Below, in pieces: positions 1 to 64,000 of a stretch of DNA of 64,000 bases. The stretch spans positions 372,001-436,000 of the forward strand of contig NZ_JAJDOP010000001.1 in the NCBI RefSeq assembly GCF_020595095.1. The letters run 5' to 3'. Made by a program: the position numbers and the translations under genes. The notes under the pieces are model-generated. The model searched no databases and had not been told where the DNA came from. It was given only the letters and a program-made list of their open reading frames with translations. Origin of the DNA: Microvirga rosea. Its GTDB lineage: Bacteria; Pseudomonadota; Alphaproteobacteria; Rhizobiales; Beijerinckiaceae. Within the stretch, counting starts at the first letter, position 1; each line of letters opens with the position of its first letter.

Positions 1-98
1 ACGAAGACGTTGAGAAAGCGGGGCGCCACGATCGACGCGACGCCGAGGATCAGGGCCAGGAGGGGCAGGATGTTCTTGAGGCTGAAGGACAGGGTCAT
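1..98 (-). CDS. Small membrane protein, DUF3096-like (partial)
   Basis: The 5' part of a leftward gene that runs off the window edge. The 32 visible residues begin MTLSFSLKNILPLLALILGV, a hydrophobic stretch followed by a basic turn (APRFLN). This matches the short DUF3096 membrane proteins (about 50 residues) as I remember them. GGAG lies just upstream of the ATG on the minus strand, which supports the start. Function is unknown; family assignment is from pattern only. Confidence 0.55.
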   Translation of the reverse strand, partial: MTLSFSLKNILPLLALILGVASIVAPRFLNVF

Positions 99-132
99 GG
101 AATCTCCGGTTGATGGTGGCGCGACGGGCTGA

Positions 133-666
133 CTACTCGACCTTCTCGTTCGGGTAGACGCCCCAGAGCTTGTCCTGACGGACATAGCCGTCGACGTCGC
201 GGGCCCGCTCCATGACGATCACGACCCGGCACCAGGTGCCGTCGCAGCCCTTGATGTTGGTGATCACGCCGGGCTGCAGCTGAGCGACGACGCCGCTTTT
301 GTCACTCGGGCCGTCGAGAATGGGGATCGGCGGAACCGCTCCCTTGGCCCAGGGCATCACGAGCGCCGTGCGCCGCCCGGACAGGAGAGAGTGCAGCACC
401 CAGCCTTCCGTCCCTTCCGAATCGCGGATCCGCCGCCAGGTCTCGTATTCGGCGATGATCTCGACCGGCAGGCCGGCTCGCTGAAAGACCCAGGCGGTGC
501 GATGATCCTTGGACGGGCCCTCCCGCAGGTTCACCCGGTCCGTCTTGAGGCTCACATAGCGCGGAACCGGAAGGCCGGTGCCGAGGCGCCCGCCGGGAGG
601 CTGCTGCGCGAGAGCGGGCGGGACGCTGAAGACCATGAGGGCAAGAAGGAGCAGGATCCTGCGCAT
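133..666 (-). CDS. Secreted tandem SH3-domain protein
   Basis: 177 residues. Residues 1-20 are a Sec signal peptide (MRRILLLLALMVFSVPPALA). Two bacterial SH3-like modules follow. The first (about 38-96) has the typical VNLREGPS motif and a GWVLHSLL edge strand; the second (about 112-168) has PILDGPSDKSG and GYVRQDKLWG. This layout is that of the SH3_4/DUF1058 proteins common in Hyphomicrobiales, presumed periplasmic binding modules of unknown ligand. It is divergent from the dehydrogenase gene on the right and followed by the DUF3096-like gene. Confidence 0.8.
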   Translation of the reverse strand: MRRILLLLALMVFSVPPALAQQPPGGRLGTGLPVPRYVSLKTDRVNLREGPSKDHRTAWVFQRAGLPVEIIAEYETWRRIRDSEGTEGWVLHSLLSGRRTALVMPWAKGAVPPIPILDGPSDKSGVVAQLQPGVITNIKGCDGTWCRVVIVMERARDVDGYVRQDKLWGVYPNEKVE

Positions 667-829
667 GTTTCCTCGTGTCGGGTTTGTCTCGGGTCGCGCC
701 TCTGGTAGAGAAGCTTGGCGAGGGCCGCCACGCGGCGGCTCGTCGCCTTAGTGGCTGAAACAGGGTTAAGGGAGCGTGAAAACGCGCCCGGATCCGGCGA
801 TTTTTCGAGCGCGGGGGCTTTGCAGGCCG

Positions 830-1822
830 ATGAAAAAGAGACCAGTCGTCGTCGTCACCCGCCGGTTGCCCGACGTGATCGAGACGCGGATGCGCGAACT
901 CTTCGACACCCGGCTCAATCTCGAGGACGAGCCCCTGTCCCGCGAGGCCCTCGCGGAAGCGATGGCAAGCGCGGACGTCCTGGTGCCGACCGTGACGGAC
1001 GAGATCGACGCGGCCCTGCTCGACCGGGCCGGTCCCAACCTCAAGCTCATCGCGAATTTCGGCAACGGTGTCGACAACATCGACGTTCAGGCCGCGGTCG
1101 CGAAGGGGATGACCGTCACCAACACGCCGGGCGTTCTCACGGAGGACACCGCCGACATGACCATGGCGCTGATCCTCGCGGTGGCCCGGCGTATTCCCGA
1201 AGGAGCGCGGGTCATTCCGGAGGGCAAGTGGGAAGGCTGGTCCCCCACGTGGATGCTCGGGCGCCGGATCACGGGAAAGCGCCTGGGGATCGTCGGCATG
1301 GGCCGAATCGGGCAGGCCCTGGCGCGCCGGGCCAAGGCCTTCGGGTTGTCGATCCATTATCACAACCGCCGGCACGTGGCCCCCAAGATCGAGGCGGAAC
1401 TCGAGGCGACCTACTGGGAATCCCTCGATCAGATGCTGGCCCGCATGGACATCGTGTCGGTCAATTGCCCGCACACCCCGGCCACCTATCACCTCCTGTC
1501 CGCCCGCCGCCTCAAGCTGATGCGGCCCGACGCGATCCTGGTGAACACGGCGCGCGGCGAGGTCATCGACGAAGGGGCGCTCACCCGCCTCATCGAGGCC
1601 GGCGCGATCGCGGGGGCGGGCCTCGACGTGTTCGAGGAGGAGCCGGCGGTCAATCCACGCCTCGTCCGCCTCGCCAAGCAGGGCAAAGTCGTGCTGATGC
1701 CCCATATGGGCTCGGCGACCCACGAGGGGCGCATCGCGATGGGCGAGAAGGTCATCGTCAACATCCGGTCCTTCATCGACGGCCACAAGCCGCCGGACCG
1801 GGTGCTCCCGAGCATGCTGTAA
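830..1822 (+). CDS. D-2-hydroxyacid dehydrogenase (glyoxylate/hydroxypyruvate reductase-like)
   Basis: 330 residues from MKKRPVVVVTRR. An upstream in-frame ATG at 776 would add 18 residues that do not look like the family, so 830 is preferred. It is an NAD(P)-dependent reductase of the D-isomer 2-hydroxyacid dehydrogenase family. The Rossmann motif GMGRIG is at 156-161. Catalytic Arg242 (TARGEVIDE), Glu271 (VFEEEP) and His292 (MPHMGSATHEG) are all present. Length and motifs fit D-glycerate dehydrogenase/glyoxylate reductase; exact substrate is not determinable. Convergent with the amine oxidase, only 7 bp apart. Confidence 0.9.
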   Translation: MKKRPVVVVTRRLPDVIETRMRELFDTRLNLEDEPLSREALAEAMASADVLVPTVTDEIDAALLDRAGPNLKLIANFGNGVDNIDVQAAVAKGMTVTNTPGVLTEDTADMTMALILAVARRIPEGARVIPEGKWEGWSPTWMLGRRITGKRLGIVGMGRIGQALARRAKAFGLSIHYHNRRHVAPKIEAELEATYWESLDQMLARMDIVSVNCPHTPATYHLLSARRLKLMRPDAILVNTARGEVIDEGALTRLIEAGAIAGAGLDVFEEEPAVNPRLVRLAKQGKVVLMPHMGSATHEGRIAMGEKVIVNIRSFIDGHKPPDRVLPSML

Positions 1823-1829
1823 GGCGCCC

Positions 1830-3089
1830 TCAGGCAAAGCGGGAGGCAATCTCCTTCGCGGCCCGGTCTCCTTCTTCCCACGCGCCGCCGACCGTTCCCC
1901 ATTGGGCCCGGGACAGGGCTTCGCCGGCAAACCAGATCCGCCCATCGACCGGCTCCTTGAGCCGGTCCCGGATCGACACGAGTCCCGGCGGCACCACGGC
2001 CCACGATGCACGCGACCACGGATCGTGCCGCCAAGCGGTGCTGCGGCAGACGCTCAGGCGGCTTAAGGCGCGATGCCCGAAATGCGCCGCCAGAACCGCC
2101 CGCGCATACCGGCCCGGCGCGTCGGGATCGCGGTTGTCGAACCGGGAGGCGGTCGGCAGGTCGAGCTCGAAGAGGTGAAAGGGAGTGTCGTCGACCCGGG
2201 TCAGAAGGCCGGGCGGCTCTTCCCGTTCGCCGAGGAGGCCCGCCAGCCGGTCCGGACCGCGAAAGGGAGCATCGGGCCAATGCAGGACCACATGCTCGTA
2301 CACGCCCTGCGTAAAGCCATGGATCGCCTCCCGCACGGGGACAGGCAGGTCCGGGGTGAAGCGCACATCCTCCCGCTGCAGCACGAGCATCGGCACGGTC
2401 AGGATCACGGCCCTGGCGCGCAGGACCCCCGCCTCCGTGTCGAGCCGTACGCCTTGTCCCGACCAATCGACCGCACGGACGGGAGTGCGCAGCCGGATCG
2501 GCAAATCGGCTCCGAGCCGTGACACATAGGCACCGAGGCCGCCATGGATGAAAAAATTGTCCCCATAGGCCATGTCCGGAACATCGTGCAGACTCACCTC
2601 GTCGAAGGGTCTTCCCGAGACGAGACCTTCCGTTGCAACGACGCGGCGCCCGAAAGGCCCCATGGGTGGAAGCACGCTTGCCGCGGGCCGATCCGGCCCC
2701 TTCATGGCGCGCGCGATGGCCGCGTCCGAGAGGGCGAAGGCGCGGCTCGAGGAGTCCCGCTCCGCTCGCGTCGCCGCTCGCCCATGGATGATGAGATGAC
2801 GCTCCCCCGGCGCCTGGCGCAGGCGCTCGCCCCTCGCACGCCCGAGACGCACGAGCGGATTGATTGGTCCGTTATGCAGCCAATGGGCTCCAAGATCGAC
2901 AGGATGTCCCCGGAGCGGCACCGTGTAGGCCCGTCCGCCGATCCGGCCGCGGGCCTCCAGGACCGCAACGCTCAACCCCGCCCCGATCAGCCGCCGCGCG
3001 GCTCCGATGCCCGCGGCGCCGGCCCCCACAACCGCCACATCGACCTCTGCGGCGGGTTCACTGACATTGCTGGCACGCCCTGACGGCAT
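1830..3089 (-). CDS. FAD-dependent flavin amine oxidase
   Basis: 419 residues. The start at 3089 is set by GGAGGAAACG directly before ATG; an upstream in-frame ATG at 3128 lacks this. The N-terminal dinucleotide-binding motif GAGAAG (22-27) is followed by Glu45 and the RIGGRAYT signature. The C-terminus has the FAD-closing motif IWFAGEALSRAQWGTVGGAW. This is the monoamine oxidase/polyamine oxidase fold, catalysing FAD-dependent oxidation of an amine. No signal peptide is visible, so it is presumably cytoplasmic. Substrate unknown. Confidence 0.88.
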   Translation of the reverse strand: MPSGRASNVSEPAAEVDVAVVGAGAAGIGAARRLIGAGLSVAVLEARGRIGGRAYTVPLRGHPVDLGAHWLHNGPINPLVRLGRARGERLRQAPGERHLIIHGRAATRAERDSSSRAFALSDAAIARAMKGPDRPAASVLPPMGPFGRRVVATEGLVSGRPFDEVSLHDVPDMAYGDNFFIHGGLGAYVSRLGADLPIRLRTPVRAVDWSGQGVRLDTEAGVLRARAVILTVPMLVLQREDVRFTPDLPVPVREAIHGFTQGVYEHVVLHWPDAPFRGPDRLAGLLGEREEPPGLLTRVDDTPFHLFELDLPTASRFDNRDPDAPGRYARAVLAAHFGHRALSRLSVCRSTAWRHDPWSRASWAVVPPGLVSIRDRLKEPVDGRIWFAGEALSRAQWGTVGGAWEEGDRAAKEIASRFA

Positions 3090-3161
3090 CGTTTCCTCCA
3101 CCCCTCGTCTTGCGAAGGGTCCGTTCATAAGTAAAGTCCGCCCCGCCTTTCAGGAGAGTTC

Positions 3162-3212
3162 ATGACCGATCCGCTTGCTGTTCTGCCGCCCCGGACGACC
3201 GTCTCATGCTGA
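3162..3212 (+). CDS. Possible leader peptide overlapping the EI24 gene
   Basis: A 16-codon reading frame (MTDPLAVLPPRTTVSC) has a good ribosome site (AGGAGAGTTC before ATG). It ends at 3212, overlapping the next gene's ATG at 3206 in another frame. The next gene has no obvious ribosome site of its own, so the leader could couple translation. It may equally be a chance frame. Confidence 0.3.
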   Translation: MTDPLAVLPPRTTVSC

Positions 3213-3937
3213 CGTCTTCGGTTCTTGCCGCCGCCCGCGACGTGTTCTCGCCGCCGCTGCGGCGCATTCTGTGGAAATCCCTGGCGCTGACGGTCCTGCT
3301 CCTGGCCCTCGTCTGGGCCGGCCTGACATCCCTGATCGGCCTGGTGCTTCAGGACCATCCCCTGAGCACCGATTATCCGATCATCGACGGCATCGCGTCG
3401 TTTCTCGCGGGGGCGGGAATCTTCATCGGGCTGGCCTACCTGCTGCCACCGGTATCCGCGATCGTCGCAGGTTATTTTCTCGACGATGTGGCCGAGGTGG
3501 TGGAGTCCCGATCCTATCCGGCCGATCGACCGGGCCAGGCCCTTCCCCTGGGAAAGGCTCTCCTTTACGGCCTTCGCTTCGCCGGCCTCTCGCTCCTTGT
3601 GAACCTGATCGCCCTGCTGCTGTTTTTCATCCCGGGGCCGAACATCATCGTGTTCTTCGCCGTCAACGCCTATCTGCTCGGGCGCGAATATTTCGAACTC
3701 GCGGCCGGACGCTTCTGGCCGCCGGAGGACGTCGCCCGTATCCGGGTGTCGCACCGGATGACGGTGCTGGCGGGCGGCGCCGTTCTCGCCGCCCTTGTTC
3801 TGGTGCCGGTGGTGAACCTTCTCATCCCGATCTTCGGGGCTGCGATGATGGTTCACCTGCACAAGCGCTTAATGGTTCGGCGTCTCGCCGCGGGACACGG
3901 GGCCGAGCGTCTGGACGCCGGGAGCCGGCCCTTCTGA
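3206..3937 (+). CDS. EI24/CysZ-like integral membrane protein
   Basis: 243 residues with about four hydrophobic spans: roughly 27-52, 66-92, 132-160 (containing the FFIPGPNIIVFF block) and 192-215. The LLPPVSAIVAGYFLDDVAEVVE and AYLLGREYFELAA motifs are characteristic of the EI24 (DUF540) family, to which the sulfate transporter CysZ belongs. Alphaproteobacterial members are not known to transport sulfate, so function is open. Start taken at 3206 because there is no upstream in-frame start; translation may be coupled to the small frame at 3162. Convergent with the NDUFA9-like gene. Confidence 0.8.
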   Translation: MLTSSVLAAARDVFSPPLRRILWKSLALTVLLLALVWAGLTSLIGLVLQDHPLSTDYPIIDGIASFLAGAGIFIGLAYLLPPVSAIVAGYFLDDVAEVVESRSYPADRPGQALPLGKALLYGLRFAGLSLLVNLIALLLFFIPGPNIIVFFAVNAYLLGREYFELAAGRFWPPEDVARIRVSHRMTVLAGGAVLAALVLVPVVNLLIPIFGAAMMVHLHKRLMVRRLAAGHGAERLDAGSRPF

Positions 3938-4969
3938 TTCGGCGCGCAGGAGATCCGGCGCGGGGGCCGGCACCGTGTTGCGCTGGAGGTCGAACTGGCC
4001 GGTCTTGCGGAAGCGCACGAGATAGGACGGCACGATCGCCTCGAAGGAGGCCGGAAGAATTCCGATATCCTCGAGCGTACGGCCTTCACGCCGGGCCGCC
4101 TCGGAGACCACGTTGTCGGTTTCGAGCAGGATGGCCTGATCGCGGGTCATCGCGAAAGCTTCCGGCAACAGGCCGAGGGAGACCCAGTCGAGGAAGCCGA
4201 GGACCGTTCCCTGCGCCCGGGCCACGGGCGCGGGCAGGGGCAGGATGAGGCTCTTGCGCTCGGTGACATCCAGCACGTACTGGACGAGCTCCCGGAACGT
4301 GCGGGTTTCCGGTCCGGCGCATTCATAGATCTTGCCGCCTTCGACCTTGCCGTCCACCGCGCGGGCGATGGCTTCCGCAACGTCCGCCGCATAAACCGGC
4401 TGCATGCGGGTATCGGCTCCGGCCAGGGGCAGCACGGGGAGCATGCGGGCGAGTCCTGCGAAACGGGTGAAGAATCCGTCGCCGGGGCCGAACATCAGCG
4501 ATGGCCGGAAGATCACCGCATGGGGCCGTGCCTGGAGCAGGGCCGCCTCCCCGGCGGCCTTGGAGCGCGCATAGGCCGATTCGGAGTTCGCATCGGCCCC
4601 GAGAGCCGACACATGAACGATGTTGGCGTTGGCCGGCGCGAGCTCGGCGATCAGCCTTGGGCCTTCTGTCTGGATCAGGTCGAAGCGCTGGCGGCTGTCT
4701 TCCTTGAGGATTCCCACCAGGTTGATGACGTGATCCGCCCCCGCCAGCGCATGGGCGACCGAGTCGCGATGCCGCAGGTTGGCCTGGACGGCATGGATCT
4801 GACCGACCATGCCCTGAGGCAGGAAATTCGCCCGATTCGGCTGGCGGGTTGCGATCCTGATGCGATAGCCGCGCTTGGCCAGCGCGCTGACCACGTAACG
4901 GCCGAGAAATCCGGAGCCGCCGAAAATCGTCACGAGCTGCTGCGCAGGCGTACGAAGCGGGCCGATCAT
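3869..4969 (-). CDS. Complex I NDUFA9-like NAD-dependent epimerase
   Basis: 366 residues from MIGPLRTPAQ, chosen because AGGAGGCTTTCC precedes this ATG. Atypical SDR fold: the nucleotide motif FGGSGFLG at 16-23, NAD-binding VNLVGILKED and the active-site-like YARSKAAGE. Sequence pattern and length match the NDUFA9 family found in alphaproteobacteria, where it is linked to complex I or quinone biosynthesis. The reading frame overlaps the end of the EI24 gene on the other strand (3869-3937), so the two convergent genes share 69 bp. Confidence 0.85.
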   Translation of the reverse strand: MIGPLRTPAQQLVTIFGGSGFLGRYVVSALAKRGYRIRIATRQPNRANFLPQGMVGQIHAVQANLRHRDSVAHALAGADHVINLVGILKEDSRQRFDLIQTEGPRLIAELAPANANIVHVSALGADANSESAYARSKAAGEAALLQARPHAVIFRPSLMFGPGDGFFTRFAGLARMLPVLPLAGADTRMQPVYAADVAEAIARAVDGKVEGGKIYECAGPETRTFRELVQYVLDVTERKSLILPLPAPVARAQGTVLGFLDWVSLGLLPEAFAMTRDQAILLETDNVVSEAARREGRTLEDIGILPASFEAIVPSYLVRFRKTGQFDLQRNTVPAPAPDLLRAESEGPAPGVQTLGPVSRGETPNH

Positions 4970-5180
4970 GGAAAGCCTCCTGTCCTCATGGACGTGGAAG
5001 AGGGCCTGCCGGCTCTTGCACGAGCTGGGCCGACGGACCGCGGAATGGAACCTGGCAACGTCTCTAGTCAAACCCCGGACCCCTGTGAAGAGGCGCGGAG
5101 CACCCGAATGCAAAAAGGATGCCTTTGGGCGATTGACGCGCCGCCCGCATGGCCTTAAACGAGGCTCGCCGTTAAGGCAT

Positions 5181-5265
5181 GCCCAGGTGGCGGAATTGGT
5201 AGACGCACTGCTTTCAGGTAGCAGCGGGTAACACCGTGGAGGTTCGAGTCCTCTCCTGGGCACCA
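5181..5265 (+). tRNA. tRNA-Leu (CAG)
   Basis: 85 nt including an encoded 3' CCA. The acceptor stem GCCCAGG pairs with CCTGGGC. The D-arm is GGAATTGGTAGACGC and the anticodon loop TTCAGGT gives CAG, reading CUG. A class II long variable arm (GCGGGTAACACCGT) and TpsiC arm GGTTCGAGTCC are present. The variable arm and anticodon both identify leucine. It sits directly upstream of an integrase remnant, a classic island insertion site. Confidence 0.97.
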
Positions 5266-5283
5266 AACCACTCTTAAGTGGTT
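5266..5283 (+). repeat. Hairpin after tRNA-Leu
   Basis: Inverted repeat AACCACT-CTTA-AGTGGTT immediately after the CCA end. It could help end or process the tRNA transcript, although no long T tract follows. It also lies at the position where an integrase att core would be expected. Confidence 0.5.
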
Positions 5284-5351
5284 GATCCGCAAACGAATCC
5301 AGGTAAATCAAGGCTGGGAGACTGCCCGAGTGGTACAAACGGGTGGTACAA

Positions 5352-6241
5352 ATGGCCCTTTCGATGTCGCGTCCCTGGAAGCATCCCAAGACCGGAATCT
5401 ACTGGCTTCGCAGAGGCGTCCCTGACGACCTCCGAGCCATCATCGGCAAGCGGGAAATCAAACTCAGTCTCAAGACCAAAGATCCTGAGAAGGCGAAGCA
5501 GGAGCACCTCAAAGCTCTGACCGAGCTGGAGGAGCAGTGGAAGAACCTGCGCGCCGGCTCCAAATCCCTTTCCGAGCGGGAGGCTCATGAGCTGGCCTGG
5601 GCGGTTCACGATACTTGGCTGACTGCCTACCGGGACAATCCGAGCCAGCAGACCTCTTGCAACACCGACATCGGCGGCGACCTCTGGAAGCCCTCATCCT
5701 TTGACCTCGGTACGCCCCTCGAAGTGCGCCTGATGGGCGACCCAGCACGGGGCGCGCACCGCGCCCATGAGTTTCTGTGCCGGGAAGAAGCCAGCGCCCT
5801 TGCTCAAGCACGAGGCCTGATCCTGGATGAGCAGAGCCAGGAGCGTTTGGCGAAGGCCATCGGTGCGGCCATCCAGAGGCCCTGCCTCACGCTCGCGCAG
5901 TTCGCCAAGGGCGACTACGGGCAGGGCGCTTTCGTTCCTGCATCGAATGTGCCGATCATCATTCCCTCGGCATCGCCTCGTGGCGCCCATAAGCTCGTCA
6001 GCTTCGATGACCTCGTGAAAGGCCGGTCCGCCGAAAAGCGCCCTGCCGAAAAGACCGTCTATGAATGGAAGCGGGTGCTCAAGGAGTTGAAGGCGTTCCT
6101 CAAGCATAACGATGCTACCCGGATCACCGCGCAGGATCTGGTGATCTGGAAGAACACCCTCATCGCGGCGAACCTTCGACCCAAGACGATCCGGGACGCG
6201 AAGCTCGCACCCGTGCGATTGCTATGGGGATCGCTTCGGTT
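5352..6241 (+). pseudogene. Truncated tyrosine recombinase (phage/island integrase)
   Basis: The readable product starts MALSMSRPWKHPKTGIYWL, the N-terminal signature of rhizobial tRNA-associated integrases (DUF6538-type start). It continues through a SAM-like core-binding domain ending near TIRDAKLAPVR. Homology then stops; the remaining codons are the antisense of the neighbouring dehydrogenase gene's 3' end. The catalytic domain with the Arg-His-Arg-Tyr residues is absent, so it cannot act as a recombinase. The break falls between about 6,215 and 6,241. An in-frame GTG at 5343 is an alternative start. Its position beside tRNA-Leu points to an old integrated element whose right part was deleted or rearranged. 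Confidence 0.85.
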
Positions 6242-7384
6242 TCAGGGAATGAACACGGAGCGGACGCAACCGTCTTCCTTGTGCTTGAACATGGCGTAGC
6301 CATGCGGTGCATCTTCGAGCGAGAAACGATGCGTCGCCAGGAACGACGGGTTCAGCTCTCCCTTCTGAGCATGGTCGAGCAGGCGGTCCATGTAGGCTTG
6401 CCCATGCTGCTGAGCCGTGCGCACCGTCAGGCCCTTGTTCATGATGGCTCCGATTGGAAACTTGTCCATCACGCCGTAGACGCCCAGGATCGAAAGTGTT
6501 CCCCCCTTGCGACAGGCCAGGATTGCCTCGCTTAGCGCCTGGCCGCGATCCGTGTGCATGTACATGAGCTGCTTGGCACGATCGTAGGCGTATTGCAGAC
6601 CGGTGCCGTGCGCCTCCATGCCGACGGCGTCGATGCAGGCGTCAGGGCCCCGGCCGCCTGTCATTTCCTTGAGCATCTCCAGGACACTGTCGACCTCCTC
6701 GTAGTTGATGGTTTCGGAGCCGACATGCTCGCGCGCCATCTGCAACCGCTCAGGCAAGCGGTCGATGCCAATCACCCGCTCGGCCCCCATCAGGAAGGCG
6801 CTCTTCTGGGCCATCAGGCCGACGCCGCCGGGCTGAATGTTGCAGAAATCCGCCCCCATGTAGCCGGTCGGAGCGGCATCGGAGAGAAACAGCACCTGCT
6901 CGTCCGGCAGACCATCCGGCACCTTGAAGCAATCGTTGTCGGCAAACGGCACACGCACATATTGGGCGTGCGCTCCGGCATAGCCGCCGAACGCGTGGGT
7001 ATAGCCGTAGATGCCGGCGGTCGGATAGCCGAAGATGGGCTCCTGCAGCTCGGGCTTGGGATGGGTGTTGTCGCACAGCGAATAAAGTTTGTTCTTGCAG
7101 TACCAGCACTGGCCGCAGGTGATGAAGGACGGCACCACCACCCGATCCCCCTTCTTGACCTTCTTCACCTCAGGTCCGACGTCCTCGACCACGCCCATGA
7201 ACTCGTGACCGATCACGTCACCGGCCTTCATGGTCGGGATGTAGCCGTCGATGAAGTGCAGGTCCGAGCCGCAGGTGGTCGACATGGTGACCCGCAGGAT
7301 GCAGTCACGCGGATTGACGATCTCGGGATCCTTGACGGTCTCGACACGCAGGTCGTTGACGCCGTTCCAGATGAGCGCACGCAT
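6242..7384 (-). CDS. Zinc-dependent alcohol dehydrogenase
   Basis: 380 residues, medium-chain dehydrogenase family. Catalytic zinc ligands are Cys38 (TTCGSDLH) and His60-Glu61 (GHEF). The structural zinc site is Cys90, 93, 96 and 104. The glycine motif usually written GxGPVG is altered to QPGGVGLMAQKSA, so the cofactor region is somewhat unusual. GAGGAGG precedes the ATG. It lies 14 bp downstream of the SRPBCC gene on the same strand and is probably cotranscribed with it. The 3' end abuts the integrase break. Substrate is not predictable; this subfamily is often annotated as formaldehyde-dehydrogenase-like. Confidence 0.85.
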   Translation of the reverse strand: MRALIWNGVNDLRVETVKDPEIVNPRDCILRVTMSTTCGSDLHFIDGYIPTMKAGDVIGHEFMGVVEDVGPEVKKVKKGDRVVVPSFITCGQCWYCKNKLYSLCDNTHPKPELQEPIFGYPTAGIYGYTHAFGGYAGAHAQYVRVPFADNDCFKVPDGLPDEQVLFLSDAAPTGYMGADFCNIQPGGVGLMAQKSAFLMGAERVIGIDRLPERLQMAREHVGSETINYEEVDSVLEMLKEMTGGRGPDACIDAVGMEAHGTGLQYAYDRAKQLMYMHTDRGQALSEAILACRKGGTLSILGVYGVMDKFPIGAIMNKGLTVRTAQQHGQAYMDRLLDHAQKGELNPSFLATHRFSLEDAPHGYAMFKHKEDGCVRSVFIP

Positions 7385-7398
7385 GAGAAGCCTCCTCG

Positions 7399-8142
7399 TC
7401 AGCGAGGGTCGGGCCGAGCCGCCGGCTGGCGCTCGGTGGTCGGGATCTCGCCGGTCTGGACGAGGGCCTTGAAGTAGTGCAGCGACTTGCTCGCAAGCGC
7501 GGCCGGTACCGTATTGCCCAGCATCTGGGTGGCGATCCGGCCGAGCATGCCACCGGGCGGATCGAGGCTGGCCCGCAGGACCACCACCGTGCCGCGGTTG
7601 CCGGCAGCAGGGCGGAAGCGCACGGACGCTTCCCGGATCAGAGCGCGCTCGCCTTGTGCCTCCCAGCGCATGAACTCGCCCGGCTGGTCATCGGCCAAGC
7701 GCATGTCCCAAGAGCCAAGATCGGGTCCGGCGCTCCAGCGTGTCTGCCCGTCACCCGTGGGCTGGACATCGGCAAAGGGCGCCATGATCCGCCGCAAGGT
7801 TTCCGGATCGCGCCAGCGGCGGTAAAGTTCGTCCGCGGGCACGTCCTCAATCGTGATCGAGCGCTCGACCTCCGGCTCGTGCTCGGCGGCCGACCGTCGG
7901 TTCGGACCTGTCCTGGTCCGGCTCCCGGCACCGCGCATTTGGGCGTCGATCAGACCGATGGCGGCCACACCGGCAGCGGCCGCGAGGGCAAGGCCGACCA
8001 TGCCAAGGCCAGATCGGTGCCCGCGAGCATCCTGTCGCCCCTGCCGTTGACCCGGCCGGGACTGCGCGGCTCCCGTTGCTCGAGGACGCGCCGGACCATC
8101 GTTGCGGAACCGTCGGGGCCGTCCATCGTGTTGGTCCGCCAT
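7399..8142 (-). CDS. SRPBCC (polyketide cyclase/dehydrase-like) protein
   Basis: 247 residues. The first 46 residues are Arg/Gly/Gln-rich and low in complexity, then a hydrophobic segment (about 48-66, VGLALAAAAGVAAIGLI). A SRPBCC/START-like domain (about 92-230) follows, with ERSITIEDVPADELYRRWRD and the helix TVPAALASKSLHYFKALV. Proteins of this shape probably bind a hydrophobic ligand or sit at the membrane. The start is uncertain: no clear ribosome site at 8142, and Met48 is an alternative. It leads an apparent two-gene operon with the zinc dehydrogenase. Confidence 0.7.
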   Translation of the reverse strand: MADQHDGRPRRFRNDGPARPRATGAAQSRPGQRQGRQDARGHRSGLGMVGLALAAAAGVAAIGLIDAQMRGAGSRTRTGPNRRSAAEHEPEVERSITIEDVPADELYRRWRDPETLRRIMAPFADVQPTGDGQTRWSAGPDLGSWDMRLADDQPGEFMRWEAQGERALIREASVRFRPAAGNRGTVVVLRASLDPPGGMLGRIATQMLGNTVPAALASKSLHYFKALVQTGEIPTTERQPAARPDPR

Positions 8143-8634
8143 GGCACAACTCAGGGGCGTTGAGGGACTTCAGCGGCGCCCCGCCTGATGAGATCGGATT
8201 GCTGATGCAAACGATCGGCGTTCCGCGCGCCTCGTGGAGGTTAACGGTTGCAGGAGCCCATACGCATAGCGGTCGATTCCTGAGGGAAGGTACGTGGCTG
8301 CCACCGGTCCTGGTTCGGACGGATCGGCGCGCCCCTCCGCCGGATGGCCTTCCCATCGTGGCTGCCCGCTGATCGCTCCATCGCGGCAGTCCAGCAGGCG
8401 GGAGCCCTGGGGCATCGTCCGGGCTCAAGCAGCAGACTGTCCGGGCGCCAGGAGACTCGGATCCCGGAGACTCGGATCAATGCCGTCAACGGCGGCTGCG
8501 GGTTCCCGGGACGTAATTGTGCAGGCAGGGCTGGTCGGGAGGGCACGTAGCCGTAGTTCCTTTTGGCAAGCCGCCCTCACAACCGTAAAGATGTGTCGGG
8601 AGGCTGCTCATGATGGGTTTCCAAGGAGAATGAA
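8143..8634. other. Intergenic region with a short tandem repeat
   Basis: Nearly 500 bp between divergent genes, with no convincing coding region. It must hold promoters for the SRPBCC operon and the PAS regulator. The only structure I see is a tandem 15-bp repeat (GGAGACTCGGATC at 8451 and again at 8466). Confidence 0.5.
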
Positions 8635-10917
8635 ATGAGCACGGCGGAAGCCTTTCCCGACGGCGGCATCATGGGTGAACGCATGCGGACCCACGACTGG
8701 GCTGCCACGCCCCTCGGGCCAGCCGACACTTGGCCGCAGTCGCTCCGCACCGCCTTAAGCATCATGCTGAGCTCCGCCTTTCCCACCTACCTGGCCTGGG
8801 GGCCGGAACTGACGAGCTTTTACAACGATGCCTACATTCCGATCATGGGTGACAAGCCGAACAGTCTCGGGCGGCCGTTCCCTGAGGTCTGGCCGGAGGT
8901 GTGGGACACCATCGGCACGATCACCGAGCGGGCCATGCACGGCGAAGCCAGCTACTTCGAGGATCTGCCGCTGACGCTCATGCGCAAAGGTTACCCTGAG
9001 CAGACCTGGTTCTCCTTCTCGTACAGCCCCATCCGTGAGGAAACCGGGGCAGTCGGCGGGGTGCTGTGCACTGTCCACGAGACCACCGAGCGCGTCCGGG
9101 TCGAGGCAGCCCTGCGCGAAAGCGAGAACAAGCTTGCGGCCATTCTGGAGCAATTGCCGGTTGGTGTGGGCCTCGTCGACCCGGAGGGAAACATCGTCCT
9201 GAGCAACCAGGTCCTCCAGCAGTACGCTCTTGAAAAAATCCCGTCCAGAGATCCCATGCAAGGCGAGCACTGGCGGAGCTACACCCCTGAGGGCCAGCGT
9301 CTCAGCCCCTCCGACTATCCGAGCGCGCGGGCGCTGCGGGGTGAAACGGTTGTTCCAGGTGTCGACTTCCTCGTCACACTCCCCAATGGCCAGGAGATCT
9401 GGACGCGGGTGAGCGCTGCGCCCTTCCGCAAGACCGCTCAGGAGGGTCTGGGCGCAGTCTTCGTGGTGCAGGTCGTGGAGCGGGAGAAGCGGATAGAGCA
9501 GGCGTTGCGCGAAAGCCAGGTGCGGCTCCAGGCTGCCATCGACCTCGTCGGTCTATCGCCATACACCTGGAATCCGGTGACGGGCGCTCTGGACTGGGAC
9601 GCTCGGCTCAAGGCGATGTGGGGGCTGCCCCCCGATGCTCGGGTTGACGAGGAGGTGTTTCTGTCCGGCATGCATCCCGAGGATCGCCCGCGCGTCGAGG
9701 CCGCGATCGCCCAGTGCAGCGATCCTGCGGGTCCTGGGACCTACGCCATTGAATACCGCGTCATCGGCATTGGGGATGGGGTCGAGCGCTGGGTCTCCAC
9801 CCAGGGCCAGACCACTTTCGAGCATGGCCGTCCCGTTGCGTTCATTGGGGCCGCCTTGGACATCACGGAACGCAAGCGAGCCGAAGCCGCTCTGCGTGAG
9901 AGCGAGGAGCGCTTCCGGCAGTTCGCCGAGAACTCCAGCAGCACCCTTTGGATCCTGAACTTCGAGACGATGAACCTCGAATACCTGAGCCCCGCTTTCG
10001 AACCCGTTTGGGGCGAGCCGCGGGAGGGAGTGCTCGGCGATCCCAGCCGTTGGAACCGCTTCCTCTATCCGGAGGATCGAGAACGCGCGCGAGGCGCGCT
10101 CGAACGCGTCAGACTGGGCGAAATCAGCACCGAGGAGTTTCGCATCATCCGGCAGGATGGAGTCGTGCGTTGGATCCGCAACACCTTTTTCCCCATTCGC
10201 GACGCCCAGGGCCAGATCCGTCGAGCCGGCGGCATTGCCCAGGACATCACCCGACAGGATGGGCGTTTCGTCTATGTGGTCGATGGCGAAGAGGCCATCC
10301 ACCGAGGTCTCTCCCGTTTCCTTCGCGATGCCGGTTACAGGGTCAGAGTCTTTTCGTCCGGCAAATCCTTCCTGGAGGCGGCCCCGGCTCTCGCGGCCGG
10401 GTGCATCGTTCTCGACATTTGCCGGGATGGTGCTGGTGGTCTGGTCATTCCGAGGGAGCTCAAGGCCCGGCGCATCGGCCTGCCGGTCGTTGTTCTGGGG
10501 GACGCCAAAGGCGACGTGTCCTTCGGGGTGCAGGTGATGAAAGCTGGAGCCGTGGACTTCCTGCCGGTCCCCTATACTCCGGATGAGCTGCTGGCCGCAG
10601 TGGCGTCGGCCCTGGCCAGCACCCATGAAGAGGATGAGCACAACCAGGAGGCCGAGCGGGGACGGCGTGGGATTGCCGAAATGTCGGAACGGGAGCGCGA
10701 GGTCCTGGCGGGCTTGTTGGCCGGCAAGACCAACAAGGAAATCGGACGGGACATCGGACTCAGCCCCCGGACGGTCGAGACCCATCGGGCCCACGTCATG
10801 CAGCGGCTTGGCGTGCAGACCCTGTCACAAGCCGTGCTGGTCGCGACCTCCGCGGGATTCCAGTCGCCCAGCCCCGGGCCGAATGTGCCTCAAGGGGTAG
10901 ACACCTCCGAAACATGA
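8635..10917 (+). CDS. Four-PAS, receiver and LuxR-HTH regulator
   Basis: 760 residues, start supported by AAGGAGA. Sensory modules: PAS-like 40-155 (ending CTVHETTERVRVE), PAS 165-290, PAS 300-420 (ending ALDITERKRAE) and PAS 430-545 (ending IAQDITRQ). A FixJ-like receiver follows (546-662), then a LuxR-type helix-turn-helix (683-748, SEREREVLAGLLAGKTNKEIG). No histidine-kinase domain is present, so sensing and DNA binding are fused in one soluble chain. The receiver keeps a likely phosphoacceptor Asp594 (VLDICRDG). The conserved Thr and Lys positions read Gly (VVLGDAKGD) and Val (FLPVPYTPDE), so phosphorylation may not work in the usual way. Part of its 3' end is duplicated near 12,737. Confidence 0.85.
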   Translation: MSTAEAFPDGGIMGERMRTHDWAATPLGPADTWPQSLRTALSIMLSSAFPTYLAWGPELTSFYNDAYIPIMGDKPNSLGRPFPEVWPEVWDTIGTITERAMHGEASYFEDLPLTLMRKGYPEQTWFSFSYSPIREETGAVGGVLCTVHETTERVRVEAALRESENKLAAILEQLPVGVGLVDPEGNIVLSNQVLQQYALEKIPSRDPMQGEHWRSYTPEGQRLSPSDYPSARALRGETVVPGVDFLVTLPNGQEIWTRVSAAPFRKTAQEGLGAVFVVQVVEREKRIEQALRESQVRLQAAIDLVGLSPYTWNPVTGALDWDARLKAMWGLPPDARVDEEVFLSGMHPEDRPRVEAAIAQCSDPAGPGTYAIEYRVIGIGDGVERWVSTQGQTTFEHGRPVAFIGAALDITERKRAEAALRESEERFRQFAENSSSTLWILNFETMNLEYLSPAFEPVWGEPREGVLGDPSRWNRFLYPEDRERARGALERVRLGEISTEEFRIIRQDGVVRWIRNTFFPIRDAQGQIRRAGGIAQDITRQDGRFVYVVDGEEAIHRGLSRFLRDAGYRVRVFSSGKSFLEAAPALAAGCIVLDICRDGAGGLVIPRELKARRIGLPVVVLGDAKGDVSFGVQVMKAGAVDFLPVPYTPDELLAAVASALASTHEEDEHNQEAERGRRGIAEMSEREREVLAGLLAGKTNKEIGRDIGLSPRTVETHRAHVMQRLGVQTLSQAVLVATSAGFQSPSPGPNVPQGVDTSET

Positions 10918-11094
10918 CCGCCTGGCAGGAACCTCCCGTTCAAGTTGCTGTTCTGGCTAGAGGTCGGCTGAGCGGGAGATCCGCGCTGTAGTAATCTGCA
11001 TCAAAGCAGAGCGGGATGCCCCTCAGGGATCATCCGCAGCACTTCCCCTCGGCGCGGACGTTCATGAGCCACGAGCCCTGACGACCATCCCCGC
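10713..11094 (+). repeat. Direct repeat, copy A (LuxR end plus downstream DNA)
   Basis: About 380 bp covering the last 69 codons of the PAS/LuxR regulator and about 180 bp beyond. The same sequence recurs, slightly diverged, at 12,737-13,099. Long exact blocks include CATCATCCGCAGCACTTCCC-type downstream DNA and the HTH codons. Confidence 0.9.
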
Positions 11095-11125
11095 GACGCC
11101 ATCGGCAAGGTGACGAGTTGCGCCT
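11092..11125 (+). pseudogene. Eleven-codon remnant of a zinc dehydrogenase
   Basis: The 33 bp beginning CGCGACGCCATCGGCAAGG match 30 of 33 positions at 13,252-13,284 inside the intact dehydrogenase gene. They follow copy A of the repeat directly, where copy B has its spacer and gene start. The simplest reading is that copy A once carried its own dehydrogenase gene, lost by a deletion joining at a shared CGC. Confidence 0.75.
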
Positions 11126-11158
11126 ATCGGGCATGCGGCTTCCGGTTGGGAGAATACG

Positions 11159-12313
11159 ATGAGAGCAGTTGTCTATAACGGGCCGCGCGATGTTGCGGTA
11201 CAGGACGTGCCCGACGCGCGCATCGAGCGGCCGACCGATGTTCTGGTACGGATCATGAGCACCAACATCTGTGGCTCCGACCTGCACATGTATGAGGGCC
11301 GGACCGACTTCCCGCGCGGCGGCGTGTTCGGGCATGAGAACCTCGGTCAGGTGGCAGAAGTGGGCGACGCGGTCGATCGGGTGAAGGTTGGGGACTGGGT
11401 CGCCATCCCCTTCAACATCGGCTGCGGGTTCTGCAAGAACTGCGAGCGCGGCTTGAGCGCGTTCTGCCTGACCACGGCGGATCGAAGCGTCGTGCCGAAC
11501 ATGGCCGGCGCCGCCTACGGCTTCGCCGATATGGGACCGTATCGGGGCGGCCAAGCCGACCTTCTTCGCGTCCCCTACGGCGACTACAATTGCCTGAAGC
11601 TGCCACCGGACGCGGAGGAACGACAAAACGACTATGTGATGCTGGCCGACATCTTCCCAACCGGTTGGCACGTCACCGAACTTGCAGGATTGCGTCCCGG
11701 CGAGTCGGTCGTCATTTACGGGGCCGGGCCGGTCGGCCTCATGGCTGCCCACTCCGCGATGATCAAGGGCGCCTGCATGGTCATGGTCGTCGACCGCCAT
11801 CCCGACCGCCTGCGCCTCGCAGGCTCGATCGGGGCCTTGCCCATCGACGACTCCAAGGGGTCGCCGGTGGACCAAGTCCTTGCTTTGACGAACGGCATCG
11901 GCGCCGACCGCGGCTGCGAATGCGTCGGCTACCAGGCTCACGACCCGGAGGGCCACGAGCATCCCAACATGATCATGAACGACTTGGTAAAGTCAGTGAA
12001 ATTCACCGGCGGCATCGGCGTGGTCGGCGTCTATGTGCCCCAGGATCCGGCTCCCCAGGAGCCACTCTACAAGCAGGGCGAGATCGTTTTCGATTACGGT
12101 CTCTTCTGGTTCAAGGGTCAGACGATCGGCACCGGCCAGTGCAACGTGAAGGCGTATAACCGGCAGCTGCGGGACTTGATTTCGACTGGCCGCGCGAAGC
12201 CGTCCTTCATCGTCTCGCATGAGCTGCCGCTGGGCGAGGCACCGAACGCCTACCAGCACTTTGACGCGCGTGACGATGGCTGGACCAAGGTGGTTCTCAA
12301 GCCCGCCGCGTGA
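11159..12313 (+). CDS. Glutathione-independent formaldehyde dehydrogenase-like zinc dehydrogenase
   Basis: 384 residues, start supported by GGGAGAATACG before ATG. Catalytic zinc ligands Cys38 (NICGSDLHMYEGRTDF), His59 and Glu60; structural zinc cysteines 89, 92, 95 and 103; cofactor motif YGAGPVGLMAAHSA. NICGSDLHMYEGRTDF, AAYGFADMGPYRGGQAD and the HPNMIMND insertion resemble Pseudomonas-type FdhA. In that family bound NAD oxidises formaldehyde or dismutates aldehydes without glutathione. Likely role is aldehyde detoxification in the cytoplasm. It lies in the accessory block between the two halves of a direct repeat. Confidence 0.85.
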   Translation: MRAVVYNGPRDVAVQDVPDARIERPTDVLVRIMSTNICGSDLHMYEGRTDFPRGGVFGHENLGQVAEVGDAVDRVKVGDWVAIPFNIGCGFCKNCERGLSAFCLTTADRSVVPNMAGAAYGFADMGPYRGGQADLLRVPYGDYNCLKLPPDAEERQNDYVMLADIFPTGWHVTELAGLRPGESVVIYGAGPVGLMAAHSAMIKGACMVMVVDRHPDRLRLAGSIGALPIDDSKGSPVDQVLALTNGIGADRGCECVGYQAHDPEGHEHPNMIMNDLVKSVKFTGGIGVVGVYVPQDPAPQEPLYKQGEIVFDYGLFWFKGQTIGTGQCNVKAYNRQLRDLISTGRAKPSFIVSHELPLGEAPNAYQHFDARDDGWTKVVLKPAA

Positions 12314-12388
12314 CAGGACGGGACGGGCAGGAGTCACGTGCTCGGCCTGTGGACCATCTCGCCGAACGAGCTCGAACGTGAGGACGCC

Positions 12389-12715
12389 ATGCCGATCTAC
12401 GACTACGAGTGCCAAGGGTGCGGGCCGTTCACGGCGATGCAGCCCATGGCGCGGTTCCAGGACGCATGCGTGTGCCCGAAATGCGGGGCTGAAGCATCAC
12501 GAGCATTTCTCAGCGCACCAGCCATCGCCCGCATCAACCGGGGTGGTCGCATTGCCCACGAAACAACCCGGCAGAGCGCGACTTACCCGCGGCCTTCTTC
12601 GACGGCGCATCCAGCCGGCTGTGGCTGTTGCGTGCGCCGATTGCCGCTGCCGAGCGCCCTGTCCGCGAGCGGACGGGTCTTCACGTCGCACAGGCCAATT
12701 CGGTGTAGCGGGTAG
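12389..12715 (+). CDS. FmdB-family zinc-ribbon protein
   Basis: 108 residues from MPIYDYECQGCGPFTAMQPM, with TGAGGACGCC before the ATG. The zinc ribbon is CxxC (ECQGC) plus CxxC (CPKC) within the first 40 residues, typical of the FmdB/CxxC regulatory family. A further Gly-Cys-Cys cluster (HPAGCGCC) near residue 70 also occurs in relatives. The last 35 residues (VRRLPLPSALSAS...) look unrelated and may reflect a rearranged 3' end beside the repeat. FmdB proteins are linked to formamidase and acetamidase regulation in some bacteria; here it travels with aldehyde dehydrogenation genes. Probably 76 bp downstream of, and cotranscribed with, the formaldehyde dehydrogenase-like gene. Confidence 0.75.
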   Translation: MPIYDYECQGCGPFTAMQPMARFQDACVCPKCGAEASRAFLSAPAIARINRGGRIAHETTRQSATYPRPSSTAHPAGCGCCVRRLPLPSALSASGRVFTSHRPIRCSG

Positions 12716-12736
12716 TGGCGGCAGCAGCGTAAGCAG

Positions 12737-13099
12737 GCCTGTTGGCCGACAAGACCAACAAGGACATCGGACTCAGCCCCCGGACGGTCGAGACCCATCG
12801 GGCCCACGTCATGCAGCGGCTTGGCGTGCAGATCCTGCCACAAGCCGTGCTGGTCGCGACCTCCGCGGGATTCCCGTCGCCCAGCCCGGGGCCGAAGGTG
12901 CCTCAGGGGCAGACACCTCCGAAACCTGACCCCCCCTTGGCAGGAATGTCCTGCTCAAGTTGCCATTCTGGCTAGAGGTCGGCTGAGCGGGAGATCCCTG
13001 CTGGATCAAAGCAGAGCGGAATGTCCCTCAGGGATCATCCGCAGCACTTCCCCTCGGCGCAGACGTTCATGAGCCACGAGCCCTGACGACCATCCCCGC
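12737..13099 (+). repeat. Direct repeat, copy B, with truncated LuxR HTH
   Basis: Second copy of the sequence at 10,713-11,094. It encodes the HTH ([19 protein letters not shown]) with a 9-bp deletion removing residues equivalent to IGR/D. There is no start codon or sensory part, so it is a gene fragment. The repeat ends at CATCCCCGC and is followed by the spacer and start of the dehydrogenase at 13,177. Confidence 0.88.
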
Positions 13100-13176
13100 A
13101 GAGATCTGCCCGCGCCGCAACGAGTTCCGGACGCGGAAGCCTCTGCATCTTCGTTGGACAAGAGGAGGAGAAAGGC

Positions 13177-14352
13177 ATGCGAGCCCTCGTTTGGCACGGC
13201 AAGGAAGATATCCGCTGCGACACCGTCACTGACCCTGAGATCGAGCAGCCACGCGACGCCATCGTCAAGGTGACAAGCTGCGCCATCTGCGGCTCGGACC
13301 TGCATCTGTTCCACAACTTTATTCCAGCCATGCTGCCCGGCGACGTCATGGGGCACGAGATGATGGGAGAGGTCGTCGAGGTCGGGTCCGAAGCGAGGGG
13401 CAAGCTCAAGAAGGGCGACCGCGTCGTTGTCCCGTTCACGATCATCTGCGGCGAGTGCGATCAGTGCAAGCGCGGCAACTTCTCTGTGTGTCAGACCACC
13501 AACCGCAAGAAGTATCTTGCTGACAAGGTCTTCGGCCACGCGACCGCAGGCCTGTTCGGCTACACGCATCTGACCGGCGGCTATCCTGGCGGTCAGGCCG
13601 AATATCTCCGTGTTCCCTTTGCCGATGCGACGCACATCAAGGTGCCGGATGGGATCCCGGACGAGCAGGTTCTCTTCCTCGGTGACATCTTCCCAACCGG
13701 CTGGCAGGCCGCTGTCCAATGCGACATCCAACCGACGGACACGGTGGCGATCTGGGGCTGCGGTCCCGTCGGCCAGATGGCGATCCGCAGCGCCATTCTG
13801 CTTGGTGCCAAGCAGGTGGTCGCCATCGATCACCTGCCGGAGCGCCTGGAAATGGCGGAAGCCGGTGGCGCCATCACGATCAACTTCGATGAAGAGAGCG
13901 TGGTCGAGCGTTTGAACGAGCTCACCGGCGGCGAGGGCCCGGAGAAGTGCATCGACGCCATCGGGATGGAAGCCCATGTCTCGCCCTCCATGCCGGATAC
14001 GGTCTATGACCGCACCAAGCAGATGCTGGGAGCCGAAAGCGACCGGCCGCACGTCCTTCGTGAGATGATCTACGTCTGTCGCCCGGCCGGGGTGATTTCG
14101 ATCCCCGGTGTCTATGGCGGGTTGGTCGACAAGATCCCGATGGGTCAGCTGATGAACAAGGGGCTGACCATCCGGACGGGCCAGACGCACGTCAACCGTT
14201 GGACCGATGATCTTCTGCGTCGCATCGAGGAGGGGCAGATCGACCCATCGTTTGTCATCACCCACACCGTGAGCCTCGATGAGGGGCCCGAGATGTACAA
14301 GGTGTTCCGCGACAAGCAGGACAGCTGCATCAAGGTGGTTTTGAAGCCGTAA
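13177..14352 (+). CDS. Zinc-dependent alcohol dehydrogenase
   Basis: 391 residues, strong ribosome site (GAGGAGGAGAAAGGC). Catalytic zinc ligands Cys38 ([10 protein letters not shown]) and His60-Glu61 (GHEM); structural zinc cysteines 91, 94, 97 and 105; cofactor motif [14 protein letters not shown] is intact. It is clearly paralogous to the enzyme at 6242-7384 (shared [18 protein letters not shown] and MNKGLTxRT motifs). Likely a broad aldehyde/alcohol dehydrogenase. The membrane protein gene follows after 18 bp, suggesting an operon. Confidence 0.87.
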
Positions 14353-14370
14353 CGACCGGGGAGAGAAGAC

Positions 14371-14970
14371 ATGGCCTATTACATCTCGAACATCGCCCGG
14401 TCCAAGGGCGACCCGAAGGTCCTCCGCTCCGGCCCCAGCTCGCTGGGGGGCGCGGATCGCATGGCCAAAGCGTTGGGTTGGTTCAGCATCGGCCTGGGCA
14501 TAGCGGAGCTGGTCGCGCCAGAGCGCTTCACCCGGGCGCTTGGCATGGAAGGCAAGGAGGCCCTTGTGCGGACCTACGGCATCCGCGAACTCGGGCACGG
14601 CATCGTCTCGCTCTCGCCGGACAAGCACATCGGATTGTGGAGCCGGGTGGCCGGAGACGGGCTCGACATCGCCACCCTGATGACGGCCATGCGGCATGAC
14701 AATCCGAAGCGCGATAATGTCAAGTTTGCTCTTGCGGCGGTGCTGGGGGTGACGCTGCTCGACATCATTGGCGCGCAGGGGGTCACGGCCCGCCACAGCC
14801 GCCCCCGTGGCCGGCCACGCTCCTACCGAGATCGGACAGGCTTCCCGCAGGGTGTCCAGGCAGCGCGGGGCGCCGCCAAGGACTTCCAGGTGCCGCCGGA
14901 CATGCGAGCCGCGCCAACCCTGGCGGCGGTGTCCGATAGGGCTCCGCAGGAGAGGGCACGGCCTCACTGA
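14371..14970 (+). CDS. Small membrane protein of unknown function
   Basis: 199 residues with GGGGAGAGAAGAC before ATG. Three or four moderately hydrophobic stretches lie at about 31-50, 70-83, 90-110 and 116-137. The C-terminal 60 residues are Arg/Pro/Ala-rich and presumably soluble. Relatives beside SRPBCC and dehydrogenase genes are often labelled cyclase/dehydrase, but nothing in the sequence supports an enzymatic role. Cotranscribed with the zinc dehydrogenase upstream. Confidence 0.6.
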   Translation: MAYYISNIARSKGDPKVLRSGPSSLGGADRMAKALGWFSIGLGIAELVAPERFTRALGMEGKEALVRTYGIRELGHGIVSLSPDKHIGLWSRVAGDGLDIATLMTAMRHDNPKRDNVKFALAAVLGVTLLDIIGAQGVTARHSRPRGRPRSYRDRTGFPQGVQAARGAAKDFQVPPDMRAAPTLAAVSDRAPQERARPH

Positions 14971-15061
14971 CCTAGCGACGATACGGCTGCACGCGAGCGG
15001 CGTTCACGCTGCGAGCGGCAGCCGTATCCCACACGATCATTGCCCCGCGATGGAGGTGACC

Positions 15062-16222
15062 ATGCTCAGGCTCGCACCAGTGACTCTCCTCTTCGGAACG
15101 CTCCTTGCCACCACATCCATGGCGCAGCAGAGTGCGGCACCCTCTCAGGGTCCGGCGCAACTGCAGCAGGTCGCCAGCTTTGAGCATCAGGTCACCGGAG
15201 TGACCGTTTCGAAGGATGGGCGCATCTTCGTCAACTTCCCGCGGTGGACGGAGGATGCACCGATCTCGGTGGCCGAAGTGACGCGCGACGGCCAGATCAA
15301 ACCCTACCCGGATGACGAGTGGAATTCCTGGCGCAATGCCAAGAAGAACCAGATGTCAGCCGGGGATCACTTCGTGTGCGTCCAGAGCGTCGTGGCCGAT
15401 GCGCACGGCAATCTCTGGGTCGTCGATCCGGCCGCGCCCGCCACAGCCCCTGTTGTGCAGGGTGGGCCCAAGCTCGTCAGAGTCGACCTGAAGGCCAACA
15501 AAGTGGCGCAGGTGATCCGCTTCGACGAGACGGTCGCGCCTCAAGGCAGCTACCTGAACGATGTGCGTTTTTCGCCGGATGGGCGGCACGCCTACCTGAC
15601 CGATGCCGGGGCCAAGGGTGCTCTCGTCGTTGTGGATCTACAGAACGGCAAGGCTCGACGCGTCCTTGACGGCCACCCGAGCACGCAGCCGGAAAAGGAT
15701 GTGGTAGTGAAGACCGATGGGCAGGAGTTGCGCCGGCCCGACGGGCGCGGGGTCGAATTTGCCGCCGACAGCATCGCGCTCTCTCCCGATGGGCGCACCC
15801 TCTCCTGGAAAGCCCTGACCGGCCGGACGCTCTATCGCATTCCGACGGATGCCTTGGAGAACTCACGTCTGTCTGAGAAAGACCTCGAAGCTCGGGTGGA
15901 GCGTGTCGCCGAAACCGAGCCGACGGACGGGCTTTGGATCGATGGGCGCGGGCGGCTCTATCTGAGCGCGATTGAGCAGGATGCCGTGAAGGTCCGCGAT
16001 GGGGATCGCATCACCACCCTCGTCCAGGACAAGCGGCTGCGCTGGCCCGATACCTTCTCGCAGGGACCCGACGGGACGATCTACGTCACAAGCTCCCGCA
16101 TCCAGGACATGAGCTGGTTCAAGCCCGAGAACGGCCCGCGCCTCGAGACGCAGCTGTGGCGCATCGAGCCTGCGCAGAGCGGAGAGGCAACCGGCTCGAC
16201 CGGGCAGCCCCAGCGACCCTGA
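15062..16222 (+). CDS. Secreted yellow/major-royal-jelly-like beta-propeller protein
   Basis: 386 residues from MLRLAPVTLLFG, start chosen by GGAGGTGACC before ATG. Signal peptide with cleavage near SMAQQS. The body matches the bacterial MRJP/yellow family: SKDGRIFVNFPRW, DGNLWVVDPA-like (AHGNLWVVDP), YLNDVRFSPDGRHAYLTDAG, ADSIALSPDGRTLSW and DGLWIDGRGRLYLSAIEQDA. These are beta-propeller blades related to SMP-30/gluconolactonase. It is presumably periplasmic; substrate unknown. The channel-like gene follows after 30 bp. Confidence 0.82.
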   Translation: MLRLAPVTLLFGTLLATTSMAQQSAAPSQGPAQLQQVASFEHQVTGVTVSKDGRIFVNFPRWTEDAPISVAEVTRDGQIKPYPDDEWNSWRNAKKNQMSAGDHFVCVQSVVADAHGNLWVVDPAAPATAPVVQGGPKLVRVDLKANKVAQVIRFDETVAPQGSYLNDVRFSPDGRHAYLTDAGAKGALVVVDLQNGKARRVLDGHPSTQPEKDVVVKTDGQELRRPDGRGVEFAADSIALSPDGRTLSWKALTGRTLYRIPTDALENSRLSEKDLEARVERVAETEPTDGLWIDGRGRLYLSAIEQDAVKVRDGDRITTLVQDKRLRWPDTFSQGPDGTIYVTSSRIQDMSWFKPENGPRLETQLWRIEPAQSGEATGSTGQPQRP

Positions 16223-16252
16223 CGGAGCAGTCGGGATAACAGGAGGCCTGCC

Positions 16253-17404
16253 ATGATGGGGCGTTTGGAGCAGGGCCTTGGGATACTGCTGATCCTGATC
16301 ATCTTGCTCGATATCTTTCTGACCGTGCTCTACGCCCGGATCGGCACCAGCATCATCGGCTCCAGGGTCGGGCGGCTGGTCTGGGCCTCCTCCGTCAAAG
16401 CCTCGATGGTTTTCGGCTCCAGACAGGGAGCCGTTCTGTCCTTCTGCGGCCCGGTCATCCTCGTGCTGCTGGTTGGGGTCTGGGCTCTCGGGCTGACGCT
16501 CGGGGCGGCGTTGATCATGCATCCGGAACTCGGCACGTCCATCCGGGCCAGCAACGGCGAGACGCCCACCGACTTCGTCACCGCGATGTATGCCGGTGGT
16601 ACCAGCATGGCCATCGTCGGCGCGAGCGACTTCACCCCGCATACGAGCCCGATGCGGCTGCTCTTCCTGTTCAACTCGCTGATCGGCATGTCGGTGATGT
16701 CGCTGACGCTCACCTATCTGATGCAGGTCTATACCGCGCTCCAGCGGCGCAACGTGCTGGCCATGAACATCCATTTCCTCTCAGGGTGCACGGGCGATGC
16801 CGCCGAACTGCTGGCACGTCTCGGACCTCAGGGGCAGTTCAGTGGCGGTTACACGAACCTGTCGGAACTCGCCGTTGAGATGACCCAAACCAAGGAGGCG
16901 CACCACTTCTACCCGGTGCTGTTCTATTTCCGCTTCAGCGACCCACACCACTCGGTGTCCCGTTCCACGCTGGTCGCCTTGGACACGGTGAGCCTGATCA
17001 AGAGCGCCCTGGATGAGCAGAAGGACGGCTGGCTGAAGGAGGCAGGAGCCGTCGCGCAGCTGTGGGAAGCATCGATGATGCTGCTCATCACGCTGGAGAA
17101 CACCTTCCTTCCCCATGGCGCGCCGGACCGGCAGGCCCAACCGGATCAGCAGACCCGAGACCGCTGGCGGGCACGCTACCGCGCCGCGCTGTTCCGGCTT
17201 CAGCAGGCAGGGATCGAGACCACGGCTGACGGGCCGGCGGGTGCCGAAGCCTACATCTCCTGCCGAATGCAGTGGGACCACCACATCGCGAACCTGGCCC
17301 CCTCGATGGCTTACAATATGGAGGAGATCGATGCTGCAATGAGCCGTTTAAGATCGAATGACAGCCCAAACGATCCCAAGCTACGCCTATATGTGGCCGA
17401 ATAG
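16253..17404 (+). CDS. Potassium-channel-like membrane protein with altered filter
   Basis: 383 residues, AGGAGGCCTGCC before ATG. Hydrophobic spans at about 8-28, 63-88 and 134-158, with a pore-loop-like segment at 113-129 (YAGGTSMAIVGASDFTP). This has the position and layout of the K+ channel filter. The canonical T-V-G-Y-G-D is replaced by A-I-V-G-A-S-D, so K+ selectivity is doubtful. A soluble C-terminal domain of about 220 residues shows no recognised RCK motif. Related proteins are usually annotated as ion channel family or hypothetical. Likely in an operon with the upstream propeller gene. Confidence 0.7.
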   Translation: MMGRLEQGLGILLILIILLDIFLTVLYARIGTSIIGSRVGRLVWASSVKASMVFGSRQGAVLSFCGPVILVLLVGVWALGLTLGAALIMHPELGTSIRASNGETPTDFVTAMYAGGTSMAIVGASDFTPHTSPMRLLFLFNSLIGMSVMSLTLTYLMQVYTALQRRNVLAMNIHFLSGCTGDAAELLARLGPQGQFSGGYTNLSELAVEMTQTKEAHHFYPVLFYFRFSDPHHSVSRSTLVALDTVSLIKSALDEQKDGWLKEAGAVAQLWEASMMLLITLENTFLPHGAPDRQAQPDQQTRDRWRARYRAALFRLQQAGIETTADGPAGAEAYISCRMQWDHHIANLAPSMAYNMEEIDAAMSRLRSNDSPNDPKLRLYVAE

Positions 17405-17623
17405 CGGGAGCTGATCCGATGGAGGCGGGAATACAGTTCAGCGAGACGGCTTGCGCGATTCTCGCGTTCTTTCGTGAAAACCACCGAAAACCTGGCGCCG
17501 CGGACGTTGATCTCACGTTTGGTATATTCGTGCGGTGAGGGGATTGGCGCTACCCTGTGGCGGCGCCCGCCACGCGCCAGCGCTCATCTCCCGGCCATCT
17601 TCCCCTTGTTTGGAATGCCGGGA

Positions 17624-18430
17624 TCAGACGACAGGGACTGTTCCGCCATCGATTGTGTACTCGGCACCATGGATCGATGCCGCCCGATCGGAGAGAAGAA
17701 AGGCTGCCAATTCTGCAACCTCTTCCCGGCCGGCCGGGTCGACCGATAGGGATTCCCCCGAGTGATTGCATCAGCCCTTCGCGAGCATCGTTCTCGTCTG
17801 TGCCATGCTGCTTGGCCAGTCGCTGAATCAGCGCCGTCGCAGCTCTCGTTTCGATAAAGCCAGGGGAAATCGTGTTCACGCAGATGCCTTTCGGTCCAAC
17901 CTCTTTCGATAAGCCCTTGCTGTAGGTCGTCAGGGCAGCTTTCGCAGCAGCATAGGCCAAAGTTGCCTCATGCAACGGAAGGCGCCGCTGGATCGAGGAA
18001 ACATGAATGATGACGCCGTACCCTGCCGGATCATACCAGGCAGCAGCGCACGGTCGAAGCGCACCGCAGGGTACAGATTCCGTTCAAGCTCCGCCTGCCA
18101 GTCATGATCGGTCAGCCCAGCAAAGCCTCCACCTGGCGCATTCGAGCCGCCGACGACATTCACGAGTAGGTCGACGCCGCCCATCTGCTCGTCGATCTTG
18201 GCAACAACCGCATCAACGCCGCCGGCCGTGGTGATGTCGGCCTGAACGAACAGATCGGCGGGCGATCCCTCTTGCATGGGCGAGCGGGCCGTTGTGGCGA
18301 CCGTTGCACCGCTCGCCACAGGCCGGCGGACGATGGCCTCGCCCATGCCTTTCGTGCCCCCTGTCACTAGAGCACGCTTGCCGGCGAATTCTCGGGGATC
18401 AATGGAGAATGAGGATGCGGCGATCATCAT
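17624..18430 (-). pseudogene. SDR-family oxidoreductase, two frameshifts
   Basis: The product begins MMIAASSFSIDPREF and has the SDR cofactor motif TGGTKGMGEA and the NVVGG strand. Reading fails near 18,035 (one G missing after IRQG). Continuing in the next frame gives YGVIIHVSSIQRRLPLHEATLAYAAAKAALT with catalytic Ser, Tyr and Lys. A second shift near 17,745 (one extra G after GRPGRP) leads to [20 protein letters not shown] and the usual C-terminus, with stop at 17,624. Both changes are in G runs and restore a full-length SDR if corrected. It overlaps the NTF2-like gene by ATGA (translational coupling). Confidence 0.82.
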
Positions 18431-18753
18431 GCGATCTCCAGCCGCGCAATCCTGGACCCCGAAAGAGTAAACGCATAGCGCAGCATTGCAGGAGAACCGG
18501 GAAAGTCGCCAGAGACCAGCCCTGAGACGATCAGGCGGCCGTCGATCGTATCGATTTGTTTGACCTCAACGGTGACACGGTACTTGCTTGTTGTGTGCTC
18601 CATCCAGGAGCGGATAGCGGTCGTGCCATGATGCTCCTGGCGCTCGTCCTTGACGACTGCATCTTCGGCAAAGGGTGCCAGCATGCCCTCGATGTCGTGC
18701 TGGTTCTTAGCCTCGTAATAGGCGGCCAGCGAGGAAGGCAGTTGTCTGCTCAT
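18427..18753 (-). CDS. NTF2-like (SnoaL-type) protein
   Basis: 108 residues from MSRQLPSSLAAYYEAKNQHD, start supported by GGAGAAC upstream. It has the cone-shaped alpha+beta NTF2/SnoaL pattern: early helix, MLAPFAEDAVVKDE and repeated antiparallel strands (YRVTVEVKQIDTIDGRLIVSGLV). Such proteins bind or isomerise small ligands. Its stop overlaps the SDR start (ATGA), so the two are cotranslated. The divergent HxlR gene probably controls the pair. Confidence 0.8.
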   Translation of the reverse strand: MSRQLPSSLAAYYEAKNQHDIEGMLAPFAEDAVVKDERQEHHGTTAIRSWMEHTTSKYRVTVEVKQIDTIDGRLIVSGLVSGDFPGSPAMLRYAFTLSGSRIARLEIA

Positions 18754-18872
18754 AATCTGTTCTCCAAGAGGGGCCAGACGTCTGAAATGTGTCTGGCTCC
18801 GTAGCGACAAACGGAACTTGGCGGTACGCTAACCGAAGGACAAGAACGCACGAAAAAGTAAGGTACTCACCC

Positions 18873-19250
18873 ATGAGTAAGGAAGAAGCACTGACCCCCA
18901 GTTCCGCCGCCGACCGGGTTGAACAGGCGCTCAAGTTCCTCGAAGGCCGTTGGAAGCTGGTGATCCTGTTCCGGCTGTTTGGCGGCAAGGTGCTGCGTTT
19001 CTCGGACCTGGAGAGGGCTATTCCGGCCATTTCGCAGAAGATGCTCATCCAGCAACTCCGCCAGATGGAGGCGGACGGCATCGTTCGCCGGATCGTTCAT
19101 CATCAGGTGCCGCCGAAGGTGGAATATTGCCTCACCGATTGGGGACAGGCTTTATGCCCGGCGCTCGATGCCCTGCTGCAATGGGCATCCGCTCGGGTGC
19201 TTGTCGGTGAAACGGATGCTAAAGCGCCGTCGGTCCATCCTCAGGCTTGA
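18873..19250 (+). CDS. HxlR-family transcriptional regulator
   Basis: 125 residues from MSKEEALTPS. The winged-helix HxlR core is at about 20-105: LEGRWKLVILFRLF, VLRFSDLERAIPAISQKMLIQQLRQME and DGIVRRIVHHQVPPKVEYCLT. This is the canonical HxlR sequence series. It is divergently transcribed from the NTF2/SDR pair, the usual arrangement for local control, often by redox or aldehyde signals. No cysteine sits at the N-terminal sensor position. Confidence 0.88.
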   Translation: MSKEEALTPSSAADRVEQALKFLEGRWKLVILFRLFGGKVLRFSDLERAIPAISQKMLIQQLRQMEADGIVRRIVHHQVPPKVEYCLTDWGQALCPALDALLQWASARVLVGETDAKAPSVHPQA

Positions 19251-19423
19251 TTCCACCGAACGCGAAATGCCGGCTCTGTGGAGAAGCGCATTCGCTTACG
19301 CGAAGCTTTAACAGGCCAGATCGAGCACCTGCTCGAGACGTCTCAGATTATCCTTCTCCTTTGAACCCAATGGATGGCCCTTGTTATTGTTCACAAGAAG
19401 ACCTATATCGGTCTTATCGAATT

Positions 19424-19571
19424 TTGGCCGGACAATCGGGTCGTTTCGCTTTTGGTACTGCCAGGCGCACGTTCGGACTTTCTTACCATTACATCGACGA
19501 ACCGAGACAAGGCCACGCTTTGGCGTGCCTTTGCTCACGTGCATCTGCATCAATCGCGAAAGGTTATCCCA
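19424..19571 (+). ncRNA. Conserved 148-nt 5' leader of csp gene 1
   Basis: From TTGGCCGGACAATCGGG to the base before the csp ATG. The leader of the second csp gene (29,971-30,118, minus strand) has the same length and long identical blocks: TTGGCCGGACAATCGGG, CGTTTCGC, GGCGCACGTTC, ACATCGACGAACC and TGCTCACGTGCA. Noncoding conservation this strong suggests a structured, probably cold-responsive, leader RNA. Boundaries at the 5' end are inferred from where similarity starts. Confidence 0.6.
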
Positions 19572-19781
19572 ATGGTTATGGGCACTGTAAAATTCTATAA
19601 CGACATGAAGGGCTTTGGCTTCATTCAACCAGACGACGGCAGCAAGGATGTGTTCGTCCATGCCACCGCTCTCGAGCGCGCCGGCATGCGCAATCTGGTC
19701 GAGGGTCAGAAGGTTTCCTTCGACACCGCCGAAGATCGCCGCTCCGGCAAGATCGCTGTCAACAACATCCAGACGGCGTAA
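19572..19781 (+). CDS. Cold-shock protein
   Basis: 69 residues, single cold-shock domain ([20 protein letters not shown]). RNP1 KGFGFIQP and RNP2 DVFVHATA are intact, with aromatic residues for single-stranded nucleic-acid binding. Likely an RNA chaperone/antiterminator in the cytoplasm. It carries a long conserved leader upstream and a strong terminator 35 bp downstream. Closest relative in the window is the gene at 29,761. Confidence 0.95.
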
Positions 19782-19816
19782 CCATCAATGGGTGCCTAAA
19801 TTAGGCCCCAGATATG

Positions 19817-19848
19817 AAGCCGCTCCCAGGTGGAGCGGCTTTTTCTTT
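19817..19848 (+). terminator. Rho-independent terminator of csp gene 1
   Basis: Perfect 10-bp stem AAGCCGCTCC / GGAGCGGCTT, loop CAGGT, followed by TTTCTTT. The same stem core ends the other two csp-like genes. Confidence 0.9.
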
Positions 19849-19928
19849 GGTGACTTGCCTTGCCGATGCTCAAACTCAAGCAAGCGGTTCAAGAGTAGGT
19901 CAAATTACGATCTGAGAGGATGAATGGA

Positions 19929-20276
19929 ATGAAGAATAAAGATTTTGGCGACCGTCTCAGTGCCGCTAAGAGTGCAAAGCAGGCCATGACAGCCAAGTTC
20001 CTTCAGAGGCCTGGATACGACGATCCGGCTGTTGCCGATCGGCGGGCAGCCAGAGCCGCTGTGAGTGCTGCACGCGATGCTCGCCTGGCTGAACGCGAGG
20101 CGGCGCGCCGCGCCGAGAACGAGCGCCTTACAGCTGAACGCGAGTTTCTTGCGATAGAACAAGAGGCGCAGGCAAAGCACGCAGCCGCTGAAAAGCAAGA
20201 GAGCCAAGCTAGGCTTGAAATTGAACGCAAGGCAGCCCGCGATGCCCGGTATGCAGCCCGCAAGGCGCGGAAGTAG
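19929..20276 (+). CDS. DUF6481-like Ala/Arg-rich coiled-coil protein
   Basis: 115 residues. The start at 19,929 is preferred over the ATG at 19,920 because GAGAGG is correctly spaced only for the second ATG. Composition is dominated by Ala, Arg, Glu and Lys, and the chain is predicted as a long charged helix (DPAVADRRAARAAVSAARDA onward). The DFGDRLSAAKSAK start and GYDDPAVADRR motif fit the DUF6481 proteins of Hyphomicrobiales. Function unknown; possible RNA- or ribosome-associated role only by charge. Confidence 0.7.
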   Translation: MKNKDFGDRLSAAKSAKQAMTAKFLQRPGYDDPAVADRRAARAAVSAARDARLAEREAARRAENERLTAEREFLAIEQEAQAKHAAAEKQESQARLEIERKAARDARYAARKARK

Positions 20277-20474
20277 GCGATCTCGTTAGGCTTCATTTCA
20301 GGTCAACCGGCCCAGCAAGGAAGCCTCTGACTCTTCTGAGACTGACTATTCAGCCTTGGATGAGAATGTCAGGGTTCGAGGGCAGCTGCATCGTCATGAC
20401 CCTGCCGCGCCCTCACTGACATCGTCGCCGCGTATTGGGCTTATGCCACCTCAAAAAAGTCATCGAGAGCATTG

Positions 20475-20714
20475 ATGTTCAAGCCACCTAACAGAACACG
20501 AACGACCAACGATCCGCGGCAAGCCGCTGAAGCGGCCTTCAAGAAGGCAACTACCAAAATTGCAGAGCCGGTGCCTAAGAAACCCATCGTTCCTGGTGCG
20601 AAAGAGATGGTGACCTTGCGCATCGATCGGGACATCCTCGATCATTTTCAGGAAGCCGGCCCAGGTTGGCAGGACAGAATCAACGAGGCTTTGAGAAAAG
20701 CTGTCGGGCAATAA
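20475..20714 (+). CDS. BrnA-like antitoxin, orphan
   Basis: 79 residues. The C-terminal half (VTLRIDRDILDHFQEAGPGWQDRINEALRKAV) is the ribbon-helix-helix module of BrnA-type antitoxins, including the GPGWQ motif. A TTG codon directly before the ATG is an alternative start. BrnA normally follows and neutralises the BrnT RNase toxin. No BrnT-like frame lies upstream (20,277-20,474) or downstream, so it appears orphaned or acts as a stand-alone regulator. Confidence 0.75.
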   Translation: MFKPPNRTRTTNDPRQAAEAAFKKATTKIAEPVPKKPIVPGAKEMVTLRIDRDILDHFQEAGPGWQDRINEALRKAVGQ

Positions 20715-20832
20715 TCTTGCCCAACAGAACAGGTACATATCGCGTGGGGACAAAGCGGAGCTTGTTTCCCGTGACGCATATCTGACAGGTTAGAGCCGCA
20801 AGCTTCGGTGATTTTTGTAGTCGTCTGTTGCC

Positions 20833-21152
20833 CTAAGGTTCAGCCACGAACTCTGTGAAAGCCTCAAGGCTGGCATAGGGCAGCGTGAATTTCTCGCCCC
20901 GGAATAGCATCGGCACGTCCTGGCCGCCGGCAAAGCCGGAGGTCATCATAGAGCGAACCGTGAAGCTCTCGCCTGCTTCGACATGCCCCAGGGCTCATCA
21001 AGATGATCGATCACGCCGAGTTCACTCAATTTGGCTTCCATAGTCTGCGTTCTGGCATGCGAAGGCATCTGGCGCAGGGCACTCGCGATATCGTCACGCA
21101 TCGTGGCATAGGCTGGATTGCGCACCTTGTAGCGAAGCTCCACATGCAGCAT
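20833..21152 (-). pseudogene. Unrecognised frameshifted gene downstream of sigma factor
   Basis: Two overlapping frames make one plausible protein. MLHVELRYKVRNPAYATMRD onward to HLDEPWG breaks near 20,989. The next frame continues GHVEAGESFTVRSMMTSG, then FAGGQDVPMLFRGEKF to the stop at 20,833. One missing G in a GGGG run accounts for the break. Upstream of the first Met, open reading continues to the sigma factor's stop codon without another start, so the 5' end may also be damaged. I do not recognise the family. It lies 48 bp after, and on the same strand as, the ECF sigma gene. Confidence 0.5.
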
Positions 21153-21200
21153 CGCCTTCGATAAGGCATCCGCCGGTTCACGGACGCCGTTATTCTCTCG

Positions 21201-21896
21201 CTATTCCGGCAGGTCCAGCCGTTCCAGCACCGTTTCCGTGATCCGAGCGCAGCGTGCACCGCCGAACGGAAAGACATCCGCCAGCGTGGACGACAGGGTT
21301 TTGTCGAGAGATTGTCTCAAAAGCCGCCGGGCGCGATGAAGTCTGGTCTTTACGGTTTCAGGACGCAGGCCCAGGTGAGAGGCCGTTTCCTCGATGCTCA
21401 ACTCCTCGATATCCCGGAGCACGAACACCATGCGGAACGGATCGGGCAGCTGATCCACGGCCCGTTCGAGCAAACGTCGCACCTCGGCCCTGGCGGCGGC
21501 GGCTTCCGGATCGCCGTCCTGGCGGCTCGATGACAGGAAGATCACCCGCGTCTCCCCTTGATCGCTGATGGAATCGATGGCCGCGAGATCAACCGACGGC
21601 CGTCGCTGCCGCAGCCGGCCCAGCGCCTCGTTCAAGGTGATGCGCGTCAGCCAAGTCGAGAGTCTCGCCTCGCCTCGAAACTGATCGAGATGGGCAAAGG
21701 CGCGCGCATACGCCTCCTGAACGACATCTTCCGCCTCGCTGTCGTCTCGCAGAACGCTGCGCGCAACGCGATAGAGCTGGCGGTTGTGTCTTTGCATGAT
21801 CTGACGGAAGGCGGCCCGCTCTCGCCCGCGGGCAAGCTCGACCAGGGCCTTGTCATCGAGATCTTCCACTCGCACCGCAACCGCTTGGGACTGCAT
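21201..21896 (-). CDS. ECF RNA polymerase sigma factor
   Basis: 231 residues from MQSQAVAVRVEDL, start supported by AGGAGCTTGACC. Region 2 spans about 20-90 (YRVARSVLRDDSEAEDVVQEAYARAF, FRGEARLSTWLTRITLNEAL) and region 4 about 145-200 (LPDPFRMVFVLRDIEELSIEETASHLGLRPETVKTRLHRARRLL). Region 3 is absent, as expected of group 4 factors. No adjacent anti-sigma gene is recognisable. It sits 68 bp downstream of the cupredoxin gene and is likely in the same operon with the DUF5602-like gene. Confidence 0.9.
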   Translation of the reverse strand: MQSQAVAVRVEDLDDKALVELARGRERAAFRQIMQRHNRQLYRVARSVLRDDSEAEDVVQEAYARAFAHLDQFRGEARLSTWLTRITLNEALGRLRQRRPSVDLAAIDSISDQGETRVIFLSSSRQDGDPEAAAARAEVRRLLERAVDQLPDPFRMVFVLRDIEELSIEETASHLGLRPETVKTRLHRARRLLRQSLDKTLSSTLADVFPFGGARCARITETVLERLDLPE

Positions 21897-21964
21897 GGTC
21901 AAGCTCCTGTGCCTGGCGATGAGATGGACGAAAACCATAAAGGTTCCCGGGGCCTTTCGCATCC

Positions 21965-22491
21965 TCAGGAATTACGCCGCACGACGCCTTGGCGCATGAT
22001 CTCATCGACGGATGGAAACGCGTGGAGCGCCGCATCCGAGATGGGCTCTGCGCCCCGCGCAGCGGCTGCGGCCTGGCGATGATCCTCCGGCTGGCCGACA
22101 ATGATGCGGCCAACCATCCCGGCATGCTCGTGGGGGATGCAGAAGAAGTCGTAGGTTCCCTCCACCGTCAGCGTGACCGAGAAGCTCTCGTTCGGCAGCA
22201 GATAATCCGAATTCCATGGCTGTGCGCTTTCGGGAATGCGCAAGGGATGCCCGAGATTCGTCGGATGATAGGCCGTTGCCGTGTGCGAGTTTCCAGGATC
22301 GAGGTTGAGCCAGCGCACGGTCCGGCCGGGCGCGATGCGAAGACCGATGGGGTTGAACCAGACATGAGAGCCATCGGCATTGCCCTGCATCCGGATCTCC
22401 ACCGGCTCATCGGCCAGAGGAAACCGAGGCCATGCAAGACCGGCGAGGAGTCCCCGCCGATCCGCAAGACCTGTCTGCGCGACGCGATCAC
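21965..22491 (-). pseudogene. Tat-exported cupredoxin, frameshifted near the N-terminus
   Basis: A GTG start overlaps the preceding gene's stop (GTGA) and begins V-IASRRQVLRIGG, a twin-arginine signal. The frame breaks near 22,453; one G added to the GGGG run continues it as GGLLAGLAWPRFPLADEPVE. The domain then reads as a plastocyanin/azurin-type cupredoxin: HVWFNPIGLRIAPGRTVRW and NSHTATAYHP (first His), then YDFFCIPHEHAGMVGRI. The Cys-His-Met set completes a type 1 copper site. Expected to carry electrons or bind copper in the periplasm. If the missing base is a sequencing error, the gene is intact. Confidence 0.8.
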
Positions 22492-22907
22492 TTTCCGGCC
22501 ACCCGTGTCTCGTCGGCTTTCGAAACATGCCAGAGAACGATATGCGCGTGGGGCTTCTCGACGCCGGGATGGCCCGCATTGAAATAGACATCCACATGGT
22601 CGACCTTGCCGCCCGGCGCGGCGAGATCGTCGAAACGCTTGTCCTTGTCGGACAGATCCTCGATGGGAAGCATGTAGACCGTGCTGACGAGGCGGCCATC
22701 CCGGTCATAGGCCAGGAAAGGACCCGCCGGCAGTGTCGCGGGATCGACATAGAGCTGTCCCAGCCCTGGCAGGAAATCAGGCAGCTTGACCAGGGTGCTG
22801 ACCTTTTTATAGGCGCCCGCCGGCGGGGCCTTCTCGACCTGGTCCGCCGCCAGGGCCGGGAAGCTGAAGGCGACGGCAAGAGCAAGCGTCGCGAAAGCGG
22901 TCCTCAT
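22488..22907 (-). CDS. Secreted DUF5602-like protein
   Basis: 139 residues with a signal peptide (MRTAFATLALAVAFSFPALA). The mature part has FLPGLGQLYVDPATLPAGP, FLAYDRDGRLVSTVYMLP and GKVDHVDVYFNAGHPGVEKP, then HAHIVLWHV. This resembles the TTHB210/DUF5602 family as I recall it, whose Thermus member is controlled by an ECF sigma/anti-sigma system. That would suit its position at the head of an operon with a cupredoxin and an ECF sigma factor. Histidines in the HPGVEKPHAHIVLWH region could bind metal (inference). Family call is moderate. Confidence 0.7.
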   Translation of the reverse strand: MRTAFATLALAVAFSFPALAADQVEKAPPAGAYKKVSTLVKLPDFLPGLGQLYVDPATLPAGPFLAYDRDGRLVSTVYMLPIEDLSDKDKRFDDLAAPGGKVDHVDVYFNAGHPGVEKPHAHIVLWHVSKADETRVAGK

Positions 22908-22990
22908 GGCATCCTCCGTTGATGCGCCGGGCCTGCTTTCGGCCCGCACATGCCCATTGGATGGGAGGCGCCGCGAAAGGTTCCCGGATT

Positions 22991-24178
22991 TCAGCGCTTC
23001 GCCAGGAGCGCCAGGTATGACAGGAGGCCCGCGGCAACCAGCAGGACTGCACTGGCGCCGAAGGTGCTCTGGTATCCGCTCCCGTCGAACAGGATGCCAC
23101 CCACGGTCGCGCCCAAGGTGATCGCCAGTTGGATGGCCGCGACCATCAGCCCGCCGCCGGCCTCGGCATCCTCCGGCAGGACCCGCGTGAGCCATGTATT
23201 CCACGCCACAGGTGCCGGGGTGCCGATCAGGCCCCACATTCCGAGCAGGAAGGCGGTTCCGGCAAGCCCGTTTCCAAAGACGATCAAACCGACCGCAATG
23301 GCCGCCATGCTCAGCGGAATGGCAATCATGGCGCCATAGACGTTCGACCTCAGGAAGGATCCGATGAGGAACGTTCCCAGGAGGCCGGTCACGCCCAGGA
23401 GCAGCAGGACGAGCGACAAGGTCGCGACATCGACGCCGGTAACGTTTTCGAGGAACGGCCGCAGATAGGTGAACAGCGCGAACTGCCCCATGAAGAACAG
23501 CGTCACCGCCGCCATGCCGTAGGCGACCACCGGCCGGCGGAGCAACCTGAAGACGTTGCCCGAGCCCCTCCGCCCTCCGGAAGGCATGGACGGAAAGCTC
23601 ATGAGCAGCCAGGCCAGAGCAATCGCCGCCAGAGGCACCACGCAGAAGAAGGCGCCGCGCCATCCCACATACCCGCCGACAAAGCTTCCCAGCGGCGCGG
23701 CAACGGTTGCGGCCAGGGCGGTTCCGCCCTGCAGGATCGCCAGCGCGCGTGGCACACGATCCTCAGGCACGAGGCGCATCACCGCCGCCGTCGACATGGA
23801 CCAGAACCCGCCGATGGCCATGCCGAGAACCGCTCGCCCCGCCATGAGAGCCGCGTAATTCGGCGCGAGGGCGACGACTGAACCCGAGACGATCATCAGA
23901 AGGGTCAGGGCCGCCAGGACGGTCCGCCGGTCACGGCCCGTCGTCAGGCCCGAGACGAACAGGCTCGTGAGCACGGCAAAAACGCCCGAGATCGAGATGG
24001 CCTGCCCGGCTTGGCCTTCCGTCAGGTGGAGATCGGAAGCGATCGGCGTCAGAAGGCTGACGGGCATGAACTCGGAAGCGACGAGCACCATGCAGCACAA
24101 CGCCATCGCGAAAACCGCGCCCCAGGCCGGAGAACGGTCGTATGCCAGATCACGTGAAGAAGCGGTTCCTGCTGTCAT
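22991..24178 (-). CDS. MFS efflux transporter
   Basis: 395 residues from MTAGTASSRDLAYDRSPAWG, with twelve hydrophobic spans. The motif between TM2 and TM3 (SGLTTGRDRRTVLAALTLLM) and the antiporter-type TM5 pattern (LQGGTALAATVAAPLGSFVGG) mark the drug:H+ antiporter/AraJ-NepI group. Predicted to export small molecules from the cytoplasm. Ribosome site is weak (GGGGCTTTTG). It is divergent from a LysR regulator, with an inverted repeat in between. Confidence 0.85.
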   Translation of the reverse strand: MTAGTASSRDLAYDRSPAWGAVFAMALCCMVLVASEFMPVSLLTPIASDLHLTEGQAGQAISISGVFAVLTSLFVSGLTTGRDRRTVLAALTLLMIVSGSVVALAPNYAALMAGRAVLGMAIGGFWSMSTAAVMRLVPEDRVPRALAILQGGTALAATVAAPLGSFVGGYVGWRGAFFCVVPLAAIALAWLLMSFPSMPSGGRRGSGNVFRLLRRPVVAYGMAAVTLFFMGQFALFTYLRPFLENVTGVDVATLSLVLLLLGVTGLLGTFLIGSFLRSNVYGAMIAIPLSMAAIAVGLIVFGNGLAGTAFLLGMWGLIGTPAPVAWNTWLTRVLPEDAEAGGGLMVAAIQLAITLGATVGGILFDGSGYQSTFGASAVLLVAAGLLSYLALLAKR

Positions 24179-24301
24179 CAAAAGCCCCACGAATGCGATC
24201 GGGTGCCTCGGAGAGCACCCGGATTTGTGTAAAAGGAGAAAGGTCGCGCCCACGGAATCCCGCGTCGGGGGTCGACATGTCATGGCGCGACGGGCCAGAA
24301 C

Positions 24302-24328
24302 CTAATCCATCCCACTCGGATCGATTAG
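24302..24328. promoter_or_regulatory. Candidate LysR operator
   Basis: Inverted repeat CTAATC-N15-GATTAG in the 192-bp divergent region, 43 bp before the LysR start. Arm symmetry, T...A content and position fit a LysR-type recognition site controlling the MFS gene and itself. Confidence 0.45.
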
Positions 24329-24370
24329 ATGCTAAGACATGGATGAACTTATGAGCGGGGCTCATGAATC

Positions 24371-25291
24371 ATGCGTGAGAACATCAGCGACCTGATCGCT
24401 TTCCTCATGGTCGCCAGGGAGCGCAGTTTCACACGGGCCGCGGCGCAGCTCGGCGTCTCCCAATCGGCTCTGAGCCACACCGTGCGCGGCCTCGAGGAGC
24501 GGCTCGGCGTGCGGCTCCTGACCCGCACCACCCGCAGCGTGGCGCCGACGCAGGCGGGAGAGCGCCTGCTTCGGACGGCGGGCCCGCGGCTGGACGAAAT
24601 CGAGGCTGAACTCGAGGGATTGAGCGAGTTCCGCGAGAAGCCGGCCGGCACGATCCGGATCACCGCCGGCGACCATGTCACCGAGACGGTCCTCTGGCCG
24701 AAGCTGGCGAGGTTCCTGCCCGACTTTCCCGACATCAAGGTTGAGATCGCCCTCGATCAGGCCCTGACGAACATCGTCGAGCAGCGGTTCGACGCGGGGG
24801 TACGGCTCGGCGAGCAGGTCGCCAAGGACATGATCGCCGTGCGGATTAGCTCCGACGTTCGGTTTGCCGTCGTCGGAGCGCCATCCTACTTCGCGAACCG
24901 ACCGTTCCCCACGACGCCCCAGGATCTCGTCGGCCATTCCTGCATCAACCTGCGCCTTCAAACCTTAGGCGGGCTTTATGCTTGGGAATTCGAGCGTGAC
25001 GGACGCGAGATGGCCGTGCGCGTGGATGGCCAGCTCGTATTCAACGGCATCTTCCAGGTCCTGAACGCGGCGCTTGACGGGTTTGGGCTCGCCCATGTGC
25101 CGCAGGACATCGCGCAGTCCCACATTGCCGCCGGGCGTCTCATCCGTGTGCTCGAGGATTGGTGCCCGCCGTGGTCCGGGTATCATCTTTACTATCCGAG
25201 CCGCCGGCAATCTTCGGCTGCTTTCAAGCTGATCGTCGAGGCTCTGCGCCACCAGGATCGAGGGGTCCCGGGGCCTCAGGCCAATTCATGA
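24371..25291 (+). CDS. LysR-family transcriptional regulator
   Basis: 306 residues. N-terminal winged helix (1-62: FLMVARERSFTRAAAQLGVS, QSALSHTVRGLEERLGVRLL) followed by the periplasmic-binding-like sensor domain. GTIRITAGDHVTETVLWPKL, RFDAGVRLGEQVAKDMIAVR and the C-terminal LYYPSRRQSSAAFKLIVEAL are typical of the DmlR/PgrR-like branch. It is divergent from the MFS transporter and likely regulates it; the alcohol dehydrogenase downstream may also be a target. Confidence 0.9.
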   Translation: MRENISDLIAFLMVARERSFTRAAAQLGVSQSALSHTVRGLEERLGVRLLTRTTRSVAPTQAGERLLRTAGPRLDEIEAELEGLSEFREKPAGTIRITAGDHVTETVLWPKLARFLPDFPDIKVEIALDQALTNIVEQRFDAGVRLGEQVAKDMIAVRISSDVRFAVVGAPSYFANRPFPTTPQDLVGHSCINLRLQTLGGLYAWEFERDGREMAVRVDGQLVFNGIFQVLNAALDGFGLAHVPQDIAQSHIAAGRLIRVLEDWCPPWSGYHLYYPSRRQSSAAFKLIVEALRHQDRGVPGPQANS

Positions 25292-25418
25292 ATCCTGCTC
25301 ATAGGGTCATATCATAATCAGGCTCTAGTGCTATGCAGCGCGGCCGCTATCTCAGAACCAACGATCACGCTACCTTCCCAGCATCCTCCTGTCCCACCCT
25401 CAGATAAGGATCTTCCGC

Positions 25419-26471
25419 ATGGCCATCAAAGCCTACGGCGCCTATGCCGGCGACAAGCCGCTGGAGCCCATCGATATCGCGCGGCGCCAGCCCGGCCCCA
25501 ACGATGTTCAAATCGACATTGCGTATTGCGGCGTCTGCCATTCCGACCTTCACCAGGTTCGTTCGGAATGGGGCGGCACCATCTATCCTTGCGTACCGGG
25601 CCACGAGATCGTCGGCCATGTGACGGCAGTCGGCAGCGAGGTCACCAAATTCAAGGTTGGCGATACGGTCGGCGTCGGCTGCATGGTGGACAGCTGCCAG
25701 CGGTGCATCTCCTGCGATGATGGAGAGGAGCAGTATTGCGAGCACGGCTTTACCGGCACCTATAACTCCCCGACACCGGATGCCCCGGGCCATACCCTCG
25801 GCGGGTACTCGCAGCGGATCGTCGTCAAGGACAGGTTCGTTCTGAAGATCAACCACCCGCAGGAGCAGCTCGCCGCGGTCGCGCCGCTGCTGTGCGCCGG
25901 CATCACGACCTATTCACCGCTGCGCCACTGGAAAGCGGGCCCGGGCAAGAAGGTCGGGATCGTGGGAATCGGCGGCCTCGGCCACATGGGCATCAAGCTC
26001 GCTCATGCCATGGGAGCACACACCGTCGCCTTCACCACATCCGACTCCAAGCGCAAGGATGCCCGGGCACTGGGCGCCGACGAGGTGATCGTGTCGCGAA
26101 ATGCCGAGGAGATGGAGGCGCACGCGGGCAGCTTCGATTTCATCCTCAACACGGTCGCGGCCAGCCACGATCTCGACGCCTATACCCGTCTGCTGAAGCG
26201 GGATGGAACGATGACTCTTGTGGGCGTTCCGGAGAATCCGCATCCCTCGCCCGATATCTCCACGCTGATCTTCAAGCGTCGGTCCATCGCCGGCTCGTTG
26301 ATCGGCGGCATTGCCGAAACCCAGGAGATGCTGGATTTCTGTGCCGAAAGAGGCATCGTGGCGGATATCGAGATGATCCCCGTGCAGAAGATCGACGAAG
26401 CCTACGACCGCATGCAGAAGAGCGACGTCCGGTACCGCTTCGTGATCGACAGCGCTTCGCTCGCTGCCTGA
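25419..26471 (+). CDS. NAD(P)-dependent alcohol dehydrogenase, YahK/CAD type
   Basis: 350 residues, AAGGATCTTCCGC before ATG. Catalytic zinc ligands Cys40-His41 region (CGVCHSDLH) and His62-Glu63 (GHEIVG); structural zinc cysteines 93, 96, 99 and 107; cofactor motif GIGGLGHMGIKLA. Full-length cinnamyl-alcohol-dehydrogenase family, similar to E. coli YahK/YjgB aldehyde reductases, which reduce diverse aldehydes with NADPH. It lies 127 bp after the LysR gene; the intervening DNA may carry its own promoter. Confidence 0.9.
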   Translation: MAIKAYGAYAGDKPLEPIDIARRQPGPNDVQIDIAYCGVCHSDLHQVRSEWGGTIYPCVPGHEIVGHVTAVGSEVTKFKVGDTVGVGCMVDSCQRCISCDDGEEQYCEHGFTGTYNSPTPDAPGHTLGGYSQRIVVKDRFVLKINHPQEQLAAVAPLLCAGITTYSPLRHWKAGPGKKVGIVGIGGLGHMGIKLAHAMGAHTVAFTTSDSKRKDARALGADEVIVSRNAEEMEAHAGSFDFILNTVAASHDLDAYTRLLKRDGTMTLVGVPENPHPSPDISTLIFKRRSIAGSLIGGIAETQEMLDFCAERGIVADIEMIPVQKIDEAYDRMQKSDVRYRFVIDSASLAA

Positions 26472-26513
26472 AGGCTGCCTGCGCGTCCAGGCTCGTCAAT
26501 GGAGCCCGGAACT

Positions 26514-26550
26514 GCAAAAGGCCCAGACGGAACAGAAACTTCGTCTGGGC
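26514..26550 (-). terminator. Terminator between adh and rpsU
   Basis: Nine-bp stem GCCCAGACG / CGTCTGGGC with a 12-nt loop. Read leftward it is followed by CTTTTGC, so it suits rpsU; convergent adh transcripts also meet it. Confidence 0.6.
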
Positions 26551-26567
26551 ACGACGATTCTCGGCGC

Positions 26568-26589
26568 GACGGCCGCGTGTGCGGCCGTC
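26568..26589 (+). terminator. GC-rich hairpin downstream of adh
   Basis: Perfect stem GACGGCCGC / GCGGCCGTC with loop GTGT, followed by CTTTGG. The short T run makes termination plausible but not certain. Confidence 0.5.
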
Positions 26590-26640
26590 CTTTGGCGCAT
26601 CAGGCTTCCGGCACCTTTGTGACGCAAGCCTGAGAGGGGG

Positions 26641-26937
26641 CTATCTCGCCGCTCCAGGGGCCGACGGCGCCGCACCGGGACGCCCGCCTCGCCCCGGACC
26701 GCGGGCATCTCTGGCAGGCCGCTTGGGTGCTGCGATCAATCCATCGCGAATGCCCTGCTTGCGTGCGAGCTTACGCGCCCGGCGAACGGCTTCGGCCTTT
26801 TCACGGGTCTTGCGCTCCGAGGGCTTTTCATAGGCCTTTCGCGCTTTCATCTCACGGAAGATGCCCTCTCGCTGCATCTTCTTCTTGAGCGCTCTCAGAG
26901 CTTGATCGACGTTGTTGTCCCTGACGAAAACCTGCAA
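26641..26937 (-). CDS. rpsU: 30S ribosomal protein S21
   Basis: 98 residues starting [20 protein letters not shown], the invariant S21 start. It uses TTG as initiation codon, with AGGA upstream. The core (residues 1-60) matches bacterial S21; the C-terminal 35 residues are a Pro/Gly/Arg/Ala-rich tail common in alphaproteobacteria. S21 joins the 30S platform near the anti-Shine-Dalgarno and aids initiation. Its neighbours are cold-shock and small stress genes, consistent with growth-condition control. Confidence 0.95.
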
Positions 26938-27009
26938 TGGATGTCCTATCTTTAAGGGTGGGTGTGTGCACTCGCCATCCGTTTTCTTGGGAGGCGAGCG
27001 GGGAAGGGC

Positions 27010-27204
27010 TCAGGCGCCGCGAATTTCGCTCTCTCGAACCGCTCTCTCGATCATGCCGGATTTGATCCTGTACGAGAGTTCTCCCGTCTGATCGGCGGGC
27101 ATCAACCGAACGATCTCGTAAACGCTCGCGGAGTCCATCCGGTTGTCTGAAATGCCCGGCTGCTTCAGCCGGACCATCTGTTTGATTTTGAACTTGTAAG
27201 ACAT
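27010..27204 (-). CDS. Small SH3-barrel-like protein, paralogue 1
   Basis: 64 residues from MSYKFKIKQMVRLKQPG. Pattern: early KxxQxVRL strand, SVYEIVRLMPAD, YRIKSGMIERAVRESEI. The motif Y-x-I-V ... Y-R-I-K-S ... E-R-x-x-x-E recurs in the proteins at 28,682 and 29,023. Compact all-beta KOW/SH3-like fold inferred. No signal peptide. Function unknown; the three genes cluster with cold-shock genes. Confidence 0.65.
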   Translation of the reverse strand: MSYKFKIKQMVRLKQPGISDNRMDSASVYEIVRLMPADQTGELSYRIKSGMIERAVRESEIRGA

Positions 27205-27273
27205 TGGAATCTTTTTTGAATGGGAAAGGTCGAGATCGTGCATGGGACAGTCGCGTTCGCTGCCCACCTAATC

Positions 27274-27474
27274 TTACCGGACACGCTTGATGCTGGTGAT
27301 GGTGCCTTCAGGCAGAGAGCCTTTTTCCTGTTGGGCACGGGCGATCAAGCTGACCGCGCGGTTGTCGCTGGCCTTTGCAGGATTGTCGATCCACAAATAA
27401 GCCGTGCGGGCGTCGTCATAGTTCACGGCGAAGATGACCGACTTGGCAGGGCTGCTTTTCCGGAACATGCTCAT
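27274..27474 (-). CDS. Small conserved-looking hypothetical protein
   Basis: 66 residues, with a strong ribosome site (AAGGAGGTTCGC before ATG), which is the main evidence that it is real. Sequence (MSMFRKSSPAKSVIFAVNYD, then DDARTAYLWIDNPAKAS) has no recognised domain. No membrane segment or signal peptide. It lies between two csp-related units on the same strand and about 70 bp upstream of the SH3-like paralogue 1 gene, perhaps cotranscribed with it. Confidence 0.65.
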   Translation of the reverse strand: MSMFRKSSPAKSVIFAVNYDDARTAYLWIDNPAKASDNRAVSLIARAQQEKGSLPEGTITSIKRVR

Positions 27475-27514
27475 GCGAACCTCCTTGTTGTGGTTATTGG
27501 CGATAGAATTTCAT

Positions 27515-27540
27515 GAAAAAACCGCTCCGTCGGGGAGCGG
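27515..27540 (-). terminator. Terminator of the divergent csp-like gene
   Basis: Read leftward: CCGCTCC-CCGAC-GGAGCGG followed by TTTTTTC. Same stem core as the terminators of the two normal csp genes. Confidence 0.85.
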
Positions 27541-27566
27541 CCTGATGATGATGCGCCGGTTCATGT

Positions 27567-27776
27567 TTAGATCGTCTCGATGTTATGAGCGGCCATCATG
27601 CCCGACCGACGGTCCCTGACGGTTTCGAAGGAAACCCGCTGTCCCTCGACGAGGTCGCACAGACCGGCACGCTGGATCGCAATTCCATTGACGAGAACAG
27701 CCTGGCCGCCATGATCGGGCTGAATCAGACCCAACCCCTCCGCTTCATCGTAGGATTTCACTTTTCCGATGATCAT
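27567..27776 (-). CDS. Degenerate cold-shock-domain protein
   Basis: 69 residues, the same length as the other two csp products and alignable end to end (MIIGKVKSYDEAEGLGLIQP, ...LVEGQRVSFETVRDRRSGMM). Key RNA-binding residues are changed: KFY is KSY, RNP1 KGFGFI is EGLGLI, and RNP2 VFVH is VLVN. The hydrophobic core and the C-terminal EDRRSG/VRDRRSG strand remain. It keeps the csp terminator and a decayed form of the conserved leader, so it arose by csp duplication. It probably folds as a cold-shock barrel but is unlikely to bind single-stranded RNA in the standard way. Confidence 0.8.
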   Translation of the reverse strand: MIIGKVKSYDEAEGLGLIQPDHGGQAVLVNGIAIQRAGLCDLVEGQRVSFETVRDRRSGMMAAHNIETI

Positions 27777-27907
27777 CCGAAATTCCTTTCAGGGTTTCAG
27801 GGGCACATGCACAGATCCTCGCGATGAAGCGAGCTGCGTTGCTCTCGAAGTTCGAAGAGAGGAGCGCGCGCCTGAAAAGAAAGGCGAAAAGGGCCACATG
27901 TCCGGCC
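27777..27907 (-). ncRNA. Decayed csp leader
   Basis: Read leftward, the upstream region begins GGCCGGACA, then TTTTCGCCTT, AGGCGCGCG and TGTGCATGTGC. These match in order the blocks of the two 148-nt csp leaders, but much changed and shorter. Confidence 0.4.
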
Positions 27908-28127
27908 GATATCGATATCGGAAGATAAGCCGAGTAGAGGTCTATTTCAAGTCGGCGATCCAATAAAGGCGGGATGAGTTTTGTGACTCTTGCAGCTCTG
28001 CCAGTTATTTAGACGCGGGACATCAGTTGACTGGGCCCTGAGTGGGCCTCAAAGCTTCGTTCAAGTCCGGAAATATCGGTGTATAGAGGCAGGAGGAGCC
28101 GGCAAAGGGCTCCACGAGGAACTTTCA
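27908..28127. other. Divergent intergenic region
   Basis: About 220 bp between the degenerate csp leader and the small secreted protein gene. AT-richer than surroundings. No supported gene or strong repeat seen. Confidence 0.4.
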
Positions 28128-28367
28128 TTGAAAATTTTTATTGTTGCCGCCGCATTGGGTTTATTGGCCCTGCCACAATCCGGGCATTCAGAGGAAAAGG
28201 CTAGAGCCGAGGCAGGCGATCCCAGACCTGTGAAGGTTTCTCCCACTGATCCGGCGGCTCGGTCCAACGCGATTGCCAGAGAGGCCCGTGACAAGGCTGA
28301 GGCCTTGGAGCGTGCCCGGGACCGCAAAATGAGACAGATCACGAAAGGCATCTGCACCGGATGCTGA
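28128..28367 (+). CDS. Small secreted hypothetical protein
   Basis: 79 residues from a TTG start with GAGGAACTTTCA upstream. Signal peptide (first residue then KIFIVAAALGLLALPQSGHS). The mature part is charged and Ala/Arg-rich (ARSNAIAREARDKAEALERA) and ends in CTGC, giving two cysteines. A longer in-frame extension upstream lacks a ribosome site. Family unknown; presumed periplasmic. Confidence 0.55.
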   Translation: MKIFIVAAALGLLALPQSGHSEEKARAEAGDPRPVKVSPTDPAARSNAIAREARDKAEALERARDRKMRQITKGICTGC

Positions 28368-28681
28368 TTTCCGCCTGAGACGTAAATCACCAGAAGCCGA
28401 TCTGTGCGCCCTATGCTCGACGCCCAGGACGGGTTTGGAGAACAGACGGCCTGGGTTCGTGCGCTTTTGAAAATGGCCGACCAGACATTAGCCTGCTTGC
28501 GCTGTCAGAAGCTCCAGTGGCCGGGACCGTTTGCCAATGTCGTCGACCCAGGAAAAACCCGCTGCCAGTATCAGCTCGGCGTTATCCTGATCATTGGAAG
28601 CGTCCATGTTCGATGACGCAAAGTCGGGAAGATGCGCCCATCCCCTTGCATCAGAGATTGTCTCCTCGGGATTTTAATCTC
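28368..28681. other. Intergenic region
   Basis: About 310 bp between convergent small genes. Open frames exist on the plus strand, but their codons are antisense to the SH3-like gene or lack ribosome sites, so I do not support a gene here. Confidence 0.4.
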
Positions 28682-28891
28682 TTATCTGAACATTGTGAAC
28701 GAGGTAGTGAGCTGGTTCTCATATGCGACACGGCTATAAACCTCGCCGATGCTCTTGATCTCATAGCGCGGAGCTTCATCGCCCGAAGGCAGATGCTTGA
28801 TGATCACGAAGTCACCGCTCCAAGATGGTCCTAAGCATCGCTTATCGGTAAAAGTCACGCTTTGTCCGCACGGATAGAGATGCGCTGACAT
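28682..28891 (-). CDS. Small SH3-barrel-like protein, paralogue 2
   Basis: 69 residues, AAAGGACCACATC before ATG. GQSVTFTDKR, WSGDFVIIKHLPSGDEAPRY and YEIKSIGEVYSRVAYENQL align with the proteins at 27,010 and 29,023. Predicted compact beta-barrel with a ligand-facing YEIKS strand. No signal peptide; function unknown. Confidence 0.65.
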   Translation of the reverse strand: MSAHLYPCGQSVTFTDKRCLGPSWSGDFVIIKHLPSGDEAPRYEIKSIGEVYSRVAYENQLTTSFTMFR

Positions 28892-29022
28892 GATGTGGTC
28901 CTTTTGTGGTCTTTAAGGGCAAGATGCGCCGAAAGAGCTGTCACCAGGCAAACAGCACAATGAACAGAATGAACGAGAAAACGGCAGCCATGCTGGCTGT
29001 TGAAAGCCATGTTTGCTGAAGT

Positions 29023-29388
29023 CTATCGGTAAACGGAGAAGCGCTGGGCATGGAGCTCTGTCCCTCCGGACTGCCGAAACCATGGCGCGAGAGGGCGTTC
29101 AGCGGAAGGTTTGAGATTCAGATTGGCTGGCTGCAGGCAGGACAGGGCTTCGGTCAATTGTTCTCCGGATTGCTGGACCGCTGGACGGGGCTGCGGTGTC
29201 CGGCAAAGTTCATGTTCGCCTGCCATGCGAATCTCGTGACGATGAACCGAAGCAATCCTGTACTGTGGCTCGGACGCTTTCGTTTCCATGCAGGAAACGA
29301 TTGTATACGGAGCTTTCCACATGAAGTGGGAATGCCGTTTCTCTGCATAAAGGACGATTTCCCCAACCGCGAACCGATGGGTTTCCAT
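29023..29388 (-). CDS. Small SH3-barrel-like protein, paralogue 3, with tail
   Basis: 121 residues from METHRFAVGEIVLYAEKRH; AAGGAATGCGCC supports the start over a longer upstream frame. Residues 7-62 carry the family pattern (APYTIVSCMETKASEPQYRI, ASVHRHEIRMAGEHEL). Residues 63-121 form a Pro/Gln/Leu tail not found in the other two paralogues. Function unknown. Confidence 0.6.
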   Translation of the reverse strand: METHRFAVGEIVLYAEKRHSHFMWKAPYTIVSCMETKASEPQYRIASVHRHEIRMAGEHELCRTPQPRPAVQQSGEQLTEALSCLQPANLNLKPSAERPLAPWFRQSGGTELHAQRFSVYR

Positions 29389-29686
29389 GGCGCATTCCTT
29401 CCTTGTCAGGCTCATGCAGGCCGCTATGCACAAGCAAGGGAGCACCGATGCGGTCAATAAAAGCTTTCGGCTTAAGAGTAGGATCTCAGGGGAAACGCGT
29501 CTCGGGACCGCTGAGATGGCCGGATCAACCTCATGAGGCCAATCGAAGTCAAAATAAGTCCTCCAAGGTAAAGAGCCAGTGGCGGGAGAAGTTCCATCCA
29601 TCGGGATGAAGACACCATTGATGGCTGCGTGGCTGACGTCCCGGAACGGTTGTGTTCAAGCCAATTCCCGGCTCTCGTTGCGCAAA
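29389..29686. other. Intergenic region
   Basis: About 300 bp between the SH3-like gene's start and the csp terminator. It must contain the promoter for the SH3-like gene; no convincing coding sequence. Confidence 0.4.
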
Positions 29687-29717
29687 ATAAAAAAAAGCCG
29701 CTCGGGAAGAGCGGCTT
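29687..29717 (-). terminator. Rho-independent terminator of csp gene 2
   Basis: Read leftward: AAGCCGCTC-TTCCC-GAGCGGCTT followed by TTTTTTAT. Strong, and nearly identical to the csp gene 1 terminator. Confidence 0.9.
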
Positions 29718-29760
29718 TCAAGAGGCGCAGCGAACCACGCCAGTCGTCAGGACCAGAGAC

Positions 29761-29970
29761 TTAGGCGGTCTGGATGTTGTTGACGGCAACCTTGCCGCTG
29801 CGGCGGTCTTCAGCGGTGTCGAAAGTCACCTTCTGGCCTTCGCGAAGGCCACGGATGCCGGCGCGCTCAAGAGCGGTCGCGTGGACGAACACGTCCTTGT
29901 CGCCGTTGTCCGGCTGAATGAAGCCAAAGCCTTTTTGGTCGTTATAGAACTTAACGGTGCCCGAGTTCAT
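29761..29970 (-). CDS. Cold-shock protein
   Basis: 69 residues ([20 protein letters not shown]). RNP1 KGFGFIQP and RNP2 DVFVHATA intact. About 60 of 69 residues match the csp product at 19,572. AAGGATATTCCC precedes ATG. It has the long conserved leader upstream and its own terminator, so it forms a monocistronic cassette. Predicted RNA chaperone. Confidence 0.95.
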
Positions 29971-30118
29971 GGGAATATCCTTGGTATGTCTGTGTCAGTG
30001 CACGTGAGCACGAGAATGCGCGAAAGCAGGCCTCGTACTCGGGTTCGTCGATGTTTGGGGAGAGCGTCTGAACGTGCGCCTAGCATGCCAAGGCGAAACG
30101 GCCCGATTGTCCGGCCAA
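29971..30118 (-). ncRNA. Conserved 148-nt 5' leader of csp gene 2
   Basis: Same length and ordered identical blocks as the leader at 19,424-19,571. It begins TTGGCCGGACAATCGGG on the minus strand and ends at the csp ATG. The blocks are separated by diverged but equal-length stretches, as expected of a structured RNA. Confidence 0.6.
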
Positions 30119-30468
30119 ATGTCGATGAACGCAATTTAGTGCGCTCATGCGGCAAATACAAGGCAGGCTCGCAGAAGAAGTTTTGCAGGCCGGTCGGCCG
30201 CTATTTTCCAGGGTCTGACGAATTATTCCGGATTTAGCCAGTTTTCCCTTGTGAAACTAGGCTCACTGATCCATATAGCACTTATCCAACCGACATGTTC
30301 GGCCTGCTCTCCTTAGCTCCGATTGAGCGCCGAGCCTGCTTTCCGTTCCCATCGATTGTCATTTCATGGTCCGCTCGGACAGGCCAAAGCCTGTCGATGA
30401 ACCGTAGCCATGGCTCCAAACACAACAATTGCCGCTCGATCTCCCATCGAGGCGGCGAAAGGATTTTT
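30119..30468. other. Intergenic region upstream of csp gene 2
   Basis: About 350 bp between the csp leader and the 48-residue protein gene. It should hold both divergent promoters. No supported gene. Confidence 0.4.
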
Positions 30469-30615
30469 ATGTCGACGTCTATTCAAACGAAAACTGCTGA
30501 AAAGAAGCACTCGCTTGCAAAGAGCGCCCCCCAGGTCAAGCTCGCGCCAAAGCCCCAGCCCACAGGTCTTTCCCGAGAGGAAATCCGCCAGATCGTCCTG
30601 GAGATGATCGGCTAG
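30469..30615 (+). CDS. 48-residue hypothetical protein
   Basis: Starts MSTSIQTKTAEKKHSLAKSA with AAAGGATTTTT before ATG. A basic, Lys/Pro-rich N-terminal part and a short C-terminal helix (SREEIRQIVLEMIG). No family recognised. Acceptance rests on the ribosome site and codon pattern. Confidence 0.45.
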   Translation: MSTSIQTKTAEKKHSLAKSAPQVKLAPKPQPTGLSREEIRQIVLEMIG

Positions 30616-30715
30616 TCTCACGGCCGGAGCAAATAAGCCAGGCCTTCGGGGAACAGCCCGGAGCCTGGCGCCATACTGGTTTGTTCATTCAACCGTACTT
30701 GCCTGCCCGGCTGGT

Positions 30716-31573
30716 TCAGGTCGCGGCCTGAATGGTCTCGATGGCGTGGCTTTTCTGAACGTCCAGCATCTCGGCCGGGCGGCGCTTGGCGACATTGAAG
30801 GCGTCGCCCGCGCTCAGCACATGCAGGCGGAGATCGTACATGGACAGCGAACGTTCCGGCTCGGCTTCGGCAATGTTGGAATGCGTCACGCCCGCGCCGT
30901 CCACCACGTAGACGCAGCCGCTGCCGATTACCTCGAAATGATCGTCCTTGAACACAAGGGCGGTATCCTCGTCGATGCCGATCCCGAGTTCACGCGGGTT
31001 ATGAGCGACGGCGCCGAAAAGGCGCCCGAACCGCCCCCGCTCCGCAAAGTGCTGATCGATGATCATGTTGCGGACAAATCCCAGCCCCGGCGCCATGTGC
31101 AGATCGCCGATTTTGTAGGATTCGCCGCTGGTGCCCTTCACCAGCATCGTCTCGCTCATGACCGAGGCACCGGCGGAAGTGCCCGCCAGGAGCCCGCCCC
31201 GCTCGTGGATCTCACGCACCCGCTGCTCAATGGGCGTGTCGCCGATCTGGCTCGAGATCCGTAACTGGTCGCCGCCGGAAAAGAACACCCCGGCGGCGCC
31301 GTCGAACATGCCGAGCTTGTCCGGATCGAGAGTCTCGGCGCGATCCTTCACATAGAGTTCGACGAGATCCGTGATGCCCAGATCGGCGAAAGCACGCTCA
31401 TAGGCCTCGAAATAGCCTTCGGGTTCATGGGATGCGACGGTGGCGATGACGAGCCTGCCGCCATCGAGGTGCTTGGCGACCTCCCGCAGGATCGTCCTCT
31501 CCCCCTCCTTGTCCTCGCCGCCACCGATAATGACGAGAGGCCCTCGGGCTCCTTTTCTCGCGCGTTCCGCCAT
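30716..31573 (-). CDS. cphB: Cyanophycinase
   Basis: 285 residues from MAERARKGARGPLVIIGGGE; a TTG at 31,630 would add 19 residues. Serine-peptidase-like S51 family: nucleophile Ser133 in LLAGTSAGASVMSE, with the FFSGGDQ motif and LHMAPGLGFVRNMIIDQHFAERGR. It hydrolyses cyanophycin (multi-L-arginyl-poly-L-aspartate) to beta-Asp-Arg dipeptides in the cytoplasm. About 108 bp downstream of cphA on the same strand, forming the usual storage-polymer synthesis/degradation pair. Confidence 0.93.
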   Translation of the reverse strand: MAERARKGARGPLVIIGGGEDKEGERTILREVAKHLDGGRLVIATVASHEPEGYFEAYERAFADLGITDLVELYVKDRAETLDPDKLGMFDGAAGVFFSGGDQLRISSQIGDTPIEQRVREIHERGGLLAGTSAGASVMSETMLVKGTSGESYKIGDLHMAPGLGFVRNMIIDQHFAERGRFGRLFGAVAHNPRELGIGIDEDTALVFKDDHFEVIGSGCVYVVDGAGVTHSNIAEAEPERSLSMYDLRLHVLSAGDAFNVAKRRPAEMLDVQKSHAIETIQAAT

Positions 31574-31681
31574 GATCTTCGTACTTTCCTGGGCGTTGCC
31601 GGGATGGACGTCAGGATAGATGGGGCGCAAGTCGCGGTTAGCCCAGCGTGAGGGCGCTCCTCGGCTTGCGCAGGGTTGAAA

Positions 31682-34547
31682 TCACGCGCTCTTGCGCCAG
31701 GAATCTTCCTGCTCGTCGGTTCGTTCGACCTCGACGTCGAAGCGAGTACCGGACCGGTAGGTGAGAACCTGCTGCCACATGGCCTCGACGTCCGTGGGCG
31801 TGAGCACCACGAGATCGCCCGGCTGCGCCATTCCCAGGCAAATATCCGCAGCCTCGTCCTCCTCAAGGATGCGCTTGATTCGCTCTTCGGGAAAACCGGC
31901 AGCCAGAGCGCCTTCCGCCAGAAGGGCCACGATCTCGCCGGGCCTGCGGCCGCGCCGGGCGGGATCCTCCCGGAAGATGATCTCGTCGAAATAACGCGTG
32001 GCCAAGGCTCCCATTTCGCGCATGTCGTCATCCCGGCGGTCGCCGGGGATGTTGATCATGCCGATCACCCGCCGATGGCGTGAGCGCATCTTGAGGATCA
32101 GGTCGCCGAGAGCCTGCAATCCGGCCGGGTTGTGGGCATAATCGAGAATGACGCGGAAGCCGTGCCCATCAAACACGTTGAGGCGTCCGGGGCTGTGCTC
32201 GAAGGAGTTCGTATAGGTGGACAGGGCCATGCGGATGACGTTGACCGGGACGCCCTGTGCATAGGCCATGGCCACGGCCCCCATGGCGTTCTGCACGTTG
32301 AACTCCGCCAATCCGCCGAGGGTGGCCGGAATCTCGGCGGCGCGCATCACATGGATGCTGTCGCCGTCATCGTGGATCACGATCTCGCCCCCCGGGGAGC
32401 GCCCGGCCTCGCGAACCACGGCAAGGCCGCCATCCTCGATATGCTGGCGCAGGATGTCCGGCATCTCGGCCCCGCCGGCGAAGGGAAAAGTAGCCGATCC
32501 GTCCGCCGGCGCGGCGACGCATGCCGACGGTCAGCGGATCATCGGCGTTGAGAATGCTCGTGCCGTTGCGGTGCACGGCCTCGACGACAACAGATTTCAC
32601 CCAGGCGAGATCCTCGACCGAGTCGATGCCCTTCAGACCCAGATGGTCGGGCTGGATATTGGTGACGAGGCCCACATCGCAGGCGGAGAAGCCGAGCCCC
32701 TCACGCAGGATCCCGCCTCGGGCGGCTTCCAGAACCGCCACGTCCACGGTCGGATCACGCAGCACCACGCGCGTGCTCCAGGGGCCGGATGCATCCGTCT
32801 CCTTCACGCGATCATGGTTCACATAGATGCCCGTGGTCGAGGTCATGCCCACATTCAACCCGTGCGCCCGCAGGATGTGGCCGATCATGCGGCAGGTCGT
32901 GGACTTGCCGTTGGTTCCCGTGACGGCGAGGATCGGTATGCGCGTGGGCGCGCCGCGCGGGAAGAGCATGTCGATCACCGGCCGTGCCACGTTGCGCGGG
33001 CGTCCCTCGGAGGGTTGCAGATGCATGCGAAATCCCGGCGCGGCATTGACCTCGATGATCCCGCCGCCGGTTTCATGAACGGACCGGGCGATGTCGGGCG
33101 CAATGAAGTCGATGCCCGCGACATCGAGGCCGACGGCCTGGGCCACCCGTCGGGCAATCAGCGCATTGTCCGGATGAATCTCATCCGTGCGATCGATCGA
33201 CGTTCCACCCGTCGAGAGATTGGCCGTGTCGCAGAGATACACGATGCGGTCTGCGTCGGGAACGCTCTCCGAGGTCAGCCCCGATTTCGCCAGCACACCG
33301 AGCACATGATCGTTCAACGTGATCCGGGTCATGACGTTTTCGTGGCCGTCGCCGCGACGGGGGTCGCGGTTCACCTCTTCCACGAGTTCCGCGATGCTCT
33401 GCCGACCGTCTCCCACCACGTGGGCGGGAACGCGCTCGGCGACCGCCACCACCTCGCCACTGACCACGAGAATGCGATGATCGCGCCCTTTGAAACAGCT
33501 CTCGACGATCACGCGGCGGGAATGTCGCGCCGCTTCCGCGAAGGCTGACGCGACTTCCTCGGGGGTCGAGAGGTCGATGCTGACCCCCCGTCCGTGGTTG
33601 CCGTCGAGGGGCTTCACCACAACGGGATAGCCGATCCATTCCGCCGCGCTTACCGCAGCCTCGACGCTGCGCACCACGTCGCCGCGCGGCACGGGCAGGC
33701 CCGAATCGGAAAGGAGCGTTTTCGTCAAATCCTTGTCGCTCGCCGCATCCGTGGCGATCGACGAGGTCAAGCTCGTGACGCTGGCGCGGATGCGCTTCTG
33801 GTGGCGCCCGGTGCCAAGTTGCACGAGACTCTGGTCGTCAAGGCGCATGACCGGAATGTCCCGGCGTTCGGCCTCGTGAACGAGGGACTGCGTCGTCGGA
33901 CCCAGTGCTTTGCGACGCTGCACATACCTCAGAGCGTTGAGGGCGGCGTCCAGAGCGAAGCTTTCCTGGAGAGCAGGCTCATCCGCGTCATCGTAGATGC
34001 GTCCCAGACCTTGCACGCCCCGCAACGCGGCGGGCAGGAGAGAATCCACGAGCTGGAGCGCCAAGCGACCTGCGAGAAGGCCGGTCTCTTCCTCCTCATA
34101 AGCATACATGTCGTTGTACACGCCGGGCTCTCCGCGTACCGAACGGGTTTTGCTGCGCGTGACGCGCGCACCGATCAGCGATTGCAGCTCAATGGCCACA
34201 TGTTCGGTCACGTGGCCGAGCCATGTGCCCTCCTCAAGGCGCCTGACGAAGCCGCCAGGCTCATGAAAGCTGCAACCGTGCTGATGAAGTCCCGGCAATA
34301 CGGCGACGAGCCGCTCGGTGAAATCGACAAGGAGGTTCGAGGGGTGGTGCTCAAGCGACCCGAGGTCGAGCTTGATACGGATCATCGGGGTGAGGCTGTA
34401 AAGATGCGGCCCGCGATAAACGCCCTTCTCGATCACGCGCATGGGCTTGAGGTCCCGATCCGGTGCCTGCGCCTTCGGGGGATCTTGTTTTTCCTGCAGA
34501 TGCACGACGTCCGCGGATGTTGCTTTCAGCTGAAACTCCTCGCCCAC
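31682..34547 (-). pseudogene. cphA: Cyanophycin synthetase, one frameshift
   Basis: GTG start with ATAGGAG upstream; about 35 extra N-terminal residues precede the usual MRVIEKGVYRGPHLYSL start. N-terminal domain, ATP-grasp (about 235-500, VVKPLDGNHGRG, ends IIEVNAAPGF), then Mur-ligase-like domain with P-loop GTNGKST at 544-550. ATP-dependent addition of Asp then Arg to the polymer. Reading breaks near 32,484 (residue about 686) at a CCC run. One base less continues into FAGGAEMPDILRQHIEDGGL and the normal C-terminus ending at 31,682, including ILDYAHNPAG. Either an inactive gene or a base-call error; both halves look well conserved. Confidence 0.88.
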
Positions 34548-35029
34548 GCTCGGACTCCTATCGGGGACATGTCGAACGGCCGCGCTGCATGCAACGCGAC
34601 TTTGCTTTGATTGGATTCTTGGTGATCAAGAGCGTTCAAAAAGAATCTTGGGGCTGCTTAATCCCCAAGCGCTAGTCCTTGTTCCAGGATCCGGCGGAGA
34701 TTTTTTGATGTTATTTCGTTGAGAAATTAACCTGAGTTATTTCCTGATTGTGCACCGCATGCTTCGGCCTCAAAGCCTGGCTGGGGCTCTGGCCGAATCT
34801 CCATCTCAGGTCCGAGAACTACAGCCAGCCTTAACCGGCCCGACAATGCCTTGCTGCTCCGTGAACCATGCAATTTCCCGAAATGGATGCGAGCACGCGC
34901 ATGCAAGAACGACTTTCATTACAGCCTCGTAACCTGGCTGTAATGCAGAGGGCATTCTGCCGAGCCTACGGTAGTGCCGCTTCCGCTTAGTCCCTTTGCC
35001 GGTCTGTCGGCTCACACGAAGGATCAGCC
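34548..35029. other. Intergenic region
   Basis: About 480 bp between divergent cphA and a small gene. AT-richer around 34,600-34,750. No supported coding region; contains promoters for both sides. Confidence 0.4.
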
Positions 35030-35242
35030 ATGACATCTCATCGGAACAATGAGAGCCGGAAAGCCACAACATTGTCTCCCGTGGATTTGAAGCAGATCAA
35101 GGATGCAGTCGTGATGCTGCGGGCGTCCCACGCGAAGAGCATTCTGGCCGATCTGGTCGAAGAGAAGATCCGGGCCCTCGAAAACGATTCCGCGATGCCG
35201 CGCTCGGGCCCTGTCTCCACGCCTGTCAGGCGGATCTTCTAA
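35030..35242 (+). CDS. 70-residue hypothetical protein
   Basis: AAGGATCAGCC precedes ATG. Sequence (LSPVDLKQIKDAVVMLRASH, AKSILADLVEEKIRALEND) is mostly helical and amphipathic; no membrane span. No family recognised. Convergent with hmuV, 29 bp away. Confidence 0.55.
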   Translation: MTSHRNNESRKATTLSPVDLKQIKDAVVMLRASHAKSILADLVEEKIRALENDSAMPRSGPVSTPVRRIF

Positions 35243-35271
35243 GGCAGGCAATACAGGACAGGAAAGACACT

Positions 35272-36060
35272 TCAGGGGCTTGCGATCATCCATGGATGAG
35301 GCGGCAGACCGGTGCCCGTGAGGGCAACGCCGAAAACCTCCGTCAGGCACGCGGGCGTCAGCACGGCATGGGGCTTCCCATGCGTAACGAGGCGACCGTT
35401 TTGAAGAAGAACGACCTCATCGGCGATCCCGGCGGCGAGCTGAAGATCGTGCAGCACCGCAACGACGGTCAGGCCTTCTCTGGCAAGGTCCTGCGCCTTC
35501 GCGAGCACCGCGAGCTGATGCTTCAGATCCAGGCTCGCGATCGGCTCGTCGAGGAACAGCACCTGCCGGGTTTCCACCGTCCGTCCCGCAGCAAGCTGCG
35601 CAAGCACGCGGGCGAACTGAACCCGCTGGCGCTCCCCTCCCGAGAGGGTCTGGTAATTGCGGCCGGCAAGATGGGCCACATCGGCATGTTCGAGGGCGGT
35701 GCGCGCAAGACGGTGCCGGTCGGCCCGCGACAAACCCCGCCCGAGGCCCTCGACACCGAGGCCGGCGACCTCGAAGGCCGTGAACGGAAAGGTCAGGTCC
35801 GACGCTTGCGGCATGACGGCCCGCTTATGGGCCAGCAGCCACGCAGGAATGCTTGCGAGCGTATCGCCGTTCAGGACGACCCGTCCCCGGGTCGGGGCGA
35901 GCTCGCCGCATAACATCCGCACCAGGGTCGACTTGCCGGCTCCGTTGGGGCCCAGAACGACCGTAAGGCTGCCTTCTCTTACGGCAAGATCGACGCCGTC
36001 GAGCAGGGTGCGCCCGCTTCTCGTGTAGGACAGGTCTCTTGCTTCCAGGATCACGCTCAC
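35272..36060 (-). CDS. hmuV: Heme ABC transporter ATP-binding protein
   Basis: 262 residues, GTG start. Walker A GPNGAGKS at 37-44, signature LSGGERQR, Walker B VLFLDEPIASLD, H-loop AVLHDLQLA. Iron-siderophore/heme type ATPase that energises HmuU in the inner membrane. Its GTG overlaps the hmuU stop (GTGA), so translation is coupled. Confidence 0.93.
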   Translation of the reverse strand: MSVILEARDLSYTRSGRTLLDGVDLAVREGSLTVVLGPNGAGKSTLVRMLCGELAPTRGRVVLNGDTLASIPAWLLAHKRAVMPQASDLTFPFTAFEVAGLGVEGLGRGLSRADRHRLARTALEHADVAHLAGRNYQTLSGGERQRVQFARVLAQLAAGRTVETRQVLFLDEPIASLDLKHQLAVLAKAQDLAREGLTVVAVLHDLQLAAGIADEVVLLQNGRLVTHGKPHAVLTPACLTEVFGVALTGTGLPPHPWMIASP

Positions 36061-37151
36061 AGGGCGATCCCTCCCTGACGACGCAGCAGGAGCCAGAGGA
36101 AGAAGGGTGCGCCGAGAGTTGCCGTCAGAATACCGATCGGCAGTTCCGCCGGCGCCGCGATCGTGCGCGCAACCGTATCGGCGGCAACGAGAAGCACAGC
36201 CCCGAGGAGTGCGGAGGCCGGAAGCAGCATCCGGTGGTCCGGTCCCGCGATGAGCCGGAGCATATGCGGCACCACGATGCCGACAAAGCCGATCATGCCC
36301 GCCGCGGCGACCGAGGCTCCGACCGTGATGGCGACGATCAGGATCGCCAGAGCCTTGACCCGCTGCACCGGGACACCGAGATGAAAAGCCTCGGCCTCGC
36401 CGAGCGCCAAGGCGTTCAGCCCACGGGCCAGAAACGGCATCGCGACGATGCTCGGCAGGATCAAGGGCAGGATCGCGATGATCTTCGTCCAGGTCGCGCC
36501 GCTCAAGGAGCCGAGGGACCAGAACGACAGATCGCGCAATTGCCGGTCGTCGCTGAGATATGAGAAGAGGCCCATGACGGCGCCGGACAATGCGCCGAAT
36601 GCGACGCCCGCCAGCAGCATGGTGGCGATTGAGGTTCGTCCGCCGCGCGTTGCCACGAGATAAAGGCCGAGCGTCGTCAGCAATCCACCCGCGAAGGCAC
36701 CGATGGGAAGCGCCCCGAAGGGAAGCGGCCCCATGAGCGGCGCAAGCAGCGCATCGCCGAGGGTGATCGTCGCAGCTGCCGCTACGGCAGCTCCGGCCGA
36801 AACCCCAACGAGTCCGGGATCCGCCAGCGGATTCCGGAACAACCCCTGCATGAGGGCACCCGACGAGGCAAGGCCCGCACCCACCAGCATCCCGAGCAGC
36901 AGGCGCGGCAATCTCACCTGCAGAACGATGAGCGTTTCACCGCCTCCGGTTCCTGTTTGTCCAACGAACATGTCCGCCAGAATCGAGAAGACCCGCGACG
37001 CCGGAACCCCCGTTGCGCCCAAACTCAGGGCCACGAGGCCGACGAGAAGGAGCAGGATCGCCAGACACGCGAATACCAGCCCGGGGCGTTCCCGCAATGA
37101 GCGCCGCTCTCCGGCACCGTCGGTCCCCGTTCTCATGGCGCCTGCCGTCAT
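36057..37151 (-). CDS. hmuU: Heme ABC transporter permease
   Basis: 364 residues from MTAGAMRTGTDG; its ATG overlaps the hmuT stop (ATGA), fixing the start. FecCD/BtuC-type permease with about ten membrane spans. Diagnostic motifs: RLPRLLLGMLVGAGLASSGA, FRNPLADPGLVGVSAGAAVA and GFVGIVVPHMLRLIAGPDHR near the C-terminus. Forms the membrane channel of the heme importer with HmuV and HmuT. Confidence 0.93.
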   Translation of the reverse strand: MTAGAMRTGTDGAGERRSLRERPGLVFACLAILLLLVGLVALSLGATGVPASRVFSILADMFVGQTGTGGGETLIVLQVRLPRLLLGMLVGAGLASSGALMQGLFRNPLADPGLVGVSAGAAVAAAATITLGDALLAPLMGPLPFGALPIGAFAGGLLTTLGLYLVATRGGRTSIATMLLAGVAFGALSGAVMGLFSYLSDDRQLRDLSFWSLGSLSGATWTKIIAILPLILPSIVAMPFLARGLNALALGEAEAFHLGVPVQRVKALAILIVAITVGASVAAAGMIGFVGIVVPHMLRLIAGPDHRMLLPASALLGAVLLVAADTVARTIAAPAELPIGILTATLGAPFFLWLLLRRQGGIAL

Positions 37152-38017
37152 GGCCGGGCGGGTCCGAGCTGGTCCGGATGGAGCGCGCGCATCAGATCGC
37201 GCGCGGCGTCCGGTGTGCGGGGTCCGAACCCGAGAAGATAGACGCCGTCCATGACCACCAGACGCCGCTGCGCCGCGGCCGGCGTCGCCGCGAAAGCGGG
37301 CAGGCCGAACGGGTTCGGCGCATTGCCGCCGGGTCCGTTCTGCATCATGACGATAGCCTCGGGGGCGGCGGCAATCAGTCCTTCGTCCGAAAGCGGCTTC
37401 CATCCGGTCAGGGAGGAGGCGACGTTGGACGCTCCCGCCAAGGACAGCATGGCGTCGGCGGTCGTGCCTTTTCCGCCAACCAGGGGGCGCCCGTTCTGGA
37501 GCGACAACACGAACAAGGTTCGGGTCGGCCGCTTGACGCGCGTCCTCTCCTCGGTCAGCCGTTCAAAGCCCTCGTTGATGGATTTCGCCAGAGCCACCCC
37601 GCGGTCTTCGGCATCGACCGCTTGTGCGATCACCTCGACCCGCCTGAGAATACCCGCCGGGCTCGGTTCGTCGGGAACGCGGATGATCGGAACGCCCGCC
37701 TGCTCAATCAGGCGCAGCGCATCGGGCGGGCCTGCTCCCTCGGCGGCGAGCACCAGGGTTGGGCTTAAGGACAGAACGCCTTCGGCACCGAGCGCCCGAA
37801 CGTAGCCCACATTGGCCTTCGTCTTCAGGGCGTCCGCCGGATATTGGCTCGTGGAGTCGACCCCCACGATCTGGGCCTCATGCTCGAGGCGATAGAGGAT
37901 TTCCGTCACGGCGCCGCCGATACTGACGATCCGGCGTGCGGGGGCAGCGCCGGCGCGCGATGCGCCCAGCAGCATCGTCGATGCGAAGAGGAATGTGCGG
38001 CGGGAGAGCGTCGTCAT
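37148..38017 (-). CDS. hmuT: Heme ABC transporter periplasmic binding protein
   Basis: 289 residues. A twin-arginine-like signal (SRRTFLFASTMLLGASRAGA) leads a class III helical-backbone binding protein: RIVSIGGAVTEILYRLEHEA, QIVGVDSTSQYPADAL and a C-terminal RTPDAARDLMRALHP helix. Delivers heme to HmuUV in the periplasm. It overlaps hmuU by ATGA and follows hemP by 12 bp. Confidence 0.93.
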   Translation of the reverse strand: MTTLSRRTFLFASTMLLGASRAGAAPARRIVSIGGAVTEILYRLEHEAQIVGVDSTSQYPADALKTKANVGYVRALGAEGVLSLSPTLVLAAEGAGPPDALRLIEQAGVPIIRVPDEPSPAGILRRVEVIAQAVDAEDRGVALAKSINEGFERLTEERTRVKRPTRTLFVLSLQNGRPLVGGKGTTADAMLSLAGASNVASSLTGWKPLSDEGLIAAAPEAIVMMQNGPGGNAPNPFGLPAFAATPAAAQRRLVVMDGVYLLGFGPRTPDAARDLMRALHPDQLGPARP

Positions 38018-38029
38018 CGGATGGAGGCC

Positions 38030-38194
38030 TTATTTGGTGAGGATCAGTTTACCGTTTGCCGTGACCCGCAGGCGGTATCGCTCGCCCCGGTGAAGCAGCA
38101 CGACCTCGCGTTCGCTGCCGATCAGGCTCGCGACCTCGATTTCCTTGGCTTCTCGTGTCCTGTCGCCCTTGGGTCGCGACGGCGGGTTCTGCAC
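38030..38194 (-). CDS. hemP: Hemin uptake protein HemP
   Basis: 54 residues, GTG start with GGAGAGAGCC upstream. The C-terminal half (IEVASLIGSEREVVLLHRGE, RYRLRVTANGKLILTK) is the canonical HemP/HmuP motif. In relatives HmuP activates transcription of the heme receptor gene together with Irr. First gene of the leftward hemP-hmuTUV operon and divergent from the receptor gene, as in other rhizobia. Confidence 0.93.
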   Translation of the reverse strand: MQNPPSRPKGDRTREAKEIEVASLIGSEREVVLLHRGERYRLRVTANGKLILTK

Positions 38195-38438
38195 GGCTCT
38201 CTCCAGTTTTGATGCGTTCTAAATTAAGTAACGTTTTAAGACTTTATGTATTCGCAGTTTAGAACAACGTAAAACTACGAACTCACGAGCGTCTATTGAC
38301 GGCGTTACTTGATTTGGATAACGAATGCAAACCTTCTCAGAGCACGAGAGAAGGCCGATAGCCAGCCAGCGTGAACCTGTTCTCCGCGAGCCAGCCAGTC
38401 ACCGAGAAAAACATCGTTAAAAGACTGGAATCGTCAGG
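38195..38438. promoter_or_regulatory. Divergent hemP / receptor control region
   Basis: AT-rich 244 bp between the two heme operons. It contains TTCTAAA (38,217-38,223) and TTTAGAA (38,258-38,264), the two half-site sequences of the Irr box as I recall it, though separated too far to form one site. The stretch TTTAGAACAACGTAAAA is a weak match to a whole site. Iron/heme control is expected from known systems; exact sites are inference. Confidence 0.45.
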
Positions 38439-40580
38439 ATGATTACCTTCCTGCGCGAAGGACTTCGCGCGTCCACATCCCATGGGGCTCTTCTTCTTCT
38501 CGCGCCGCTGGCCGGTGCGCCTTTGATGGGGGCTGCCCACGCGCAGACCGCTGCCGTGCCGAATGACGGCAACGCGGTGCTTCTCGATACGATCACGGTC
38601 ACCTCCGGTAAAACCGAGAACAAGGTGATCAACGATCTCGCCGGGTCGAGCGTCGTCACGCGGGAGCAGATCGATCTGTTTCAATCCTCGCGCATCTCGG
38701 ACGTGCTTCAGGGCGTCCCCGGTGTGACGGTTCTGGAAACCGGGACGGACCCGGGGCAGGCCATCAACATTCGCGGCCTCCAGGATTTCGGCCGCGTGAA
38801 CGTGCTCGTGGACGGCGCGCGCCAGGATTATCAGGTGAGCGGCCACGGCGCGAACGGCACCTTCTATCTCGATCCCGAACTGATCGGGCAGGTCGACGTG
38901 ACGCGCGGGCCGGTGTCCAACGTCTACGGCTCGGGCGCGATCGGCGGCGTGGTTTCCTTCCGCACACGGACCATCGACGACATTCTCAATCCCGATGAGA
39001 AATACGGCGCAACCCAAAAGTTCGGCTATGGCACGAACGGCGCGGGTATCCTGACGAACAGCATGGTCGGGGCGCGGATCGGAACGGCCGCGGACGTGTT
39101 CGGCCAGTTCCTTTATCGCAATACGGGCAATTACCGCGACGGCGACAACAACAAGATCCGGGATTCCGACTCCGAGCTGACCTCGGGGCTGTTCAAGTTC
39201 AACCTGTATCCGGCGGATGGGCACACGGTCAGCGGCTCTGCGCTGCTGCAGAACTACGATTTCACCAATAACGGCGACACGGGCGCCGGAACCCGGTTCA
39301 AGAACGACGTCACGGCGAACACGTTCACCCTCGGCTATCGCTTCAACCGGCCCGATATACCCTGGCTCGATCTGAGCCTGAAGGCCTACTACACCACCAC
39401 GGAAGACCGGAAGCGCGTCATCACGCCGACCTCGACCTACGGCGCCCTCGGGGTCCGGCCCGGCGCGCCGCTGAACTACAGCATGGATACGGCCGGGTTC
39501 GACTTCAACAACACGGCCCGGTTCGAGACGCATGGTCTCGCGCATGCGCTGACGGTCGGCGTCGACGGCGCGCAGGACATAGGCCGCACGCGCGACCGCG
39601 CAGGTGGTTATGGATCCGCTTTCACACCTTCGGGCGATCGCACGCTCATCGGCGCCTTCGTCCAGGACGAGGTGCGCTTCACGCCGTGGCTGCGTGCCAT
39701 CGGGGCCCTGCGGTTCGACAGCTACGAGCTAAGCAGCGTGCGCACCAGCTCGGACGGTTCGCGTGTCTCGCCGAAGCTCACGATCGGCGTCGAGCCGATC
39801 AAAGGGATCGAATTCTACGGGACATACGCGGAAGGCTACCGCGCGCCGTCCATTACGGAAACCCTGATCCAGGGCTCCCATCCGTTCCCGATCTTCAACA
39901 TCCTGCCGAATCCCAATCTTCGTCCCGAAGTGGCCCACAATCTCGAGGGCGGGGTCAATATCCAATACGACAGCGTCCTGACGGCCGGCGACCGTTTCCG
40001 CGCCAAGGCATCGGTCTTCCGCAACGAGATCGACGACTACATCGACACGGTCGCGGTCGGGCCCGTCTACAATGTCCCGGTCGTTCCCGGCATGCCGGCG
40101 AGCGTCTGCCGGTTCGTGCCCCGGCTGTGCCTCATCGGCATTCAGGACCAGCAGTACCAGAACATCGCCGAGGCCCGCCTTCAGGGTGCGGAACTGGAAG
40201 CCGCCTATGATTGGGGCCAGGGATTCGTCACTGTGGCGGGCACCATCGTGAACGGCAGGAACGAGATCACGAACGCCCCGCTCAACTCGGTGGCGCCCAA
40301 CCGCTTCAGCACCACGATCGGTTTCCGGTTCCTGGATGACAAGCTCACGGTCGGAACCCGGTTGACCTTCGTGGACGACACCAAACGAACCGTCACCAAC
40401 CCGGAGAAGGGATACGGTCTCGTCGATCTGTTCGCGTCCTATCGCTACAACGAGAACATCAGCGGCGACGTGACCATCCAGAACGTCTTCGACCGGCAGT
40501 ACACTCAATATCAGAACAGCAATCCAAGTCCCGGCCTTACGGCCAAATTCGGCCTGACGGTGAAATTTGCCAGCCGCTGA
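38439..40580 (+). CDS. hmuR: TonB-dependent heme/hemoglobin receptor
   Basis: 713 residues. Long signal peptide (cleavage near AAHAQTAA), TonB-box-like LLDTITVTS, plug domain about 55-165 (SRISDVLQGVPGVTVLETGT, INIRGLQDFGRVNVLVDGAR, VYGSGAIGGVVSFRT) and a 22-strand barrel ending in FGLTVKFASR with C-terminal aromatic-type strand. The NPNLRPEVAHNLEGG region and motif series match the TonB-hemoglobin/transferrin/lactoferrin receptor family. Imports heme across the outer membrane. ATG has only a weak ribosome site. Confidence 0.9.
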   Translation: MITFLREGLRASTSHGALLLLAPLAGAPLMGAAHAQTAAVPNDGNAVLLDTITVTSGKTENKVINDLAGSSVVTREQIDLFQSSRISDVLQGVPGVTVLETGTDPGQAINIRGLQDFGRVNVLVDGARQDYQVSGHGANGTFYLDPELIGQVDVTRGPVSNVYGSGAIGGVVSFRTRTIDDILNPDEKYGATQKFGYGTNGAGILTNSMVGARIGTAADVFGQFLYRNTGNYRDGDNNKIRDSDSELTSGLFKFNLYPADGHTVSGSALLQNYDFTNNGDTGAGTRFKNDVTANTFTLGYRFNRPDIPWLDLSLKAYYTTTEDRKRVITPTSTYGALGVRPGAPLNYSMDTAGFDFNNTARFETHGLAHALTVGVDGAQDIGRTRDRAGGYGSAFTPSGDRTLIGAFVQDEVRFTPWLRAIGALRFDSYELSSVRTSSDGSRVSPKLTIGVEPIKGIEFYGTYAEGYRAPSITETLIQGSHPFPIFNILPNPNLRPEVAHNLEGGVNIQYDSVLTAGDRFRAKASVFRNEIDDYIDTVAVGPVYNVPVVPGMPASVCRFVPRLCLIGIQDQQYQNIAEARLQGAELEAAYDWGQGFVTVAGTIVNGRNEITNAPLNSVAPNRFSTTIGFRFLDDKLTVGTRLTFVDDTKRTVTNPEKGYGLVDLFASYRYNENISGDVTIQNVFDRQYTQYQNSNPSPGLTAKFGLTVKFASR

Positions 40581-40754
40581 GCCGAGAGACGCCAGAACAT
40601 CGCGCCTCGGTGCCGAACCGGCGCGCGGTGAAAACACGAGAAAAAAACCGGACAGCGCAGGACATGGGCTTCCGGCATCCCATATCCAGATTTGGAATGC
40701 GGCGCCCGCGCCACATCCTCGCCGAGCTTTGACATCCGACAGAAGGAAATCGCC

Positions 40755-41093
40755 ATGTTTATCGCCATGAACCGCTTCAAGGTCCTCAAGGATGCGGCGG
40801 ACGCTTTTGAGCAGCGCTGGCTCTCGCGGGAAAGCTATCTCCACGAACTCGAAGGCTTTCTGGAATTCCACATGCTGCGTGGTCCGGAGCGCGAGGACCA
40901 TATCCTCTATTCCTCCCATACGCTGTGGGCATCGAAAGCCAATTTCGAGGCCTGGACACGCTCGGAGCAGTTTCGCTCGTCACATACCCGCGCCAGCACC
41001 GGCGACAACAAGCCCATGACCCTCGGCCATCCCGAATTCGAAGGTTTCGAGGTCATTCAAACCATCGGTCCCGCTCTCAAGGCGGCGGAATGA
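40755..41093 (+). CDS. hmuQ: IsdG-type heme-degrading monooxygenase
   Basis: 112 residues from MFIAMNRFKV, with AGAAGGAAATCGCC upstream. Antibiotic-biosynthesis-monooxygenase (ABM) fold. The catalytic triad known from IsdG is present at near-identical positions: Asn6, Trp67 and His77. Releases iron from heme in the cytoplasm; rhizobial homologues are HmuQ/HmuD. Stop overlaps the next start (ATGA), coupling it to HutX. Confidence 0.9.
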   Translation: MFIAMNRFKVLKDAADAFEQRWLSRESYLHELEGFLEFHMLRGPEREDHILYSSHTLWASKANFEAWTRSEQFRSSHTRASTGDNKPMTLGHPEFEGFEVIQTIGPALKAAE

Positions 41094-41608
41094 CGATGAC
41101 GGTCGGTTCCGCCGAAGACCTGATCCGGCAGGATCTCGCCGCAAAGCCTGACGGCGTTCTCGAATCCGTCGCGGATGCCCACGGGGTTCCGTTGCAGATC
41201 GTGCTGGATTGCCTCCCGGAAGGCGCAGCCGTGCCGGTTCCGGGAACCCTGTTCGAGGAGATCTGGCGAGATCTCACCGGATGGGGCGAAATTACCTTCA
41301 TCGTGCATACGCGCGACGGCGTCTTCGAATGCAAGGGCCGCGTGCCGCCGGGAACCTTCGGACGCGGGAGCTTCAATATTCATGGCGACAGCCCGATCGG
41401 CGGGCATTTGCGTGCGGACCGTTGCCGCTTCATTTATTTCGTCGACAGGCCGTTCTTCGGAAAGCGTTCCTGCTCCGTGCAGTTCGTCAATGAGGATGGG
41501 GGCGTCATGTTCAAGATTTTCGTCGGACGCAATGAGGATCGGAGCCTGAAGACAGATCAGTTGGAACGCTTCGAGGCGCTTCGTGCAAAACACGGCGGGC
41601 GGTCTTGA
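41090..41608 (+). CDS. hutX: Cytosolic heme-handling protein HutX
   Basis: 172 residues. LDCLPEGAAVPVPGTLFEEI, NIHGDSPIGGHLRADRCRFI and YFVDRPFFGKRSCSVQFVNE are hallmark HutX/HuvX motifs. The family binds heme in the cytoplasm and hands it to degrading enzymes. Here it replaces the HmuS-type protein of other loci. ATGA overlap with hmuQ; hugZ follows after 31 bp. Confidence 0.88.
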   Translation: MTMTVGSAEDLIRQDLAAKPDGVLESVADAHGVPLQIVLDCLPEGAAVPVPGTLFEEIWRDLTGWGEITFIVHTRDGVFECKGRVPPGTFGRGSFNIHGDSPIGGHLRADRCRFIYFVDRPFFGKRSCSVQFVNEDGGVMFKIFVGRNEDRSLKTDQLERFEALRAKHGGRS

Positions 41609-41639
41609 AAGCCGGTCGGGATTGAGGGATGAGAGCACC

Positions 41640-42395
41640 ATGACGAAAGACCCGATGCTGCCGGTTGATGACGAGGCTCGCCTGTTGGCGAAGCGGCTGA
41701 TGCGCACGGCCCGGTCCGGCGCGCTGGCAACGTATGACGGCGCGGCCGGACTACCTTTTGCCAGCCTCGTGCAGGTCGGAACCGATCTTGACGGGTCGCC
41801 GCTCATCCTGACATCGGAGCTTTCGGCCCACACCCGCCTGCTCGCCGCCGACCCGCGCTGTTCGGTTCTTTTATCGGCCATCGGCAAGGGCGATCCTCTG
41901 GCCCATCCACGCCTGACCCTCCTGGCCGAGGCCGAAAGACTGGAGCGCGATGCCCCCCGGACGCAACACATCCGGCGGCGCTATCTCGCGCAGCACCCCA
42001 AGGCCGCGCTTTACGTGGATTTTCCGGATTTCTCGTTCTGGCGGCTCAATCTGACCTGGGGGAGCCTCAACGGCGGCTTCGGCCGGGCTTATCGGCTGGA
42101 ACGGACCGATCTTCTGGCCGACCTGTCCGCTTTTCCTGATTTCTACGAGGGTGAAGCCGGAGCCGTCGAGCACATGAACACGGACCATCGCGAGGCTGTG
42201 GGCCTTTATGCGACGAAACTCCTGGGAGCGCAGGAGGGAGCATGGCGGCTTGTCGGAATCGATCCGGAAGGGCTTCAGCTGGCGCTCGGCGATGAAATCC
42301 TTCGCCTCACGTTTCCAAAGGCCCTCGAGAATGTCGGCGACCTACGCCGGATGCTCGTGGACCTGGCGCAACAGGCCCGGGGTACATCGGCGTGA
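41640..42395 (+). CDS. hugZ: HugZ-family heme oxygenase-like protein
   Basis: 251 residues. Split-barrel pyridoxamine-phosphate-oxidase fold (LMRTARSGALATYDGAAGLP onward, about 20-160) plus the C-terminal heme-binding segment (GAVEHMNTDHREAVGLYATK, about 175-200). Heme degradation or binding is the family role. Final gene of the rightward operon; a perfect inverted repeat follows. Confidence 0.88.
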   Translation: MTKDPMLPVDDEARLLAKRLMRTARSGALATYDGAAGLPFASLVQVGTDLDGSPLILTSELSAHTRLLAADPRCSVLLSAIGKGDPLAHPRLTLLAEAERLERDAPRTQHIRRRYLAQHPKAALYVDFPDFSFWRLNLTWGSLNGGFGRAYRLERTDLLADLSAFPDFYEGEAGAVEHMNTDHREAVGLYATKLLGAQEGAWRLVGIDPEGLQLALGDEILRLTFPKALENVGDLRRMLVDLAQQARGTSA

Positions 42396-42409
42396 GGTCA
42401 CTTAAGGAA

Positions 42410-42435
42410 AAGGGGCGTTCGGTCGAACGCCCCTT
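42410..42435. terminator. Inverted repeat between convergent genes
   Basis: Perfect 12-bp arms AAGGGGCGTTCG / CGAACGCCCCTT around GT. Placed between hugZ and a leftward gene, it could terminate both, although T tracts are short. Confidence 0.6.
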
Positions 42436-42441
42436 CGCCCA

Positions 42442-42756
42442 TCAATAATCGTAATAATAATCTTCCTGGTAATAGCGGCGCGGCGGCTCGTAAGCAGGCC
42501 TGCGATAGGCAGGCTGCGTTGCGGCGCTCAGAGCGCCACCGATAATCGCGCCCGTCACGCCCGCGGCGATGGCGGCGTTGTTGGAGCGGCGGTAATAGCG
42601 TGGCGCATAGTAGCCCCGCGGAGCGCCGTAGGCATAACCGCCGTGATGTTTGTAATGTCCGTAGGCATGGCCGCGTCCGGGGCGGGCCTCGGCCGATCCG
42701 GCGAAAGTCGATGCGGCTATCACCACAGTACTCAACGCAACAAGAAGCGTCTTCAT
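42442..42756 (-). CDS. Secreted Gly/Tyr/His-rich protein with glycine zipper
   Basis: 104 residues from MKTLLVALSTVVIAASTFAG; AAGGAGACACGAC supports the start. Signal peptide, then a His/Gly/Tyr-rich region (GHAYGHYKHHGGYAYGAPRG), a glycine-zipper-like stretch (AAIAAGVTGAIIGGALSAAT) that could insert in membrane, and a Tyr/Asp-rich tail. Resembles small envelope proteins widespread in Hyphomicrobiales. Function unknown. Confidence 0.65.
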   Translation of the reverse strand: MKTLLVALSTVVIAASTFAGSAEARPGRGHAYGHYKHHGGYAYGAPRGYYAPRYYRRSNNAAIAAGVTGAIIGGALSAATQPAYRRPAYEPPRRYYQEDYYYDY

Positions 42757-42926
42757 GTCGTGTCTCCTTCGGGTCTCTCGTCTTAAAGAAAGATCATCGC
42801 CGCACAACGTTCCCTCATCAGGGAATCATCTTGCCGATTCCGGCCTTTGACTTCGCTTGATGCGGCAACGGAAAACGGCTGCGAAGAGATGCTTCGCAGC
42901 CGCTGGAACCAAAAGAGGCAGAGGCC

Positions 42927-43604
42927 TTAACCCTGGCGCTCGATCACCGTCACGATCTTGCGGGTCTTGGGTTCGACGATCACGATCTGGTCGCGGATGA
43001 CCACGTAGCGGCATTCGGGCAAGCCATGAAGGATACGCACCACGTCGCTCGGGCAGGTATGAAGCGTAGTGACCGTCGTGGGGACGACGGAGCCGACGCT
43101 GACCGTGAAATTCACGTTGTTGAGAGGCTCCACGCGAACGGACCTGAAGGCATGGCTGATTTCCGTGCGCTGCTCCGTGGACACCGAGACGCTGGTTGTC
43201 GTGCTGCCTGTCGCGTTCGGAGCATCTCGGGTCTGCGTCGCGGCCGTACCCGACGTCGGGGCGTTGTTCGGCGCGCCGGTGGAAGCGTTGCCTGTCGGGG
43301 ATGGGGCGCTGGTGTTCGTGCCTGATCCTGTATTGCTGGCCGCGCCGCCGGTTCCCGTTGCGGGATTCGCGGTGCCGCTCGATGTTCCGTCAGAAGGCCT
43401 CAAGGTCGTGCCGCTCCCGCCGGATGCGTCGCCGGACATTCCTCCGGAAGCTGCGCCGGGGGAACCGCTGGAAACACCCCCTGAAGTTCCTCCTGTCGTA
43501 CCGCCCGACGCGCCTCCCGAGCTTCCTCCGCTCGTCTGGGCAATTGCCGCAACGCTCAAGGATAAGACTGCCGCGGCGACCGTTGTGAGAAGGGTGATGC
43601 GCAT
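42927..43604 (-). CDS. DUF1236 protein with long Gly/Ser/Thr linker
   Basis: 225 residues. Signal peptide (about 1-22), a low-complexity Gly-Ser-Thr-Ala linker to about residue 140, then a DUF1236 domain (ISHAFRSVRVEPLNNVNFTV, SVGSVVPTTVTTLHTCPSDV, CRYVVIRDQIVIVEPKTRKI). Extracytoplasmic; linker suggests a tethered or surface-exposed module. Function unknown. Confidence 0.85.
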   Translation of the reverse strand: MRITLLTTVAAAVLSLSVAAIAQTSGGSSGGASGGTTGGTSGGVSSGSPGAASGGMSGDASGGSGTTLRPSDGTSSGTANPATGTGGAASNTGSGTNTSAPSPTGNASTGAPNNAPTSGTAATQTRDAPNATGSTTTSVSVSTEQRTEISHAFRSVRVEPLNNVNFTVSVGSVVPTTVTTLHTCPSDVVRILHGLPECRYVVIRDQIVIVEPKTRKIVTVIERQG

Positions 43605-43806
43605 GACTTCGTCTCCCTAACGTGACGCGATAAGGAACGTCAGGTCGTTTTAACGACGATCCAGGGGCCCCGTTCCATTCCCTGGCGGAATAGGCGCGCG
43701 CTTCGCCGAGCGGCTTGCCGGGGGCCGGCCAGGAGGTTGCGCGTTGATGCCGCCGGGGGAAAAGGCTAGAGGCTCACGTCCGCCTTTTTTCAAACCGAGA
43801 TCCTTC

Positions 43807-44421
43807 ATGACCACGCGCTTCCACCGCGGCGATCTGCCCGCCGATTACCGGCCCGGCCCGGCCATTGCGATCGATACCGAGACGCTCGGCCTCAATCCCC
43901 ATCGGGACCGGCTCTGCGTCGTGCAGATCTCGACCGGCGACGGCAGCGCCGACGTCGTGCAGATTCTGAAGGATGCCCCCGCCCCGAAGAACCTGATCCG
44001 CGTCCTGGGCGACGAGAGCGTCCTCAAGATCTTCCATTACGCCCGGTTTGATCTCGCGGTGCTGTTTCATGCCTTCGGGGTGATGCCCCGCCCGGTCTAT
44101 TGCACCAAGATCGCGTCCCGGCTCGTGCGCACCTATACGGATCGCCACGGCCTGAAGGACCTGTCACGGGAGTTGCTGGGGGTCGAGCTGTCCAAGCAGC
44201 AGCAATCGTCCGACTGGGGGGCCGATACGCTGACCCAGGCCCAGCTCGACTATGCGGCTTCGGACGTTCTGCATCTCCACGCCCTCAAGGAGAAGCTCGA
44301 CGGGATGCTGGAACGGGAAAACCGCCTCGGAATCGCCCATCAGTGCTTCTCGTTCCTGCCCACCCGGGCTCAGCTCGATCTTCTCGGCTGGCCGGAGACG
44401 GACATTTTCGCGCATAGTTGA
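43807..44421 (+). CDS. Ribonuclease D-type 3'-5' exonuclease
   Basis: 204 residues. DEDD exonuclease motifs: Exo I AIDTETLGL, Exo II FHYARFDLAVL, Exo III LDYAASDVLHLHAL (Tyr, so DEDDy). It lacks the C-terminal HRDC domains of full RNase D, so it is a short single-domain version typical of alphaproteobacteria. Processes or degrades RNA 3' ends with metal catalysis. Directly upstream of the lpt operon. Confidence 0.9.
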   Translation: MTTRFHRGDLPADYRPGPAIAIDTETLGLNPHRDRLCVVQISTGDGSADVVQILKDAPAPKNLIRVLGDESVLKIFHYARFDLAVLFHAFGVMPRPVYCTKIASRLVRTYTDRHGLKDLSRELLGVELSKQQQSSDWGADTLTQAQLDYAASDVLHLHALKEKLDGMLERENRLGIAHQCFSFLPTRAQLDLLGWPETDIFAHS

Positions 44422-44546
44422 CGGGCCCTTAAACTTTTGAGGATATAACCTCATATCCCGTCATAACTTCGCCACGGCCATCGGCCATGGCGCATCGCCT
44501 CATTGGCGGAAAGAGGATCTCAGGGGTGGCCGGAGCAAAGGGAATC

Positions 44547-45254
44547 ATGACGGGAAACGGTTCGGCCGCGCGGTCGAGCTCGCGCCTGCGCGATTTTTCC
44601 AGGGCCCGCCGCCATTCCCGCTGGGTTCGTTTCGCCAAGATCGCCATCCCGCTCGGGTCCGTCCTGGCGCTGGGAATCGTGGTCCTGCTCGCGTACTTCA
44701 ACCCCTTTCGCAATATCCAGGGCCTATCGGTCGGTGCGATCGGCGTCAGCGGAACTCAGGTCACCATGCAGAGCCCCAAGCTCACGGGTTTCCGCAACGA
44801 TAATCGGCCCTATGAAGTGACGGCCAGCGAGGCTGTGCAGGATGTCCGTAAGCCCAATTTCGTCGAACTCAAAGAGCTTCGCGCCCGGATCGTGACCGAC
44901 GACAAGGGCAGTGCGGCTCGGCTTCAGGCCGCCTTCGGGGTGCTCGACACCCAGAAGGAGCAGATGAACCTCCGCGACAGCGTCCGGGTCCACACGGATG
45001 CGGGCCAGCAGGTGGATCTCCGTTCCGCTTTCGTGGATTTCAAGGCCGGCCGGGTTTTGTCCGAGGAGCCCGTCACCGTGACTCTCAGCAACGGCCTCAT
45101 CGAGGCGACGGGCCTGGAAGTGACGGAGAACGGCAAAAACATGCATTTCAAGGGCCGCGTCCGCACCACGTTCGCTAACGATGCCGCCTCTTCCTCTCCC
45201 CCTGCCGCGGGCCAGCCCGAGCTGCCGGCGCAACCGACAAGTCTCCGCCCATGA
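44547..45254 (+). CDS. lptC: LPS export protein LptC
   Basis: 235 residues from MTGNGSAARSSS; AAAGGGAATC supports this ATG over one at 44,487. Single N-terminal membrane anchor (about 32-53) and a periplasmic jelly-roll (about 70-205) with GVSGTQVTMQSPKLTGFRND. Connects the LptB2FG transporter to LptA. Stop overlaps the lptA start by ATGA. Confidence 0.85.
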   Translation: MTGNGSAARSSSRLRDFSRARRHSRWVRFAKIAIPLGSVLALGIVVLLAYFNPFRNIQGLSVGAIGVSGTQVTMQSPKLTGFRNDNRPYEVTASEAVQDVRKPNFVELKELRARIVTDDKGSAARLQAAFGVLDTQKEQMNLRDSVRVHTDAGQQVDLRSAFVDFKAGRVLSEEPVTVTLSNGLIEATGLEVTENGKNMHFKGRVRTTFANDAASSSPPAAGQPELPAQPTSLRP

Positions 45255-45904
45255 CGATGTTTCACCACATGGCGCTCCTGAGCGCGCTCGCTCTCTCGGC
45301 CCCGGCCGCCATTCAGACCGCCGCCGCGCAGCCGTCTCAGCCGGCGGGGAAGGAGCGGGCTGCCGGGTTCGGCAATTTCGGCGCCAGCAAGGAGCCGATC
45401 AAGATCGATGCCGACCAGCTCGACGTCTATGACAAGGAAGGCCGCGCGGTCTTTACCGGCAACGTGGTGGCCGTGCAGGGCGACAGCACCATGAACTGCA
45501 CCCTGATGACGGTGCTGTACGAGCAGAAGCGCGACGGTCAGAACAGCGGTCCCGCAGCGCCGGGCGCCGACGACAGCGCGATCAAGAAGATCGATTGCAA
45601 GGGGCCGGTCACCATCGTGTCGAAGACCCAGGTCGCGACGGGCGACAACGCATCCTTCGATCGGGTGGCCAACAAGATCTATCTGATCGGCAACGCAGCC
45701 CTCAGCGACGGCCCCAACGTCACACGCGGAGAACGGGTGGTTTACGACCTGAACACGGGCGTTGCCAATGTCGAGACCAAGCCTGGCGGGCGCGTTCGCG
45801 CGCTCTTTGTTCCCGGGAGCGGTACCGAGGGCAAGCCCGCTGCCCCGGGAGGAGCCGCCGCCCCGGCCGCCAAGCCCAAGCCGCAGAAGCCGGCGACGAA
45901 CTGA
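45251..45904 (+). CDS. lptA: LPS transport protein LptA
   Basis: 217 residues. Signal peptide (cleavage near TAAAQPSQ). OstA/LptA fold: EPIKIDADQLDVYDKEGRAV, FTGNVVAVQGDSTMNCTLMT and ARFDRV-like ASFDRVANKIYLIGNAALSD. Ala/Pro/Lys-rich tail. Carries LPS across the periplasm. Coupled with lptC by ATGA. Confidence 0.9.
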   Translation: MTMFHHMALLSALALSAPAAIQTAAAQPSQPAGKERAAGFGNFGASKEPIKIDADQLDVYDKEGRAVFTGNVVAVQGDSTMNCTLMTVLYEQKRDGQNSGPAAPGADDSAIKKIDCKGPVTIVSKTQVATGDNASFDRVANKIYLIGNAALSDGPNVTRGERVVYDLNTGVANVETKPGGRVRALFVPGSGTEGKPAAPGGAAAPAAKPKPQKPATN

Positions 45905-46001
45905 CGTCGCTGGTCTGTCCCGGTTTCATATTTCGTAGCGGTTCATTCCCTTGAAAACCCTTTTCAATCGTTCTCGCGCCCCCTCGTCCAAGGGGCCCTT
46001 C

Positions 46002-46793
46002 ATGAGCGTTCCGACGGATCAACATCTGCCGGTTTTCGATCCGCAGGGCGGTCAGGCGACCTTCGGCGGACCGGGCACCCTGGCGGTGAAGGGCCTCCAG
46101 AAGAGCTATCGGGGCCGCACCGTCGTGCACGACGCTGCCCTCAACGTCCGCGCCGGTGAGGCGGTGGGCCTGCTTGGTCCCAACGGGGCGGGTAAGACCA
46201 CGATCTTCTACATGATTACCGGCCTCGTTTCGGCCGACCGGGGTCTCATCAGCCTCGACGGGCACGATGTGACCAACCTGCCCATGTACCGGCGGGCCCG
46301 CTTGGGGATCGGTTATCTTCCGCAGGAGGCCTCGATTTTCCGCGGCCTCAACGTGGAGGACAACATTCGGGCCGTGCTCGAGATCGTCGAGCCCAGCCGC
46401 AAGGAGCGGGAGCGCAAGCTCGACGCTTTGCTGGACGAGTTCAACATCACGCGGCTGCGCAAGGCTCCTTCGATCGCGCTGTCGGGCGGTGAGCGGCGGC
46501 GCTGCGAAATCGCCCGCGCGCTCGCGGGCGAGCCGACCTTCATGCTTCTGGACGAGCCGTTCGCGGGCATCGACCCGATCGCGGTCGGCGACATTCAGAA
46601 CCTCGTGCGCCATCTGACCCGCCGCGGCATCGGCGTGCTGATCACCGACCACAACGTCCGCGAGACTCTCGGGCTGATCGACCGGGCCTATATCATCCAT
46701 TCCGGACGCGTGCTGACGGAAGGCCACCCCGATGCGATCGTGGCCAACGAGGATGTCCGTCGCCTCTATCTGGGTGAGGATTTCCGTCTCTGA
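46002..46793 (+). CDS. lptB: LPS export ATPase LptB
   Basis: 263 residues from MSVPTDQHLP (an in-frame TTG at 45,951 is possible). Walker A GPNGAGKT at 59-66, signature LSGGERRRCEIARA, Walker B FMLLDEPFAGIDP, H-loop ITDHNVRETL. Energises LPS extraction from the inner membrane with LptFG, which are not in this window. Followed by rpoN, the conserved order. Confidence 0.95.
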   Translation: MSVPTDQHLPVFDPQGGQATFGGPGTLAVKGLQKSYRGRTVVHDAALNVRAGEAVGLLGPNGAGKTTIFYMITGLVSADRGLISLDGHDVTNLPMYRRARLGIGYLPQEASIFRGLNVEDNIRAVLEIVEPSRKERERKLDALLDEFNITRLRKAPSIALSGGERRRCEIARALAGEPTFMLLDEPFAGIDPIAVGDIQNLVRHLTRRGIGVLITDHNVRETLGLIDRAYIIHSGRVLTEGHPDAIVANEDVRRLYLGEDFRL

Positions 46794-46885
46794 TGCTGCG
46801 GCTTCGCCTTTGACGGGGCCGGAATGGCGCGATAGATCTTGAAGCCGCATGAGCAATCATACGGCCGCGCTTCCGGGATGAGGTC

Positions 46886-48328
46886 ATGACGTCAACGCAA
46901 CGGTTGGAACTGCGTCAGGGGCAATCCCTGACCCTGACCCCGCAGTTGCTTCAGTCGATCAAGCTCCTGCAGCTGTCCCATCTTGAGCTGTGCGCCTTCG
47001 TGGAAGCGGAGCTTGAGCGAAATCCTCTGCTCCAGACGATCGAGGCCGACTCGGCCGCTCACCCCCTGCCGCTTTCGCCAGCCGCCCGGAAGACCCGGGA
47101 AGCGTCCCTCGTCGGACGGATCTTTCCCTCTCTCCCGGCCAGCCGTCGCCAGGCCGCCATGGCGAAGGGAGCCGGCCTTTCCGGGGGCTCGTCGGCGCCG
47201 AGCGAGCACGCTTCCGAAGGGGAGGGCGGTTCGGCCCAGCATGTGAGCCTCGCGCAGCATCTCGAAGCGCAGCTCGATCTCGCGACCACGGACCCGCTTC
47301 TGCGCCTGGTCGGCCGGGATCTCATCCATAGCCTCGACGAGGCAGGTTATCTCCGGGACGAGGTTGGCGAGATCGCGGATCGCCTCGGCCGCACGCCGGT
47401 CGAGGTGGAAGCCGCCCTCGCCGTCGTCCAGAGCCTCGATCCGACCGGGGTCGGAGCACGCGATCTCGTGGAGTGCCTTTCGCTGCAGCTGCGCGAGCGC
47501 GGCCTTCTCGACGATCCGATGCAACGTCTGCTGACCCGTCTCGATCTGGCGGCGAAACGCGACCTTGCCGGACTGGAGCGCCTTTGCGGCCTGGGGGAGG
47601 AGCAGGTCAAGGATCTGCTGGGGCGGCTTCGCCGCCTCGATCCGAAACCGGGCTTGGCCTTTTCATCCGCGGCGATCGACCTTTTGGTGCCGGATGTCCT
47701 CGTGCGTCAGGATCCCGCCGGCGGCTTCCTGGTTGAGTTGAACCCTGAAACGCTCCCGAGGGTCCTGCTCGACAGATCCTATTACGCCCGGGTGGTCCCG
47801 TCCGCTCGCAGCGAAACCGATAAAGCCTTCCTGACCGATTGCCTGCAGACCGCTCACTGGCTGACCCGCAGCCTCGACCAGCGGGCCACGACGATCCTCA
47901 AGGTCGCAACGGCGATCGTGCGGCACCAGGAGGCTTTTTTCCGGCAGGGCATCCCCGGCCTGCGACCCTTGACGTTACGGGACGTCGCGGAGGAGACGGG
48001 TCTGCACGAATCAACCATCTCCCGGGTCACCGCCAACAAGGCTTTCGGGACGATTCGCGGGACGCTTCCCATGAAATTCTTCTTCGGAAGCGCGCTCCAG
48101 GGAGAGGCGGGCGCAGAGCATGCGGCCCGTTCCGTCCAGCACCGGATCCGCCAGCTCGTGATGGCGGAAGATCCCGAAAAAGTGCTGTCGGACGATGCAA
48201 TTGCCCAAAAATTGAAGGCGGATGGCATCTCTATCGCCAGACGGACCGTGGCCAAGTATCGGGAAGCTTTGCGCATTCCGTCCTCGACCGAGCGCCGCGC
48301 ACGGGGGAGGCATCGTCATGCGTCCTAA
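46886..48328 (+). CDS. rpoN: RNA polymerase sigma-54
   Basis: 480 residues. Region I is Gln/Leu-rich (RLELRQGQSLTLTPQLLQSI) for activator response. The core-binding domain follows, then the HTH (LTLRDVAEETGLHESTISRV) and the RpoN box ARRTVAKYRE at 451-460. Directs activator-dependent promoters, commonly nitrogen and exopolysaccharide genes. Located between lptB and hpf, as in other rhizobia. Confidence 0.96.
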   Translation: MTSTQRLELRQGQSLTLTPQLLQSIKLLQLSHLELCAFVEAELERNPLLQTIEADSAAHPLPLSPAARKTREASLVGRIFPSLPASRRQAAMAKGAGLSGGSSAPSEHASEGEGGSAQHVSLAQHLEAQLDLATTDPLLRLVGRDLIHSLDEAGYLRDEVGEIADRLGRTPVEVEAALAVVQSLDPTGVGARDLVECLSLQLRERGLLDDPMQRLLTRLDLAAKRDLAGLERLCGLGEEQVKDLLGRLRRLDPKPGLAFSSAAIDLLVPDVLVRQDPAGGFLVELNPETLPRVLLDRSYYARVVPSARSETDKAFLTDCLQTAHWLTRSLDQRATTILKVATAIVRHQEAFFRQGIPGLRPLTLRDVAEETGLHESTISRVTANKAFGTIRGTLPMKFFFGSALQGEAGAEHAARSVQHRIRQLVMAEDPEKVLSDDAIAQKLKADGISIARRTVAKYREALRIPSSTERRARGRHRHAS

Positions 48329-48423
48329 TGAGCGCCGTCAAGTCTTGTATTGAGCGCAGGAAGCGTCATCATCCGTCTGTCGCCCATCAGAACGCGGCGT
48401 GCCGCAGAACAACGAGGGATGAA

Positions 48424-48999
48424 ATGATGCTACGGGTATCCGGTAAGAATCTCGATATCGGAGAGGCTTTGAGATCCCAGGTTCAAGCCCGGATGGCGAC
48501 GGCGCTGACCAAGTATTTCGACGGAGACTACAAGGGACATGTCACCGTCACCCGGGACGGCGGCGGCTTTCGGACAGATTGCGTGCTCCATCTGCCCACC
48601 GGCATGACCCTGGAAGCCTCCGGCGCTGCCGTCGACGCCTATGCGAGCTTCGATCAGACCGCCGAGCGAATCGAGAAGCGCCTGCGCCGCTACAAGCAGC
48701 GGCTCAAGGAGCACCCGGTGACCCGCAACGGGCGCGATACGGCCGTCGAGGCCCCTTACGCGGTGTTCGAGCCGCCGACCGACGAAACCGTCCAGGAAGA
48801 GGCATACCACCCCGTGGTCATTGCGGAGACCACGAAGCCGTTGCATCGTTTCTCCGTCAGCGATGCCGTCATGCAGCTCGACCTGACGGGAGTCCCAGCA
48901 CTTGTCTTCATCCATGCTAGCACCGGCCGCGTGAACGTCGTATACCGCCGCAGCGACGGGGCGATCGGCTGGGTCGATCCGCCGCTAGGCCAATCTTAA
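48424..48999 (+). CDS. hpf: Long ribosome hibernation promoting factor
   Basis: 191 residues from ATG 48,424 (ATG 48,427 also possible); GAGGGATGAA upstream. N-terminal S30AE/YfiA domain (1-105: LRVSGKNLDIGEALRSQVQA) and C-terminal dimerisation domain (about 130-188: HRFSVSDAVMQLDLTGVPAL, VVYRRSDGAIGWVDPP). Long HPF forms 100S ribosome dimers in resting cells. Confidence 0.94.
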   Translation: MMLRVSGKNLDIGEALRSQVQARMATALTKYFDGDYKGHVTVTRDGGGFRTDCVLHLPTGMTLEASGAAVDAYASFDQTAERIEKRLRRYKQRLKEHPVTRNGRDTAVEAPYAVFEPPTDETVQEEAYHPVVIAETTKPLHRFSVSDAVMQLDLTGVPALVFIHASTGRVNVVYRRSDGAIGWVDPPLGQS

Positions 49000-49079
49000 G
49001 GTCGCCTTCCATTTTGGCCCGAGATTTGCTTGGAAGGGCGCGAGGCCGTGTCGGCTTCACAACGGATGTAGCTTGATCG

Positions 49080-49538
49080 ATGCCTTTGCTGGATTTTCTT
49101 GATCCCCAGGCTGTTCTGCCTGCCCTGCGCGTCAGCGGCAAGAAGCAGGCCCTGCAGGAGATCTCCGCTCACGCGGCCAAGCTGGTCGGCCTGAGCGAGA
49201 ACACCATCTATGAGGCCCTGCTGCAGCGGGAGCGCCTGGGCTCCACAGGCATCGGCGAGGGAATCGCCATTCCTCACGGCAAGTTGGCGGGCCTTGACCG
49301 GATCTTCGGCCTGATGGCCCGGCTCGACAAACCGATCGACTTCGAGGCTCTCGATGGCCAGCAGGTCGATGTGCTGTTCCTGCTGCTCGCTCCCGAGGGC
49401 GCCGGCGCAGACCATCTCAAGGCCCTCGCCCGGGTCGCCCGCGTCCTGCGCGAGCCCGGTCTGGTGGAGCGGATTCGCGCCACCCGCGACGCGAGCGCCC
49501 TTTATGCGATCATGACCGAGCTGCCGAAGGCGGCCTGA
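49080..49538 (+). CDS. ptsN: Nitrogen PTS EIIA component
   Basis: 152 residues. Phosphorylated histidine predicted as His66 in GIAIPHGKL; the DxHLKALARVARVL motif is present. Regulatory phosphotransferase acting in the cytoplasm on potassium, nitrogen and stress systems. Normal partner gene for rpoN and hpf. Confidence 0.95.
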   Translation: MPLLDFLDPQAVLPALRVSGKKQALQEISAHAAKLVGLSENTIYEALLQRERLGSTGIGEGIAIPHGKLAGLDRIFGLMARLDKPIDFEALDGQQVDVLFLLLAPEGAGADHLKALARVARVLREPGLVERIRATRDASALYAIMTELPKAA

Positions 49539-49613
49539 GGGATTTCGCGCAGGGACGGAGCCCCTTGTGCCTCCGCTCCGCTACGGGCCGCCCCCAGGAT
49601 CGGCGATGCGGCC

Positions 49614-50345
49614 TTACGGTTTCGGCGCGATCTCCCACACCATCTGAATGGTGGACGTGTAGCGCAGGGTGTTGGGCGGCACGATCGGGATTTCCTCGGC
49701 CTGGACGTCCGCTTTCATCGCCCGCATGCGCAGGCCCCCCTGCGGGGCCTCGTAGGGCTGTGCCGAGCCGTCACGGATCTCAAGGATCCGGCCGAGCGTC
49801 ACGCCGGCCGCCTGAGCATAGAGCTCGGCTTGCCGTTTGGCGTCCCGGACAGCCGCCCGGCGAGCCTCGTCGCCCCCCTCTTCCTGCTTGTCGAGGCCGA
49901 AGATCACCGACTGGAAGAGCATGTTGGGGCTGGCCAGGATCTCACCGGCAAGGCGGCCGACACCTTCCAGATCCCGGGTGGTGATCCGCAGGCGGTGGTT
50001 GGCGGTGAACTTCGGAGTCTTGATCTCCTTGCCGAGGTTGTCGACCCGGGCCGGCGTCTGGAACACCTGGAAATTCTCGGTCCGGATATCCTCTTTCTTG
50101 ATCCCGAGGCTTTGGAGCCGGGACAGAACCTCGTCGGAGGAGACGCGATTCGCCTCGACCACCTTGCCGACCGTGTCGCCCTGCGTCTCCACGGCGACGA
50201 CCAGCCGGGCGAAGTCAGGCTTCAATTGCGCCTCGCCGGTCCCCAGGACGCTGACGGTGGCGGTGGGCGGATGTGTCGAGTCCTCTGCAAGGGCAGGGGT
50301 CGCGGCGAGGAACGTGGCGACGATCGCCAGGGTGGCAAGGCGCAT
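49614..50345 (-). CDS. SIMPL-domain protein
   Basis: 243 residues with a signal peptide (about 1-20). SIMPL/DUF541 domain: VSVLGTGEAQLKPDFARLVV, SLGIKKEDIRTENFQVFQTP and ARRAAVRDAKRQAELYAQAA. Periplasmic, presumably. Family function is poorly defined (oxidative-stress and inner-membrane associations). Confidence 0.88.
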   Translation of the reverse strand: MRLATLAIVATFLAATPALAEDSTHPPTATVSVLGTGEAQLKPDFARLVVAVETQGDTVGKVVEANRVSSDEVLSRLQSLGIKKEDIRTENFQVFQTPARVDNLGKEIKTPKFTANHRLRITTRDLEGVGRLAGEILASPNMLFQSVIFGLDKQEEGGDEARRAAVRDAKRQAELYAQAAGVTLGRILEIRDGSAQPYEAPQGGLRMRAMKADVQAEEIPIVPPNTLRYTSTIQMVWEIAPKP

Positions 50346-50364
50346 GATCAGGGCACTCCGTCAT

Positions 50365-50393
50365 GAAAAATGCTCCGCCTTGAGGGCGGAGCA
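50365..50393 (-). terminator. Terminator of the polyamine-binding gene
   Basis: Read leftward: TGCTCCGCC-CTCAA-GGCGGAGCA followed by TTTTTC. Ends the leftward transcript at 50,438. Confidence 0.85.
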
Positions 50394-50437
50394 CCAAAGC
50401 TGGCCGGCAGAATGGCGGCGCCATTCTGAGCGGCGGA

Positions 50438-51526
50438 TTAACGCCCGGTCTTCACGCGGGTCCACAGACGGGTGACGGTCCGCTGGGAGCGCTCGTCATA
50501 GGCGGTGTTGGTGAACAGCCGCTTGAACGTCGCCTCGTCCGGATAAATGCCCGGATCGTTGAGAATCTCGGGCTTCACGAAGCTCTTCGCGGCGAGATTG
50601 CCGGACGCATAGGACACGAAATTGGTGTTCATGGCCGCGATTTCGGGTTTGAGCATGAAATTGATGAATTCATGCGCCTCGGCCACGTTCTTGGCATCCG
50701 CGGGCACCGCGAAGTTGTCGAACCACATGAGAGCGCCCTCGCGGGGAATCACATAGGCCACCTCGACGCCGTTCTTGGCTTCCTCGGCGCGCTTCCTCGC
50801 CTGGATCATGTCGCCGGAATAGCCCACCGCGACGCAGATATCGCCGTTGGCAAGAGCGTTGATGTATTCCGAGGAATGGAATTTCTGGATGTTCCCGCGG
50901 ACGCGGAACAGGGCATCGCCCGCCTTCGTCAGATCCTCGTTGCGCTTGGAATCGGGGTTCAGGCCGAGATAGGCGAGCACGCCCGGAAACAGGTCCTCGG
51001 GGCTGTCCAGCATGTAGATGCCGCACGCCTTGAGCTTGGAGGCGATGTCCGGCTTCATCACCAGGTCCCAGGTGTTGAGCGGCATGTCGTTGCCGAGAAT
51101 CTCACGCACCTTCTTCACGTTGATGCCGAGCCCCGTCGTGCCCCACATGTAGTTGACGGCGAATTGGTTGCCTGGGTCGAACACGGCGAGACGCTGGGTG
51201 ATGTCCGGCCATTGATGGGACAGGTTCGGAAGCTTCGCCTTGTCGAGCTTCTGGAAGATCTTGGCGCCGATCAGCCGCTGCAGGAACGGGCCGGACGGGA
51301 CGACGATGTCGTAACCGGACTTGCCCGCGAGCAGCTTGGTCTCGACGATCTCGTTGTTGTCGTAGGTGTCGTAGACGACCTTGATGCCGGTCGTCTTCGT
51401 GAACTCGTCCAAAGCCTTCGGGTCGATATAGTCGGACCAGTTGTAGACGTTGACGACGCGCTCCTGAGCGGCCGCCGCGGTCGCGAGGCCGAGGGCCATG
51501 ACCAGCGAAACGAAAAGACGGATCAT
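50438..51526 (-). CDS. Polyamine ABC transporter substrate-binding protein
   Basis: 362 residues, signal peptide 1-20 (LVMALGLATAAAAQERVVN). PotD/PotF fold: VYNWSDYIDPKALDEFTKTT, VVPSGPFLQRLI, YMWGTTGLGIN, GDICVAVGYSGDM and IPREGALMWFDNFAVP. Expected to bind putrescine or spermidine in the periplasm. No permease or ATPase neighbour here, so it may serve a system encoded elsewhere. Confidence 0.9.
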   Translation of the reverse strand: MIRLFVSLVMALGLATAAAAQERVVNVYNWSDYIDPKALDEFTKTTGIKVVYDTYDNNEIVETKLLAGKSGYDIVVPSGPFLQRLIGAKIFQKLDKAKLPNLSHQWPDITQRLAVFDPGNQFAVNYMWGTTGLGINVKKVREILGNDMPLNTWDLVMKPDIASKLKACGIYMLDSPEDLFPGVLAYLGLNPDSKRNEDLTKAGDALFRVRGNIQKFHSSEYINALANGDICVAVGYSGDMIQARKRAEEAKNGVEVAYVIPREGALMWFDNFAVPADAKNVAEAHEFINFMLKPEIAAMNTNFVSYASGNLAAKSFVKPEILNDPGIYPDEATFKRLFTNTAYDERSQRTVTRLWTRVKTGR

Positions 51527-51641
51527 CGAGGGTGGGACTCCTTGTGGTTGAGCCGCGAAACAGGATCGCGGATCGGGGATCGCAGGCTATGAGGTTCCGG
51601 CGGCGGACACAACGCCGGAAAAAGGCAATGTTCTTCGTTCT

Positions 51642-52796
51642 TTAGGCGGCCTTGCGGGCTGCTTCGGCCAGGCGCTCCAGGCCGGCATCGAGGGTCGCAT
51701 CCTTCTTGGCGAAACAGAACCGCACCACGTTCCTCACGGCGCCCTGCGCATAGAATGCCGAGACCGGAATCGCCGCAACCCCATGCTCCGTGACGAGACG
51801 GCGGCAGAAGGCGACGTCGTCCGTCTCGCCCAAGGGCGCGATGTCAATGTTGAGAAAATACGTCCCCTGGCTCGGAATGACGTCGAACCCGAGGGTGTTC
51901 AGGCCCGCTGCGAAACGGTCGCGGCTGCGGGCGAAGTCCCGGCGCATGGTTTCGAAATAGCCGTCCTCCTTGGCAAGTCCGTACGCCACCGCGACCTGGA
52001 GGTTGGGCGGCGTCGTGAACGTGAGGAATTGATGGGATTTGGCCAGGACCTTGAGGATGTGCGGCGCGGCGCACACGAAGCCGACCTTCCAGCCCGTGAG
52101 GCTGAAGATCTTGCCCGCCGAGCCGATCTTCACCGCCCGGTCCCGCATGCCGTCGAGGCCCAGCACCGGCTGATGCCGGCGACCGTCGAAGACCACGTGC
52201 TCCCAGACCTCGTCGGAAATCACGATCGCGTCGTGACGGCGGCAAAATTCGGCCAGGAGAGCCAGGTCCTCGGCCGAGAAGATCGTCGCCGTGGGGTTGA
52301 GGGGATTGTTGAACACCACCGCCTTGGTCTTGGGCGAAAACGCCTTCGCCAGCGCTTCCTCGGTCAGGCGGAAGTGGGGCGGCTGCAAGGTGACGAACCG
52401 GGGAATTCCGCCGGCGAGGCGCACGAGCGGCAGGTAGGCGTCGTACATGGGCTCGAACAGCACCACTTCGTCGCCCGGCTCGACGAGCCCCAGGATCGCG
52501 CCGGCCAGGGCTTCCGTTGCGCCGGAGGTGACCATGACCTCGGTGTTCGGGTCGAGATCGAGACCTTGCCAGTGCTTGTAATGGGCCGCGATGGCGCTGC
52601 GCAGCTCGGGAAGGCCCATCATCGACGGGTATTGGTTATAGCCGTTCAGGACGGCATCCGCTGCCTTGCTGCGCACGTCCTCCGGTCCCGGATCGTCCGG
52701 AAATCCCTGCCCCAGATTGATGGCGCCCGTCTCCCGCGCCAGGCTCGACATCACCTCGAACACGGTTGTGGGGAGATTGGCGAAGATCGGGTTCAT
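51642..52796 (-). CDS. Class I/II PLP-dependent aminotransferase
   Basis: 384 residues. INLGQGFPDDPGPEDVRSKA start; Asn-Pro motif NNPLNPTATIFS, catalytic Lys in SAGKIFSLTGWKVG and C-terminal Arg in VRFCFAK. Similar to methionine/kynurenine aminotransferase-like enzymes (YbdL group). Cytoplasmic; exact amino acid not predictable. Divergent from the ABC permease on the right. Confidence 0.9.
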   Translation of the reverse strand: MNPIFANLPTTVFEVMSSLARETGAINLGQGFPDDPGPEDVRSKAADAVLNGYNQYPSMMGLPELRSAIAAHYKHWQGLDLDPNTEVMVTSGATEALAGAILGLVEPGDEVVLFEPMYDAYLPLVRLAGGIPRFVTLQPPHFRLTEEALAKAFSPKTKAVVFNNPLNPTATIFSAEDLALLAEFCRRHDAIVISDEVWEHVVFDGRRHQPVLGLDGMRDRAVKIGSAGKIFSLTGWKVGFVCAAPHILKVLAKSHQFLTFTTPPNLQVAVAYGLAKEDGYFETMRRDFARSRDRFAAGLNTLGFDVIPSQGTYFLNIDIAPLGETDDVAFCRRLVTEHGVAAIPVSAFYAQGAVRNVVRFCFAKKDATLDAGLERLAEAARKAA

Positions 52797-52930
52797 ACGG
52801 CGCTCTCATTCATGGTGACGCAAGGTGGTGTCCGTTCGTAGCATGGACTGGGACGGTGTCGAAGCGGGTTTAGGCTCATGATTCGTGGCGACCGCGCGAG
52901 GCGGGAATCGCGGGTGGGCGCAATGAACGG

Positions 52931-53989
52931 ATGACACTGCCCTTCGCTGTTGCTATCGCCACGGGGCGTAACGAAACAGCCGCCATGCCCTCGTCCCGGA
53001 CGTTGCTCGTCCTCACCCTCCTTGTCGTCGCCGCGATTCTCGGGATCGCCTCGCTGGCCATCGGCCCGGCGCCGATCTCGCCTGTCATGGCCATGAAGGC
53101 GCTCGTCTCGGACCAGGGCAGCGCCAGCATCGTGGTGCGCGACATCCGCCTGCCGCGAACCTTGCTGAGCCTCCTGATCGGCTGGATCTTCGGGCTCATC
53201 GGAGCGGGCCTGCAGGGCCTCCTGCGCAACCCCCTGGCCGACACCGCGGTCTTCGGCGCCCCCCAGGCGGCGGCCCTCGGGGCCGTGATCGTCCTGTATT
53301 TCGGCCTTGCGGGTGCGTTGTCCTGGGCGTTGCCGATCGCGGCGATCCTCGGAGCGCTCGTGTCGATCGGCCTCGTCGTGACCGTGGCCGGCCGGAGCGC
53401 CACGGTGGTGGTGCTGGTCCTGGCGGGGCTGGCGGTCGGCAGCCTGGCCGGCGCCGGCACCTCCCTCGCCATCAGCCTCTCGCCCAATCCTTTCGCCGTC
53501 ACGGAAATCGTCTTCTGGCTCCTCGGCTCGTTCGAGGATCGCTCCATGGCCCATGTGGGGCTCGCCGCGCCGTTCGTGCTGATCGCAACCCTCGCGATCC
53601 TGGCGGCCGCCCCTGGATTGCGGGCCCTGGCCCTGGGCGAGGAGACCGCGAAAAGCCTCGGCATCGACGTTGCCCGGCTGCGCCTCCTCATCGTCGGCGG
53701 AGCGGCGATCGGCACCGGTGCCTCGGTGGCGGTCGCGGGCTCCATCGGGTTCGTCGGCCTCGTGGCGCCTCATCTGATTCGGCCTTTCGTGGGCTACGAT
53801 CCTGCCCGGACGCTCGTCCCGGCAGGCCTTGCGGGCGCCGTCCTGCTTCTCGCGGCCGATTGCGCCGTGCGCCTCATCCCGTCGAACGTCGAGGTGAAAA
53901 TCGGCGTCCTGACGGCGATCCTGGGCGTGCCGTTCTTTCTGTGGGTCATCGCTCGCCGGAAAGCCGAACTCTCGGAGACGCCCGCATGA
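52931..53989 (+). CDS. FecCD-type ABC permease
   Basis: 352 residues (in-frame ATG at 52,985 is an alternative start). About nine or ten membrane spans. FecCD motifs: RLPRTLLSLLIGWIFGLIGA, LRNPLADTAVFGAPQAAALG and GFVGLVAPHLIRPFVGYDPA. Transports a metal chelate (iron siderophore or cobalamin type). Stop overlaps the ATPase start by ATGA. No binding-protein gene is next to it. Confidence 0.88.
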   Translation: MTLPFAVAIATGRNETAAMPSSRTLLVLTLLVVAAILGIASLAIGPAPISPVMAMKALVSDQGSASIVVRDIRLPRTLLSLLIGWIFGLIGAGLQGLLRNPLADTAVFGAPQAAALGAVIVLYFGLAGALSWALPIAAILGALVSIGLVVTVAGRSATVVVLVLAGLAVGSLAGAGTSLAISLSPNPFAVTEIVFWLLGSFEDRSMAHVGLAAPFVLIATLAILAAAPGLRALALGEETAKSLGIDVARLRLLIVGGAAIGTGASVAVAGSIGFVGLVAPHLIRPFVGYDPARTLVPAGLAGAVLLLAADCAVRLIPSNVEVKIGVLTAILGVPFFLWVIARRKAELSETPA

Positions 53990-54768
53990 GCGCCCTCGCC
54001 GCCCGCTCCCTGTCGGTTCGGCTCGGGCGCAACCAGGCCCTCTCCGGCATCGACCTGACGCTCCCGCCCGGCCGGCTGACGGTTGTCGTCGGACCGAACG
54101 GGGCCGGGAAATCGACGCTCTTGCGGACTCTCGCCGGGCTCATGGCGCCTTCGGAAGGCAGCGCCACCCTCGGCGGCGTGTCGATCTGGACGATGCGCGC
54201 CGCCGAACGGGCGCGAACCATCGCCTATCTGCCGCAGGGCGGGCAGGTGGCTTGGCCCTTGTCGGTGGCAAGCGTCGTGGCCCTTGGGCGCCTTCCCCAT
54301 GGCGAGGCCCCGGACGCCCTTCCGCCCGACGGCCGCGAGGCGGTGGCGGCGGCCATCGCGGCGGTCGGTCTCCAGGGATATGAGGACCGGCCCGCAACGG
54401 AATTGTCGGGGGGCGAGCGTGCCAGGGCGCTCCTCGCACGGGCCTTGGCCACCAGGGCGCCCGTGCTGCTGGTGGACGAGCCGATCGCCGCCCTCGACCC
54501 CCGGCACGAACTCGTGGTGCTGGAGGTACTCAAGGCCCATGCCCGGGCGGGCGCCCTGGTGGTCGCCATCATGCACAACCTGACCCTCGCGGCCCGCTTC
54601 GCCGACGAGATCGTGCTCCTCGACCGCGGCCGTCTGCAGGCGCACGACACGCCATCGGCCGTGCTGACGGAAGAGCGCCTGGCCCGAAGTTTCGGGATCG
54701 CGGCCCATATCGCCCATGAGACCGGTGGGTTCGTGGTCGTGGCCGACCGGCCTCTGCCGCAGACCTGA
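53986..54768 (+). CDS. ABC transporter ATP-binding protein (FecE/BtuD type)
   Basis: 260 residues. Walker A VGPNGAGKSTLLRTLAG, signature LSGGERARALLARAL, Walker B PVLLVDEPIAALDP, H-loop AIMHNLTLA. Partner of the permease by ATGA coupling. Paralogous to hmuV by motif series. Substrate is probably an iron or cobalamin complex. Confidence 0.9.
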   Translation: MSALAARSLSVRLGRNQALSGIDLTLPPGRLTVVVGPNGAGKSTLLRTLAGLMAPSEGSATLGGVSIWTMRAAERARTIAYLPQGGQVAWPLSVASVVALGRLPHGEAPDALPPDGREAVAAAIAAVGLQGYEDRPATELSGGERARALLARALATRAPVLLVDEPIAALDPRHELVVLEVLKAHARAGALVVAIMHNLTLAARFADEIVLLDRGRLQAHDTPSAVLTEERLARSFGIAAHIAHETGGFVVVADRPLPQT

Positions 54769-54866
54769 GGGTTCTTCCGCCGGAGCCGAACGGTCGGAGA
54801 AACAGCCTTACATTGACAAAGCCCCGGCCCCGGCGGATACCGCCTTGCTCCACGTGACAAGAGCCC

Positions 54867-56828
54867 ATGACCAGGCAGGATTTCAAGAAAGTACTTATTG
54901 TCGTGCATGATCTCGTGATGACGGCGATCGCCGTTCTCGCGACGTTTTTCGTGCGCTTCGACGGCATTCTTCTCGACGAGCGCTTGCGCCTGCTGCCTGT
55001 CTTCCTGCCACCCTTCGTGGCCTTCGCGGGTGTCGTATACTGGTTCTTCCAGCTCTACCGGTCCAAGTGGCGCTTCGCGTCCCTGCCCGATCTGTTCAAC
55101 ATCTTCCGGGCCACGACCGTCCTGGCCCTGACGCTCCTCGTCATCGATTACGTGCTGGTGTCGCCGCAGCTGCTCGGCGCCTTCTTCTTCGGCAAGATCA
55201 CCATCGCCCTCTACTGGCTGATCCAGATGTTCCTGCTGGGCGGTCCGCGCCTCGCCTTCCGGTATGTGAAGTACGCGCGCTCCCGCAACACCATCGAGCG
55301 CGACGCCAACACGCCGACCCTGCTGCTCGGCCGCGGCAGCGACACGGAAGTGGTGCTGCGGGCGATCGAGTCCGGCGCGGTCAAGCGGCTGCAGCCGAAA
55401 GGCGTCCTGTCCTATCGGTCGGATGAGCTCGGCCAGTCGATCCGCGGCGTTCCGGTTCTCGGCACCTTTGCCGATCTGGATCAGGTGATTCAGGACTTCC
55501 AGGAGCGCGGCGTTCCGATCCGCCGCCTCGTCGCCACCCCGAGCGCCTTGGCGCCGGAAGCCCATCCGGACATGCTTCTCGCCCGCGCCCGCCGCCTCGG
55601 TCTGCCCCTGGTGCGCGTCACCAGCCTGGGCGAGGGCATGCGCGATGCGGAACTGGCGCCCCTCGAGATCGAGGATCTGCTCCTGCGTCCCACGGTTCAG
55701 ATCGACCGGGGACGCCTGGAGAATTTCATTCGCGGCAAGCGCGTGCTGGTGACGGGAGGCGGCGGCTCCATCGGATCCGAGATCTGCACCCGCGTCGTCG
55801 CTTTTGGGGCCAGCCACCTGCTCATCGTCGAGAGTTCCGAGCCGTCCCTGCACAACATCCTGGAAAACCCCACGCTCCTGTCCAGCGACACGGACGTGGA
55901 CGGTGTCCTGGCGGATGTGCGCGACCGCGAGCGTATTCGCGAGATCATGGCCGGCTTCCGCCCGGATGTGGTTTTCCACGCCGCCGCCCTCAAGCATGTT
56001 CCGTATCTCGAGCGGAACTGGACCGAGGGGATCAAGACAAACGTGTTCGGCTCCGTGAACGTCGCGGATGCGGCGGTGGAGGTCGAGGCCAGCGCCATCG
56101 TGATCATTTCCACCGACAAGGCCATCGATCCCGTGTCGATGCTCGGCGCCACCAAGCGCATCGCCGAAATGTACGGGCAGGCCCTGGACGCCGAATTCAT
56201 GGACCGGAACCGGGCGACCCGCCTCATCGCCGTGCGTTTCGGAAACGTGCTCGGCTCCGTCGGGTCCGTGGTGCCGAAGTTCAAGGCTCAGATTGCCCGC
56301 GGCGGTCCGGTGACCGTGACCCACCCAGACATGGTGCGATACTTTATGACCACCCGCGAGGCCGCGGACCTGGTGCTCACCTCCGCGTCCCATGCGGATG
56401 CGGAAGGACGGCGGCTGACGGAAGGCGCCAGGAGCGACGATCGCACGTCGATCTACGTGCTGAAGATGGGTCAGCCGGTTCGGATATACGAGCTGGCGGA
56501 ACGGATGATCCGCCTCGCGGGCTACGAGCCCGGCGAGGAGATCGAAATCTCGGTGACCGGCACCCGGCCGGGCGAGCGCCTGCACGAGATCCTCTTCGCC
56601 CGGGAGGAGCCCCGCGCCGAGATCGGCGTTGACGGCGTCATGGCGGCGCGGCCGATCTTCGCCGACCGCGAACGGGTCCAGGTCTGGCTCGAACGACTGG
56701 CAAAGGCCGTGAAGGCCGGAGACCGGGCGGCCGCCGAGGAGGTGTTTGAAGAGGCGATTCCGGAATTCACCCGGCGGACGAAGACGCCTGAGCTGCCAGC
56801 CGCGCCAGCCCGTCTCGCGTCGCAATAA
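54867..56828 (+). CDS. CapD/FlaA1-like nucleotide-sugar dehydratase/epimerase, membrane-anchored
   Basis: 653 residues. Four hydrophobic spans in the first 125 residues, then two domains: a Rossmann-like CoA-binding region (about 135-270) and a dehydratase SDR with VLVTGGGGSIGSEICTRVV, KHVPYLERNWTEGIKTNVFG, STDKAIDPVSMLGATKR. The SDR-type Ser/Met/Lys substitution is typical of UDP-sugar C4/C6 dehydratases. Acts on UDP-GlcNAc-type sugars at the inner membrane. Its 3' end overlaps the convergent epimerase by 62 bp. Confidence 0.92.
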   Translation: MTRQDFKKVLIVVHDLVMTAIAVLATFFVRFDGILLDERLRLLPVFLPPFVAFAGVVYWFFQLYRSKWRFASLPDLFNIFRATTVLALTLLVIDYVLVSPQLLGAFFFGKITIALYWLIQMFLLGGPRLAFRYVKYARSRNTIERDANTPTLLLGRGSDTEVVLRAIESGAVKRLQPKGVLSYRSDELGQSIRGVPVLGTFADLDQVIQDFQERGVPIRRLVATPSALAPEAHPDMLLARARRLGLPLVRVTSLGEGMRDAELAPLEIEDLLLRPTVQIDRGRLENFIRGKRVLVTGGGGSIGSEICTRVVAFGASHLLIVESSEPSLHNILENPTLLSSDTDVDGVLADVRDRERIREIMAGFRPDVVFHAAALKHVPYLERNWTEGIKTNVFGSVNVADAAVEVEASAIVIISTDKAIDPVSMLGATKRIAEMYGQALDAEFMDRNRATRLIAVRFGNVLGSVGSVVPKFKAQIARGGPVTVTHPDMVRYFMTTREAADLVLTSASHADAEGRRLTEGARSDDRTSIYVLKMGQPVRIYELAERMIRLAGYEPGEEIEISVTGTRPGERLHEILFAREEPRAEIGVDGVMAARPIFADRERVQVWLERLAKAVKAGDRAAAEEVFEEAIPEFTRRTKTPELPAAPARLASQ

Positions 56829-57702
56829 CCGGTTCCCAGCCGATCTGTCTCAAGGCGGCCGGACTGGCCACGAGGGAGCCGGCCAGCCGTTCATAGGCCT
56901 CGTGACGTCCGGCCAGTGACGCGGCGGCTTTCAGGAGCATGGCCGGAACCGGAATGAGACCCGGCCCGCGATTGAGCCCGGCCCGCAAGGCCGTGACGAT
57001 GTCCGGGACGGATACGGGCTCCGGGTCCGCCACGATGAACGGCCGCCGCAACGTGCCCTCGACCTTGAGAATCGCGTCCACCGCCGCCGTCAGGTTGTCG
57101 AGGGACAGAAGAGAGCGCCGGGCCCGCAAGCCGCCGAGCGGCAAGGGCCAGGGCGACTGGGCCAGGGACAGGAGCGCCGCCATGTTGCCCTTCACGCCCG
57201 GACCATAGACCAGGACCGGCCGCAGGGCCGCCCAATCGATTCCGAGATCCGCAAGGCCCCGTTCGGCCTCGAGCTTCGAGCGCCCGTAGGGGTCTGTCGG
57301 CTCCGGCGGGAGATCCTCCGTCAGCACGCCCGCCGCCACGGGTCCGCTTTGGGCCCGGATGGAGGACAGGAAAACGAAGCGCTTCACGCCGGCCCGCTCG
57401 GCGGCCTGGGCCAGCCTGATCGTTCCTTGCGTGTTGATGGCGCGATAATCGTCCTCCGGCAGGCCCGACATGGCATGGGCGAGGCCTGCGGAGTGGATTA
57501 CGGCGTCCACATCGCGCAGAGCCGCCGCCATGTTGAAGGGCTGCGCAATGTCGCCGATCACGGCGCTCGCGGCGCCGGCCGGGACGTCGGCGGGACGGCG
57601 GAGAAGGACGCGGACCCGATAGCCGCGCTTCGGCAGCTCCGTGAGCAGATGGCGGCCGATAAAGCCGGTCGCGCCGGTCAGGGCGATCAGCGGGGTATTC
57701 AT
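56767..57702 (-). CDS. NAD-dependent epimerase (GalE/WbpP-like)
   Basis: 311 residues from MNTPLIALTGATGFIGRHLL; ATG overlaps the GT4 gene's stop (ATGA). Extended SDR: GATGFIG motif, YGRSKLEAERGLADLGIDWA, RPVLVYGPGVKGNM and Ser (SSIRAQSG). Likely modifies nucleotide sugars. The 3' end shares 62 bp with the CapD-like gene. Confidence 0.85.
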   Translation of the reverse strand: MNTPLIALTGATGFIGRHLLTELPKRGYRVRVLLRRPADVPAGAASAVIGDIAQPFNMAAALRDVDAVIHSAGLAHAMSGLPEDDYRAINTQGTIRLAQAAERAGVKRFVFLSSIRAQSGPVAAGVLTEDLPPEPTDPYGRSKLEAERGLADLGIDWAALRPVLVYGPGVKGNMAALLSLAQSPWPLPLGGLRARRSLLSLDNLTAAVDAILKVEGTLRRPFIVADPEPVSVPDIVTALRAGLNRGPGLIPVPAMLLKAAASLAGRHEAYERLAGSLVASPAALRQIGWEPVIATRDGLARLAAQASSSAG

Positions 57703-58784
57703 CGGGCAAACTCCGGACGCGGACGGGAAAAGTGCCTGAGCATCAGGCCGACCAGGATCAGCCCTGCGGCCAGGGCCGGAAGCTGAACCGCCGGTGCGGG
57801 CCAGACAAGGGTTATGGCGGCCAGTCCCGCGAGGACAAGGTTCAGACAGAACACATGCGCGCTCACGGCCAGGGCCGAGAACCCGTTGTCGGTGGCCTTC
57901 TGGTAGAAATGGCTGCGATGGGCCTCCCACACCTTCTCTCCGCGGGCAAGCCGCCGCAGGAGCGTGATGGTGGCGTCCATCAGGTAGTAGAGCGGCAGCA
58001 GGAGGCCGGCCGCGAACGCGCCGTTCCGCGCGAGCATCAGGAGCAGCCATCCCACCATGAGGCCGATGGGCAGCGAGCCGACATCGCCCAGGAAGAGCCG
58101 GGCCACGGGCTTGTTGAAGACGGCAAAGCCGAGCAGCGCTCCGCAAAGGGCGCTCGCGAGCAGCGGGCCGGAACCCAGGGTGAAAATCGCGAACGGCCCG
58201 TCGACATGGAGACCCAGGAAGGTCAGGAACGCCGTGATCGGGACCATCTCGGCGACGGTGATCCAGTCGAGCCCGTCCATGAAGTTGACGAGGTTCACGA
58301 ACCAGACACCGCCGACGATCAGGATCGTGGTTTCAAGCCAGAACGGCACGATGTCCGGCAAAAGCCGGACCTTCGCGGCCATAACAACCAGGAAGACCGC
58401 GAGGAACTGCAGGATCAGCCTCGGAACCGCCGGAAGGGGACGAATATCGTCGCAGGCTCCGACCAGGGCCAGCAGGGTCGCGGCTCCCAGCACCACGACC
58501 ACCGGGTCCCGGCTCAGATGGAATGACAGCAGCCCGCGCAGACCCATGTCGGCGCAGGCGCATTCGGGAGCCCAGGGGGAGAATACGGCGCCGGCGATCA
58601 CCACGATCAGCACCGCAGCCATGATGGCGATGCCCCCGCCCTGCGGGGTCGGCGTCTTGTGGCTGGAGCGCGCGTTGGGGCGCGCCAGGGCATAGCGAAC
58701 GAGCAGCGGCCTCAGCACAAGGATCAGGATCACCGTCAGCAGGGCCGCCGCCGGAATGCCCAGGAGGGAGTGATCAGCCAGCAT
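57699..58784 (-). CDS. Glycosyl-phosphotransferase (WecA/MraY-like, GT4)
   Basis: 361 residues from MLADHSLLGIPAA, about ten membrane spans. Family motifs: SSHKTPTPQGGGIAI, the Asp-Asp of DDIRPLPAVPRLILQF, NLVNFMDGLDWITV (Mg/UDP binding) and AHRSHFYQKATDNG. Links a sugar-phosphate to undecaprenyl phosphate as first step in polysaccharide assembly. Overlaps the epimerases on both sides, so forms one leftward operon. Confidence 0.9.
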   Translation of the reverse strand: MLADHSLLGIPAAALLTVILILVLRPLLVRYALARPNARSSHKTPTPQGGGIAIMAAVLIVVIAGAVFSPWAPECACADMGLRGLLSFHLSRDPVVVVLGAATLLALVGACDDIRPLPAVPRLILQFLAVFLVVMAAKVRLLPDIVPFWLETTILIVGGVWFVNLVNFMDGLDWITVAEMVPITAFLTFLGLHVDGPFAIFTLGSGPLLASALCGALLGFAVFNKPVARLFLGDVGSLPIGLMVGWLLLMLARNGAFAAGLLLPLYYLMDATITLLRRLARGEKVWEAHRSHFYQKATDNGFSALAVSAHVFCLNLVLAGLAAITLVWPAPAVQLPALAAGLILVGLMLRHFSRPRPEFAR

Positions 58785-59781
58785 GATAGTCCCTGTACCA
58801 GGCCACGAACCGGCGAACGCCCTCCTCCAGGGAGGTCGCGGGCGCAAAGCCCACGTCGCGGCGCAGATCAGAGACATCGGCACGGGTTTCCAGCACGTCT
58901 CCCGGGGGCAGGGGCTTGTCGACCCGGATCGCTTTCCGGCCGAGAGCATCCTCGATCAGCGCAATCAGCCGATTCACCTCTTCCGGATGGTCGTTGCCGA
59001 TGTTGTAGACCCGGTGCGGCGCGCTGCTGGTGGCCGGATCGGGGTCGATCGCGTTCCAGGAAGGATCGCCGCTCGCCCGGCGGTCGACGAGGCGCACGAT
59101 GCCTTCCACGATATCGTCCACGTAGGTGAAGTCGCGCCAGACCTTTCCGGCATTCGCCACCTGGATTTCCCGGCCCTCCGCGATGGCGCGGGTGAAGGTG
59201 TAGACCGCCATGTCAGGACGCCCCCAGGGGCCGTAGACCGTGAAGAAGCGCAGGCCCGTGGCCGGCAGGCCGAAGAGGTGGGCATAGGAATGCGCCAGCA
59301 TCTCGTTGGCCCGTTTCGTGGCGGCATAGACGCTGATCGGGTGGTCCGCCATGTCGTGCTCGGAAAAGGGCAGCTTGCGATTGGCGCCGTAGACCGAACT
59401 CGACGAGGCATAGACCAGGTGCTGGACGCCCGCGTGCCGGCAAGCCTCCAGCATGTTCACGAAGGCGACAAGGTTCGATCTCGCATAGGGCGTCACGTCG
59501 ACGAAGCGGACGCCGGGCTGGGCCGCCAGATGGATGACCCGTTCAAAGCGGTGGCGTCGGAAAAGGTCCTGCGTGGCGCCCTGATCGGCAAGGTCGACCC
59601 GTTCCGGCACGAAGGCGTTGTGCGGCGTGAGCTTGGCGAAACGCGCTTCCTTCAGGCTCACGTCGTAATAGGGCGTGAAACTATCCACGCCGACGACCTG
59701 GTGGCCGTCCCTCAGAAGCCTTTCGGCCACGTGAAAGCCGATGAAGCCGGCAGCGCCGGTCACGAGAATGGGTGCTGACAT
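58774..59781 (-). CDS. UDP-glucuronate 4-epimerase-like
   Basis: 335 residues. TGAAGFIGFHVAERL cofactor motif, YYDVSLKEARFAKL, SSSSVYGANRKLPFSEHD, catalytic Tyr-Lys in SVYAATKRANE, GLRFFTVYGPWGRPDMAVYT. This series matches LspL/CapI-type UDP-glucuronate epimerases. Provides UDP-galacturonate for LPS or capsule. First gene of the leftward polysaccharide operon. Confidence 0.9.
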   Translation of the reverse strand: MSAPILVTGAAGFIGFHVAERLLRDGHQVVGVDSFTPYYDVSLKEARFAKLTPHNAFVPERVDLADQGATQDLFRRHRFERVIHLAAQPGVRFVDVTPYARSNLVAFVNMLEACRHAGVQHLVYASSSSVYGANRKLPFSEHDMADHPISVYAATKRANEMLAHSYAHLFGLPATGLRFFTVYGPWGRPDMAVYTFTRAIAEGREIQVANAGKVWRDFTYVDDIVEGIVRLVDRRASGDPSWNAIDPDPATSSAPHRVYNIGNDHPEEVNRLIALIEDALGRKAIRVDKPLPPGDVLETRADVSDLRRDVGFAPATSLEEGVRRFVAWYRDYHAG

Positions 59782-59851
59782 CGAGGATTAAGGCCCGCTG
59801 TGTGGTCGATCCGCGTTGCTGGAGAGAAAGGGGGGCCCGTTCTCTCCTGCT

Positions 59852-60784
59852 CTAAACGGCCGGCACCTTAGCGGCGTTTGCTTCTTTCGCAACCGTCTCG
59901 CCGGTCGCGGGGGCGAAAGAAACGGTCTGGCGCTCGCGCGCCACGAAGGAGGACGGCATCACCTTCTGCATGTCGGCCTCGGCCGCCTTCAGGAAGGCGT
60001 CGTCATGCCCGGGATAGAGGTGGAAGATCGCCAGGGTCTTCACGTGGGCGGCCTGCGCCAGCTCCACCCCCTTCTGCCAGGTGGAATGGCCCCAGCCCCT
60101 GCAATGGGGATATTCCACGTCGGAGAACATCCCGTCGTAGATCAGCAGGTCGGTGTCCCGGATGAACGCGGCAAGGTCCGGGTCGGGCCACGGGTCGCTG
60201 TGCTCGAGATCGCTGATGTAGCAGACGCTGCGTCCGGCATGTTCGAACCGATATCCGGTGGCGCCGCCGGGGTGATTGAGCCGATGGGTGGCGACGGTGG
60301 TGCCGTCCGCAAAGGCGAGGGTTTCGCCGGCCTTGAAGCCGTGGTGCTCGAAATTCGCCGGAAGCTGGTCGAGGCGGACCGGGAACAGCGGGGGCGCATA
60401 AAGGCGCTCCAGGGCCGCCTGCGCGCTTTCTCCGTCGAGATTGCCGCAATAGGTCCTGATTGTCCGATCGCTGCTCAAAAGGACCGGTTTGAAGAAGGGC
60501 ATCCCGCAGATATGGTCGAGATGCAGATGGCTGAAGAGAAGGTCGATCTCGTTCGGAGCGTTGGCGCCGAGTTCGGCCCCGAGGGCCGCGATGCCGCTTC
60601 CCGCATCGACCACGAAAAGGCGATCGCCGCACCGGATCTCCACGCAGGCGGTGTGAGAGCCGAACTCCACGAAATTGGGACCTGACGCGCAGGTCGAGCC
60701 CCGAGTCCCCCAGAAACGAATCCGGAGCGGTTCGGAGGATGCGGCACGCCTGACCATGTCAAGACAATCGCTGATCTGGAACAC
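59852..60784 (-). CDS. Metallo-beta-lactamase-fold hydrolase
   Basis: 310 residues (Met10, 60,757, is an alternative start). Metal-binding motif SHLHLDH, His86, His88, Asp90 and His91; further ligands in YISDLEHSD and FHLYPGHDD. FWGTRGSTCASGPNFVEFGS at the N-terminus resembles the group of MBL proteins linked to signalling or cyclic-nucleotide hydrolysis. Lies 57 bp downstream of the pseudo-ABC gene on the same strand, so probably cotranscribed. Confidence 0.85.
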   Translation of the reverse strand: MFQISDCLDMVRRAASSEPLRIRFWGTRGSTCASGPNFVEFGSHTACVEIRCGDRLFVVDAGSGIAALGAELGANAPNEIDLLFSHLHLDHICGMPFFKPVLLSSDRTIRTYCGNLDGESAQAALERLYAPPLFPVRLDQLPANFEHHGFKAGETLAFADGTTVATHRLNHPGGATGYRFEHAGRSVCYISDLEHSDPWPDPDLAAFIRDTDLLIYDGMFSDVEYPHCRGWGHSTWQKGVELAQAAHVKTLAIFHLYPGHDDAFLKAAEADMQKVMPSSFVARERQTVSFAPATGETVAKEANAAKVPAV

Positions 60785-60841
60785 GGCGCATGTGCGCTAA
60801 CGCACATGATCGAGCAGATCGGGGGGTGGTCGCCAACTTGC

Positions 60842-63367
60842 TCATGCGGTCAAAGCCTCCGGCTGCTGCGTACGCGTATCTTCCACGGGTTCGCCCCTTT
60901 CGAAACGGATAACCGAATCGAAGGGCGGATGATCCATCGCGGGGGTAATTTCCGGCGTGACCAGAATGAGGCCCCGGCCGATCATGGCCCGGCGCAGGTC
61001 CGCCACGAGCCGGTCGGCCGCAGGGCCGGGCAGGCCGTCGAGGGCGCGCTGGACGACGAGGATATCCGGCCGGCGGACCAGGCATCTTACCACGTCGATG
61101 GCGGCGATCTCGCTCAAGGTCAGGTCGGACCCCTGCACGTCGATGGGCATGGTGAGGCCGATGCGGGAGATGTCGCCGTCCAGCCCCCGGTCCGTCAGGA
61201 CCCGGCGGATGACTCTCTGCACCGATTCCGCGGCGCCGGCCTGATCGGCGGCGATCCTGCCGAAGAGAAGGTTGTCCTGGACGCTGGCCGCGGTGCACAG
61301 GCGGCTCTCGTCGTAGAATTCGATGGCGGGCTGAAGGCTGACCGGCAGCATGCGGGTGAAATCCGCCCGCGCGGCGACGATCCGCGCTTCCATGCCGGAA
61401 TCGAGCAATCCGAGGCGATGGCGGCTCTCGTTGTACAAAAGCGCAAGGCCGATCAGCCTTTCCTGGTCGCGTCCGGTTTGAATCCCGCGTCGGTTTTCCT
61501 TCCGCCGCTCCACCAGGTCCTCGAAATAGGTGCGGTCCGAGGCCGAGAAGAACGAGAACCGCTCGAACAGGGGGTGCCCGTCCGGAATATCGGCGAAGAT
61601 CTCGATCATGCTCGTCGCGATGGACAAACCGATGCGCGCGAGCGGCTTCGTCAGGTCCTCGGCCTCCAGGATGGCCCGCACGAAGGGATGACCCGCGAGA
61701 CGGTCCTCCCGGAACGTGTCGCCGATCGCCTTGCCGAACAGGAGGTTCTCGCCGATGGTCGCATACCGGTTGTAGCGCTCGGCGTTGAACGGATCGACGA
61801 ACCGGTCGAGCCCTTCCTGGGCCAGGGCTTTTCGCACGTCCCGCCTGGTTTCGACGAGTGCCGCCGCGGTCTGCGGCTCGTGCTTCGGATCGACGGTTCC
61901 CGAAAGCCCCCTGGCGTGGATCAGGCGATCGAGGCCGGCGGTCACGATGGCGTCGGAAAGGCGTCTGTCGAGTTCGGCCGCGGGCGCGGTCGCCCCATAG
62001 ATCAGGTTGTCCCGCATGGATCCGGGGATCAGCACCGTATCTCCCGCCAGGGCGATCCGGTGGGCACGGGATACGGGATCCGCGGTGTTCAGATCGACGC
62101 CCCCATAGGTCAGCTGTCCGGTGGACGGCGCCAGCTGGCCGCCGATCAGGGCCGCGAGAACCCGGGGTCCCGCATCTCCATCGCCGACCAGGGCCACATG
62201 GGACGGGAAGGTGAGGTGGAGGTCGACGCCCGTGACCCGAGCGCCGCTGGCCGGATCGTAGGCCGAAATCCCCTGTGCCACGAGAGCCCCGTTCTGCGGC
62301 AGCGGCGTGGCGGCGGGCAGCCGGTCCCGCGGTTGCAGGGACGACAGGCTCTGCACCAGTTCGGACAGCAGCAGGCGGGTCCGGTCCACGATCTGCTGCC
62401 ATTGCACAAGCTCACGGATCCCGAAGGCCGCCAGCGAGGCCGCCAGGGCCGAGGCCGCCAGGGCGCCTGCGGTCAGCGGTTGCGCCGGCAACAGCCATGT
62501 GCCGACCGAGAGAACCGCGAGAGGCGCCAGGAGAAGCGCGGCGGCCGCGAAGGAATCGGCGAGGGCGAGACGGCGCTCCCGGGAAACCACGGGGCGGTGG
62601 CGCTGCTTGAGAACCTTGCCGATCCGTTCCCGCTCGAAGGTGGCCGTGCCGTGGGCCCGCAGGGCGGGCAGGCGGTGAACGAGGTCGGACCAGGCGGTTT
62701 CGATCCTCTCCCCTTCGCGGCGCCGGACATTGGCGGTCTCGGCCCTTTGAACCATCCGGCGGGCGTTGAGAACGCCGCCGAGGCCGAGCATCACGGCCAG
62801 GGTGAGGCCCAGCCGCCAGTCCACCACGAGCACGTACGCGAAGCACAGGCCGATCATGCCGCCCTGGCGGACGGAGGAGATGAGGGCCGAGCCGAGGATT
62901 CCGCTTTCCCGCGACAGGGTTTCGCTCGCCAGCTGGGTCGCTGCCGCGATGTCGGCGCCGGCGGCCGGGGATGCCTTGAGGACGATGTCCAGCATCCGCG
63001 ACAGGATCCGCTCCAGGGTCTGCGACCGGATGCCCACCGTGATCCAGTTGAGAAGCGTCAGGCTGATGGCGATCAAGACCGGAACCAGAACCGCGGCCCC
63101 GATGGCGGCCCGGATATGGGCGTCCGGGCTCAAGGCGAAGCCTGAAAAGACCACGACGGATTCCCGTCCGACCATGGCCGGGAGGTTGAAGACGATCGGC
63201 AGAAACGGGGCGGACGGATTTGTCGCACCGACCGCCAGGTCGACGACGGTACGGATCAGATGAAAGCCCAAGACGAGCAGAATCCCGGTGATCGCCAGCA
63301 CCAGGAAACCCAGCAGGTGGCGGGCGGGATTGGTCTTCCAGGCAAGGCGCAGCGGATCGCGCTCCAT
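60842..63367 (-). CDS. ABC-exporter-shaped protein with degenerate ATPase
   Basis: 841 residues, GGAG seven bases before ATG. N-terminal membrane region has spans at about 18-45, 88-112, 165-205 and 268-318, with an ABC-transporter-like LDIVLKASPAAGADIAAATQ coupling region. A nucleotide-binding-like domain starts near 355 but every ATPase motif is broken. Walker A reads GDGDAGPR (395-402, catalytic Lys absent); signature reads LSEIAA (751-756); Walker B reads ILVVQRAL (769-776, Asp-Glu replaced by Gln-Arg); the H-loop His is missing. The D/E-N-L-I/L-Y/F-G motif that normally follows the Q-loop once appears three times (453, 540, 698). It is probably not an active ATP-driven transporter. Confidence 0.75.
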   Translation of the reverse strand: MERDPLRLAWKTNPARHLLGFLVLAITGILLVLGFHLIRTVVDLAVGATNPSAPFLPIVFNLPAMVGRESVVVFSGFALSPDAHIRAAIGAAVLVPVLIAISLTLLNWITVGIRSQTLERILSRMLDIVLKASPAAGADIAAATQLASETLSRESGILGSALISSVRQGGMIGLCFAYVLVVDWRLGLTLAVMLGLGGVLNARRMVQRAETANVRRREGERIETAWSDLVHRLPALRAHGTATFERERIGKVLKQRHRPVVSRERRLALADSFAAAALLLAPLAVLSVGTWLLPAQPLTAGALAASALAASLAAFGIRELVQWQQIVDRTRLLLSELVQSLSSLQPRDRLPAATPLPQNGALVAQGISAYDPASGARVTGVDLHLTFPSHVALVGDGDAGPRVLAALIGGQLAPSTGQLTYGGVDLNTADPVSRAHRIALAGDTVLIPGSMRDNLIYGATAPAAELDRRLSDAIVTAGLDRLIHARGLSGTVDPKHEPQTAAALVETRRDVRKALAQEGLDRFVDPFNAERYNRYATIGENLLFGKAIGDTFREDRLAGHPFVRAILEAEDLTKPLARIGLSIATSMIEIFADIPDGHPLFERFSFFSASDRTYFEDLVERRKENRRGIQTGRDQERLIGLALLYNESRHRLGLLDSGMEARIVAARADFTRMLPVSLQPAIEFYDESRLCTAASVQDNLLFGRIAADQAGAAESVQRVIRRVLTDRGLDGDISRIGLTMPIDVQGSDLTLSEIAAIDVVRCLVRRPDILVVQRALDGLPGPAADRLVADLRRAMIGRGLILVTPEITPAMDHPPFDSVIRFERGEPVEDTRTQQPEALTA

Positions 63368-63542
63368 GACAGCTCCAGGACGTCGTCGTCTGGTGCGACG
63401 TTAGCCAAGCCGTGCGGCGAGGACCAGAGGGGTCGGGCCAGGATCTGGATAAAGTTCGTCGCAAACCCCTCGCCGCTTTCGGCGACCTCCCTATGTGTCA
63501 CACCACGCCGGATTTCGCGGCCGGAGATCGTCGACAGCCGCC

Positions 63543-64000
63543 ATGACATTGCCCACAACCTCTTCCATGTCCCTCGATCACGTCTTCGGACTTGTTCTCG
63601 AGCTGCCGTCCCGCAGGCCCGCGCCCGGGGTCCCGGCCCGGCTCGAGCGTCTGTTTTGCGAATTGTCCCAATCCGAAGGCGTTCGGCCGCCGGAAGATGT
63701 CGAGGACATGATCTGGGCGATCTGGGCCTCTCATGAGGACGAAGCCGCCGAAGAGGCCATGGGAGCGGCGATCGAGGCCTTGGCCTCCGGCGCCTTGAAA
63801 AAAGCCCGTCCGCTGCTCGACGACCTCATCGCGCGCCATCCCGACTGGCCCGAAGCCTGGAACAAGCGCGCGACCTTGAGCTTCATCGAGAAGCGGGACA
63901 CGGACAGTCTCAACGATATCGCCCAGACCCTGGAGCTCGAACCTCGCCATTTCGGCGCGATCTCCGGGTTCGGCCAGATCTGCCTCCGCCATGGCCGCCT
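63543..64000 (+). CDS. TPR-like protein (partial)
   Basis: The 5' 152 codons, running off the window. Begins MTLPTTSSMSLDHVFGLVLE (ATG 63,567 also possible). Helical repeats: ALKKARPLLDDLIARHPDWP, EAWNKRATLSFIEKRDTDSL, then LNDIAQTLELEPRHFGAISG. TPR pattern, likely a scaffold in the cytoplasm or inner face. Divergent from the pseudo-ABC gene. Confidence 0.7.
   Translation, partial: MTLPTTSSMSLDHVFGLVLELPSRRPAPGVPARLERLFCELSQSEGVRPPEDVEDMIWAIWASHEDEAAEEAMGAAIEALASGALKKARPLLDDLIARHPDWPEAWNKRATLSFIEKRDTDSLNDIAQTLELEPRHFGAISGFGQICLRHGR

What the first reader, a model, noticed from the sequence alone, without database searches (positions are those of the whole stretch)
19424..30118. Conserved 148-nt leader shared by two dispersed csp genes
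The regions before the csp ATGs at 19,572 and (minus strand) 29,970 have equal length and ordered identical blocks (TTGGCCGGACAATCGGG, CGTTTCGC, GGCGCACGTTC, ACATCGACGAACC, TGCTCACGTGCA) separated by diverged but equal-length DNA. No reading frame is conserved. The third csp-like gene has a decayed version. Its csp partner genes also share the same terminator stem. This looks like a structured leader, perhaps a cold-sensing RNA of a type not described for this group; the enterobacterial cspA leader is the known analogue.
Basis: partly seen in the sequence, partly recalled or inferred. Interest (0 to 1): 0.8.

Follow-up and report, generated by a model that had tools for sequence, protein, structure and literature searches.

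The report
Shared RNA leader of cold-shock genes
Cold-shock genes in many bacteria of one large order begin with the same leader, predicted to be copied into the messenger RNA, in which the two arms of two hairpins change in step; it likely switches cold-shock protein production with temperature, as a differently built leader does in E. coli.

Summary
In detail: both csp genes carry a 148-nt block with the quoted identical pieces, though two spacers differ by 2-3 nt. The block is a real, widespread element. Covariance models find it before all five single-domain csp genes of this genome (also the supposedly decayed third), in 128 of 397 genomes of the order and 12 genomes of other orders of the class; in a phylum sample all 18 matching genomes were of the order. 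Of 194 aligned matches 191 directly precede a csp frame.

A promoter-like site ends just upstream, so the block is predicted 5' UTR. It has hairpins SL1, SL2, SL3 and a conserved stretch that avoids structure. The arms of SL2 and of SL3 co-vary strongly; the SL2 5' arm also co-varies, more weakly, with the Shine-Dalgarno region, implying two exclusive folds: site open or site covered.

Rfam has no family for it. The E. coli cspA leader may work alike but is not recognisably related. Cold control is inferred. Against it: a strict column-wise covariation test found nothing, computed folding shows no common temperature trend, and one of the five leaders lacks the switch pairing. Verdict: a new csp-leader family, possibly a cold-type RNA switch.

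The parts
19381..19409 (+). Predicted promoter of csp A: TTGTTA (19381-19386), 17 nt, TATATC (19404-19409)
   Evidence: Read from the sequence; such a site in 168 of 186 leaders; not measured
19416..19571 (+). Leader of csp A, predicted 5' UTR
   Evidence: R1 and R2 matches 6.4e-40 and 1.2e-26; leader A is in both training sets
19426..19442 (+). SL1 of leader A (GGCC..GGTC hairpin)
   Evidence: Local fold z -2.05 over 187 leaders; too little variation for a co-variation test
19447..19467 (+). SL2 of leader A
   Evidence: Arms co-vary; local fold z -1.69
19444..19449 (+). UUUCGC, the part of the SL2 5' side that can pair with the SD region (anti-SD) of leader A
   Evidence: Duplex -13.0 kcal/mol; family test
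19470..19498 (+). Conserved stretch that avoids structure, leader A
   Evidence: Local fold z +0.79 and +0.62 over 186 and 181 leaders
19504..19536 (+). SL3 of leader A
   Evidence: Arms co-vary, z -18.3; local fold z -1.62
19556..19563 (+). GCGAAAGG, SD region of csp A and partner of the anti-SD
19572..19781 (+). csp A, cold-shock protein, 69 aa
   Evidence: Pfam CSD, E 2.1e-21
19817..19846 (+). Terminator-like hairpin of csp A
   Evidence: Fold
30133..30161 (-). Predicted promoter of csp B: TTGTAT (30161-30156), 17 nt, TAAATT (30138-30133)
   Evidence: Read from the sequence; pattern test
29971..30126 (-). Leader of csp B, predicted 5' UTR
   Evidence: R1 and R2 matches 8.6e-35 and 4.0e-26; leader B is in both training sets
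30077..30095 (-). SL2 of leader B; its CCUUGG (30093-30088) is the anti-SD
   Evidence: Duplex -12.9 kcal/mol with CCAAGG
30046..30074 (-). Conserved stretch that avoids structure, leader B
30006..30040 (-). SL3 of leader B
29978..29984 (-). CCAAGGA, SD region of csp B
29761..29970 (-). csp B, cold-shock protein, 69 aa
   Evidence: Pfam CSD, E 1.9e-21
29689..29718 (-). Terminator-like hairpin of csp B
   Evidence: Fold
27777..27916 (-). Leader of csp C, diverged
   Evidence: R1 match 2.1e-5, not in R1's training set
27567..27776 (-). csp C, diverged cold-shock protein, 69 aa
   Evidence: Pfam CSD, E 2e-9
27515..27546 (-). Terminator-like hairpin of csp C

Best explanation
These csp genes share a conserved leader of about 140-160 nt, predicted to be the 5' UTR of the mRNA, in which the arms of hairpins SL2 and SL3 change in step, and which likely acts as a cis-acting RNA switch that raises csp translation in the cold. 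Shown by comparison: one element that almost always stands directly before a csp frame; co-varying arms of SL2 and SL3; a conserved stretch between them that avoids structure. Predicted: a promoter that ends a few nt before the element. Supported more weakly: the SL2 5' side also co-varies with the Shine-Dalgarno region; the two pairings use the same bases and exclude each other. Inferred mechanism: SL2 would form first on the nascent RNA and leave the ribosome site free; once the 3' part is made the leader would refold so that the SL2 strand covers the site; in the cold this refolding would be too slow, so new mRNA stays open. The conserved unpaired stretch would be a binding place, perhaps for Csp proteins (autoregulation, or help with refolding) or the ribosome.
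For: Link to csp: in this genome the five leader matches are exactly the leaders of the five single-domain csp genes; 191 of 194 aligned matches directly precede a csp frame, or 155 of 157 if the 33 named loci that I had picked for their csp are left out. Spread: 128 of 397 genomes of the order, 49 of 142 genera. Promoter-like site in 168 of 186, in 161 of these ending 3-7 nt before AUCGA. Co-variation by arm swapping, 119 leaders under 70% identity: SL2 z -13.6, SL3 z -18.3, SL2 5' side with SD region z -5.4; among nearest relatives, 163 leaders: p 3e-9, 3e-21, 2.8e-5; in two rough halves of the set the last is p 0.021 and 0.008. The unpaired stretch is less structured than shuffles. Growing transcripts form SL2 before the SD exists; in the full leader SL2 pairing falls from 0.50-0.56 to 0.22-0.24 of its bases. 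Barriers to refolding are higher in the cold for leaders A, B, C and C33. E. coli precedent: the cspA leader keeps in the cold a fold like that of transcription intermediates (PMC6386945, passages).
Against: A column-pair test with a phylogenetic null found no significant pair. The anti-SD signal is modest: in the 12-nt map (z -5.0) noise reaches +4.4, one labelled control had z -2.1, and in one half of the set a control (58-76 with SD) also reached p 0.045. Whole-leader MFE z averages only -0.9, and SD openness differs little from shuffles (0.396 against 0.451 at 37 C, 0.387 against 0.414 at 10 C; 178 of 187 leaders). At equilibrium the SD of leader C is closed in the cold and opens on warming (unpaired 0.21 at 5 C, 0.50 at 42 C) and C33 goes the same way (0.36 to 0.57), against the simple reading. 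Leader C34 has almost no anti-SD pairing (-4.3 kcal/mol) and no barrier. The family median barrier has no temperature trend (13.8, 16.1, 13.8 kT at 10, 28, 37 C), and for leader B the estimate (about 2 h at 37 C, 2 days at 28 C) is too slow for closing without help. No expression data.
Confidence: 0.45

Rival explanations
1. The leader is a structured RNA but no refolding switch: the hairpins would flank and expose the conserved single-stranded stretch for a binder (Csp itself, Hfq, a ribonuclease or the ribosome) that sets mRNA stability or autoregulation.
For: The stretch is conserved and avoids structure (z +0.79, +0.62). SL2 and SL3 are far better supported than the anti-SD pairing. Computed SD openness has no common temperature trend.
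Against: The SL2 5' side pairs with the SD region 2.0-4.0 kcal/mol better than five other tested segments and co-varies with it; SL2 sequence differs between paralogues while this pairing is kept in four of five.
Confidence: 0.35
2. An ordinary heat-melting RNA thermometer (ROSE or fourU type): the SD is covered when cold and opens when warm.
For: Leaders C and C33 open on warming at computed equilibrium.
Against: Leaders A and B stay 58-76% paired at the SD from 5 to 42 C; the mean over 178 leaders is flat (0.387, 0.388, 0.396 at 10, 25, 37 C); the gene is a cold-shock gene.
Confidence: 0.07
3. A DNA element (promoter or regulator site) and not an RNA.
For: Conservation starts next to a promoter-like site.
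Against: Compensating arm changes in SL2 and SL3; conserved parts reach far downstream of the predicted start; almost only csp genes carry it.
Confidence: 0.04
4. Mere paralogy: csp A and B are recent copies and the blocks are left over.
For: A 222-nt inverted repeat, 79% alike, covers both genes.
Against: The same blocks are found in 119 leaders under 70% identity and in 49 genera of the order.
Confidence: 0.02

Closest known systems
E. coli cspA 5' UTR / Rfam RF01766 cspA thermoregulator
   Same: Long 5' UTR of a csp gene (159 nt in E. coli as given in PMC6719143, passages; here about 140-160, predicted); possibly the same logic of a nascent fold kept in the cold (PMC6386945, passages).
   Different: RF01766 does not match the leader; its sub-threshold match lies on coding and 3' sequence. 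R2 does not find the E. coli leader. In E. coli the warm fold pairs the 5' UTR with the coding region; here the partner would be the SD region.
Agrobacterium tumefaciens cspA 5' UTR C1_109596F, 'thermosensor' (PMC3738593, passages)
   Same: csp 5' UTR in the same order, transcribed with the gene.
   Different: 227 nt; named from an Rfam hit; its sequence was not fetched here, so kinship is untested.
Caulobacter crescentus cspA/cspB (PMC8552747 and PMC4551563, passages; the 2012 paper they cite is not held)
   Same: Alphaproteobacterial csp genes with mainly post-transcriptional cold induction.
   Different: Leader sequence not compared here.
csp 3' UTR family of Rhizobiales (PMC3927594, passages)
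   Same: Conserved RNA attached to cold-shock genes of the same order (29 of 33 in that paper).
   Different: It is at the 3' end; this element is at the 5' end.
S. aureus CspA autoregulation (PMC5815144; title seen in a reference list)
   Same: A Csp acting on its own mRNA leader is one option for the conserved unpaired stretch.
   Different: Different phylum; not compared.

Membership tests
Rfam RF01766 cspA thermoregulator | Score at or above the gathering cut-off (78 bits) | tested here: not met
   44.3 and 39.6 bits with leader included; none at the cut-off in the window
Rfam RF01766 cspA thermoregulator | Match in the leader itself | tested here: not met
   Leaders A and B alone: no RF01766 match up to E 10; coding and 3' part alone: 53.1 bits, model positions 170-428
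Enterobacterial cspA-type leader | Cold box (UGACGUACAGA, recalled) | tested here: inconclusive
   Best 8 of 11 in the family consensus, reached by 10.75% of shuffles; longer pieces picked after looking, 9 of 11 and 13 of 19, by 2.25% and 0.4%
Enterobacterial cspA-type leader | Long 5' UTR before a single-domain csp gene | tested here: met
   Predicted start 156 nt before the ATG of csp A and B; start not measured
Enterobacterial cspA-type leader | Nascent fold kept in the cold, site covered when warm | tested here: inconclusive
   Computed for A and B in the right direction; not for the family median, C34, or equilibrium of C and C33
Enterobacterial cspA-type leader | Recognisable homology | tested here: not met
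   R2 finds no match at the E. coli cspA leader
ROSE / fourU RNA thermometers | SD opens on warming | tested here: inconclusive
   Flat for A, B and C34, opening for C and C33; flat on average; computed only
Cold-induced post-transcriptional csp control | More Csp after a cold shift through the leader | not testable with these tools
   Needs reporter and RNA experiments

The most novel reading that the evidence does not exclude
A new family of cold-sensing RNA leaders, independent in origin from the enterobacterial cspA leader, in which one strand (the SL2 5' side) is shared between an early local hairpin and the ribosome-binding site, so that slow refolding in the cold leaves csp mRNA open. 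Two bacterial groups would then have arrived at the same kinetic trick with different RNAs, and four of the five leader-bearing csp genes of one genome would run on versions of the switch whose pairing sequences differ from gene to gene but match within each gene.
Probability: 0.3. Interest if true: 0.8.

Novelty: new variant of a known kind. Interest (0 to 1): 0.6.

Why it matters
Rfam release 15 has no family for it, although a model of it matches about a third of the sampled genomes of an order rich in soil and plant bacteria. It would give alphaproteobacterial cold-shock control a concrete, testable RNA, and a second case, not recognisably related to E. coli cspA, in which to ask whether folding kinetics rather than melting is how bacteria sense cold. 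It also warns that 'cspA thermosensor' labels taken from Rfam can rest on the coding region: here RF01766 scores the coding and 3' part and not the leader.

Tried and rejected
Column-pair co-variation (G test with APC) on a structure-blind MAFFT alignment with substitutions re-placed on a tree: nothing significant, best pair E about 0.7 and not a base pair. The variable hairpins are poorly aligned there, so I changed to arm swapping, which needs only anchors; this was a second test after a negative first one and should be read as such. RNAalifold on 69 or 52 leaders gave partial or conflicting folds. A 5'-end helix (AUCGA..UUUGG with CCAAA..UCGA) reached z -2.7 in the coarse swap test, close to one control at -2.1, and failed among nearest relatives. 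The GCACGU/ACGUGC helix is conserved in the first set (94.6% of cells paired) and reached z -2.7 and -4.3, but was not supported among nearest relatives, where the sign was opposite. Pairing of the middle stretch with the SD: z 0.0, though p 0.045 in one half of the set. Simple thermometer: no trend on average. Kinetic trend across the family: none in the median. Cold box: weak. Kinship with E. coli by R2: none. Twelve named plasmid csp loci, picked by me from 60 listed of 1815 records: four matched (Microvirga sp. VF16 4.2e-31, Methylobacterium oryzae 3.2e-13, Skermanella mucosa 6.9e-6, Rhizobium sp. Y9 1.4e-5), eight had no match up to E 10. Literature: nine searches listed nothing that by title or abstract describes this leader family; the library lacks most subscription journals. 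Controls ran from d -0.29 to +0.90; my notebook entry gives a narrower range, which is wrong.
Full report
WHAT IS THERE. The window holds three single-domain csp genes: A (19572-19781, +), B (29970-29761, -) and C (27776-27567, -). Upstream of A and B, 148 nt run from the first quoted block to the ATG, and all five quoted blocks are present in order; two of them are shifted by 2-3 nt. Terminator stems of A, B, C and of a csp on contig C33 share a CCGCTC/GAGCGG-like core; the csp on C34 does not.

HOW WIDESPREAD. By a regular expression 86 of the 117 lie before a csp start, most in Microvirga, others in Enterovirga, Rhodoplanes and other Alphaproteobacteria; many of the rest are in unrelated genes and phyla and look like chance. 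This scan fixed the first block, so its invariance in those rows is by selection; the later blocks were not selected. A covariance model of 52 such leaders (R1; it contains leaders A and B, not C) gave six matches in this genome: five are exactly the leaders of the five single-domain csp genes, A, B, C (2.1e-5), one on C33 (5.1e-18) and one on C34 (2.5e-9); the sixth is a 12-bit fragment. The four remaining CSD hits lie two by two in longer frames and have no leader. R1 matched 76 of 297 genomes of the order at E 0.01. A second model from 96 matches (R2) matched 128 of 397 genomes of the order at E 0.001 (49 of 142 genera), 74 of 149 of the family, 15 of 385 of the class of which 12 are outside the order, and 18 of 299 of a phylum sample, all 18 in the order (E 0.01 in these three). 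Large searches use stricter filters that lose weak matches. Of twelve named plasmid csp loci four matched. By its named relatives the window is nearest Microvirga (inference; the genome itself is unnamed).

WHAT IT PRECEDES. I fetched part of the matches. Of 194 aligned matches, 187 have a csp frame at the model end by a rule, and four more show a csp start in the printed frame: 191 of 194. The other three are two decayed csp-like frames with GTG starts (L150, L155) and one place without csp (L014:2914). Thirty-three of the loci, with 37 of the matches, had been picked after a csp filter; without them it is 155 of 157.

TRANSCRIBED? In 168 of 186 leaders a TTG-N3-[15-19]-TA site lies upstream (shuffled mean 25.5, maximum 35); in 161 of the 168 it ends 3-7 nt before AUCGA. 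From -60 to -39 positions carry at most 0.09 bits; at AUCGA they carry 1.6-1.9 bits, partly because the models start there. This predicts that the element is the start of the mRNA. It has not been measured.

ANATOMY. From 187 distinct leaders aligned without structure: AUCGA; SL1, a GGCC..GGCC hairpin (local fold z -2.05); SL2, a hairpin of very variable sequence (z -1.69); a conserved stretch GUUCAGAC..CUCUCCAAA.AUCGAC that is less structured than shuffles (z +0.79; +0.62 for its inner part); SL3, a long variable hairpin (z -1.62); then the SD region without local structure (z -0.05). Pair counts on the model-fitted alignments agree (86-87% of cells paired against 23-43% when slid; 220 and 247 double changes against 62 and 57 in shuffles) but such alignments lean to the model.

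DO THE ARMS CHANGE IN STEP? The column-pair test with a phylogenetic null gave nothing. I then compared the pairing energy of each leader's own arms with arms swapped between leaders. With 119 leaders under 70% identity: SL2 z -13.6, SL3 z -18.3, SL2 5' side with SD region z -5.4; the three labelled controls lay between -2.1 and +1.3. In a map of 325 window pairs SL3, SL2 and then the SL2 strand with the SD region come first, but the positive noise tail reaches +4.4. Swapping only with the ten nearest relatives (163 leaders under 90% identity): SL2 p 3e-9, SL3 p 3e-21, anti-SD/SD mean d -1.11, p 2.8e-5; eight controls ran from -0.29 to +0.90, and two other candidate helices failed. In two rough halves of the set, split by me by locus number, the anti-SD effect has p 0.021 (87 leaders) and 0.008 (76); one control in the first half also reached p 0.045. 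This segment pairs with the SD region 2.0-4.0 kcal/mol better than the five other segments tried. Within this genome the pairing differs by gene but matches: UUUCGC/GCGAAA in A (-13.0 kcal/mol), CCUUGG/CCAAGG in B (-12.9), UUCUUUUCAGG/CCUGAAAGGAA in C (-16.1), CUUU..CACUG/CAGUG.AAAG in C33 (-14.3); C34 has almost none (-4.3). SL1 varies too little to test.

HOW IT MAY WORK. SL2 and the SL2-strand/SD helix use the same bases. In transcripts that end before the SD, 0.50-0.56 of the SL2 bases are paired within SL2 on average; with 33 nt of coding sequence added to the full leader this is 0.22-0.24, while 0.31-0.34 pair with the 3' part. In A it goes from 0.66 to 0, in B from about 0.6 to 0.04-0.07; C34 stays at 0.7; C33 keeps 0.52 at 10 C but 0.07 at 28 C. 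The SD of A and B is 58-76% paired with the SL2 region at every temperature from 5 to 42 C, so equilibrium melting cannot be their sensor. C and C33 instead open on warming, against the simple reading. A kinetic sensor fits A and B: estimated barriers 31.5 and 33.7 kT at 10 C against 19.0 and 22.7 at 37 C, also 20.6 against 15.1 for C and 18.0 against 15.1 for C33. Against this, the family median has no temperature trend (13.8, 16.1, 13.8 kT at 10, 28, 37 C), C34 has no barrier, and for B the estimate is too slow even when warm, so a chaperone such as Csp would have to help. The prefactor (1e6 per s) is my assumption. The E. coli cspA leader is described as keeping, in the cold, a fold like that of transcription intermediates (PMC6386945, passages); the scheme here has the same logic. 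That the genes are cold-regulated at all is inferred from gene and precedent.

KNOWN OR NEW. Rfam 15 shows one match at its cut-off in the window, a tRNA. The leaders alone match nothing relevant up to E 10. RF01766 scores coding and 3' part of csp A alone at 53.1 bits, more than with the leader (39.6) and below its cut-off of 78. R2 does not find the E. coli leader. Likeness to the cold box is near chance for the 11-mer; pieces chosen after looking do better. In print, an Agrobacterium cspA 5' UTR carries the name thermosensor from an Rfam hit, csp 3' UTRs form a family in the order, and Caulobacter csp genes are post-transcriptionally cold-induced. Nine full-text searches listed no description of this leader family.

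VERDICT. The element and its csp link are solid; that it is a structured RNA is very likely; the two-state pairing has moderate support; its response to cold is untested.

Noticed in passing
window 19920-20276 (+): A DUF6481 protein (PF20089, E 6.3e-23) directly follows csp A; the same pair stands on a Methylobacterium oryzae plasmid, and 18 of 194 leader loci show a DUF6481 relative downstream although only 108 of the 194 hold 700 nt there.
   Followed up: partly
window 26641-26937 (-): Ribosomal protein S21 (PF01165, E 2.4e-19) in the stretch between the csp genes.
   Followed up: no
window 20472-20711 (+): A BrnA-type antitoxin (PF14384, E 1.6e-15) shortly after csp A; the toxin partner was not looked for.
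   Followed up: no
L150:1501-1651 and L155:1501-1655: Good leader matches before decayed csp-like frames with GTG starts, perhaps csp pseudogenes.
   Followed up: no
L014:2914-3064: A leader match in Microvirga calopogonii without a csp frame after it; the same locus has two further leaders.
   Followed up: no
L014, L015, L033, L215: Two or three leaders, each with its own csp apart from the case above, lie within a few kb of each other.
   Followed up: no
window 19787-19855 (+) and 29680-29742 (-): Weak Rfam suhB/mmgR matches over the csp terminator regions (22.4 and 18.3 bits against a cut-off of 41).
   Followed up: no
MAFFT columns 21 and 29 of the 187-leader alignment (SL1 loop and the base after SL1): The best co-varying column pair is not a base pair (TT or CC, E about 0.7): clade signal or a tertiary contact.
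   Followed up: no
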